From the NCBI RefSeq assembly GCF_002750855.1, contig NZ_NWUC01000014.1, forward strand, positions 1 through 39,818: a stretch of 39,818 nt of DNA, given 5' to 3'. The position numbers and the translations under genes are program-made. Positions 1 to 39,818 of this stretch are shown here, piece by piece. Under the pieces are notes generated by a model. It was given only the letters and a program-made list of their open reading frames with translations, did no database searches and was not told the origin of the DNA. Position 1 is the first letter of the stretch. Every line of letters starts with the position of its first letter. The stretch comes from Neopararhizobium haloflavum (lineage in GTDB: Bacteria > Pseudomonadota > Alphaproteobacteria > Rhizobiales > Rhizobiaceae).

Positions 1-64
1 CCAACCAATTCAAGGGCAACAATCTCGCGCCGCAAGCAGCGCCGCCGCCCTCGTTGGTGAGCGC
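1..64 (-). other. Putative rrn leader with boxA-like element
   Basis: Transcribed leader of the promoter at 65-94. It carries a GC-rich stretch (30-55) that could fold, then a boxA-like TGCCCTTGAA on the minus strand (18-9), the kind of antitermination signal expected shortly before 16S rRNA. No protein-coding frame is convincing here. Assignment rests on resemblance only and needs the sequence to the left. Confidence 0.4.
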
Positions 65-94
65 CTTATAAGCCCCCAATTCCCAAACCGTCAA
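65..94 (-). promoter_or_regulatory. Probable rRNA operon promoter
   Basis: Read on the minus strand there is a -35 hexamer TTGACG (94-89), a 17-nt spacer and a -10 TTATAA (71-66). An A/T-rich tract (about 98-120) lies just upstream, where an UP element would sit. Downstream (6-60, minus) is a G/C-rich leader followed by GAGATTGTTGCCCTTGAATTG-like sequence, which resembles the leader and boxA region preceding 16S rRNA in alphaproteobacteria. The transcript would leave the window on the left, so the rRNA gene itself is not visible. The promoter match is seen directly; the rRNA assignment is inference from the leader. Confidence 0.5.
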
Positions 95-303
95 CAGACA
101 AAATTCAAAAAAGTGACGAAAATCGCAAGATGGAAGATCGTGTCTCAAACTGCGGATTTTACGACATAAAATGCGCTGCGGACTTTGAAACCGACCAGGC
201 ATGCGGACCGGGACCCGCCAATCGCTGGCGCGGTCCAGCCCCCGTTTGCGAGCGCCATATATAGTACGCGCGCGAGCACCGCCGGCAATGATTTCCAGAT
301 TAC

Positions 304-319
304 TTGACGCGTTTTATCA
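304..319 (+). promoter_or_regulatory. Candidate RirA iron-responsive (IRO) box
   Basis: TGA (305-307), nine bases, TCA (317-319) matches the published IRO-box form TGA-N9-TCA bound by the Fe-S regulator RirA in rhizobia. It overlaps a TTGACG -35-like hexamer (304-309), so a bound repressor would block the polymerase. It lies about 165 bp upstream of an iron transporter operon, a fitting target. The rest of the 131-485 leader contains no convincing gene. A six-base match is weak alone; the context raises it. Confidence 0.42.
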
Positions 320-485
320 TGTATTGTACCTCGCTCATATACGGGCACCCGGAGGAGCGTTTTCAGGATCATCGGCAGCGACGAGAGGCACACGCGGCAA
401 CGCACGGCCTGGGTTCGCTCCAACGACCCGCACCATCCGATCCGTGAACTGCCACTTCGACCTCAACCAAAATGGGATAACGATC

Positions 486-1487
486 ATGATGCCGAAGCGC
501 TCTTCACTCCTCCTGGCCGCGGCCCTCGCCGGTGCCGGCCTCAACGCCGCACCCGCGGCGGCTCAGGAACTGACCCTTTATTCCGGCCGCGGCGAATCGC
601 TTGTCGCGCCACTGATCGAGATGTTCGAGGAACAGTCCGGCATCGCGGTCGAAGTGCGCTATGGCGGCACTGCGGAAATGGCCGTCCTTATCCAGGAAGA
701 GGGTGACGCCAGCCCGGCCGATATCTTCTGGGCCCAGGACCCAGGCGCGCTCGGCGCTGTCGGTGATCTTTTCGCCCCGATGCCCGACAACGTCCTTGCC
801 AACGTACCCGAGCAGTTGCGCGACGACGACGGACGCTGGGTCGCGGCATCGGCGCGCGCACGCACCTTCATCTATTCGCCCGAGCGCGTCGGCGATGACG
901 AGATGCCGGCCTCGATCGCCGATCTCGCCGACGAGCAATATCGCGGCCGCGTCGGTTGGGCGCCGACAAACGGCTCGTTCCAGGCCCATCTGACGGCATT
1001 GCGCGTTCTGCTCGGCGAAGAGGAAACCAAGGCCTGGCTCGAAGCCATGATCGCAAACGACACGCAGATATACTCCAACAACGGCTCGCAGCTGCAGGCC
1101 GTCGCCGACGGCGAGATCGATTTCGGCCTCGTCAATCACTACTATCTGCTGCGCCAGAAGGCTTCCGACGCGGCCTTCCCCGTCGATCAGTCGCTCTTCG
1201 AGGACGGCGATGCCGGCAATCTTCTGATGGCTGCGGGCGTTGGCGTTCTGGCGTCCTCCGATCAGCCGGAAGAGGCCCGGCAATTCGTTGAATTCCTGTT
1301 GTCGGAAGAGGCACAGTCCTATTTCGCACAAGACAACCAGGAGTTCGCGATCACTGAAGGCGCCGACAATTCCGGCATCGAACCGTCGATCGAGGACGTT
1401 CTGGCTGCCTCGCCCGATCTCGATCTCAACGATATCGACGATCTGGAAGGCACGCTCGATCTGCTCCGCGAGGTCGGCTTGCTTTGA
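486..1487 (+). CDS. fbpA: Ferric iron ABC transporter, periplasmic binding protein
   Basis: Periplasmic receptor that delivers Fe(III) to the permease encoded next (FbpA/FutA/AfuA family). The chosen start, ATG 486 (a second in-frame ATG follows at 489), gives 333 residues beginning with a Sec signal peptide: positively charged MMPKRS, an alanine/leucine-rich core, and an APAAAQ cleavage site. The mature protein opens with ELTLYSGRGES, typical of the family. The adjacent tyrosines in VNHYYLLR (about residues 219-220) correspond to the iron-binding Tyr pair of FbpA. The frame stays open upstream to 201, but that extension is unlike a signal peptide. Its stop overlaps the permease start by 4 bp (TTGA), so the genes are translationally coupled. 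Likely repressed in iron-replete cells if the IRO box is real. Confidence 0.88.
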   Translation: MMPKRSSLLLAAALAGAGLNAAPAAAQELTLYSGRGESLVAPLIEMFEEQSGIAVEVRYGGTAEMAVLIQEEGDASPADIFWAQDPGALGAVGDLFAPMPDNVLANVPEQLRDDDGRWVAASARARTFIYSPERVGDDEMPASIADLADEQYRGRVGWAPTNGSFQAHLTALRVLLGEEETKAWLEAMIANDTQIYSNNGSQLQAVADGEIDFGLVNHYYLLRQKASDAAFPVDQSLFEDGDAGNLLMAAGVGVLASSDQPEEARQFVEFLLSEEAQSYFAQDNQEFAITEGADNSGIEPSIEDVLAASPDLDLNDIDDLEGTLDLLREVGLL

Positions 1488-3067
1488 CCACGGTGGTATC
1501 GGGCGGGCGCGCCAAGCGTCCGCCCGCCATCATCGCTGTGCCCGCGATGCTTGTCGCAACGGCGATGGTGATTCCGATCTTCTATCTCGTCTTTCGTGCG
1601 ACCGGGGCTGATATCGCCACGGTCGCATCACTCGTTTTTCGTCCGCGCACTGCCGGTCTGCTGGCCAACACGGCAGCCCTGGCCCTTGGCGTCCTGACCC
1701 TCACGACACTGATCGCCGGCCCCCTTGCCTGGCTCACCACCAGGACCGACCTGAAGGGCGCAAGGCTGGTGAATATCCTCGTCACGCTCCCGCTGGCTGT
1801 CCCAGGCTACGTCATGGCCTACGCACTGATCGGATTGTCGGGCTATTACGGTTTCATGAACACCGTCTTCGGCGTCACCCTCCCGCGCCCGCAAGGCTGG
1901 TTCGGCGCCACGCTGGCTCTCAGCCTCTACACCTTTCCCTATATCTATCTGAACCTTCGCGCCGCACTCGCGGGCATCGACCCGAGCGTTGAGGAAAGCG
2001 CGCGCGCGCTCGGGTCGTCGCCGCGCGACGTCTTCTTTCGCGTCACCCTGCCTCATTTGAAGCCGGCGCTCTTCGCCGGCTGGCTCGTTGTCGGGCTCTA
2101 CGTCATCGGGGATTTCGGCGCCGTGGCGCTGATGCGTTACGAGGTCTTCTCCTACGCGCTCTATACGCAATACGCCGCCGCCTACGACCGCATCTACGCG
2201 GCCTGGCTCGCGCTCATTCTCGTTGCCCTCGCGGTCTCGGTGATCTGGTGGGAGAGCCGACTGCGCGAAGGCGCCCGTTTCGCCCGCACGGGAACAGGCG
2301 CTGGCGCCGCCCGTCGCATGGTGCGGCTCGGTCCCGCCGGCCAGTCGATTGCCTGGCTCTTCATCACCCTGATCGTCGCCGCCGCACTTGGGCTGCCGGT
2401 CGCAGTGCTCGTCTTCTGGCTATCGGCGGAACCGATCCTGCCGGCCCTTCCCGCACTCCTGACCAGCTTCCTCCAATCGCTGTCAGCCGCCGTGCCCTCG
2501 GCCGTGCTTGCCGGTCTGCTCGCCCTTCCCGTGGCTGTCCTGGCGGTTCGCTATCCCTCGCCGCTGTCCTTGCTTGTCAATCGGCTGGCCTTTCTCGGCT
2601 ACGCCGTACCGCCCCTGGCCTTCGCACTGGCCTTCGTCTTCTTCGCGCTGGGCGCTGCGCGGCCGCTCTACCAGACGCATGCCCTTCTGGTGATCGCCTA
2701 TGCGCTCGCGTTCCTGCCACTTGCTCTCGGCCCAATCCGCTCGGCGCTCTACCTTGCCCGTCCTTCGCTCGAGGAGGCGGCCCGCTCGCTCGGCTACGGG
2801 CCACTGGCAGTCCTGCGGCATGTCGTATTGCCGGTCATCCGCCGCGGCGTCGTTGCCGGCATGGTTCTGGTCTTCGTCATCGTCATGAAGGAGTTGCCGA
2901 TCGCGTTCCTTCTCGCACCGACGGGATTCCGCTCACTAGCCGTCACCCTCTTCAGCCGGACGTCGGAAGGCATGATGGTCGATGCGGCACCCTATGCCGC
3001 AGCGATTATTCTTTTCTCCGGCCTGTTTGTTGGGGTAGTGCTCAGGCATGAGACGAAACATGAGTGA
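1484..3067 (+). CDS. fbpB: Ferric iron ABC transporter, fused permease
   Basis: Inner-membrane permease of the iron importer, 527 residues with about twelve hydrophobic segments. Two binding-protein-dependent permease domains are fused in one chain, as in FbpB/AfuB. Each half has an EAA loop that docks on the ATPase: EESARALGSS starting near residue 170 and EEAARSLGYG near residue 430, each followed by a pattern ending in LP. The start is TTG at 1484, overlapping the binding-protein stop. The 3' end overlaps the ATPase gene by 20 bp. Substrate is inferred from the binding protein; thiamine or 2-aminoethylphosphonate transporters share this architecture but have different receptors. Confidence 0.88.
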   Translation: MTTVVSGGRAKRPPAIIAVPAMLVATAMVIPIFYLVFRATGADIATVASLVFRPRTAGLLANTAALALGVLTLTTLIAGPLAWLTTRTDLKGARLVNILVTLPLAVPGYVMAYALIGLSGYYGFMNTVFGVTLPRPQGWFGATLALSLYTFPYIYLNLRAALAGIDPSVEESARALGSSPRDVFFRVTLPHLKPALFAGWLVVGLYVIGDFGAVALMRYEVFSYALYTQYAAAYDRIYAAWLALILVALAVSVIWWESRLREGARFARTGTGAGAARRMVRLGPAGQSIAWLFITLIVAAALGLPVAVLVFWLSAEPILPALPALLTSFLQSLSAAVPSAVLAGLLALPVAVLAVRYPSPLSLLVNRLAFLGYAVPPLAFALAFVFFALGAARPLYQTHALLVIAYALAFLPLALGPIRSALYLARPSLEEAARSLGYGPLAVLRHVVLPVIRRGVVAGMVLVFVIVMKELPIAFLLAPTGFRSLAVTLFSRTSEGMMVDAAPYAAAIILFSGLFVGVVLRHETKHE

Positions 3068-4118
3068 TGCGGAAAGCAATAGCGACCATCAGGAGCCGCT
3101 TCTCGCGGCCAAGGGGCTGGTTCGCCATTTTCCGACAGCGAAGGGCGCAGCTGTGGCAGGCGTCGACTTCGACGTACGTGACGGCGAACTGCTGGCGCTG
3201 CTCGGCCCCTCCGGCTGCGGCAAGACGACCACGCTGCGGCTGACCGGCGGCTTCGAACGTCCCGACGCCGGCACGATCTGGCTGGCGGGCCGCGAGATCA
3301 CCCGCCTTCCCCCGGAAAAGCGGGGCATCGGCTTCGTCTTTCAGGACTACGCCCTTTTTCCGCATCTCGATGTCGCGCACAACGTCGCCTTTGGCCTTCG
3401 AGGACGGCCCAAGGGGGAAATCGAAGCACAAGTCCGAGAGATGCTTGCGCTTGTCGGGCTTGCCGATCTCGGCCATCGCATGCCGCATCAACTGTCCGGC
3501 GGACAGCAGCAACGCGTCGCACTGGCTCGCACCCTTGCCCTGCAGCCCGCGCTGGTGCTGCTGGACGAGCCGTTTTCCAATCTGGACGCGGCAATGCGTG
3601 TGGAGACCCGTCAGGAAGTCCGCAATCTTCTGAAACAGACCGGTTCGGCCGGCATTCTCGTGACGCACGACCAGGAGGAGGCGCTGGCGCTGGCAGACCG
3701 CATCGCTGTGATGGATGCGGGGCGCATTCTGCAGATCGGAACGCCCGACGCCGTATACCGCAATCCGGCGAGCGAGTTCGTGGCCCGCTTCATCGGCCGA
3801 TCCAACATTCTAGAGGCCGAAGCAACGGGAAGTGTCGCGCAAACCGCTTTCGGCCCGTTCACGCTGGAGCGGAACGCGACTGGCGCGGTCCGCCTTGCCG
3901 TGCGCCCGGAGCAGATCGTGCTGACGCCGAGCGACAGCCATCCCGACGGCGTCGTGATCGGTCGGGAATTCCGTGGTCACGATCAACTCTATTGGGTACG
4001 GACGAAATCAGCGGACCTTCTCGCCTTGGCTGGCCCCAACACGATGCTGGATGTCGGAACCGCAGTCCGCCTGACAACCAGCGAACCCGTCGCGCTGTTC
4101 GACGGAGCGGCCGTCTGA
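3048..4118 (+). CDS. fbpC: Ferric iron ABC transporter, ATP-binding protein
   Basis: ATPase that powers the iron importer. From the ATG at 3048 it is 356 residues: Walker A GPSGCGKT (53-60), Q-loop in GFVFQDYALF, signature LSGGQQQ (149-155), Walker B LLDEP (171-175) and switch histidine in THD (207). A C-terminal TOBE-like domain of about 110 residues follows, as in the FbpC/PotA/MalK subfamily. ATG at 3060 is an equally possible start (352 residues), placing the start codon next to the permease stop. Last gene of the operon; the next unit has its own promoter at 4145. Confidence 0.87.
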   Translation: MRRNMSDAESNSDHQEPLLAAKGLVRHFPTAKGAAVAGVDFDVRDGELLALLGPSGCGKTTTLRLTGGFERPDAGTIWLAGREITRLPPEKRGIGFVFQDYALFPHLDVAHNVAFGLRGRPKGEIEAQVREMLALVGLADLGHRMPHQLSGGQQQRVALARTLALQPALVLLDEPFSNLDAAMRVETRQEVRNLLKQTGSAGILVTHDQEEALALADRIAVMDAGRILQIGTPDAVYRNPASEFVARFIGRSNILEAEATGSVAQTAFGPFTLERNATGAVRLAVRPEQIVLTPSDSHPDGVVIGREFRGHDQLYWVRTKSADLLALAGPNTMLDVGTAVRLTTSEPVALFDGAAV

Positions 4119-4144
4119 GGCACCGTATTTCACCGCTTGCGAAT

Positions 4145-4169
4145 GGAACCATAGACTGCGCTCGCCGTT
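4145..4169 (+). promoter_or_regulatory. Candidate EcfG/RpoE2 general-stress promoter
   Basis: GGAAC (4145-4149), 16 bases, CGTT (4166-4169): an exact match to the -35/-10 consensus of alphaproteobacterial EcfG-type sigma factors (GGAAC-N16/17-CGTT). The -10 lies 31 nt before the ATG of the 24-codon gene at 4201, leaving a short leader with a ribosome site. Two more exact matches precede genes at 7707 and 23477. Confidence 0.6.
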
Positions 4170-4200
4170 GTGCTCACACTGAAGTGAACGGAGAGAAGTC

Positions 4201-4275
4201 ATGAACAGCATCATCTACATCGTCGGTCTTATCGTGATCGTCATTGCGATCCTGTCCTTCCTCGGTCTCACCTGA
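4201..4275 (+). CDS. 24-residue single-pass membrane microprotein
   Basis: ATG at 4201, 24 codons, TGA at 4273-4275. The product begins MNSIIYIVG, continues with an unbroken run of Ile, Val, Leu and Ala, and ends FLGLT: almost entirely one transmembrane segment. A good ribosome site (GGAGAG, 4190-4195) lies 5 nt upstream. It sits between an EcfG-type promoter (4145-4169) and an intrinsic terminator (4304-4336), so it forms a complete transcription unit. From memory, very similar tiny hydrophobic proteins are annotated as hypothetical in rhizobia, but I cannot check this. Function unknown; it may modulate a membrane protein or respond to envelope stress. Too short for most gene callers. Confidence 0.62.
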   Translation: MNSIIYIVGLIVIVIAILSFLGLT

Positions 4276-4303
4276 AGAACATTCGGACAGCAAACCGGAA
4301 CAG

Positions 4304-4336
4304 AGCGGCAGCGCCAACCTGGCGAGGCCGCTTTTT
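4304..4336 (+). terminator. Intrinsic terminator after the microprotein
   Basis: Stem AGCGGC (4304-4309)/GCCGCT (4327-4332), symmetric AG/AG internal bulge, inner stem CGCCA (4312-4316)/TGGCG (4320-4324), 3-nt loop ACC, then TTTT (4333-4336). This is an eleven-pair hairpin plus U tract, a classical rho-independent terminator. It separates the microprotein unit from the oxidoreductase at 4355 and argues against an upstream TTG start for that gene. Confidence 0.72.
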
Positions 4337-4354
4337 CACGCGGGCATCAACCAC

Positions 4355-5578
4355 ATGACGGACCAAGGCGAGCCTGACCAGGATGATCTGCGTGGCGGGC
4401 AGCTGCTTTGGGAAGCCGCCGATTTCGACCCTCAGCCGCTTGGAAGGGATGACCGGACGAATGTGCTGGTTGTCGGGGCAGGCATCACGGGATCCCTGAT
4501 CGCACAGCACATCGCCGCGCGCGGCATCAACGTTACCGTGGTGGACCGCGAGAAGCCGGGGCGTGGAAGCACGCTCGCCAGCACGGCCATGCTGCAGTGG
4601 GAGATTGACAGCCCTTTGCTGGAACTGGCCGAACGGTATGGTTTCGATCATGCCACCCGCATCTATCAGCACAGCGTCGAAGCTGTTCGTGGGTTGAGCG
4701 CCCTTGTGCGCGACCAGGCGATCGATTGCAGTTTTGCCGACCGCCCCTCTCTCTATATCGCGGCCGGAGAAGCCGGCCCACGCGAATTGCTGCACGAACA
4801 TCAGGCACGCCAGCGGGCCGGACTGCCAGGCACATATCTGGAACATGCCGATCTTCTCTCGCGCTTCGGCATAGATCGCGCAGCCGCCATCGCCTCGCCT
4901 GGCTCGGCGGAAGCCAATCCCGCCTTGCTGGCACAGCATCTCTTGCGGGATGCGTGCCGCAATGGCGCCCGTCTGATCAAGGACGAGGCGCTATCCTATG
5001 ATAATGCCGGCCGCTCCGTGGGCGTTGCCTTCGCTTCCGGCCATCTCGTCGAAGCGGAGCACGTGCTGCTGGCCACAGGCTATGTCATGCCGGACTTCGT
5101 TCCATCCACCTTGCATTCGATTTCCTCGAGTTTCGCGCTCGCCACGCCGCCACAATCGGCAGCGGCCCTTTGGCCGGCGCGCGCCCTGATCTGGGAAGCC
5201 TCGGAGAGCTACGCCTATTTGCGCACCACGCAGGATGATCGAATCATCGTCGGGGGCGAAGACGAGCCTGATGTCTCCGATCCTGAAGCGCGGAACCGCA
5301 TGATGTCGGGCAAGCGGGAGGCACTGCTCGCAATTCTGCAGGCGCTCTGGCCGCACGGACGGATCGAAGCCGATCGAATGTGGTCCGGCGCGTTCGGCGA
5401 GACGACCGACGGGCTGCCGTTGATCGGACCGGTGCCGTCGCACGGCCGCATCCTTGCCGCCTATGGCTATGGCGGAAACGGCATCACCTTCTCCTTCATG
5501 GCTTCGCGCATCCTCGCCGATATGGTGGCGGGGAAGCGTGCGGCGTGGCATGACGATTTCGCTCTCGATCGGGACTGA
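4355..5578 (+). CDS. FAD-dependent oxidoreductase (DAO family)
   Basis: Flavoprotein of the D-amino-acid oxidase/GlpD/OrdL fold, 407 residues from ATG 4355. An FAD dinucleotide-binding motif VVGAGITGS lies at about residues 39-47, and the family C-terminal block is present (FGETTDGLPLIGPVP followed by AYGYGGNGITFS). Such enzymes oxidise secondary or primary amines or amino acids; the substrate cannot be read from sequence. There is no signal peptide, so it is probably cytoplasmic. An in-frame TTG at 4244 would extend it, but that extension overlaps the microprotein and its terminator and is rejected. No strong ribosome site precedes 4355. The thiolase follows 81 bp later. Confidence 0.8.
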   Translation: MTDQGEPDQDDLRGGQLLWEAADFDPQPLGRDDRTNVLVVGAGITGSLIAQHIAARGINVTVVDREKPGRGSTLASTAMLQWEIDSPLLELAERYGFDHATRIYQHSVEAVRGLSALVRDQAIDCSFADRPSLYIAAGEAGPRELLHEHQARQRAGLPGTYLEHADLLSRFGIDRAAAIASPGSAEANPALLAQHLLRDACRNGARLIKDEALSYDNAGRSVGVAFASGHLVEAEHVLLATGYVMPDFVPSTLHSISSSFALATPPQSAAALWPARALIWEASESYAYLRTTQDDRIIVGGEDEPDVSDPEARNRMMSGKREALLAILQALWPHGRIEADRMWSGAFGETTDGLPLIGPVPSHGRILAAYGYGGNGITFSFMASRILADMVAGKRAAWHDDFALDRD

Positions 5579-5659
5579 CCATCGGCATTTCGCCGCTTTC
5601 ATCAATCCCATTGCAGCGCGCGGCACGGAACGCCACAATGGCGGCAAAGGAGATTGGCA

Positions 5660-6830
5660 ATGACCAAGGCGCAAATCGTGGGCTGGGCCCATTCTCAGTT
5701 CGGCAAGTCCGAGGCAGAGGACACCGAGGCTTTGATGGCACAGGTGGCGCTGCCGGCGATCGAACATGCTGGCCTCGGCACCGCTGACGTGGACGGGATA
5801 TTCGTCGGCGTCATGAACAACGGCTTTTCCCGGCAGGATTTCCAGGGTGCGCTTGTCGCCATGGGCACACCCGGCCTTGCGAACGTGCCGGCTGTACGCC
5901 TTGAAAATGCCTGCGCCACGGGATCGGCCGCGCTTTATACCGCGATGGATTTCATCGAGTCGGGACGAGGGCGTGTCGCGCTCGTCGTCGGCGCGGAGAA
6001 GATGACGGCCAAGGCGACGGCTGAGACCGGCGACATTCTGCTCGGTGCGAGCTATCGCAAGGAAGAGGCCGATGTTGAAGGCGGTTTCGCGGGTCTCTTC
6101 GGCCGCATTGCCCAGCAATATTTTCAGAAGTATGGCGATCGCTCGGAAGAACTGGCACTGATCGCGGCAAAGAACCACGCCAATGGCCTTGCCAATCCGT
6201 TCGCGCACATGCGCAAGGATTTCAGCGCGGCGTTCTGCAACACCGTTTCGGAGAAGAACCCCTATGTAGCCCCCCCCGCTTCGGCGCACGGACTGTTCGC
6301 TGATTTCAGACGGCGCGGCAGCGATCGTCCTTGCCGACGAGGAAGTCGCGGCGACCCTTCACCGGGCGATCGCTTTCCGGTCGCGGCGCCACGTCAACGA
6401 CATTCTCGCGCTGAGCCGCCGCGACGTGACGGCCTTTGCCGGCGCCCGCCTGGCCTGGCGCCACGCACTCGACGATGCGCAAATGCAGTTGGATGATCTG
6501 GATTTCGCGGAAGTGCACGATTGTTTCACCATCGCCGAACTCATCGAGTACGAGGCGATGGGCCTGGCCGAGCCGGGCGAAGGCGGGCGGGTCATTCGCG
6601 AAGGCATGGTTGCCAAGGACGGGCGCCTGCCGATCAATCCTTCCGGCGGGCTCAAATCAAAGGGACATCCGATCGGTGCGACCGGCGTATCCATGCACGT
6701 CATGGCCGCCATGCAGCTTGCCGGTGACGCTGGCGACATGCAGATACCCGGCGCGTCGAAAGCTGCAGTCTTCAACATGGGCGGAGCCGCCGTTGCAAAT
6801 TACGTGTCGATTCTCGAACGGGTAGGCTGA
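5660..6830 (+). pseudogene. SCP2-type thiolase with a single-base frameshift
   Basis: Two consecutive reading frames together encode one thiolase of the SCP-x/acetyl-CoA acetyltransferase type. The first runs from ATG 5660 (ribosome site AAAGGAG at 5646-5652) and contains the active-site cysteine block ENACATGSAAL. At 6270-6277 there is a run of eight C; after it the frame turns to nonsense (ending near 6496). Reading seven C instead restores PYVAPPLRRTDCSLISDGAA and runs on through HDCFTIAEL and the C-terminal KGHPIGATG block to 6830, giving 389 residues, the normal family length. The only lesion is therefore +1 in a homopolymer. It may be a real mutation, a slippage or phase-variable site, or a sequencing error. 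Confidence 0.82.
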
Positions 6831-6865
6831 CGCCGCGCTCATGGCGTTGGTTCGGGCGTTCACCT

Positions 6866-7486
6866 CTACACGGAATCGGGCCAGCGAGGTGGCGCACCGA
6901 CCGTTGCGGAGGTGGGGTCAGCCATCAATGCATAGGCCTGTCGCAAACGATCCCCGCTCCGCCCCATGGGATAAAGCGCCGGATCGGAGGAAAGCGGCAA
7001 GACGAACGTCAATTCCGTTTCAGCCGAATGCTGAACGGTCCCGCCGGCCGCGCGCAGGAGCGCGATCATGCCATGATTTTCGCGATGCACATAGGCGATG
7101 AAGCGGGTGATTCCCACACCGGTTGCGCAGTAGGCGATGGCCCCGATCATCAGCGTTCCGATGCCACGACCCTGATAGGCATCGACAACAGTGATCGCCA
7201 TCTCCGCCGCATCAGGGAGATCGTCAAATCGCTCATAGCGCGCGATCGCGACCGGAACCGGCGGCGTCTCACCAATGTCCAGCGCACCGAACGCCCGGTG
7301 TTCGTCGTTCCCCTCGCTCGTGAAGCGTTTCAGATCTTCGTCCGAGAGCCGGCTCATCATGGAGAGGAACCGGAAGAAGCGCGAGCGCTGTGACAGATGC
7401 TCGAAACCGGCCAGAAGATGCCGCTTGTCTCCTGGCACCACCGGCCGGACGAGAAGCCGCCCGTCTTTGATATCGATCTCGAACAT
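6866..7486 (-). CDS. GNAT family N-acetyltransferase
   Basis: 206-residue acetyltransferase of the GNAT fold, reading leftwards. Motif A, which binds the acetyl-CoA pyrophosphate, is visible as VVDAYQGRGIGTLMI, containing the Q-x-x-G-x-G core. The N-terminal RPVVPGDKRHLLAGF and LSQRSRFFRF stretch resembles the stand-alone acetyltransferase domain related to bacterial protein acetyltransferases (Pat-like), so a protein substrate is possible but unproven. It converges on the thiolase (36 bp apart) and is divergent from the YihY gene. No recognisable operator on its side of the 220-bp intergenic region. Confidence 0.75.
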   Translation of the reverse strand: MFEIDIKDGRLLVRPVVPGDKRHLLAGFEHLSQRSRFFRFLSMMSRLSDEDLKRFTSEGNDEHRAFGALDIGETPPVPVAIARYERFDDLPDAAEMAITVVDAYQGRGIGTLMIGAIAYCATGVGITRFIAYVHRENHGMIALLRAAGGTVQHSAETELTFVLPLSSDPALYPMGRSGDRLRQAYALMADPTSATVGAPPRWPDSV

Positions 7487-7595
7487 TGGCCCATTCTAGG
7501 GCGTTTGCGCGTCAGGCGGAAACCAGCGCCCGCAGGATGCGTCGCAGCGCAATCAGACAGACTGATCTCCCGACGCCGGGACACAGCTTCGCAGC

Positions 7596-7620
7596 GGAAC
7601 AGATCGGTAGGTTGGGCGTT
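7596..7620 (+). promoter_or_regulatory. Candidate EcfG/RpoE2 general-stress promoter
   Basis: GGAAC (7596-7600), 16 bases, CGTT (7617-7620) matches the EcfG consensus exactly and points toward the YihY/BrkB gene, whose ATG is 86 nt downstream. Nothing else recognisable occupies the 7487-7706 intergenic region. Confidence 0.58.
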
Positions 7621-7706
7621 GGAAATATTAGGATGTGTTGAGATTCCGGTCGGCCGCGACGTATCCAATTCATTGCTCGAAATCCCAGCGCGGTAATGGC
7701 ATCTAG

Positions 7707-8681
7707 ATGAACGACAGCACGACGAACACCGCTCCTGAAAGCCGGGGACGCCGGGCAGACTCGCCTCGCCAAATTCCTAAGCGCGGCTGGTGGGACATCG
7801 GCTGGCGCATCTGGCGCAATATCGGCGACAACCGCATCATGCTGGTCGCCGCCGGCGCGACCTTCTATCTTTTGCTCGCGCTGTTTCCGGCACTGGCTGC
7901 CTTCGTGTCGCTCTATGGGCTGGTGGCCGATCCCGTATCGATCGGCGACCAGATCGCCTTTCTCGGTCGCTTGCTGCCATCGGGCAGTCTCGACATCATC
8001 GAAAGCCAGCTCGACGCACTCGCCTCCCAGGATGCCAGCGCCCTCAGCTTCGGCTTCGTTGCAGGTTTGGTGATCGCGCTTTGGAGCGCGAACAATGGGA
8101 TCAAGACGCTCTTCGACGCACTCAACATCGTCTACAACGAACGTGAAAAGCGCAGCTTCATCAGGCTCAACCTGTTTTCTGCGGTCTTCACCATGGGCGG
8201 CATCCTGATCGGGATCGTGCTGATCGTATCCGTCGGCGTTGTTCCAGCCATCATCGCCTTTCTGCGACTTGGCGATTATGTGGACTTGCTGATTGCGACC
8301 TTGCGCTGGCCCGTCATGTTGGTCTTCGTCCTCACCGGCATCAGCCTGCTCTATCGGTTCGGACCGAGCCGAAAACGCGCCAAATGGCGCTGGCTGGTTC
8401 CAGGCGCTCTCTTCGCCACCATTTTCTGGATCATCGCCTCCGCAGCGTTTTCATACTATCTGCAGAACTTTGCCGACTACAATGCGACCTATGGCTCGCT
8501 CGGTGCAGTCATCGGCTTCATGACCTGGACGTGGATATCCGTCATCATTCTGCTTGTCGGTGCACAACTGAACGCCGAGATCGAGCACCAGACAGCAAAC
8601 GACACGACGGTTGGCAGCGCCGCACCGATCGGCAAGCGCGGCGCCTTCATGGCCGACGAAATCGGCGTCGAGGCGCCATAG
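7707..8681 (+). CDS. YihY/BrkB family inner-membrane protein
   Basis: 324-residue integral membrane protein with about six hydrophobic segments. Family blocks are visible: GWWDIGWRIWRNIGDNRIMLVAAG near the N terminus (shown only in part as family evidence), FYLLLALFPAL, a central LWSANNGIKTLFDALNIVYNE and a C-terminal YGSLGAVIGFMTWTWIS. The family was once called ribonuclease BN and is now regarded as membrane proteins of unclear, perhaps transport, function. The charged N-terminal tail is cytoplasmic by the positive-inside rule. The ATG at 7707 lacks a strong ribosome site. Likely stress-induced if the promoter at 7596 is real. Confidence 0.85.
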   Translation: MNDSTTNTAPESRGRRADSPRQIPKRGWWDIGWRIWRNIGDNRIMLVAAGATFYLLLALFPALAAFVSLYGLVADPVSIGDQIAFLGRLLPSGSLDIIESQLDALASQDASALSFGFVAGLVIALWSANNGIKTLFDALNIVYNEREKRSFIRLNLFSAVFTMGGILIGIVLIVSVGVVPAIIAFLRLGDYVDLLIATLRWPVMLVFVLTGISLLYRFGPSRKRAKWRWLVPGALFATIFWIIASAAFSYYLQNFADYNATYGSLGAVIGFMTWTWISVIILLVGAQLNAEIEHQTANDTTVGSAAPIGKRGAFMADEIGVEAP

Positions 8682-8707
8682 GCAGTCTCAACCTTGAGCG
8701 GTTGCCA

Positions 8708-8721
8708 CCGAACAAATTCGG
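8708..8721. terminator. Small hairpin between convergent genes
   Basis: CCGAA (8708-8712), loop CAAA, TTCGG (8717-8721) in the 46-bp gap between the convergent YihY and hydrolase genes. A second small hairpin CTCAA-CC-TTGAG lies just before it. No U tract follows on either strand, so terminator function is only suggested by position. Confidence 0.3.
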
Positions 8722-8727
8722 CCTGCC

Positions 8728-9336
8728 TCACTGACGCCCTGCAAATCGGCGGGCGGCTTCCAGTTCGGACTGTTGGATTTCGTGGCCACCGTCGTGCCAG
8801 ACGAGGTCGACATCGGCCCCGCCCGCATCGTAATGCGCGGCAAGTTTCATGGTCTGCGGCGGAGGGCATATGGGGTCGCGCTGTCCCGCAGTGATGACGA
8901 CATCCATCCCATCAAAGCGCGCATCTGTCGGAGGATCGAACGGGATCAACGGATGCATCAGCATGACGGCGTCGAAAAGCGGCTCGCGAAAGGTCATCGA
9001 GGAAAGGATGTTCGCGCCGTTCGAATAGCCGAGCCCGATGATCCGAGACGCGTTTGCCGCCTCTCGTTGTGCCTTGACGAAATCCGACATCGCCGACGTG
9101 CGAACCGAAAGATCGTCCATGTCATAGACCCCTTCGCCGGTGCGCCGGAAAAACCTCAGCGCACCACCCTCCGAAACGTCGCCGCGCGGTGAGACGATCG
9201 TCGCCGCAGGCATCAGCCGAGCTGCAAAATCGAAGAACTGATTTTCGTCTCCGCCGGTGCCGTGGAAGACGAAGAGGATCGGTGAACCGGGCTCTCCCGC
9301 CCGCTTTCTATGGATATACGCTTCAAGGCTCATCAT
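8728..9336 (-). CDS. MhqD-like alpha/beta hydrolase (carboxylesterase/phospholipase family)
   Basis: 202-residue serine hydrolase. The oxyanion-side block FVFHGTGGDENQ and the nucleophile elbow GLGYSNG are clear; a C-terminal aspartate in AGQRDPICPP and histidine in HDGGHEI complete the triad. It lies 6 bp after the dioxygenase gene at 9343-10272 on the same strand, with its ribosome site (GAGG) in that gap, so the pair is coupled. A ring-cleaving dioxygenase plus this hydrolase is the MhqO/MhqD arrangement known from Bacillus quinone and azo-compound detoxification. ATG ATG gives two starts (9336, 9333); the second has the better ribosome-site spacing. Confidence 0.78.
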   Translation of the reverse strand: MMSLEAYIHRKRAGEPGSPILFVFHGTGGDENQFFDFAARLMPAATIVSPRGDVSEGGALRFFRRTGEGVYDMDDLSVRTSAMSDFVKAQREAANASRIIGLGYSNGANILSSMTFREPLFDAVMLMHPLIPFDPPTDARFDGMDVVITAGQRDPICPPPQTMKLAAHYDAGGADVDLVWHDGGHEIQQSELEAARRFAGRQ

Positions 9337-9342
9337 CTCACC

Positions 9343-10272
9343 TCAATCGAGCGCTTGCAGGTGCGTTTCCAGGTAGTCGCGCAGATGCGCATGTTGGCTC
9401 GGCAACTTGAGGGCCTCACCCAGATGCGCGGTGTCCTCGTCACGGTCGAAGCCTGGTTCGTTGGTCGCGACCTCGAAGAGCACGCCACCGGGGGTGCGAA
9501 AATAGATCGCCCAGAAGTAATCCCTGTCGATCACCGGCGTGACCTGATAGCCGGTATCAATCAGCGCTTTTCGGACCACCGCCTGCGCGGCGCGGTCGGC
9601 AACGGAAAAGGCGATATGGTGAACGGATCCAGCCCCTTGGTCGGCATGACGGGCTGAAGATACCGTTTCGACATCGACCACATGCGCCCCGTTGCCATTG
9701 GCCAGAGCAAAGCGACGGGTGTCGCCGTATGTGTCAACGGGGTCAAAGCCCATGAACCGCAAAAGCTCGGCCGTCGCGCCTTCATCACGAAGGCGCATGG
9801 AGACGGAATGAAAGCCCCGGATTGCCTGGTCCTCGCCGATGCCCCCGGCAGTCCAGGCGGCACGCCGGTCTTCCGGCACCTCGACTAGGGCGAACGCATC
9901 GCCGTCAGGTCCGGAAAAATTGAGCGTCTTCGCACCGAAGACATCGCCGATGGTCAGTTCACCGGCCCCTTTCGCGGACAATCGTTCCTGCCAGAAACCG
10001 AGCGCGCCGTCCGGTACGGAGAAAGCCGTGCGGCTGACTTCGCCGGTACCAGGGCGTCCCTTCCTGATCCCGGGAAAGGGGAAATAGGTCATCACTGAGC
10101 CGGGCGTGCCGACTTCGTCGCCATAGTAGAGGTGGTAGACGTCGGGCGCGTCGAAATTGACGGTTTTCTTCACCCGTCGCAGGCCGAGCACCTCCGTGAA
10201 AAAACGATTGTTCTCTCTTGCATCGCTCGCCATCGAAGTGACGTGATGCAGCCCGTTGATCTGATCCAGCAT
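9343..10272 (-). CDS. MhqO/MhqA-like ring-cleaving dioxygenase (VOC fold)
   Basis: 309-residue extradiol-type dioxygenase of the glyoxalase/VOC superfamily, two fused modules. Probable metal ligands lie in INGLHHVTSMASD at the N terminus, SVHHIAFSVAD in the second module and the glutamate in GVLFEVATNEPGFD. The family opens hydroquinone or catechol rings and protects against quinone electrophiles. ATG 10272 is preceded by a strong ribosome site (AAGGAG, read on the minus strand) in the 118-bp intergenic region. It probably leads a two-gene operon with the hydrolase at 8728. No adjacent MarR/MhqR-type regulator is present, so its control is unclear. Confidence 0.82.
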   Translation of the reverse strand: MLDQINGLHHVTSMASDARENNRFFTEVLGLRRVKKTVNFDAPDVYHLYYGDEVGTPGSVMTYFPFPGIRKGRPGTGEVSRTAFSVPDGALGFWQERLSAKGAGELTIGDVFGAKTLNFSGPDGDAFALVEVPEDRRAAWTAGGIGEDQAIRGFHSVSMRLRDEGATAELLRFMGFDPVDTYGDTRRFALANGNGAHVVDVETVSSARHADQGAGSVHHIAFSVADRAAQAVVRKALIDTGYQVTPVIDRDYFWAIYFRTPGGVLFEVATNEPGFDRDEDTAHLGEALKLPSQHAHLRDYLETHLQALD

Positions 10273-10390
10273 GGAACGTCTCCTTAACGCATCGGCAGTC
10301 TCCGCACTAAGTGGAGCACCGCAGCGTCAACGCCAACCTACCACAGCGGCGATAGATCGTTCTAAAAAACGAAACAATCAATCGGATCGG

Positions 10391-10975
10391 TCAAATGGGC
10401 AGGCGCGGCCAGAAGAATCCGGCTCGACGCCGATAGTCGGCATAGTCGCCGGCCAGTGAGGAGTCGGCGATATTGCGCTCCTCGCCGATTGCCGCCTTGG
10501 CGTAGATGAAAACGAGGATAGCGACGGGGACGATGGCAACCGGCGCCCAGGTCGCGATGGCCCAACCTGCCCACTGCAGGAGATAGGATGTGTAGAAGGG
10601 GTGCCGGATATAGCCGTATGGGCCGCTTTTCAGGATCGATCGCGGCTTCTGCCCTTCAAACACATAATAGAGTTGGGCCTCTCGGGATGCCCGGATCGCG
10701 GCCACGAAGAGCAGCGACGCGACGATCTCGATTGCCAGCCCGGCCAGTTGCGCGCCAAGCGGTTGGACGCGCGTGAACTGCAGATAGATGAAAAGTGCGA
10801 TGGTGATAATGCCGACCGCCGAGATCACCTTTGCCCCGATGGGCATTCTGTCAGTGACGAAATGAAAACGCATGGCCCAGACGAACTGGCCGATGACGAA
10901 CAGACTGACGAGCGTGACGACGATATCAAGAAGAAATTGCATGCTGTGACGGAGGCCCCACCGAACTGCGTCCAT
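10391..10975 (-). CDS. Isoprenylcysteine carboxyl methyltransferase-like membrane protein
   Basis: 194-residue membrane protein with four to five hydrophobic segments and the C-terminal SAM-binding signature of the ICMT/phospholipid methyltransferase family: SGPYGYIRHPFYTSYLLQWAGW, followed by EERN and YRRRAGFFWPRLPI (positions about 131-194). In bacteria such proteins methylate membrane-associated small molecules or are of unknown substrate, since prenylated proteins are absent. ATG 10942 (MQFLLDI) is an alternative start that removes eleven residues. It is divergent from the hydrolase at 11150 across a 174-bp region holding a perfect inverted repeat. Confidence 0.78.
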   Translation of the reverse strand: MDAVRWGLRHSMQFLLDIVVTLVSLFVIGQFVWAMRFHFVTDRMPIGAKVISAVGIITIALFIYLQFTRVQPLGAQLAGLAIEIVASLLFVAAIRASREAQLYYVFEGQKPRSILKSGPYGYIRHPFYTSYLLQWAGWAIATWAPVAIVPVAILVFIYAKAAIGEERNIADSSLAGDYADYRRRAGFFWPRLPI

Positions 10976-11064
10976 CGACGGTAGCGCCAGGTTGCAATGG
11001 GCGCAAGTTCACTACCCCGGCTGTTCAACTGAATTTGTTCGTCCCGTGCCGTCGGTTCGAACGC

Positions 11065-11082
11065 GGTAACCAGAAGGTTACC
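11065..11082. promoter_or_regulatory. Inverted-repeat operator candidate GGTAACC-N4-GGTTACC
   Basis: GGTAACC (11065-11071), AGAA, GGTTACC (11076-11082): a perfect 7-bp dyad with a 4-bp spacer in the region between two divergent genes (10391-10975 and 11150-12016). The 18-bp size and symmetry suit a dimeric transcription factor. No U tract or coding stop is next to it, so a terminator is less likely. The cognate regulator is not in the neighbourhood. Confidence 0.5.
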
Positions 11083-11149
11083 ATATCCGTAAACCTTCCA
11101 TTGAAATCAATGTGCGAGGATTGAACAACCAGAAGAGCCGGTAAAGGTC

Positions 11150-12016
11150 ATGTCGACCCAATCGAAATTGATAAAGACGAGCCATGCCGCGATCCATGTT
11201 CGCGACAACGGCATTGAAGGCACGGGCCTTCCCATTGTGATGATCCACGGCTCATCAAGCGCCGGCGCCGTCTTTCTGCGTCAGTTCGCGTCTGATGCCT
11301 TGCTGAACCACCGGCTGGTGGCGATTGATCTTCCCGGCCACGGCCTCTCGGGCGATGCCTACGATCCAACCCGAACCTACACCGTGCGCGGCCTCGCCGA
11401 CACCATCAAGGAAGTGCTCGGCAAGCTCGAAATCGCCCGATGCATTTTCGTCGGCTGGTCGCTTGGCGGACACGTCGCGCTCGAGATCGCCGCGACCACG
11501 CAACTGGCAGCCGGCGTCCTTCTCAGTGGAACGCCCCCCGTTCACAACGGACCGCTCGGTCTCCTTCGCGGCTTTCAGGCCCATTGGGACCTGTTTCTCG
11601 TATCCCGAAAAGTCTTTTCCGAAAAGGATGCGCAAAAATTTCACCGCCTTTCCTTTGGCAACTCCGGCGATGAACAATTCCTGGCAGCAATCCGTCGGGC
11701 CGACGGTCGCCTGCGCGTGAATTTCCTGAAGAGCCTGATGCATGGAGAATGCATCGATCAAAAGCGCTTTGTGGAGAGCTCGAAAACACCGATTGCGATC
11801 ATCAATGGCGCTCTCGATCCATTTGTGCGGCTCGGCTACATCGAAACCGTAAATTACGCCAATCTCTGGCGCGATCGGTGCCATGTGATTCCAGCCACTG
11901 GCCATGCCCCGTTCATCGAGGCGGCAGAGCTCTACAATCCCTTGATCGCAGCATTCGCTGCCGATGCCGGAACGCAAATGGCGCTATGTCCCGATCGGGC
12001 CGGCCGGGTCGCCTGA
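11150..12016 (+). CDS. Alpha/beta-fold hydrolase
   Basis: 288-residue hydrolase. Visible elements: oxyanion block IVMIHGSSSAG (about residues 24-34), DLPGHGLSGD, nucleophile elbow VGWSLGGH (Ser near 105), acid in INGALDPFV and catalytic histidine in PATGHAPFIE. This is the layout of esterases, epoxide hydrolases, haloalkane dehalogenases and C-C bond hydrolases; the substrate cannot be assigned. No signal peptide, so cytoplasmic. Start ATG 11150 follows a weak ribosome site. A GC-rich dyad covers its stop codon. Confidence 0.82.
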   Translation: MSTQSKLIKTSHAAIHVRDNGIEGTGLPIVMIHGSSSAGAVFLRQFASDALLNHRLVAIDLPGHGLSGDAYDPTRTYTVRGLADTIKEVLGKLEIARCIFVGWSLGGHVALEIAATTQLAAGVLLSGTPPVHNGPLGLLRGFQAHWDLFLVSRKVFSEKDAQKFHRLSFGNSGDEQFLAAIRRADGRLRVNFLKSLMHGECIDQKRFVESSKTPIAIINGALDPFVRLGYIETVNYANLWRDRCHVIPATGHAPFIEAAELYNPLIAAFAADAGTQMALCPDRAGRVA

Positions 12017-12023
12017 CCGGCCC
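11997..12023 (+). terminator. GC-rich hairpin over the hydrolase stop codon
   Basis: GGGCCGG (11997-12003) pairs with CCGGCCC (12017-12023) around a 13-nt loop containing the TGA at 12014-12016. There is no U tract after it, so it may be a weak terminator or an mRNA 3' stabiliser. Confidence 0.4.
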
Positions 12024-12028
12024 CAAGC

Positions 12029-12056
12029 TTGACCTTCCGAGCCTTTGGCGTAATTA
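12029..12056 (+). promoter_or_regulatory. Sigma-70 type promoter candidate
   Basis: TTGACC (12029-12034), 16-nt spacer, TAATTA (12051-12056), ending 32 nt before the lipoprotein ATG at 12089. Position and spacing are good for a housekeeping promoter serving that single gene. Confidence 0.42.
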
Positions 12057-12088
12057 CTCTGCAGTCGGGACGCTCGGAGTAGAAGCTC

Positions 12089-12349
12089 ATGAAGAAAATC
12101 GTTGCTGTGCTGATTGTTATGGCTGCCGCGGCTGGATGCACACCCACGGAAGAAGGCGCCGTGATCGGAGCGGTCTCGGGTGGTGCGGTCGGAGCGGCCG
12201 TGGGCGACACCGAAGGCGCACTCATCGGTGCCGCAGTCGGCGGCGCGGCTGGAGCGCTCATCGGACGAGCATCGGAAAATCCGGGCCAGTGTTACTACCG
12301 TGACAATTATGGCCGCCGCTATATCGCATCCTGCCCGCGCGGATACTGA
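12089..12349 (+). CDS. Glycine-zipper lipoprotein
   Basis: 86-residue small envelope protein. A lipoprotein signal peptide is plain: MKKIVAVLIVMAAAAGC, with cysteine 17 in an A-A-G-C lipobox. Residues about 24-61 form a glycine zipper (repeated G/A at every third or fourth position: IGAVSGGAVGAAVGD and IGAAVGGAAGALIG) flanked by a C-terminal tail with two cysteines (CYYRDNYGRRY and ASCPRGY). Such proteins insert in or span the outer membrane and often respond to envelope stress. A single-gene transcription unit is suggested by the promoter at 12029 and the hairpin at 12369. Confidence 0.78.
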   Translation: MKKIVAVLIVMAAAAGCTPTEEGAVIGAVSGGAVGAAVGDTEGALIGAAVGGAAGALIGRASENPGQCYYRDNYGRRYIASCPRGY

Positions 12350-12368
12350 TACAAGGACAGCTTTGTCT

Positions 12369-12403
12369 GATCGGGGCCGTACCGAGAGGAACCGGCCCTG
12401 ATC
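12369..12403. terminator. Hairpin after the lipoprotein gene
   Basis: GATCGGGGCCG (12369-12379) pairs with CGGCCCTGATC (12393-12403), ten Watson-Crick pairs and one G-U, around a 13-nt loop, starting 20 bp after the stop. No U tract follows on the plus strand. Likely transcription end or mRNA 3' hairpin. Confidence 0.5.
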
Positions 12404-12775
12404 ATAGCCCCTTGACTCTTCGGCTGCGAATGAAGCCGCTATCGGGCGGTCGAATTGATGCATCCGCGTGCCGTAGGCAGCCATGAATTCCACATCTAGC
12501 CGATCGAAGTCACGCGAGCGCGACATCTTGCGATGAACGAAGCAAGAACACGGTGACGTCAGCGATTCGTCGTCATTTCGTTCCGCGCCTGTTCCAGGCC
12601 ATGGCTCGTCTGGCACGGCGGAACAAACGCTCCCATATCACGATTGGAGAGAACCTGACCCGCATAAGAACGGAGGGGCTGGCCATAAGGGGAACCCACT
12701 CATTTGAATTGATCGGCGGAAAACGCTTATGCTGCAATCCGCCGCGTCGCGGCGAGAGACGGACTGCTTGACCCG
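12404..12775. other. Intergenic region without a recognised gene
   Basis: About 370 bp between the lipoprotein hairpin and the helicase start. Both strands were read; the open frames here are short or have no recognisable family pattern. It presumably holds the helicase promoter, but I see no convincing -35/-10 pair. GGAAC at 12620-12624 with a downstream CGAT is a near miss to the stress consensus. No repeat or tRNA is apparent. Confidence 0.5.
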
Positions 12776-15700
12776 ATGCCTCATGCGATAAACCCCGTGG
12801 TGACGAACCGCGCGGTCCGAAATGACCCCCTGATCCTGAGTGGCCGCGCCGTCACGGCCGTTCTTGGCCCCACGAACACAGGCAAGACCCATTACGCCAT
12901 CGAGCGCATGATCGCACACCGGAGCGGCATCATCGGTCTCCCGCTGCGGTTGCTGGCGCGCGAAGTCTATTCAAGGCTGGTCGCGCGCGTCGGCGTCCAG
13001 AACGTGTCCCTGGTGACGGGCGAGGAGAAGATCACGCCAGCCGGGGCGCGCTATGCCGTCTGCACGGTCGAGGCGATGCCGCGCCATACCACCGCAGCTT
13101 TCGTTGCCATCGACGAAGTGCAACTGGCGGGCGACCTGGAGCGCGGCCATATCTTCACCGATCGGATCTTGCATCTTCGCGGCACCGAGGAGACGCTTCT
13201 CCTGGGCGCGGCAACAGTCAAAGGCATCCTGGAGCACCTCTTGCCGGGGCTCAACGTCGTCGAACGACCGCGCCTCTCGCAGCTTTTCTACGCCGGGTCG
13301 AAAAAGATCACCCGTCTGCCGCGTCGTACGGCGATCGTTGCGTTTTCGGCCGACGAGGTCTATGCGATCGCGGAGCTCATCCGCCGCCAGCGCGGCGGCG
13401 CCGCCGTCGTCCTCGGCGCGCTCAGTCCCCGCACCCGCAACGCCCAGGTCGAACTCTATCAGAACGGCGACGTCGATTTCCTCGTCGCGACCGACGCCAT
13501 TGGCATGGGGCTCAATCTGGATGTCGACCACGTCGCATTCGCCCAGGATCACAAGTTCGACGGTTATCAATACCGGCCGCTCAATCCCGCCGAACTCGGC
13601 CAGATCGCCGGGCGCGCCGGACGCCATGTTCGAGACGGCACATTTGGCGTTACCGGCCGCGTCGAGCCACTCGACCCTGAGGTCGTCGAACGCATCGAGA
13701 CCCATCAATTCGCACCCGTGCGCGTCTTGCAGTGGCGCACTGATGCCATGGACTTCTCCGATCTGACTGCCCTGCGCCGCTCGCTGGAGCGCACGCCTCC
13801 CGTTTCCGGGCTCACCCGTGCGCTGCCGGCCGTCGACCAGCAGGCACTTGAGCAGCTTGCCACCTATCCCGAGATCCGTGACCGCGTCACGTCGGCAGGG
13901 CGCGTGGAGAAACTGTGGGAGACCTGCGCCCTACCCGATTACCGTCGCATCGCGCCGGCCCAACACGCCGACCTCATCGCCACGCTCTACACTGACCTGA
14001 TCGAGGATGGCGCCGTGAGCGAGGACTTCATCGCCGAACAGGTGTTGCGCTCCGATAGCACCGATGGCGAGATCGACACATTGTCGGCCAGAATCTCGCA
14101 GATTCGAACCTGGACCTATGTTTCCCACCGGCCCGGCTGGCTTGCCGATCCGACACACTGGCAGGAAAAGACTCGTAAAATCGAGGATCGCCTGTCCGAT
14201 GCTCTCCACGAAAGGTTGACGAAACGCTTCGTTGACCGCAGGACATCCGTTCTCATGAAGCGCCTGAGAGAAAATGCAATGCTTGAAGCTCAGATCAGTG
14301 TCGACGGCGACGTCTATGTAGAAGGTCACCTTGTCGGCCAGCTCGCCGGTTTCCGATTCACGCCCGACAACCAGGCCGAAGGCCCGGATGCCAAGGCGGT
14401 TCTCGGTGCGGCCCAGAAGGCGCTGGGTATAGAATACGAAGCCCGTGCCGCCCGTCTCCATGCGTCCGGAAATGGTGATTTCGCCATCGGCTCCGACGCC
14501 ACCGTGCGCTGGCTCGGCGAACCCGTCGCGCGCTTGACGGCCGGCGAGGAAATCCTGCGGCCACGTGCGGTGCTTCTGGTTGACGATCACCTTTCCGGTG
14601 CGGCGCGCGAGCATGTCGCAGCACGCATCGAGCGCTTCGTCCAGCACCATATCGCGACTGTGCTCAAGCCGCTGGACGACATCGCGCATGCCGACGACAT
14701 CGAGGGCCTGGCGCGCGGCCTGGCGTTTCAGCTCGTCGAAAACCTCGGTGTTCTCTTCCGCCGCGACGTTGCCGACGACGTCAAGGCGCTCGACCAGGAC
14801 TCACGCGCCCAGTTGCGCCGCTACGGCGTGCGCTTCGGTGCCTACCACATCTTCATGCCCGCTCTTTTGAAGCCGGCGCCGGCCGAGATGATCACGCTCT
14901 TGTGGGCATTGCGCAACGACGGTCTGGACAAGGCTGGTTACGGTGAACTCATCACCGTGCTCGCGGCGGGGCGCACATCCGTTGTTACCGATCCGACTTT
15001 CGAACGGACATTCTACAAGCTCGCCGGCTTCCGGTTCCTCGGCAAGAGGGCCGTGCGCATCGACATATTGGAGCGCTTGGCCGACCTCATTCGCCCGGCG
15101 CTGCATTGGAAGCCGGGAATGGCCAGTCGGCCGGAAGGCGCCTATGACGGTCGTCGCTTCACCACGACGCCTGCCATGCTGTCGATCCTCGGGGCGACCG
15201 CCGAAGACATCGAGGAAATCTTGAAGGGCCTCGGCTATCGCGCCGATCAGGTCAGCGCGGAGGAGGCGAACGCTCATCTGGCGCAGTTCGAGACCGCCGG
15301 CGCGCCCGTGGCAACACCGTCGGCGAAGGCCGAACCGTCACCTGCCAATGCCACCGACGACCCCGCGTCGACGCCAAGCGAGACGCCATCAACCGAACCG
15401 GCCACCTCGCCCGAGACCGAGGCAACGCCAGCCATCTCCGAAACGGCGGCGCCAGAGGCCGCCCCGACCGGCAACGATGCGACCGGCGATATCGAGGTAA
15501 CCGCGGCTGACAAACCGGCCGACGCTGACAAACCGGCCGAAGACGGCGCGCTTCCAGTCGAAGCCGCCGAAGAAACAGAGCCGAAGCCGGTCCTGCTCTG
15601 GCGTCCGGGCAGCGGCCGCTCCGACAACAGCCGGCAGCAGCGCGGGCCACGCAATAGGCGCAGCGCCCCATCTGGCGCCCCCGGCGATCCAGCCGAAACC

Positions 15701-15895
15701 GATCAGCAACGCCGTCCGCGGCGCGGTCATTCCGCCAAGCCAGGTGGCAAGAAGGAACAGGGCAAGCCTTTCCGAAGCAAGGAGGGGAAGCCGAAGCAGA
15801 ACTTTGCCAGCCGCCCGCCGCAGAAGGAGCGCCCGCTCGATCCGGACTCACCGTTCGCCAAGCTGGCCGCGCTCAAGGAGAAGCTCGGCAAGTGA
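12776..15895 (+). CDS. Suv3-like DExH-box RNA/DNA helicase
   Basis: 1039-residue superfamily 2 helicase. Motif I GPTNTGKT (31-38), motif Ia-like LPLRLLAREVY, motif II DEVQ (113-116), motif V region ATDAIGMGLNLDVD and motif VI QIAGRAGRH (about 276-284). The combination GPTNTGKT plus DEVQ is that of the Suv3 group (mitochondrial degradosome helicase and its alphaproteobacterial relatives), so a role in RNA turnover is likely. The core ends around residue 840; then come about 100 residues of low-complexity Ala/Pro/Thr/Glu sequence, and a basic Arg/Lys/Gly/Gln tail (about 945-1039) suited to RNA binding. The downstream S4 gene begins 19 bp later. ATG 12776 lacks a strong ribosome site; alternatives are not better. 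Confidence 0.86.
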   Translation: MPHAINPVVTNRAVRNDPLILSGRAVTAVLGPTNTGKTHYAIERMIAHRSGIIGLPLRLLAREVYSRLVARVGVQNVSLVTGEEKITPAGARYAVCTVEAMPRHTTAAFVAIDEVQLAGDLERGHIFTDRILHLRGTEETLLLGAATVKGILEHLLPGLNVVERPRLSQLFYAGSKKITRLPRRTAIVAFSADEVYAIAELIRRQRGGAAVVLGALSPRTRNAQVELYQNGDVDFLVATDAIGMGLNLDVDHVAFAQDHKFDGYQYRPLNPAELGQIAGRAGRHVRDGTFGVTGRVEPLDPEVVERIETHQFAPVRVLQWRTDAMDFSDLTALRRSLERTPPVSGLTRALPAVDQQALEQLATYPEIRDRVTSAGRVEKLWETCALPDYRRIAPAQHADLIATLYTDLIEDGAVSEDFIAEQVLRSDSTDGEIDTLSARISQIRTWTYVSHRPGWLADPTHWQEKTRKIEDRLSDALHERLTKRFVDRRTSVLMKRLRENAMLEAQISVDGDVYVEGHLVGQLAGFRFTPDNQAEGPDAKAVLGAAQKALGIEYEARAARLHASGNGDFAIGSDATVRWLGEPVARLTAGEEILRPRAVLLVDDHLSGAAREHVAARIERFVQHHIATVLKPLDDIAHADDIEGLARGLAFQLVENLGVLFRRDVADDVKALDQDSRAQLRRYGVRFGAYHIFMPALLKPAPAEMITLLWALRNDGLDKAGYGELITVLAAGRTSVVTDPTFERTFYKLAGFRFLGKRAVRIDILERLADLIRPALHWKPGMASRPEGAYDGRRFTTTPAMLSILGATAEDIEEILKGLGYRADQVSAEEANAHLAQFETAGAPVATPSAKAEPSPANATDDPASTPSETPSTEPATSPETEATPAISETAAPEAAPTGNDATGDIEVTAADKPADADKPAEDGALPVEAAEETEPKPVLLWRPGSGRSDNSRQQRGPRNRRSAPSGAPGDPAETDQQRRPRRGHSAKPGGKKEQGKPFRSKEGKPKQNFASRPPQKERPLDPDSPFAKLAALKEKLGK

Positions 15896-15913
15896 CCGGC
15901 TGAGGAGGCCGCG

Positions 15914-16303
15914 TTGTCGCAGGAACGCCAGCGCATCGATAAATGGCTGTTCTTCGCGCGCGCCGCGAAGTCACGTTCGATCGCCGCCAAGCTCGTTCAG
16001 GCTGGCCGTGTGCGCGTCGATGGCGAAAAGATCGACCAGGCAAGCCATCCCGTCAAACCGGGCGAGACGCTGACGATCACCCTCGATCGGCAGATTCGGA
16101 TTCTCAAGGTGGTGGCTCCTGGCGCACGGCGAGGGCCGTTCGAAGAGGCAAGGCTGCTCTACGAAGACTTGACCCCGGCGCCGGATCCGACCCGCACGCC
16201 CATGCCTTCGGAACTGGGGCCCGTTCGCCAGCCAGGCGCCGGACGCCCGACCAAGCGCGAACGCCGCCAACTCGATGCATGGACTGCCCGCGATGAGGAT
16301 TGA
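15914..16303 (+). CDS. S4-domain RNA-binding protein (Hsp15-like)
   Basis: 129 residues. The S4 RNA-binding fold occupies the first 65 residues: RQRIDKWLFFARAAKSRS, AAKLVQAGRVRVDGEKI, KPGETLTIT. The C-terminal half is basic and proline-rich. Relatives (HslR/Hsp15) bind free 50S subunits carrying stalled nascent chains. Start is TTG 15914, chosen because GAGGAGG sits 7 nt upstream and the S4 fold begins immediately; no ATG fits. Probably co-transcribed with the helicase. In other Hyphomicrobiales, as I recall, fdxA and carD come next; here sugar-acid genes follow after 3 bp. Confidence 0.8.
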   Translation: MSQERQRIDKWLFFARAAKSRSIAAKLVQAGRVRVDGEKIDQASHPVKPGETLTITLDRQIRILKVVAPGARRGPFEEARLLYEDLTPAPDPTRTPMPSELGPVRQPGAGRPTKRERRQLDAWTARDED

Positions 16304-16306
16304 GCC

Positions 16307-17227
16307 TTGAGCCGGAATGCCGACTGGATTGCCGTCGACTGGGGCACGTCAAATGTGCGCGCCTGGGCGATGGAAGGCGACCGTCCACTGGAAACCGCCG
16401 CGGCGCCAAAAGGAATGGCTAGCCTCAGAACCGATGAATTCGAGCCGACGCTGATTGAATTGATCGGCGGATGGCTGGCACCCGGACGCGTCACTGATGT
16501 CGTCGCTTGCGGCATGGTCGGAGCGCGCCAAGGCTGGAAGGAAGCCGGCTATGCATCGGTGCCTGGTCCGGCATTCATCGAAGGCGCGCTCGTCCGTCCG
16601 GATGTCAGCGACCCGCGCATCCGTGTCCACATCGTGCACGGGCTCAGTCAGCGTCAGCCCGCCGACGTCATGCGTGGCGAGGAAACCCAGATTGCAGGGC
16701 TTCTCGCCGACCGCCCGCGCTTCACCGGCATGGTCTGCCTTCCCGGAACCCATTCCAAGTGGGTCCAGCTTGAGGCTGGCACGGTTCACGCGTTCACGAG
16801 TTTCATGACCGGTGAACTCTTCGATCTGCTGGCCAACCAGTCGGTTCTCCACCACAGCGTCGAGGATGATGGCTGGTCGCAGGCCGATTTCGAATCCGGC
16901 GTACGAGCCGCGCTACAAGCACCGCAATCAATCGCTTCCCGCCTTTTCTCGCTTCGCGCCGAAAGCCTTCTTGGTGACGCATCGCCGGGAGCAGCCAGGT
17001 CTTGCCTTTCCGGCCTGTTGATCGGTCAGGAACTGGCGGGCGCCCTCTCCCGATCGCCGGCCGGCCCGGTCGTTCTTGTCGGCGCCGGGCGCATGGTCGC
17101 ACTTTATGCCGCTGCACTTGCTCTTGAAGGTGTGGAGACCGAGCAACTGGCTGGCGAGAAGTTGACCCTTGCCGGGTTAACAGCTGTCCATCGATCCATT
17201 CGCAGAACAGATGAGGAGCGCTCATGA
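16307..17227 (+). CDS. dgoK: 2-dehydro-3-deoxygalactonokinase
   Basis: 306-residue kinase of the DgoK family, phosphorylating 2-keto-3-deoxy-D-galactonate in the De Ley-Doudoroff route of galactose/galactonate breakdown. The N-terminal [16 protein letters not shown] is the actin-like ATPase phosphate loop; LPGTHSKWV and [13 protein letters not shown] are family blocks; the C-terminal [16 protein letters not shown] fits the second phosphate loop. Start is TTG 16307, three bases after the S4 stop, with GAGG upstream. Its stop overlaps the aldolase ATG (ATGA), indicating a coupled pair. No galactonate dehydratase or sugar transporter gene is nearby, so the pathway is completed elsewhere. Confidence 0.85.
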
Positions 17228-17835
17228 CACGCCGCCTGATTGCCATCCTGCGCGGGCTCGACCCGGCGCGAGCGGTCGCAACGGCGACCGCGCTTCTCGA
17301 CGCCGGCATAACGAGAATCGAGGTCCCGCTCAATTCCCCGGATCCGCTTGCTAGCATTGCTGCCATGGTCGAGACGTTGGGCGATCGCGGGGCGTTCGGC
17401 GCCGGCACAGTATTGACCCCCGAGGAGGTCGAGACCGTCGCGGCCACCGGAGCGCGATTCATCGTCTCGCCCAACGCCGATTGCGATGTAATAAGAGCGA
17501 CGAAATCGGCTGGCATGGGCTCCTATCCAGGCGTTTTCACACCTACCGAAAGTTTTGCCGCCCTGCAGGCCGGCGCCGACGCATTGAAGATCTTTCCCGC
17601 CTCGGTAATGGGGACGGGGGGCCTCAAGGCGGTTCGCGCGGTCCTGCCACCGGCTGTCGAGGTTTATGCAGTCGGCGGCGTGGAGCCTGGCAATTTCGCG
17701 GAATGGCGCAGGGCCGGTGCGCACGGTTTCGGTCTCGGTTCATCTCTCTTCCAGCCCGACTGGCCGATCGAGCGCGTGGCTGAGATGGCAAGGAAATCCG
17801 TTGTGGCCTATGATGCGCTCGATGTGCCCTCATGA
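17224..17835 (+). CDS. dgoA: 2-dehydro-3-deoxy-6-phosphogalactonate aldolase
   Basis: 203-residue KDPG/KDPGal aldolase, cleaving the kinase product to pyruvate and glyceraldehyde 3-phosphate. A single (beta/alpha)8 barrel: catalytic glutamate in RIEVPL (E33), phosphate and substrate residues in GAGTVLT, Schiff-base lysine in ALKIFPAS (K122) and phosphate-binding GVEPGN and GLGSSLF. It overlaps dgoK by 4 bp and its last 28 bp overlap the 3' end of the convergent dehydrogenase gene. The pairing with dgoK decides galactonate over gluconate as the substrate series. Confidence 0.87.
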
Positions 17836-18635
17836 ACGCCGAGCCAGCGAGCCAGCAATTCGAATTGCCCGGCCGTCATCAAGCGCCCCTCGATCGTCAC
17901 CAGCCCAAGGTCCTTTGCATCTGACAGCAGTTCGGTCGAAACAGGGTCGGTGATCGCATCGGCCACGGCACTGCCCTTTTTCATCGTTCGCAGGAGCGTC
18001 TTTGGAAACAGACTGCCCGGCAGGTGCGCCATGCCGACAGGCGTTGCATTGATGACGAGGTCGTGGTTTTCCAAAGTTTGCGGCATACCCTTGCCGATCG
18101 TCGTTCCGAATGGCGCGATGATCGCACCCACACGCTCGACATCGCCGGCGTCCTCGCAGAGGAGATCAATATGCCGCCCACCCATCTCTGCGAAGCTGTA
18201 GGCGATGGCTGTGCCGGCAGCCCCGGCACCAGCCAATGCGATTGACGCGCCCTGCGGCCTGAAACCGCTGCGCCCGGCGCCGGCCCAGAATCCCGGCCCG
18301 TCCACCATATCGCCATGCAGCCGGCCGTCCTCGCTCCGCCTGATCACGTTGACACTTGCCAGAACACGGGCCCGCTCGGTCATCTCATCGACCAACGCGC
18401 ATGCAGGCCGCTTCAATGGCAGTGTGAGCACTGCGCCATCGCAATTTGCAGCGCCGCGCAACGCGGTCAGGAAAGCTGAGAGCGATGCCGGCCGGACCTC
18501 CAGCGGGACCATGACGCGGTTCATCGCGTTCTCGCGGAAATAGCGGTTGAAGAGCACTGGCGACTGAGCCTGAGCGATGGGCGAGCCAAGCATGAAAACA
18601 ACGCGCGCCGCGCCGTCAATCACAGGTGTCGGCAT
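17808..18635 (-). CDS. Shikimate dehydrogenase family protein, non-canonical (AroE-like)
   Basis: 275-residue NAD(P)-dependent dehydrogenase of the AroE fold. Start ATG 18635 is chosen for its GGGAGAAG ribosome site; the frame stays open further upstream. Conserved: catalytic lysine in LTLPLK (K75), a GDMVDGPGF block (108-116) in place of the canonical GxNTDxxGF, nucleotide loop GAGAAG (136-141) and NATPVGM (196-202). The replaced substrate motifs (also SVNV for AVNT, and QSPVLFN for SxSPxxHN) mark a catabolic or secondary paralogue rather than the chorismate-pathway enzyme. It is divergent from the GntR regulator, suggesting membership of the same regulon as the transporter at 19441-22133. 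Confidence 0.8.
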   Translation of the reverse strand: MPTPVIDGAARVVFMLGSPIAQAQSPVLFNRYFRENAMNRVMVPLEVRPASLSAFLTALRGAANCDGAVLTLPLKRPACALVDEMTERARVLASVNVIRRSEDGRLHGDMVDGPGFWAGAGRSGFRPQGASIALAGAGAAGTAIAYSFAEMGGRHIDLLCEDAGDVERVGAIIAPFGTTIGKGMPQTLENHDLVINATPVGMAHLPGSLFPKTLLRTMKKGSAVADAITDPVSTELLSDAKDLGLVTIEGRLMTAGQFELLARWLGVHEGTSSAS

Positions 18636-18667
18636 CTTCTCTCCCAACTTGCGGACGGGTCTGCGAG

Positions 18668-18697
18668 TTGACACATAACGCAAACCTCCCCTAAGAG
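18668..18697 (+). promoter_or_regulatory. Possible promoter for the GntR-transporter operon
   Basis: TTGACA (18668-18673), 18-nt spacer, TAAGAG (18692-18697) in the 101-bp gap between the divergent AroE-like and GntR genes. The -35 is perfect, the -10 poor. I see no clear GntR-type dyad; the A/T-rich stretch 18700-18720 is the most likely regulator site. Confidence 0.33.
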
Positions 18698-18736
18698 CAA
18701 AAATATTGAAGATTTCGAACGTTGTTGGAGGATGGC

Positions 18737-19396
18737 GTGTTCGGGAGGAAATCGACGGATACGGACACGGTCGTGCGGCTCCTTGCGGAGCAGGTCCGCC
18801 GCGATATCTCGTTCGGCGTTCTGCCGCCCGACACGCGTTTGAAGATCGAGGACCTGCGGCAGCGCTACGGCGGAAGCGCCCATTCCTTCCGCGAGGCACT
18901 CACCCATCTTGCAAACGAAGGTCTGGTCGAGGCCAATGCGCAACGCGGCTTTCGTGTCGCCTCCGCAACAGAAGCCGATCTTGAAGACATCACACGGTTG
19001 CGCGCGGAAATCGAATGTCTCGGCCTCGGGTGGGCAATCAGGCATGGCGACGTCGACTGGGAGGGCCGGCTCCTCGCCGCACACCATGCCTATGGCCGGG
19101 CGACGGATCGTACGGCGGGCAAAATCAGCGACTTCGCGCTCGAGTGGGACGAGACGGGACGGCATTTCCACGCCGCGCTGTTGTCGGCTTGCCGCTCCCC
19201 CCGCCTCATCGGCTTTCAGGAAAAGCTCTATTACCAGAGCCGGCGGTTTCGTCTGGCTGCGCTCGCCGAAGGGCGCATCGACCTCGACCTTCATCGCGCT
19301 GCCTGCGCGACGATCGTTTCGGCCACGCTCGCACGCCAGATGGAGGCCGCAACCGCAGCGCTTGCGACACATATTTTGAGCGCGATCCAGGCGTGA
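18737..19396 (+). CDS. GntR family transcriptional regulator (FadR/FCD subfamily)
   Basis: 219 residues from GTG 18737, chosen for GGAGG at 18727-18731; TTG 18722 would add five residues. The N-terminal winged helix-turn-helix covers about residues 10-75 (VVRLLAEQVRRDISFG, RYGGSAHSFREALTHLANEGLVEA, GFRVAS). The C-terminal all-helical FCD ligand domain has the metal or ligand-binding pattern (D-x3-R near RLRAEIE, H in RHFHAALLSA, H in LDLHRAACA). FCD regulators typically respond to a substrate or intermediate of the adjacent pathway. It lies 44 bp before the binding-protein gene and is probably co-transcribed with it. Confidence 0.83.
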   Translation: MFGRKSTDTDTVVRLLAEQVRRDISFGVLPPDTRLKIEDLRQRYGGSAHSFREALTHLANEGLVEANAQRGFRVASATEADLEDITRLRAEIECLGLGWAIRHGDVDWEGRLLAAHHAYGRATDRTAGKISDFALEWDETGRHFHAALLSACRSPRLIGFQEKLYYQSRRFRLAALAEGRIDLDLHRAACATIVSATLARQMEAATAALATHILSAIQA

Positions 19397-19440
19397 CCAC
19401 GCTTCAACAACTTTCAAGTGATCCAAAAAGGGAGGATATC

Positions 19441-20460
19441 ATGACTTCAACCATCATCCATTCGCTGGCGGCAATCACGCTGGCTTCCGGTGTCGCGCTG
19501 ACTGCGCCGGCGAACGCCCAGGAGGATACGGTCCAGATCGGACTGCTGTCGCTCACCTCCCATGCGCCGAGCATCATCGCCGAAGCCAAGGGCTATTTCG
19601 AGGAAGAGGGCATCACCGCCGAGTTCGTCAGCTTCCAGGCTGCGCAGCCGATGGCCGTGGCCATCGCATCGGGCGACGTCGACTTCGGCGTCACTGCGAT
19701 AACCGGCGGCCTCATCAGCTTGGCGGAACGCGGCGCGGTCAAGGTCATCGGCGGCGCCCTGCAGGAAACACCCGAAATCGAAGGTCAGAAGATCCTCGTA
19801 TCGCGTCAGGCCCATGAGGATGGCGTCACGACGCCGGCCGATTTGGCGGGCCGCCGGTTCGGCATCACCACGGCTGGCTCCTCTTTCCACTACATGGCCC
19901 ACAAGATTGCCGATGCCGAAGGCTTTGATCGGTCCGAACTCAGCCTCGTCACACTGAACAGCGTACCGGCCGTGATCGCCTCCCTGCGTTCGGGACAGAT
20001 CGACGCCTGGAGCATCGTACCCAACATTGCCGGCGGGTTGACGCGTGGTGAGGACGTCGTCGAGATCGGTGTGATCGCCGACTATGTCGAGGACTATCAG
20101 GTCACCACCGTCTTCACCTCGACCGACATCGTCGAAAACAACCCCGAACTCGCCGAGCGATTTCTGGCCGGCTTCTCGAAAGGCGTTGCAGACTACAATG
20201 CAGCCCTCGTCGACAAGACGATGAGCGAGGAGGAAACTGCCGAGATCGTGGCGATGATCCACGAATACGTCTATACCGACCGCCCGCTGGAAGACGCCGA
20301 TCCGGCGATCCGTGCCGGCGCGATGCGTATCAACGAGAATGCGCGCCTGAACCTCGGCAGCGTCGAAGATCAGATGGAATGGTTCAAGTCGGAAGACCTC
20401 GTTCCGGCGGAAGCCACCGTTGAAAATCTCGTCGACACAAGCTTCGTCGAAACGTTCTGA
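19441..20460 (+). CDS. NitT/TauT-type ABC transporter, substrate-binding protein
   Basis: 339-residue periplasmic binding protein of the SsuA/TauA/NMT1 type. Start ATG 19441 has an excellent ribosome site (GGGAGG); the longer open frame upstream overlaps the regulator and is rejected. Signal peptide: MTSTIIHSLAAITLASGVAL ending in APANAQ. Mature start VQIGLLSLTSHAPSIIAEAK and GYFEEEGI, then VAIASGDVDFGV, are the family pattern. This family carries sulfonates, nitrate, pyrimidine precursors, phthalate or similar small molecules. Neighbouring dehydrogenase and flavoprotein genes suggest an organic acid or aromatic-type substrate, not nitrate. Confidence 0.85.
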   Translation: MTSTIIHSLAAITLASGVALTAPANAQEDTVQIGLLSLTSHAPSIIAEAKGYFEEEGITAEFVSFQAAQPMAVAIASGDVDFGVTAITGGLISLAERGAVKVIGGALQETPEIEGQKILVSRQAHEDGVTTPADLAGRRFGITTAGSSFHYMAHKIADAEGFDRSELSLVTLNSVPAVIASLRSGQIDAWSIVPNIAGGLTRGEDVVEIGVIADYVEDYQVTTVFTSTDIVENNPELAERFLAGFSKGVADYNAALVDKTMSEEETAEIVAMIHEYVYTDRPLEDADPAIRAGAMRINENARLNLGSVEDQMEWFKSEDLVPAEATVENLVDTSFVETF

Positions 20461-20468
20461 CCAACGCA

Positions 20469-20490
20469 GCGCGCCCCTTAAAGGGCGCGC
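20469..20490 (+). terminator. Intercistronic hairpin after the binding-protein gene
   Basis: GCGCGCCC (20469-20476), loop CTTAAA, GGGCGCGC (20483-20490): a perfect 8-bp stem in the 61-bp gap between receptor and ATPase genes. No U tract. In transporter operons such hairpins protect the receptor mRNA 3' end or reduce read-through, giving excess receptor. A comparable hairpin follows the receptor gene at 35074. Confidence 0.6.
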
Positions 20491-20521
20491 AATCCCTTTA
20501 ACTTGCCGAAGGATCAGGGTC

Positions 20522-21292
20522 ATGGAACTCATGATCGAGAACGTCAGCCACCATTATGGCGAGACGCATGTGCTCGAAGACATCTCCTTCACGCTCAAGG
20601 ACGGCGAGATCATCTGCATCATCGGTCCGTCCGGCTGCGGCAAATCCACACTCCTGCGTTTCATCGGCGGCCTTGAACAGCCGACGTCTGGCCAGGTTCT
20701 CATTGCTGGCGAAGCGCCTTCCGGATCGCTGAACCCGCTCACCTACATCTTTCAGGATTTCGCGCTTCTGCCCTGGCGTACGGTCGAGGGCAATGTCAGC
20801 CTGGTCCTTGAGGACCATGGCATTCACGGCAGTCGGGCCAACGCCATCATAAACGACGTTCTCGCCCGCACGAAACTCGCCGATTTCCGCAAGGCCCTGC
20901 CCCGCCAGCTTTCAGGTGGCATGAAGCAGCGCGTGGCGATCGCAAGGGCACTGGCGGTGAACCCTGCGGTAATGCTGATGGACGAACCCTTGTCAGCCCT
21001 CGACAGCCAGACCCGTGAGCTTCTTCTCGATGACCTCGTTGAGCTTTGGAGCCGCGAGAAGTTCTCCGCCTGCTATGTGACGCACAATCTCGCCGAGGCC
21101 GTGCGCCTCGGTCACAAGATCGTGGTGCTGTCGCGCCGGCCAGGCCGCGTGCGTCAGATCGTCGAGATCGACATGCCACTTGGCGAACGGTTCGAGCGAA
21201 TGGGCGAACTGGAAGAGACCCAGCGCCATCTTTGGAACCTGATGCGTGAAGAAGCCCGCGCCGCCGACATGGAGCTTGCCGATGTCGCTTGA
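20522..21292 (+). CDS. NitT/TauT-type ABC transporter, ATP-binding protein
   Basis: 256 residues from ATG 20522. Walker A GPSGCGKST (about 37-45), Q-loop in YIFQDFALLPWRTVEGN (the LLPWRTV wording is typical of SsuB/TauB/NrtD), signature LSGGMKQR, Walker B VMLMDEPLSALD and switch histidine in YVTHNLAEAV. The 3' end overlaps the permease gene by 11 bp, so subunits are coupled. A longer open frame from 20420 would overlap the receptor gene and is rejected. Confidence 0.87.
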   Translation: MELMIENVSHHYGETHVLEDISFTLKDGEIICIIGPSGCGKSTLLRFIGGLEQPTSGQVLIAGEAPSGSLNPLTYIFQDFALLPWRTVEGNVSLVLEDHGIHGSRANAIINDVLARTKLADFRKALPRQLSGGMKQRVAIARALAVNPAVMLMDEPLSALDSQTRELLLDDLVELWSREKFSACYVTHNLAEAVRLGHKIVVLSRRPGRVRQIVEIDMPLGERFERMGELEETQRHLWNLMREEARAADMELADVA

Positions 21293-22133
21293 TACAACCC
21301 ATGCGCCCGTGACTTCCGCCGCCGTGCCGCGCCCCGTTGCACCGTCTGGCGCGCGGCCGGTCCCCTTCCGGGGCGGTGGTTTTCGCCACAAGCCGCTCGG
21401 CTTTGTCGGACCGCTCGTTTTCGTCGCGCTGATCGCGTTGTGGGAACTGGGCTCCAGAACGGGCTTCATCAGTCCGATCGCGCTGCCCGCGCCATCGGAG
21501 GCTTTCGCCGCCTTCATGGACCTCGTGCAGACCGGCATGCTCTGGACCCATCTTGAGGCGAGCCTTTATCGGCTCGTCGTCGGCTGGACGTTTGGCAGCC
21601 TGCTCGGTGTTTCGGTCGGCCTGGCGATCGGACTTTTCTCGTTCGTGCGCGCCGGTTTTCTTCCTCTGGTCTCTGCTCTTTTCCCGATCCCCAAGATCGC
21701 GCTCCTTCCCCTCTTCATCGTCTGGTTCGGAATAGGCGAGGGATCCAAGGTGGCGACCATTCTCTTCGGTACCTTCTTTCCGACCGTGATCGCGACCTAT
21801 GGCGGCGTAGACAACGTCGATCGCAACCTCATTCGCATGGGGCAGTCATTTGGGCTGTCGTGGCTCTCGATCGTGCGCAAGATCATCATTCCCGGTGCGC
21901 TCCCGGCGATCCTCTCCGGCTTTCGCATCTCCGCATCGATCGCCATCGTGCTGCTGGTCGCTGCCGAAATGATCGGTGCCGAATTCGGCATCGGCGCCTA
22001 CATCCTGATGGCCGGCGCACTCTTCGCGACAGATCAACTGATCTGCGGCGTCGCCATGCTGTCGATCCTCGGTCTGACAATCAGCTTCTTCATCGGCAAA
22101 GCCGAGAAATACTTCCTGAACTGGCGTACCTGA
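21282..22133 (+). CDS. NitT/TauT-type ABC transporter, permease
   Basis: 283 residues from ATG 21282 (GGAG 9 nt upstream, inside the ATPase gene). A polar N-terminal tail of about 40 residues precedes six hydrophobic segments. Family blocks: ALIALWELGSRTGFISPIALPAPS, YRLVVGWTFGSLLGVSVGLAIG (partly shown), FPIPKIALLPLFIVWFGIGEGSK and the EAA-like region around GQSFGLSWLSIVRKIIIPGALPAI. Forms the membrane channel with the ATPase at 20522. The FAD oxidoreductase begins one base after its stop, so it is part of the same operon. Confidence 0.86.
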   Translation: MSLDTTHAPVTSAAVPRPVAPSGARPVPFRGGGFRHKPLGFVGPLVFVALIALWELGSRTGFISPIALPAPSEAFAAFMDLVQTGMLWTHLEASLYRLVVGWTFGSLLGVSVGLAIGLFSFVRAGFLPLVSALFPIPKIALLPLFIVWFGIGEGSKVATILFGTFFPTVIATYGGVDNVDRNLIRMGQSFGLSWLSIVRKIIIPGALPAILSGFRISASIAIVLLVAAEMIGAEFGIGAYILMAGALFATDQLICGVAMLSILGLTISFFIGKAEKYFLNWRT

Positions 22134-22134
22134 T

Positions 22135-23406
22135 ATGACAATGAGAGTGGAAGCGGACTACGACGTCGTCGTCTGCGGCGGTGGCGCCGCGGGCATTGGT
22201 GCGGCGATCGGCGCGGCGAAGAGCGGGGCCAAGGTCTGTCTTGTCGAGAAATACGGGTTTCTCGGGGGCGCGGCGACCACGTCGCAGGTTCTTGCCTATT
22301 GCGGCCTTTTCCAGCAGGGCCGTGAACCGGTTCGCGCGGTCTCGGGCGTCGGTGAGGACGTCATCGCGGAGATCCGCGAACTTGGCCTCGATGGCGGGGC
22401 CTTTCGTTCGGAAACGACAGGCAACTGGATCGTCCTCCTGGACCCCGAAATACTGAAATTCGCCCTCGACAATCTCGTTCAGCGCCATCGGATCGACGTG
22501 AAACTGCACACGCGCGTAGCGGCCGTCTCCCGTACCGGCAAACGGCTCGAGGCAGCGACGCTGGCCGGCATGAGTGGGCGGCGCCATGTTGTTGCCGAGG
22601 CGTTCGTGGATGCCAGCGGCGACGCCAATCTCGCCATGCTCGCCGGGCTCGATTATCAGATTGGCAATGGCGAGGGCCGCCTGCAGGCGCTCACCATGCC
22701 GATGCGGATCGGCGGCATCGCACCTGATCTCAAGATCGATCGCGACGCGCTTCAAAGCGCGATTGCCCGTTACAACGAGACTGGACGCTATCCGATCCAG
22801 CGCACCGATGGCGGCATCATCATCCGTCTTCCGCTGTCCAGCGACATGTGGTGGATGACCGTGGATCTGGACATCGCCGATCTGGAATCGGACAGCTTTA
22901 CCAGAGCCGAAATGGCCGGCCGCGCCATGGCGCATGACTATCTGTCGATGTTGCGCCGTGCGATGCCGGGGTTCGAGAATGCCTATCTTGTCGCAACCGG
23001 TCCCCAGGTCGGCATCCGGGAGACCCGTCATCCGGTCGCACGCTACCAACTGACCAAGGAAGACGTGATCTCCGGCAGGCTGCGCGAAGACGGCATTGCC
23101 CGCGCCGCCTGGCCGATCGAATTGCACGGTGAAGCTGGCAAGCCGGTCTATACACCGATCGGCGGCGAGGGCTACTTTCACGTTCCCTACGACGCGATCC
23201 GCGCCAAGTCGCTCGCCAATCTCTGGTACGGTGGTCGCGTCATCGGCGCTGATCCCGACGCCTATGGATCGATCCGGGTGATGGGTACGGCTTTCGCTAC
23301 CGGCGAAGCGGCGGGTGTGTCCGCCGCCGACTACGCCGACCGCAACCACAAGACCGATTGCCGTTCCGTTCAGGCGCGCCTGAGCGCACAGGGCGCAATG
23401 ATCTGA
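22135..23406 (+). CDS. FAD-dependent oxidoreductase
   Basis: 423-residue flavoprotein. N-terminal dinucleotide fold: YDVVVCGGGAAGIGAAIGAA (about residues 8-27), acidic end in LVEKYGFLGGAATTSQV; a second FAD contact VDASGDANLAMLAG near 160; and a C-terminal block LWYGGRVIGADPDAYGSIRV with TGEAAGVSAADYA. This is the FAD_oxidored group (PF12831-like), whose members oxidise or dehydrogenate diverse acids; no substrate can be named. Start ATG 22135 is one base after the permease stop (ATG 22141 also possible). Last gene of the operon; presumed to act on the imported compound or its AroE-like product. Confidence 0.82.
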   Translation: MTMRVEADYDVVVCGGGAAGIGAAIGAAKSGAKVCLVEKYGFLGGAATTSQVLAYCGLFQQGREPVRAVSGVGEDVIAEIRELGLDGGAFRSETTGNWIVLLDPEILKFALDNLVQRHRIDVKLHTRVAAVSRTGKRLEAATLAGMSGRRHVVAEAFVDASGDANLAMLAGLDYQIGNGEGRLQALTMPMRIGGIAPDLKIDRDALQSAIARYNETGRYPIQRTDGGIIIRLPLSSDMWWMTVDLDIADLESDSFTRAEMAGRAMAHDYLSMLRRAMPGFENAYLVATGPQVGIRETRHPVARYQLTKEDVISGRLREDGIARAAWPIELHGEAGKPVYTPIGGEGYFHVPYDAIRAKSLANLWYGGRVIGADPDAYGSIRVMGTAFATGEAAGVSAADYADRNHKTDCRSVQARLSAQGAMI

Positions 23407-23421
23407 TGGCAATACGAGCAG

Positions 23422-23447
23422 GGAACCGATCGATAGAAGCCGCCGTT
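23422..23447 (+). promoter_or_regulatory. Candidate EcfG/RpoE2 general-stress promoter
   Basis: GGAAC (23422-23426), 17 bases, CGTT (23444-23447), ending 29 nt before the ATG of the DUF302 gene. It falls within the allowed spacing of the consensus. It makes the following gene an independent stress unit rather than the tail of the preceding operon. Confidence 0.58.
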
Positions 23448-23476
23448 TCCCTGCCATCTTTGATTGAGGGGCCGTC

Positions 23477-23941
23477 ATGCAGACAAGAACCGCCATCGCC
23501 GCCATCGCACTCGCCGCGATGGCTTGGCATCACGCAGCTGCCCAGGAAGACGGCGATCTCTATACGGTGATGAGCGACCTACCCTACGAGGACGTCGCTC
23601 TGGCGCTGTCCGATGCAATCGTCAATCGGGGCTACGTGGTCGATCACGAGGGCGACGTCGCCGGGATGCTTGCTCGCACCGCCGAGGAAGTCGGCGCCGA
23701 CGACACAATCTACACTGACGCGCAGTTCTTTCAGTTCTGCTCGGCAGTCGTTTCGCGCGACATGATGTCCGCCGATCCGGCCAATATTGCTTACTGCCCC
23801 TATATCGTCTTCGTCTACGCGCCCGCCGATGAATCGGAAACCGTCACGGTGGGTTACCGCAAGCTTCCCGGTGGCGGTGGACGCGACGAGGCAAACGACA
23901 TGCTGACCGAGATCGTCGACGAGGCTGCCGAAGGCTTCTAG
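23477..23941 (+). CDS. Secreted DUF302-family protein
   Basis: 154 residues with a Sec signal peptide (MQTRTAIAAIALAAMAW ending HHAAAQ). The mature part, LPYEDVALALSDAIVNRGYVV through DAQFFQFCSAVVSRDMMS and CPYIVFVYAPAD, matches the DUF302 pattern (a small alpha/beta domain that often dimerises; function unknown). Two cysteines (CSAV and YCPY) could form a periplasmic disulfide. Its own stress-type promoter lies just upstream. No enzymatic residues are evident. Confidence 0.72.
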   Translation: MQTRTAIAAIALAAMAWHHAAAQEDGDLYTVMSDLPYEDVALALSDAIVNRGYVVDHEGDVAGMLARTAEEVGADDTIYTDAQFFQFCSAVVSRDMMSADPANIAYCPYIVFVYAPADESETVTVGYRKLPGGGGRDEANDMLTEIVDEAAEGF

Positions 23942-24017
23942 ATCAAGCCTACCTCGATTGTTCAGGTCGGCACTCAGACGCACTTCAGCTAACCTCCTCT
24001 TGATCGTCTGTGCACCC

Positions 24018-25001
24018 ATGACGAAAGGGGTGGTCGTGGCCAGCATCGACATTGCGATCCCGTGCTACGGCCACGGCAACTATCTTCGCGATTGCGTGAT
24101 GAGCGCGACCGCCGAGGACGTCGGACCGCTGCGCATTCTCATAATCGACAATGCCTCGCCTGACGACAGCCTTGAAAAGGCACGTCAACTGGCCGCATCG
24201 GACAGCCGCATAGCCCTTAGTGCCCACGCCCACAATCTCGGCCCCCACGCATCCTTCAATGAAGGGGTGGCGTGGGCTGAGGCCGACTATTTCATGATCC
24301 TTTGCGCCGACGACCTGCTGACGCCTGGCAGTCTGCGCGCACTTGCCGGAACCCTGGACGCCGACCCGAACGCCAGCTTCGCCTATGGAACCGATGTCCA
24401 TTGGATCGAGGGGCAGGCGACACCGCAAATGGCCACGCAGGAGAACGCACGCTTCATCCGAGTGTCCGGGACCCGTTTCATCGAGGAACGGTGCCGCAAT
24501 CCCGAACACTATATTGCCGCTGGCATGGTGCTCGTTCGCACGGCAGCACAAAAACGGGCTGGCCTTTACCGCGACGTACTTCCCCACACGGACGACTTCG
24601 AAATGCTTCTGCGCCTCGCCATGCTTGGAGACGTGCGCCGAACGGACAGTCCTCTCGGAATAAAGCGGATGCACGGAGCGAACCGGACGCTGACCTTCAC
24701 CCAGGATCCGGCCCGTGACTTGAAAGAGCGCGAAGCGGCCCTCGCCAGCTTCTTCGCCAATGAAGGGGCCGCGCTGGCCAATGCGTCGCGCCTGCGGCGA
24801 ATCGGACGGCGCAGCATCGCGCAGCGGGCCTACTGGTGCGGGCTGAAATCACTGGCGCACGGGCGGGCGGGTGCCTGGTCGCATCTGGCTTTGGCCTTCC
24901 AGCTGGCCCCGCGCATGGCCTTGCTCCCGCCCCTCGGTTATCTCAAACGCATGGAACGGCCGATCGGAACGGCGCTGAAACGGCCGCCAAATCCGGCCTG
25001 A
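24018..25001 (+). CDS. Glycosyltransferase family 2
   Basis: 327 residues from ATG 24018 (GTG 24036 with AAAGGGG upstream is a good alternative, removing six residues). GT-A fold: IDIAIPCYGHGNYLRDCV at the N terminus, IIDNASPDDS (nucleotide-sugar binding, 42-51), and CADD at 96-99 as the DxD-equivalent metal motif. A C-terminal amphipathic and basic region follows. Inverting transferases of this kind build surface polysaccharide or modify lipids and proteins; no cluster partner is present, so the acceptor is unknown. Its stop codon lies inside a hairpin shared with the convergent hppD gene. Confidence 0.8.
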   Translation: MTKGVVVASIDIAIPCYGHGNYLRDCVMSATAEDVGPLRILIIDNASPDDSLEKARQLAASDSRIALSAHAHNLGPHASFNEGVAWAEADYFMILCADDLLTPGSLRALAGTLDADPNASFAYGTDVHWIEGQATPQMATQENARFIRVSGTRFIEERCRNPEHYIAAGMVLVRTAAQKRAGLYRDVLPHTDDFEMLLRLAMLGDVRRTDSPLGIKRMHGANRTLTFTQDPARDLKEREAALASFFANEGAALANASRLRRIGRRSIAQRAYWCGLKSLAHGRAGAWSHLALAFQLAPRMALLPPLGYLKRMERPIGTALKRPPNPA

Positions 25002-25024
25002 CTGAGCGGACTTTGGTCAGGCCG
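24994..25024. terminator. Shared bidirectional hairpin containing both stop codons
   Basis: CGGCCTGAC (24994-25002) pairs with GTCAGGCCG (25016-25024) around a 13-nt loop: nine pairs. The glycosyltransferase stop (TGA 24999-25001) lies in one arm and the hppD stop (TCA 25017-25019) in the other. One dyad thus ends both convergent genes. No strong U tract. Confidence 0.6.
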
Positions 25025-26129
25025 CATCCGCCGGTTTCAGGACCCCGCGACGTATCTGATCCTCTTCGATGGACTCAAACAGCGCACGGAAGTTGCCCTC
25101 GCCGAACCCGTCATCCCCCTTGCGCTGGATGAACTCGAAGAAGATCGGACCGATGACCGTTTTGGAAAAAATCTGAAGAAGTATGCGCGTTTCGCCACCC
25201 CCAACCACGCCTTCCCCATCGATCAGGATTCCGTGCTGCTTCATCCGGTCTATCGGCTCATCGTGATCCTTCACCCGCTCGCGCGACATTTCATAGTAGG
25301 TGTCGGGCGGGCCAGGCATGAACTTAAGCCCGCGACCGCTGATCGCATCGGTCGAAGCGTAGATGTTGTCGCAGCCGACTGCGATGTGCTGAATGCCCTC
25401 GCCATTGTACTTCTTGAGATATTCCTCGATCTGGCTCTTGTCGTCAGTGCTCTCGTTGATCGGGATGCGGATTTTTCCGTCGGGTGAAGTCAGGGCCCGC
25501 GAGGTGAGCCCGGTCTGCTTGCCCTGTATGTCGAAAAACCTGATTTCTCGAAAGTTGAACGTCTCCGCGTAGAACTTGTACCAGGTGTCCATGTTCCCGC
25601 GCACGACGTTGTGCGTCAGATGATCGAGATAGTAAAAGCCAACGCCTTCGGGGTGCGGATCGCGCTCGCCCAGCCACTCGAACTCGCCGTCGTAACAACT
25701 GCCCTTTTCACCGTAGACATCGACGAAATAGAGGAGCGATCCACCAATGCCGATGACGGCTGGGACATCGATCGATTTGTCGGTCCCCCTGTACTCGCTC
25801 GCTCCAAGTTCGATGGCGCGCTTCAGCGCGTGCTCGGCGTTTACGACCCTCCATGCCATGGCGGGGGCGCATGGACCGTGCTCTTCGACGAATCGTGCGG
25901 CATGAGAGCCTGCTTCGCCGTTCAGCACATAATTGATATCGCCCTGCCGATAGAGCGTGATGTTCTTTGAGCGGTGCTTGGCGACGGGCTCAAATCCCAT
26001 TCTCCGGAACAGCGCATCGAGCTTCTCCGGCTCCGGGTGAGCGAACTCAACGAATTCGAAGCCATCGGTTCCCGCAGGGTTTTCATCGCTGATCGTCGCC
26101 TTTGGAGCATCGTGCGGAAAGGGTCCCAT
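25017..26129 (-). CDS. hppD: 4-hydroxyphenylpyruvate dioxygenase
   Basis: Converts 4-hydroxyphenylpyruvate to homogentisate in tyrosine catabolism, using Fe(II) and O2. 370 residues from ATG 26129, chosen for its GGGAGA ribosome site; ATG 26150 adds seven residues without one. Two VOC-type modules; the iron facial triad is visible as His170 in YLDHLTHN, His248 in GIQHIAV and Glu332 in FFEFIQRKGD. The C-terminal GFGEGNFRALFESIE is diagnostic. homogentisate 1,2-dioxygenase and later genes are not in the window. It is divergent from an Lrp-type regulator that probably controls it. Confidence 0.95.
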   Translation of the reverse strand: MGPFPHDAPKATISDENPAGTDGFEFVEFAHPEPEKLDALFRRMGFEPVAKHRSKNITLYRQGDINYVLNGEAGSHAARFVEEHGPCAPAMAWRVVNAEHALKRAIELGASEYRGTDKSIDVPAVIGIGGSLLYFVDVYGEKGSCYDGEFEWLGERDPHPEGVGFYYLDHLTHNVVRGNMDTWYKFYAETFNFREIRFFDIQGKQTGLTSRALTSPDGKIRIPINESTDDKSQIEEYLKKYNGEGIQHIAVGCDNIYASTDAISGRGLKFMPGPPDTYYEMSRERVKDHDEPIDRMKQHGILIDGEGVVGGGETRILLQIFSKTVIGPIFFEFIQRKGDDGFGEGNFRALFESIEEDQIRRGVLKPADAA

Positions 26130-26227
26130 CGTCTTCTCCCATCTGTCCAACTGTCTCGCCCGAGCTTAGCTCCCCTCGCCTGCATTGTGCGTGCGAACCC
26201 CGCTTGAAAAATCCGCGAAATGCGCGC

Positions 26228-26267
26228 TTCATGCATTTAATCGGACAATCATATGGAATTCATGCAT
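26228..26267. promoter_or_regulatory. Two TTCATGCAT boxes in the hppD-lrp divergent region
   Basis: Identical 9-mers TTCATGCAT at 26228-26236 and 26259-26267, start to start 31 bp, close to three helical turns, so both face the same side of DNA. The second runs into the regulator's ATG (26266-26268). This placement suits binding by the Lrp-type protein, repressing its own gene and switching hppD. Direct repeats are seen; the binding role is inference. Confidence 0.45.
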
Positions 26268-26718
26268 GGATAGATTTGATCGTGCAATACTGAGGGCGCT
26301 TCAGGAGGATGGGTCTGCCACGAACACGGCGCTCTCCGAAATCGTCAATCTCTCGGCGTCGCAATGTTCACGGCGTCGCACGGCCCTGGAAGAAAAGGGC
26401 ATCATCGAGGGCTATGGCGCTCGGATCAATGCGCGCGCGCTCGGTTTCGGCCTTCGGGCAATTACGCGGATCAACTTGCGATCGCATGGAGAAGAGGCCG
26501 CATTTGCAGCATTTCTCAATCGCCATGAGGAAGTCCGCGCCGCCCATTCGGTGTCGGGCGACGCGGACTACGTTCTTGAGATACAGGTGCGCGATCTCGA
26601 CGCGTTTGCCGATTTCATTCACACCAAGCTTCTCGCCCACCCTCAGGTGGCGCAGGTCCGCTCCGAGATCGTGCTGCGAACGCTCAAGGATGAGCGCGGG
26701 CTCCCGCTGGATCTCTGA
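26266..26718 (+). CDS. Lrp/AsnC family transcriptional regulator
   Basis: 150 residues from ATG 26266. N-terminal helix-turn-helix (DRFDRAILRALQEDGSAT, LSEIVNLSASQCSRRRTALEEKGII) and a C-terminal RAM effector domain (RAITRINLRS, VSGDADYVLEIQVRDLDAFADFI). RAM domains bind amino acids, here most likely tyrosine or a breakdown product given the divergent hppD. An in-frame upstream extension to 26185 is not regulator-like and is rejected. It ends directly against the convergent hemerythrin gene with no gap. Confidence 0.88.
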   Translation: MDRFDRAILRALQEDGSATNTALSEIVNLSASQCSRRRTALEEKGIIEGYGARINARALGFGLRAITRINLRSHGEEAAFAAFLNRHEEVRAAHSVSGDADYVLEIQVRDLDAFADFIHTKLLAHPQVAQVRSEIVLRTLKDERGLPLDL

Positions 26719-27195
26719 TCATTCCTCGAGGCTTTCATCGGCTTTCTCGTCGACGAGATCACGCTCCGCTTCCTTGCGCTTCAGGAAGCGGCCGGCGAAT
26801 GCCTCGGTTTCGTCCTTCTTGAACACCTTGCGGGCCTTGGCGAAGATGTCTTCCTCTTCCTCGTCAATGTGGTGCTCATAGTCGTGCCGCAGCGTCTTGA
26901 AGCGCGTGAGCCAGCCCGAATTGTCGAAGCCCATGGTGTTGAGCTCCTCCATGATGTCGTCGAGTTCCTTGTGCTCGGACACCGAGTGGCGGGCGTCGTC
27001 CTGGCCGTCGGGATGCTCCATCAGCTTGGAGTAGAAAGTTTCCTCTTCCGCGGCGGCGTGCGATTTGACGTCATAGTAGAACTCGTTCCAAAGGCGCTCG
27101 CGATCTCCCTCGCCGCCCGTCGTTCCGGCAATCTTTTTCAAAAGGTCGCGATGTTTGTCGTGATCCTTGCGGATTTCTTGATAGATGTCGGCCAT
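26719..27195 (-). CDS. Hemerythrin HHE-domain protein
   Basis: 158-residue four-helix protein with di-iron ligands: DHDKHRD (His near 12 and 15), SHAAAEEETFY (His/Glu near 46-50), SVSEHKELDD, and LRHDYEHHIDEEEEDIF. Such proteins bind O2, NO or iron, and many are stress-induced in Hyphomicrobiales. The C-terminal 40 residues are highly charged. Start ATG 27195 has GAGAGG upstream. The upstream region on this strand contains TTGCCA-16-TATCTA as a possible housekeeping promoter; no EcfG site is present. Confidence 0.85.
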   Translation of the reverse strand: MADIYQEIRKDHDKHRDLLKKIAGTTGGEGDRERLWNEFYYDVKSHAAAEEETFYSKLMEHPDGQDDARHSVSEHKELDDIMEELNTMGFDNSGWLTRFKTLRHDYEHHIDEEEEDIFAKARKVFKKDETEAFAGRFLKRKEAERDLVDEKADESLEE

Positions 27196-27315
27196 GGCTA
27201 CCTCTCATGCTGGCGTGTTCGGTTTCCACTCGGGAACCCCTTGTGCGAGAGATAGATATGGCCGTCATTTCGGTTGGCAACTGCCCGTCAATCGGCGGGC
27301 CGCGATGTCACCCGA

Positions 27316-30300
27316 TCAGGCAACCCCGCCGTAGCCGCCACCTGTGGGTGTCTTGATGATGAAGGCATCTCCAGGTTCCAGCACCGACTGCGCGCAGCCG
27401 CCCAGATCCTCCACGGTGCCGTCTGCCCGGCGGATGGCGTTGGCCCCTGTCTCTCCAGGTTCGCCGCCATCGACGCCAAACGGGCGAACGCGTCGGTGAC
27501 CCGACAGAACCGCGAAATCGAGCCGCTCGCGCGCACGAACGGTGCGAAGAGTTCCATCACCAGCCGAATGCCGGCCCTTGCCGCCCGAGCCTTCGCGGAT
27601 GTGGAAATCCTCCAGCACCACCGGAAAGCGCGTTTCCAGGATTTCCGGATCGGTGAGACGTGAATTGGTCATGTGGGTATGAATCGCGTCAGCCCCGTCA
27701 TAGTCAGGCCCTGCAGGCGCACCGGAGCATATCGTCTCGTAGTACTGATACTTGTCATTGCCGAAGGTCACGTTGTTCATCGTGCCTTGCGCGGCCGCCT
27801 GCGCCCGCACCGCGCCGAAGAGACAATTGGTGACCGCCTGGCTGACCTCCACATTCCCGGCGACCACTGCCGCCGGATAGGACGGCGACAGCATCGAGCC
27901 CTCGGGCACCACAATGCGGATCGGCCGCAGGCATCCGGCGTTCATCGGGATCGACCCGTCCACCAGCACGCGGAAGACATAGAGGACGGCGGCACGGGTG
28001 ACTGGCTCTGGCGCGTTGAAATTGTCGTCGCGCTGTTCGGACGTACCGGTAAAATCGACCGTCGCCTCGCGCCGTTCGCGATCGACCGTTATCTTGACGA
28101 CGATCTGGCAGCCCTGATCCATCTCATAGCTGAACGAGCCATCCGGCAGTTGGTCGAGAACGCGGCGCACGCTTTCTGCCGCATTGTCCTGGACGTGGCC
28201 CATATAGGCCGACACCACGTCGAAGCCGAAAAGGTCGATCATGCGGTTGAGTTCGGCGATGCCCTTCTCGTTGGCCGCCACCTGCGCCTTGATATCGTTC
28301 ACGTTCTGCTCGAGCGTTCGCACCGGATAGCGACCGCCCGTCAGGAGTTCGCAAAGCGCCTCCTCGCGAAATTCGCCGCGATCGACCAGTTTGAAGTTGT
28401 CGATATAGACGCCTTCCTCCTCGATCGTGCGCGCCAAAGGAGACATCGAGCCTGGGGCAATGCCGCCGATGTCGGCATGATGGCCCCGACTTGCCACCCA
28501 AAAGCGGATCGACTGCCCTTCCGGATCGAAGACCGGCGAACAGACCGTAAGGTCTGGGAGATGGGTTCCGCCGTTATAGGGAGCGTTGAGCAGAAAGACA
28601 TCGCCCTTGCTGATCACCGGGTTGTCGCGGATCACCGTTGCCACCGACGCGTCCATCGAACCCAGATGCACCGGCATGTGTGGGGCGTTGGCGACAAGGT
28701 TGCCTTGCGGATCGAAGACCGCACAGGAAAAGTCGAGCCGTTCCTTGATGTTCACCGAATAGGCTGTGTTCTGCAGCGTCACGCCCATCTGCTCGGCAAT
28801 GGACATGAAGAAATTGTTGAAGATTTCCAGCATCACGGGATCGGCGGTCGTCCCGATCGCGTGATGCGCTGCCTTTGCCTCGACCCGCTCGAGTACGATG
28901 TCGTCGGCACTGGTCAAGCCAGCCTGCCAGCCAGGTTCGATCACGATGGTCTGGTTCGGCTCGATGATAATGGCCGGCCCCTTGATGGCTTGTCCGGGTT
29001 TGATCGCCTCGCGCAGGAACACGTCGGCTTCGCACGCCGCACCCTCGGTGAACATCCGCACCGTGCGATCGCGATGGGGCACTCCTTCGTCCACCGCTCG
29101 ACCGGCGATCTTGATGGTTTCGGCGCCACCGCCGATCGCCTCGACCTCGACGGTTTCGATGACCAGCGGCTTCGCACCCATGACAAAGCCGAAACGTTGG
29201 CGGTGCTGGGCCTCGAAGGCTTCCTTCATGCGCAGCGGCCCATCGACATCGGGCCACAATACATCGACCGGCAGGATCGTGTCGGTACCGGCGTATCGGA
29301 TATGAGCGCGAACGATGACCTCACTGCGCTCAGCGTCGATCTTCTGCTGGGCGAGTTCCGCCAGACACTCCGACGACAGCGCTTCGGCAAGCTTCGACAG
29401 CGCCGCGGGCGCCTCCTCGTCGACCGGCACGATCAGGGCTTTCTGCCTGGTCGCACGAACGTCCGCAACGCCCATGCCGTAGGCCGACAATAGGCCGGAC
29501 AACGGATGGATGAGTACGCGTTTCATGCCGAGCGCATCGGCAACGAGACAGGCGTGCTGCCCACCGGCCCCGCCGAAGCAGTTGAGCGCGTAGCGCGTGA
29601 CATCGTGCCCGCGCTGCACGGAGATTTTCTTTATCGCCTCGACCATGTTGGCAACGGCGACGCGGATGAAGCCATCGGCGACCTCTTCCGCCGACCGTCC
29701 ATCACCTATCTCGTTCGCCAGGACTTCGAACCGTTCGCGGACCACCGCCGCATCGAGTTTCTGGTCCTGGTTCGGTCCGAAGAGTGCCGGGAAGTAGTCG
29801 GGGATCAGCTTTCCGAGCATGACGTTGGCATCGGTCACCGCGAGAGGGCCATCGTTGCGGTAGCATGCAGGTCCCGGATCGGCGCCTGCCGAATCCGGCC
29901 CGACCCGGAAGCGGCCATTGTCATAATGGAGGATCGATCCGCCGCCCGCGGCAACGGTGTGGATCAGCATCATCGGCGCGCGCACGCGCACGCCCGCGAC
30001 TTCCGTTTCGAAGGCGCGCTCGAAATTGCCGTCATAATGGGCGACGTCCGTGGAGGTGCCGCCCATATCGAAGCCGATGACCTGGTCAAAACCGGCCACG
30101 TGCCCGGTCTCCGCAAGACCGACGACGCCACCGGCGGGCCCGGAAAGGATCGCATCCTTGCCTTGAAAAAGATCGGCAGCCGTCAGTCCGCCCGACGACA
30201 TCATGAACATCAGCCGCGCGCCGGTGCGCTCCACGTCGAGTTCGCTCGACACCTGGTCGACGTAGCGCTTCAGCACCGGGGAGAGATAGGCGTCGACGAC

Positions 30301-30972
30301 AGTCGTATCGCCGCGCCCGACATATTTGATCAGCGGCGAAACCTCGTGACTGACGGAGACCTGGGCGAATCCCATCTCGCGGGCCAGCGCGGCCAGGACG
30401 CGTTCATGCGCATGGTACGCATAGGCGTGCATCAGGACGATGGCGACCGCCTCGTAGCCTGCCGACTTGAGATTATTCAGCGCCGCGCGCGCCTCCTGCT
30501 CGTCGAGCGCCCGTTCGACCGTCCCATCCGCAAGAACCCGTTCGTCGATCTCCACGACGGTGTCGTAGAGCGCCTCGGGCTTCCGGATCTCGCGCGCGAA
30601 TATGTCCTTGCGCTCCTGATATCCGATCTTCAACGCGTCACGAAATCCCTTGGTCGTTATCAGCGCCACGCGTGCGCCCCGACGCTCGAGAAGCGCGTTT
30701 GTCGCCACGGTCGTGCCCATGCGTACTTCGCCGATCGCATTGGCCGGCATAGCCTCGCCGCGCGCGATGCCGAGGTGCTGACGAATGCCTTCCACGGCCG
30801 CGTCACGGTAGGCTTCCGGGTTCTCCGAAAGAATCTTGCGCGCCTGAAGGCTGCCATCCGGCGCGCGTGCAATGACATCGGTGAATGTGCCGCCCCGGTC
30901 GATCCAGAAGTCCCACTGGCCGGATCCGCTCTCAGCCCTTGCGGCTGCCTCTCCCTGCGCCTTCTCAGCCAT
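27316..30972 (-). CDS. 5-oxoprolinase / hydantoinase A-B fusion
   Basis: ATP-dependent amidohydrolase opening 5-oxoproline (pyroglutamate) to glutamate, or a hydantoin/related lactam. 1218 residues from ATG 30972 (GAGAGG upstream); ATG 31005 adds eleven residues but lies inside the promoter region. The HyuA half has an N-terminal [13 protein letters not shown] phosphate loop (24-34), the [11 protein letters not shown] second loop and GGAGGQHAC; the HyuB half begins near residue 690 ([20 protein letters not shown]) and ends PTGGGYGG. The single-chain length (about 1,220) is that of OplAH rather than of split HyuA and HyuB. Substrate choice between oxoproline and hydantoin is not decided by sequence; the divergent peptide transporter favours oxoproline. 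It is divergent from a MarR gene across a symmetric control region. Confidence 0.87.
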
Positions 30973-31005
30973 TCCGATCTGCCTCTCGATTCGCAGTTGT
31001 GACAT

Positions 31006-31060
31006 TTGACGGACGTTTTATTGACAATTTATCGATAAAATGATGTCATCGAACCGTCAA
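31006..31060. promoter_or_regulatory. Symmetric divergent promoter/operator (oxoprolinase vs MarR operon)
   Basis: Outer arms TTGACGG (31006-31012) and CCGTCAA (31054-31060) and a central palindrome TTTATCGATAAA (31028-31039) share a centre at about 31033. Each TTGACG is a -35 facing inward: plus strand, 18 nt to TATCGA (31030-31035); minus strand, 17 nt to TATCGA (31037-31032). The two -10 boxes overlap inside the palindrome, so only one promoter can be used at a time, and a dimer bound at the palindrome would block both. The palindrome is a natural site for the MarR protein encoded next. Another TTGACA lies at 31021-31026. Confidence 0.55.
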
Positions 31061-31076
31061 CATCGGTGAGGGTCTA

Positions 31077-31655
31077 TTGTCTAAGCCAATCGATCGAAGC
31101 GGCCGGCCGCAGGAGAGCGACGCAACGTCGCGAGGCGGCGCTCGTCCGTTGACCATCGGCCCGATCGTATCTTCAGCCCATCTGGCCGACGGTTCTTCGC
31201 CCGCCCTTTCCGAGCTTGAATATGGCCTCATCCTGTCGTTTCACGCCTTTTCGCGTTGGATGACACGCTGCATGGCCGCTGCCGGTCTGCCCGGTCTCTC
31301 CTCGACGGAGGTCTTGATCCTTCATTCCATCCGCCACCGTGGCCGAAAGAAAAAACTGGCCGACATCTGCCTCGTTCTGGACATTGAGGACACCCATGTC
31401 GTGACTTACGCGATCCGCAAGCTGGAAGCTGCCGGACTTGTGACGACCGGCCGCGCCGCGAAGGAAAAGACGGTCGAAATCACCGAGAAGGGCGCGGAAG
31501 CATGCCTGCGCTATGCGGAAATCCGCGAGCGTCTCCTCGTCGCCGCAACCAAATCCCAGCGCCCGCAAGAGATCGACCTTTCGGAGATCGCATCCGTTCT
31601 GCGCTTCCTCTCAGGCGCTTACGATCAGGCCGCACGGGCGGCCACGACGCTGTAA
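31077..31655 (+). CDS. MarR-type winged-helix regulator
   Basis: 192 residues from TTG 31077, chosen for GAGGG five nucleotides upstream; no ATG is well placed. A disordered N-terminal 40 residues precede the winged helix: [47 protein letters not shown] and the wing with [11 protein letters not shown]. It lies 20 bp before the transporter operon and is divergent from the oxoprolinase gene. It most likely binds the palindrome at 31028-31039 and is relieved by the imported substrate or a product. Confidence 0.8.
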
Positions 31656-31675
31656 GAAACGATCGGTATCCCGCG

Positions 31676-33517
<1,842 letters not shown>

Positions 33518-33546
33518 ACGTCAAATCCGACAGAGGACCTTGAAAC

Positions 33547-35067
33547 ATGACACTGAAGAAAACGCTCGCTGCGGCATTGCTCGCAGCCTCCGTTCTGTCC
33601 GCGCCGGCCCACGCCGCCGGAGCGCTGACCATTTCCTCCCCGCAGGACCCGGGCAATTGGGACCCGATCGACACCTTCCTCGTCAACTGGGCTTCCGTTG
33701 CCACCAACATCTTCGACGGCCTGACCTATCGCGGCCCCGACCTGGAGCTGGTGCCGGGCCTTGCGACCGAATGGGAAGAACTGGACGAAGGCACGCGCAT
33801 CCGCTTCACGCTGCGCGAGGGCGTCACGTTCCACAACGGCGAGCCATTCAATGCTGAAGCCGTCCGCTACACCTTCGAGCGCCTGCTCGGTGAGGAAGGC
33901 GCTTCCGGCCCCCAGCAGTCGAACTACACAGCCATCGAAGAGGTTGAGGTCATCGACGACTACACGGTCGATTTCCACCTCTCCGAGCCAGATCCCGTAT
34001 TGCTCACGAAGCTTGCCGGATATGGCGCGATGATCGTTCCGCCGCAGTATATCGAGGAGAATGGCGAAGACCATTTCGACATGAACCCGGTCGGGACCGG
34101 TCCTTTCAAGTTCGTTTCCTACCAGGAACGCGAGAGCATCGAACTCGAAGCCTTTGAAGATCATTGGGACGGCGCACCCGAGCTCGACACCGTCACCTAT
34201 CGCTTCATCACCGAGCCTTCCACCGCCGTCGCCGAACTGCAGGCGGGACGCGTCGATATCGTCATTCCGCCGACCATTCCCGTCGGCATGATCTCGACGA
34301 TTGAGGAACAGGAAGACCTGAGCATCGTGAGTGTCGCCAGCCCCACGGTCCAGGCACTGCGTTTCAACACCGCAAACGGCATCACCGAGAACGAGGATGT
34401 GCGAAAGGCGATCATCATGGCGATTGATCGCCAGGCGATCATCGACACGATCCTGCAGGGAGAGGCCGAGCCGATCACCAGCTTCCAAGGGCCGCTCTCC
34501 TTCGGCAACGACCCAGAGATGGAACCCATCCCCTACGACCCCGAGGCCGCAAAGGCGCTTCTTCAGGAAGCGGGCGTCGAACCCGGTGCGACAGTCCAGA
34601 TCGACGTGCGCGGCAACGATGCCACCTTCGGCGAGGTTGCGCAGGCCGTCGCAGCCTATCTCAGCGTGATCGGCATCAACGCCACGGTCCAGCCTTACGA
34701 GACCAATGTCCTGCTCAACGACATCATTCCCGAAGGCCGCACGGGCGAGATGTTCCAGCAGGCCTGGGGCGGCTGGACCTTCGACTTCGATAACACGGCG
34801 TATCTGATGTACCACACCGGAGAACGCTGGAATCCCTACGACAGCGACGCCGAGCTCGATGCGCTTCTGGAAGAACAGCGCAGCATCACCGACCGCGCCG
34901 AGCGCGAACGTCTCTTGAAAGAAATCGCTCGCTACACGGCCGACCGCGCTCTTGAAGTTCCGCTCTACAACGTCAACGCGCTCTATGGCGTCAACGACCG
35001 GGTGCAGAATTTCGAAGCGGCGCCCGACAGCCGCCTGCGCCTGACCGACGTCACGGTAGAAGAGTGA
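33547..35067 (+). CDS. Peptide-type ABC transporter, substrate-binding protein
   Basis: 506-residue periplasmic receptor of SBP family 5 (DppA/OppA/GsiB). Signal peptide MTLKKTLAAALLAASVL ending SAPAHA. Family blocks: WDPIDTFLVNWASVATNIFDGLTY (part), FTLREGVTFHNGEPFNAEAVRYTFERL, NPVGTGPFKF and VRKAIIMAIDRQAII. Members bind di- and oligopeptides, glutathione, nickel or opines. The 30-bp gap upstream and the hairpin downstream point to a highly expressed cistron. Its ligand is the key unknown of the module. Confidence 0.88.
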   Translation: MTLKKTLAAALLAASVLSAPAHAAGALTISSPQDPGNWDPIDTFLVNWASVATNIFDGLTYRGPDLELVPGLATEWEELDEGTRIRFTLREGVTFHNGEPFNAEAVRYTFERLLGEEGASGPQQSNYTAIEEVEVIDDYTVDFHLSEPDPVLLTKLAGYGAMIVPPQYIEENGEDHFDMNPVGTGPFKFVSYQERESIELEAFEDHWDGAPELDTVTYRFITEPSTAVAELQAGRVDIVIPPTIPVGMISTIEEQEDLSIVSVASPTVQALRFNTANGITENEDVRKAIIMAIDRQAIIDTILQGEAEPITSFQGPLSFGNDPEMEPIPYDPEAAKALLQEAGVEPGATVQIDVRGNDATFGEVAQAVAAYLSVIGINATVQPYETNVLLNDIIPEGRTGEMFQQAWGGWTFDFDNTAYLMYHTGERWNPYDSDAELDALLEEQRSITDRAERERLLKEIARYTADRALEVPLYNVNALYGVNDRVQNFEAAPDSRLRLTDVTVEE

Positions 35068-35073
35068 TCGACA

Positions 35074-35100
35074 GCGGGCCGTCTGTCCTGGACGGCCCGC
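35074..35100 (+). terminator. Intercistronic hairpin after the binding-protein gene
   Basis: GCGGGCCGTC (35074-35083), 7-nt loop, GACGGCCCGC (35091-35100): a perfect 10-bp stem starting 7 bp after the stop. No U tract. Same position, relative to the receptor cistron, as the hairpin at 20469; most likely stabilises the upstream mRNA or attenuates read-through to the permeases. Confidence 0.62.
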
Positions 35101-35122
35101 ACCCAATGCCGGAGCTCCAGCC

Positions 35123-36046
35123 GTGGCCAAATTCCTGATATACCGCGTTCTTCAGGCGATCTTCGTCGTCTTCGTCGTCACGCTGACCGTATCCTTTGCG
35201 ATCCGCCTTACGGGCGATCCTGCATTGATGCTGTCTCAGGGCGCCGGCAGCATCACCGAAGCGGACCTGGAGCGCATCCGCGAGGCACTGGGGCTGAACA
35301 GGCCGTTCCTCGTTCAGTATTGGGAATTCATCAGCGGCCTGTTCGTCGGCGATTTCGGGCGAAGTTTCATGGGTGGTACACCTGTCATCAATCTGATCGA
35401 ACGGGCGCTGCCGGCAACGCTGATGCTCGCCATCGTCTCGCTGGTCGTGTCCATCGCCGTCTCCATCCCGCTCGGCATCAAGGCGGCGACGGCACGCGGC
35501 ACCTGGATTGACCAGGCAATCCGCATCTTCTCGCTGATCGGCCTGTCCTTTCCCAATTTCTGGCTGGCGATCATGCTGGTGCTCCTGTTTTCCATCACCT
35601 TTCGCCTGCTGCCGCCGAGCGGCATGGAAGGGCCGGTGAGCTTCATCATGCCGGCAGCCACCATGGCGATCATCCTCACGGCAACGAATGTCCGCCTCGT
35701 GCGCACCACGATGCTGGAAACATTGCGCTCGCAATACGTGATGGTGGCGCGCGCCAAGGGATTGAGCGAGACGACGGTGCTCTACAAGCACGCCCTCAGA
35801 AATTGTGCGATCCCGCTGATCACCTATTTCGGCCTGCAGTTCGGCGGCCTGCTCGGCGGCATTGTCGTCATCGAGCGTGTCTTCAACTGGCCGGGCCTGG
35901 GCACACTGGCCTTCCAGGCCGTCGCAGCGCGCGACTATCCCGTGCTTCAGGCCGTCATCACAGTCTTGTCGCTGCTCATCATCGCAATCAACCTCCTGGT
36001 CGACATCGCCTATGGGCTCGTCGATCCGCGCATCCGCACGGAGTAG
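35123..36046 (+). CDS. Peptide-type ABC transporter, permease (DppB-like)
   Basis: 307-residue permease with six membrane segments. Start is GTG 35123 with GGAG eight nucleotides upstream; the MAKFLIYRVLQAIFVVFVVTL (part) N terminus is the usual DppB/GsiC opening. Other blocks: LGLNRPFLVQYWEFISGLFVGDFGRSF, the EAA loop QYVMVARAKGLSETTVLYKHALRN, and ERVFNWPGLGTL near the end. Pairs with the second permease, 4 bp downstream of its stop. Confidence 0.9.
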   Translation: MAKFLIYRVLQAIFVVFVVTLTVSFAIRLTGDPALMLSQGAGSITEADLERIREALGLNRPFLVQYWEFISGLFVGDFGRSFMGGTPVINLIERALPATLMLAIVSLVVSIAVSIPLGIKAATARGTWIDQAIRIFSLIGLSFPNFWLAIMLVLLFSITFRLLPPSGMEGPVSFIMPAATMAIILTATNVRLVRTTMLETLRSQYVMVARAKGLSETTVLYKHALRNCAIPLITYFGLQFGGLLGGIVVIERVFNWPGLGTLAFQAVAARDYPVLQAVITVLSLLIIAINLLVDIAYGLVDPRIRTE

Positions 36047-36050
36047 CCTC

Positions 36051-36929
36051 ATGCCCGATGCAGCACCGTCCCGACCCGGCCAGGCGAAAACGGCCCGCCG
36101 CCAATCCAGCTTCAAGGCGCTCGAGTTCATCCTCGGCGTCATCCTGGTCGGCGGCATAGGGCTTGCCGTTCTGTTCTCCGGCTTTCTGTTTCCCGGCGGC
36201 GGCAGCGCCGTCGACCTCGCCGCGCGCCTGACACCCCCCCTCGTGGACATGGCCCATCCGCTCGGCACCGACCCGCTCGGGCGCGATGTCCTTGCGCGCG
36301 TCATCGTCGGCGGCGAAATCTCGCTGACGGTTGGCCTGGTCTCGGTGGCCGGCGCCGTGGTGATCGGCGTCGTAATGGGGCTCGTCTCCGGCTACTATCG
36401 CGGCTTCTGGGATGTCGTCGTGATGCGTTTCGCCGACGTGCAGCTCGCCTTGCCCTTCATTCTGCTGGCCATCACCTTCATTGCCATCGTTGGCGGTGGG
36501 CTCATCAACACGATCGTCCTCCTGATCGTCTCGCAATGGGTTCAGTATGCGCGCCTCGTGCGCGGCTCGGTGCTTTCCCTGCGTGATCGCGAATTCATCC
36601 AGTCTGCACGCGCCATCGGCGTGCGCGACATCAAGATTCTGTTCCAGCATCTGCTGCCGAACCTGCTCGGCCCGGTGATCGTGCTGATGACGCTCAACGT
36701 GGCCAACAACATCCTGCTCGAGGCAAGCCTGACCTTTCTCGGTCTCGGCGTGGATCCCACGATACCAAGCTGGGGCGGCATGCTGGCGGAAGGCCGCACC
36801 TATCTGCAGACCGCGTGGTGGGTGAGCGTCTTTCCGGGCCTTGCCATTCTTCTCACCGTCCTCGGCCTCAATCTTCTCGGCGACTGGCTGCGCGACACGC
36901 TCGACCCGACAGGACGCACCCGCGTATGA
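36051..36929 (+). CDS. Peptide-type ABC transporter, permease (DppC-like)
   Basis: 292 residues from ATG 36051. A basic N-terminal tail, then six membrane segments. The periplasmic block HPLGTDPLGRDVLARVIVGG and the EAA loop REFIQSARAIGVRDIKILFQHLLPN are diagnostic of DppC/OppC/GsiD. C-terminal LNLLGDWLRDTLDPTGR is also typical. Its TGA overlaps the ATG of the M14 peptidase (ATGA), so the peptidase is translationally tied to the transporter. Confidence 0.9.
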   Translation: MPDAAPSRPGQAKTARRQSSFKALEFILGVILVGGIGLAVLFSGFLFPGGGSAVDLAARLTPPLVDMAHPLGTDPLGRDVLARVIVGGEISLTVGLVSVAGAVVIGVVMGLVSGYYRGFWDVVVMRFADVQLALPFILLAITFIAIVGGGLINTIVLLIVSQWVQYARLVRGSVLSLRDREFIQSARAIGVRDIKILFQHLLPNLLGPVIVLMTLNVANNILLEASLTFLGLGVDPTIPSWGGMLAEGRTYLQTAWWVSVFPGLAILLTVLGLNLLGDWLRDTLDPTGRTRV

Positions 36930-38671
36930 CCCTCATCACTGACCGCAGCTTCGAACGCACGATCGACACGCTGATTGCGGACTACGGCCGCCCCGAGCAC
37001 AAGGGCGCTTGCCTGGAGGCCTGGGTTTTCGAGGATCACGACAATCGGCGACGTGCCGAAAAGAGCCTGCTGGACCGCGGCGTGACCGCACGCATCCGGT
37101 CCGCCTACAAGCCGCTCCTTCATTTCTTTCTCGAGGATGTCGTGCTCGCGGATATCGGCCAGGCCACCGTCCGCTATCCCGTTCTCGACGGGATGGCGAA
37201 CCGCTTCCTGCTCGAGAGCTATCCGCTTGCGGCCCTCTTGCCCGATGGGGCAATTGTTTTTGAGCCCGGAACGGACGCCGACTTCCACTACGCGGTCGAC
37301 ATCGTCGACAAGAATGGAACGCTCAGCAGTCACCGCGTGTTCGCCCCCAACCGGCGCCACGTTGATCCCGTGGGCCAGGACTGTGTTTCACCGACCGGCT
37401 GGGTTCGCCTGACCGACGCGGGTGGCAGCGTCTGCCAGGCAGCCTACCCCACCGATTTCGAGGCGGTGTTCGCTGCCGCGGTCAAGGTTGTCGGCGAGCG
37501 CGAATGGGGTCTTGCGGAACCCTATTTCGACGAACTCAACATCCGGGTGGAACTGCCCGGCAAGGACCTCCCTCTCGCTCACGGGCACGAAAGCATCAGC
37601 CTGCATGAGGCGCTGCACGAAGACCTTTACTTCACTTTGCTCGAAGTATTCCAGAAGCGGTCGGGCCGCCCGCTCGGCGATCGCGGCCTGCGACCGGGCC
37701 AGATCGTGCCCGAGATCGTTGCCGGCGAAGGCGCGCCGCGCCTGATCATCGAAACAAGACCACTCGACACGAATCCGCGCACGATGCCCCATGTTTCGCT
37801 GGACGATGCGCCGCATGCGCTTTCGGTCTCGCAGATCGATGAGGCGCTTGCGGCCGTCGCGGGCACGCCCCTCACTGCGACATCGCGCGCCGGTCGGCCC
37901 GTCCATGCCCGCCATATCGCAGGCAGCGATGCGGCCGTGATGATCAGCGGCGGACAGCATGCCAACGAGACATCCGGTATCGTTGGCGCCTTGCGCGCCG
38001 CTCTGCAGCTCAAGGACCGCGCTGGCGCGCATTTCGTGGTCTCGCCATTGGAAAACCCCGACGGCTATGCCCTGCACGGTCGCTTGACGCGCGAGCACGC
38101 CGCCCAAATGCACCATGCCGCCCGCTACACGGCCTTCGGCAATGACCTCGAGTTCGAGCCCGACGGCGACGATGGCGCACCCCACTTCGAACGGGCAATT
38201 CGCAGCAAGGCCGAAGCAATCAGCGGCGCCCGCCTTCACGTCAATCTTCACGGCTATCCGGCACATGAATGGACCCGGCCGCTATCGGGCTACGTGCCGC
38301 GCGGCTTCGAGATGTGGACCGTGCCGAAAGGCTTTTTTCTGATCATGCGCCACCATCCCGAATGGGACGCCGCGGCGCGCGTCCTCATCGACAAGGTCAC
38401 CGCACACCTGCAAACCCTGCCCGGCCTTTCCGCCTTCAATGCGTCACAGATCGCGCTGTTCGAGAAGCACGCCGGCGTCACGGGCTTCGAGATCATCAAT
38501 GGCTTTCCATGCCTGATCTCGGTCGAGACGCGTCACACCGCACCGCTCACGCTCATTACCGAATATCCTGACGAAACCATCGAAGGGCACGCCTTCGTCG
38601 ACGCCCACACGGCCCAGATGCAGACCGTTCTTGCCGCCTATGAGGCGTATCAGACCCTGGCGACCGCGTAG
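36926..38671 (+). CDS. M14-family zinc carboxypeptidase, cytoplasmic
   Basis: 581 residues. The C-terminal half (about 330-560) is an M14 metallopeptidase domain: first zinc pair in GGQHANETSG (His345, Glu348), NPDGYALHGR (substrate-carboxylate region), and a later histidine in HVNLHGYPAHEW (His438 or His442). The likely catalytic glutamate is in LISVETRHT. The N-terminal 300 residues match nothing I recognise. No signal peptide, so it acts on imported substrate in the cytoplasm. AspA/AstE deacylases share this fold, so a deacylase or deamidase role is possible. Coupled by ATGA to the permease; last gene of the operon. Confidence 0.82.
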   Translation: MTLITDRSFERTIDTLIADYGRPEHKGACLEAWVFEDHDNRRRAEKSLLDRGVTARIRSAYKPLLHFFLEDVVLADIGQATVRYPVLDGMANRFLLESYPLAALLPDGAIVFEPGTDADFHYAVDIVDKNGTLSSHRVFAPNRRHVDPVGQDCVSPTGWVRLTDAGGSVCQAAYPTDFEAVFAAAVKVVGEREWGLAEPYFDELNIRVELPGKDLPLAHGHESISLHEALHEDLYFTLLEVFQKRSGRPLGDRGLRPGQIVPEIVAGEGAPRLIIETRPLDTNPRTMPHVSLDDAPHALSVSQIDEALAAVAGTPLTATSRAGRPVHARHIAGSDAAVMISGGQHANETSGIVGALRAALQLKDRAGAHFVVSPLENPDGYALHGRLTREHAAQMHHAARYTAFGNDLEFEPDGDDGAPHFERAIRSKAEAISGARLHVNLHGYPAHEWTRPLSGYVPRGFEMWTVPKGFFLIMRHHPEWDAAARVLIDKVTAHLQTLPGLSAFNASQIALFEKHAGVTGFEIINGFPCLISVETRHTAPLTLITEYPDETIEGHAFVDAHTAQMQTVLAAYEAYQTLATA

Positions 38672-38763
38672 CCCGCTCGTCTAGATCTGACATCCCACCA
38701 AGACACGAAGACGAAGCCTGCGCCGAACGACACATATCGGAGCGCGATGCGGGCCCTCGTCAA

Positions 38764-39342
38764 TCAGCCGCGACCCACCGACAGTTCAGTCCGCACGTTC
38801 AGATCGCCATCTAGAAAGTCCGGCTCGACCTCAGCCCCGACTGCATCGAAATATCGGCTTAGGAAGGTGCGGAACGAAGCTGCGAGGGCGATATCGGCAA
38901 TGTTCAGGTCAGTGAACCCTGCGGCACGAAGGTTGTCGATATCCATCTGGCTTATGCGTGAGGCATCAATCGCGATCTGCTCGGCGTAAACCAGCATTGC
39001 CACCTGCTGATCGGTTAGTGCGGCGTTGCGGAAATCGCGATGCACGGCCAGAGCCTGTTCCCTTCCGATCGTGCCGGACAGCGCCTTGAAGTAGACGTGG
39101 GAACAATAACTGGAGGGTACGTGCTTTGCTACGACCAGCGTGACAAGCCGGAAGTTGACCAGCCCAAGCGAGAACCCATCCCGTATCTGGTGCAACAAGT
39201 GCTCCACCGGTGCCAGGATGTCTGGTCTGGCTGACCAGCATTGGGTTGCCTGCATCACCCTTCCCATTGACGCCATCTCATTGGCATAGATGGACGCGAC
39301 TTCGCCCTCGGCCTCCGCCGGCTCTATAGTTCGTAGGAACAT
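38764..39342 (-). CDS. Carboxymuconolactone decarboxylase/AhpD-like protein
   Basis: 192 residues from ATG 39342, chosen for GGAGG upstream and the clean MFLRTIEPAEAEGEVASIY opening; the frame is open to 39393. All-helical AhpD-like fold. The core SSYCSHVYFKAL has one cysteine and a histidine (C-S-H) where classical AhpD has CxxC, so peroxidase cycling may be reduced or different. Family members act in peroxide detoxification or as hydroxymuconolactone decarboxylases. Separate from the peptidase operon (92 bp, convergent). Confidence 0.75.
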   Translation of the reverse strand: MFLRTIEPAEAEGEVASIYANEMASMGRVMQATQCWSARPDILAPVEHLLHQIRDGFSLGLVNFRLVTLVVAKHVPSSYCSHVYFKALSGTIGREQALAVHRDFRNAALTDQQVAMLVYAEQIAIDASRISQMDIDNLRAAGFTDLNIADIALAASFRTFLSRYFDAVGAEVEPDFLDGDLNVRTELSVGRG

Positions 39343-39700
39343 CGTCGCCTCCAAGGCTGCTACAAGCTGGCCACATCTTCGCTCGTAAGGCACTATCCTG
39401 GGAAGAGACGGAAGACCTGCGATGATCCCGTCACGTTCGATTTCGGAAGCCTCTATCGGCTACCTGAAAGCCCGACAATAAACGCGTTCTACGAGAAGCC
39501 AAAAAGCCTTGGCCGCTGGTCATCAATGAGCCTTCAGCGAAGGAACACAAGCGCCGAAGGCGCAGCGCGGTCCTCACTTGTAGTCATCGATCTATCGCAT
39601 GACTTTTGTTAACGGAATATTGGGCACTGTGTTAATGGCAGATGCAAACACCCAATGCTGCATACGCCTCAAAATATGAGGCGCAAACGCGGAACAATAC
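39343..39700. other. Intergenic region, AT-richer, no gene recognised
   Basis: Roughly 360 bp with no convincing coding frame on either strand. Base composition is visibly poorer in G/C than the rest of the window from about 39590 on. Contains the hairpin at 39665-39683 and leads into the putative insertion-sequence end. Possibly decayed or recently acquired DNA. Confidence 0.4.
39665..39683. repeat. Inverted repeat CGCCTCA-N5-TGAGGCG
   Basis: CGCCTCA (39665-39671), loop AAATA, TGAGGCG (39677-39683): a perfect 7-bp dyad. No U tract follows on the plus strand. Its location near the putative insertion sequence suggests a target site, a terminator, or a regulatory site. Confidence 0.35.
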
Positions 39701-39739
39701 TCGGATTCAACATATTTACCTGAGTGTATTGCAACTTAT

Positions 39740-39818
39740 GCTGAACGACCCGAGACATCGGTGACGTTTTGTACCGGACACATGGGTAACACTTTTCGCT
39801 TTGCGGGAGGTGTTGATG
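39740..39818 (+). mobile_element. Putative left end of an insertion sequence (IS481-like), truncated by the window
   Basis: The segment GTGACGTTTTGTACCGGACA continuing with GGGTAACAC and a GGGAGG ribosome site (39804-39809) ending in ATG (39816-39818) resembles the terminal region and transposase start of IS481/IS3-type elements in rhizobia, as I recall it. Only the start codon of the presumed transposase is inside the window. Element limits cannot be defined; identity is a guess based on wording of the terminus. Confidence 0.38.

Follow-up and report, generated by a model that had tools for sequence, protein, structure and literature searches.

A 24-residue microprotein gene with an EcfG-type promoter in Neopararhizobium haloflavum, and its candidate role in the general stress response

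Introduction

The question raised by this locus is whether the short interval that separates an FAD-dependent oxidoreductase gene from the ABC transporter operon before it in Neopararhizobium haloflavum holds an overlooked gene of its own and, if so, how that gene is controlled and what its product might do. A sequence-only reading of the window (the whole stretch of 39,818 nucleotides that was analysed, an entire contig) had proposed that positions 4145-4336 form a complete unit for a membrane microprotein of the general stress response. In this response EcfG is released when PhyR sequesters NepR under stress, and proteins such as CsbD and DUF3309 are grouped as cargo of the EcfG regulon. How much of such cargo may still lack a role can be gauged from Sinorhizobium meliloti, where 150 of 202 rpoE2-induced genes were without predicted function, according to an excerpt of the study concerned (PMC3616915).

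Results

All elements of the proposed unit were found on the forward strand. An exact GGAAC-N16-CGTT promoter of the EcfG type lies at 4145-4169 (GGAAC at 4145-4149, a spacer of 16 nt, and CGTT at 4166-4169), followed by a ribosome-binding site, GGAGAG, at 4190-4195, 5 nt from the ATG at 4201. The open reading frame, 4201-4275, ends with TGA at 4273-4275 and encodes the 24-residue peptide MNSIIYIVGLIVIVIAILSFLGLT, which carries no charged residue and has one hydrophobic span; the promoter halves, the ribosome site and the span were read directly from the sequence, and location in the membrane is predicted. The eleven-pair terminator with UUUU that had been claimed was found at 4304-4336 in the form of 6 + 5 pairs around an AG/AG internal loop, with a 3-nt loop, all pairs within 4304-4332, and the U run at 4333-4336. 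The fold of 4296-4340 has an energy of -24.8 kcal/mol (z -4.0) and was equalled by none of 200 shuffles, and the longer stretch 4270-4345 gave z -3.4, equalled by 2 of 200. This terminator was missing from the list returned by a simple terminator scan, which we ascribe to the AG/AG internal loop. On the 5' side, 26 nt before the promoter, ends a gene for an ABC transporter ATP-binding protein (ABC_tran, TOBE_2; 3048-4118, forward strand), and a gene related to it also precedes the microprotein gene in two loci of the same genus (L010 and L011). On the 3' side, the first ATG of the FAD-dependent oxidoreductase gene (DAO; 4355-5578, forward strand, start chosen by eye) lies 18 nt past the terminator.

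Homologues of the peptide were found across the order, the class and the phylum. Used alone as a query, the peptide matched 25 of 61 genomes at E<=10, its own genome included, with 20 of the 25 at E<=0.01, and the copies in the other three genomes of the genus were 96 percent identical to the window peptide. Wider searches used a profile built from 24 members and, at E<=1e-5, detected a homologue in 102 of 397 genomes at the order level, 30 of 385 at the class level and 45 of 398 at the phylum level, 14 of these last lying outside Alphaproteobacteria; the order-level tally of 132 holds for E<=0.1 and includes partial matches in long frames. Matches above 1e-5 were excluded as members, being mostly partial and inside long frames. 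At the 1e-5 threshold there are one to three copies per genome, some of them in tandem. The named genomes among the best 80 of 289 confirmed loci include Sinorhizobium, Agrobacterium, Bosea, Devosia, Methylocystis and Paracoccus, together with the betaproteobacteria Propionivibrio and Pseudacidovorax. A tblastn search of plasmids with the 24 residues found nothing, for which the low-complexity filter may be responsible.

From these loci we retained 286 distinct homologous ORFs, each with a start codon, G, A, S or C as residue 9, and a sufficient profile score. No qualifying ORF came from nine loci, and thirteen fetched for other ends were left out. One of the 286, a second match of 40 residues in L258, is a doubtful member. 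Exactly 24 codons were present in 272 of the ORFs, and in all 272 of these members G9, L18 and G22 are invariant, with the proviso for position 9 that the filter itself demanded one of four residues there. Of the 272, 268 have V12, 271 have Y or W as residue 6, and 139 have a C-terminal R.

The sequence-only reading had named codons without a synonymous substitution pattern as the finding that would speak against the gene, and the opposite was observed. In a sample of 3000 pairs of 60-90 percent identity, drawn from 270 distinct 24-codon ORFs, pN/pS was 0.34 for the coding frame, against 0.86 and 3.1 for frames +1 and +2, indicating purifying selection on the coding frame. Mean entropy at codon positions 1, 2 and 3 was 0.85, 0.24 and 1.39 bits, the third position being the most variable, and when the window ORF is compared with that of a same-genus relative, 8 changes fall on 18.3 synonymous sites and 2 on 53.7 non-synonymous sites. 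A spurious ORF is rejected by this codon test, and so is an RNA-only gene. The reading of the transcript as a functional small RNA or leader that contains an ORF by accident is accordingly very improbable, as it conflicts with amino-acid selection in one frame and with the fixed length of 24 codons in 272 of 286 ORFs. The coding nature of the ORF thus rests on conservation and on the codon tests rather than on the promoter, and the 24-residue peptide is almost certainly the product of a real coding gene, overlooked until now.

Family databases gave the peptide no home. The window peptide had no match in Pfam at E<=10 and a single match, far below cut-off, in NCBIfam. No Pfam model exceeded its cut-off with the 24 members; the lowest E-values were those of DUF3094 with one member (0.028) and a plectrovirus protein with two (0.029), followed by six weak matches of the Pfam YohP model (best E 0.11). 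None of the three was accepted as homology. PHROGs gave weak matches only (best E 0.016), and solved structures gave none at E<=10. Core strings of the peptide had no match in the literature searched, where we also found no report linking EcfG with a small membrane protein or sORF, and none joining YohP with Alphaproteobacteria.

The closest resemblance is to YohP of E. coli (PF25659, 27 residues), which is likewise a tiny, single-span, stress-linked membrane protein, and whose core IIFLIGLLVV compares with IIYLVGLVVV here. The best ungapped offset and HHalign agree in placing G15 of YohP on G9 of the family, the HHalign probability being a modest 65 over 11 columns. Among 5000 shuffles of each YohP, 72 scored as well for the E. 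coli protein, 62 for the YohP of the window genome (G000), 83 for that of G051 and 349 for that of G005. YohP differs in having flanking lysines, which the window peptide lacks, and the window gene has an EcfG-type promoter instead. Against the curated PF25659 cut-off of 27 bits, the paralogue of the peptide in the same genome scored 11.2 bits and the window ORF was unlisted at E<=10, so we reject membership of the YohP family. The same search found a true YohP (45 bits) elsewhere in the window genome. This protein, MLKFIGGTVGVIFLIGLLVVIGILSLIF, is encoded at L309:327-410 (G000:C10:121626-121709), scores over the Pfam cut-off, and has no GGAA-type stress site in the 200 nt upstream. YohP homologues beyond gammaproteobacteria have already been reported, as stated in an excerpt of PMC12719787. 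We take YohP as the best functional analogue of the peptide, that is, as a possible model of its action rather than as evidence of family membership.

The promoter required separate treatment, because the motif alone is weak evidence: the 4.17-Mb genome contains 60 exact GGAAC-N16-CGTT sites versus 44 for the reversed pattern. With over-representation this mild, we do not accept the motif by itself as proof. The paralogue also has an exact GGAAC-N16-CGTT site, and the sites of the two family members in the genome begin 56 and 52 nt upstream. With 60 sites per genome, the chance of a site in the 60-nt stretch before a given start is ∼4e-4, giving ∼2e-7 for both members if they are independent. 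Across the family, the relaxed form GGAAC-N16/17-NGTT occurs within 150 nt upstream of 165 of 265 alphaproteobacterial ORFs and the strict CGTT form upstream of 83, a count that treats related ORFs as separate and is uncorrected for kinship. Corresponding controls with the relaxed motif (n = 265) gave 0 for the reversed pattern, 2 downstream and 23 on the opposite strand, and 100 single-base shuffles gave a mean of 0.75 and a maximum of 4. The opposite-strand control is thus not a clean one, and we read its 23 sites as belonging to putative divergent stress genes. When the named-genome loci were removed, the relaxed motif was upstream of 108 of 195 ORFs, and counted by distinct peptide, 134 of 214 had at least one motif-bearing gene. 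For 117 of the 165 motifs, 20-49 nt separate the motif end from the start codon.

Outside Alphaproteobacteria, the relaxed motif was upstream of none of 18 ORFs, 13 of them assigned by kinship and 5 by record label. Three of the 286 ORFs (L071, L076 and L103, labelled Solirubrobacterales, Scytonema and Opitutus) were dropped from these counts because the phylum label looks wrong; their copies resemble alphaproteobacterial members and are perhaps from contaminating contigs, and only L103 has the motif. The protein thus persists beyond the class in relatives that lack the promoter, and EcfG control is no intrinsic property of it. Within the class, 100 of 265 members lack the relaxed site. A one-mismatch motif was present in 120 nt upstream of 48 of these 100, versus 11 for the reversed pattern, 9 downstream and 20 for the opposite strand. 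Among the 18 ORFs from other classes it was found for 1, versus 4 for the reversed pattern. In family f35, from genomes of 6-9 Mb, all 15 members are without a standard site even though NepR is encoded in all ten genomes, which suggests a changed promoter. Seen by eye, some f35 loci have GGAACGTT or CGAAC-type sequences upstream; loci of this family include L066, L167, L188 and L194-L196. The proposal of a general stress response microprotein is supported by the promoter link at 165 of 265 members, with none of 18 outside the class, although the link is not uniform within the class.

Components of the regulatory system are encoded in the window genome, where nepR (52 bits), phyR and a CsbD gene lie side by side (locus L306), and nepR and the CsbD gene are each preceded by an exact GGAAC-N16-CGTT site, whose end is 45 nt away for nepR and 52 nt away for CsbD. 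A third stress-type site was observed near phyR in locus L307. The window gene combines two features expected of a gene of the EcfG regulon, a GGAAC-type promoter upstream and PhyR-NepR encoded in the genome. The EcfG-regulon cargo proteins offer a likeness, in that CsbD here has an exact site and the paralogue of the microprotein lies just before a DUF3309 gene, and a difference, in that CsbD and DUF3309 are larger, annotated families. We surveyed NepR in 147 of 151 alphaproteobacterial genomes (the four others being the window genome, covered separately, and G224, G500 and G680). NepR was found in 72 of 75 genomes with motif-bearing members (71 over the curated cut-off) and in 66 of 72 with at least one motif-less member (65 over the cut-off), and among the named loci in 18 of 18 alphaproteobacterial genomes. 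With 66 of 72 versus 72 of 75, NepR does not predict the motif within the class, and a strict link between the two at that level is rejected. Outside the class, NepR was found in none of the 11 genomes checked (0 of 8, from a total of 14, and 0 of 3 betaproteobacterial genomes reached through named loci); G1073, which is among the 11, is not represented in the set of 18 ORFs. Together with 0 of 18 for the motif, this indicates that promoter and NepR system co-occur between classes. On this evidence, the window gene is very probably under EcfG control.

A member of the family is present in S. meliloti 4H41 (L138), with the peptide MNQIIYLVGLVVIVIAILSFFGLS and a GGAAC-N16-CGTT site that starts 50 nt upstream, and strain Ak57 has the same peptide. 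In S. meliloti CP090106.1, the ORF at L150:1895-1969 is absent from the gene table, which is incomplete by design. An excerpt of PMC10117765 describes SEP6 of S. meliloti as a novel protein of under 30 residues, with a predicted transmembrane helix and conserved in Hyphomicrobiales, and places the tagged protein mainly in the P100 pellet, which contains membranes and ribosomes. The S. meliloti member agrees with SEP6 in size, helix and conservation, and the pellet fraction of SEP6 would also suit it, a comparison by description rather than by sequence, and it is a guess that the two are the same. If so, translation and location in the pellet are already established, and what is new would be the link to the stress regulon and how widely the family occurs.

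Discussion

We regard as probable, with most weight on its demonstrated parts, that 4145-4336 forms a complete gene whose product, an inner-membrane protein of 24 residues with a single span, is cargo of PhyR-NepR-EcfG and would act on the membrane. On this proposal, EcfG, freed under stress, would transcribe a short monocistronic mRNA from 4145-4169 that ends at 4304-4336, and the peptide would insert in the inner membrane as one helix; we infer transcription by EcfG, translation and membrane insertion from the findings above. The later steps are hypothetical. The peptide would most likely self-associate through its G9 face, as YohP does through G15, a residue required for YohP dimers according to an excerpt of PMC7549839, and it may then act on the membrane as a whole, changing its packing, permeability or potential, so that the cell would be helped into a protected, less active state. 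YohP reduces membrane potential and fluidity, as an excerpt of PMC12719787 describes. By this analogy, a YohP-like mode of action is suggested tentatively, and the fullest form of the idea, a class-wide stress effector whose G9 dimer lowers membrane potential or fluidity and so leads to a protected resting state, must be considered doubtful.

Two other roles for such a peptide deserve comparison. It might be a partner-specific subunit that binds, steadies or tunes one larger membrane protein of the same stress, as KdpF and CydX act on larger membrane proteins. AcrZ and MgtS are further small proteins of this kind, named in an excerpt of PMC12719787. The invariant residues would fit a protein interface, and two candidate partners recur nearby. 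A family of ∼300-residue proteins (SYVDWPAIFAG-type start) lies directly 3' of the microprotein in 23 of 129 loci, counted as a same-strand ORF starting within 250 nt of it, and loci with such a protein just downstream include L014, L024, L054, L056, L058 and L093. YihY/BrkB-type genes are near at least about ten distinct members, including all four genomes of the genus, a lower bound since many loci have only 300 nt of flank; in the window, the membrane protein gene of YihY/BrkB type at 7707-8681 (forward strand) has the second exact GGAAC-N16-CGTT site of the window (7596-7620, forward strand) 86 nt ahead of it. Most loci have other neighbours, however, and the window gene is flanked by a promoter and a terminator of its own. 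The ∼300-residue protein, one example of which had no Pfam or NCBIfam match over cut-off, found no match in the window genome in a search run without a positive control, and since the microprotein's own genome lacks a match, we reject it as an obligate partner. A role as subunit of one larger protein is therefore possible but rather unlikely.

Type I toxins that act on the membrane and are repressed by an antisense RNA, such as TisB and DinQ, resemble the peptide in size, hydrophobicity and single helix; DinQ, for example, is an SOS peptide of 27 residues with one span and is paired with an antisense RNA (excerpt of PMC3567139). The one to three copies per genome, partly in tandem, would also suit a toxin. 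In contrast to those systems, the short distance from motif to start codon could hardly accommodate a long structured leader, and the window gene showed no sign of an antisense gene: a scan of 3900-4600 found no sigma70-type promoter on either strand, and there was no Rfam match at E<=1 in the same interval. A class-wide stress promoter, moreover, suits a cargo gene better, and the toxin reading appears improbable. We continue to favor a regulon cargo protein acting on the membrane.

If this is correct, the part that YohP plays in E. coli would fall to this peptide under EcfG, in a family that is separate from, or very anciently split from, YohP, and the peptide would rank with the smallest bacterial proteins that are broadly conserved. 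Because relatives outside the class occur without an EcfG promoter, the same effector can be compared in nature under different regulation. Fixed at 24 residues and with three invariant positions, the microprotein offers a small handle on the membrane effect of the stress response, and it is likely to be a part of membrane protection in the alphaproteobacterial stress response.
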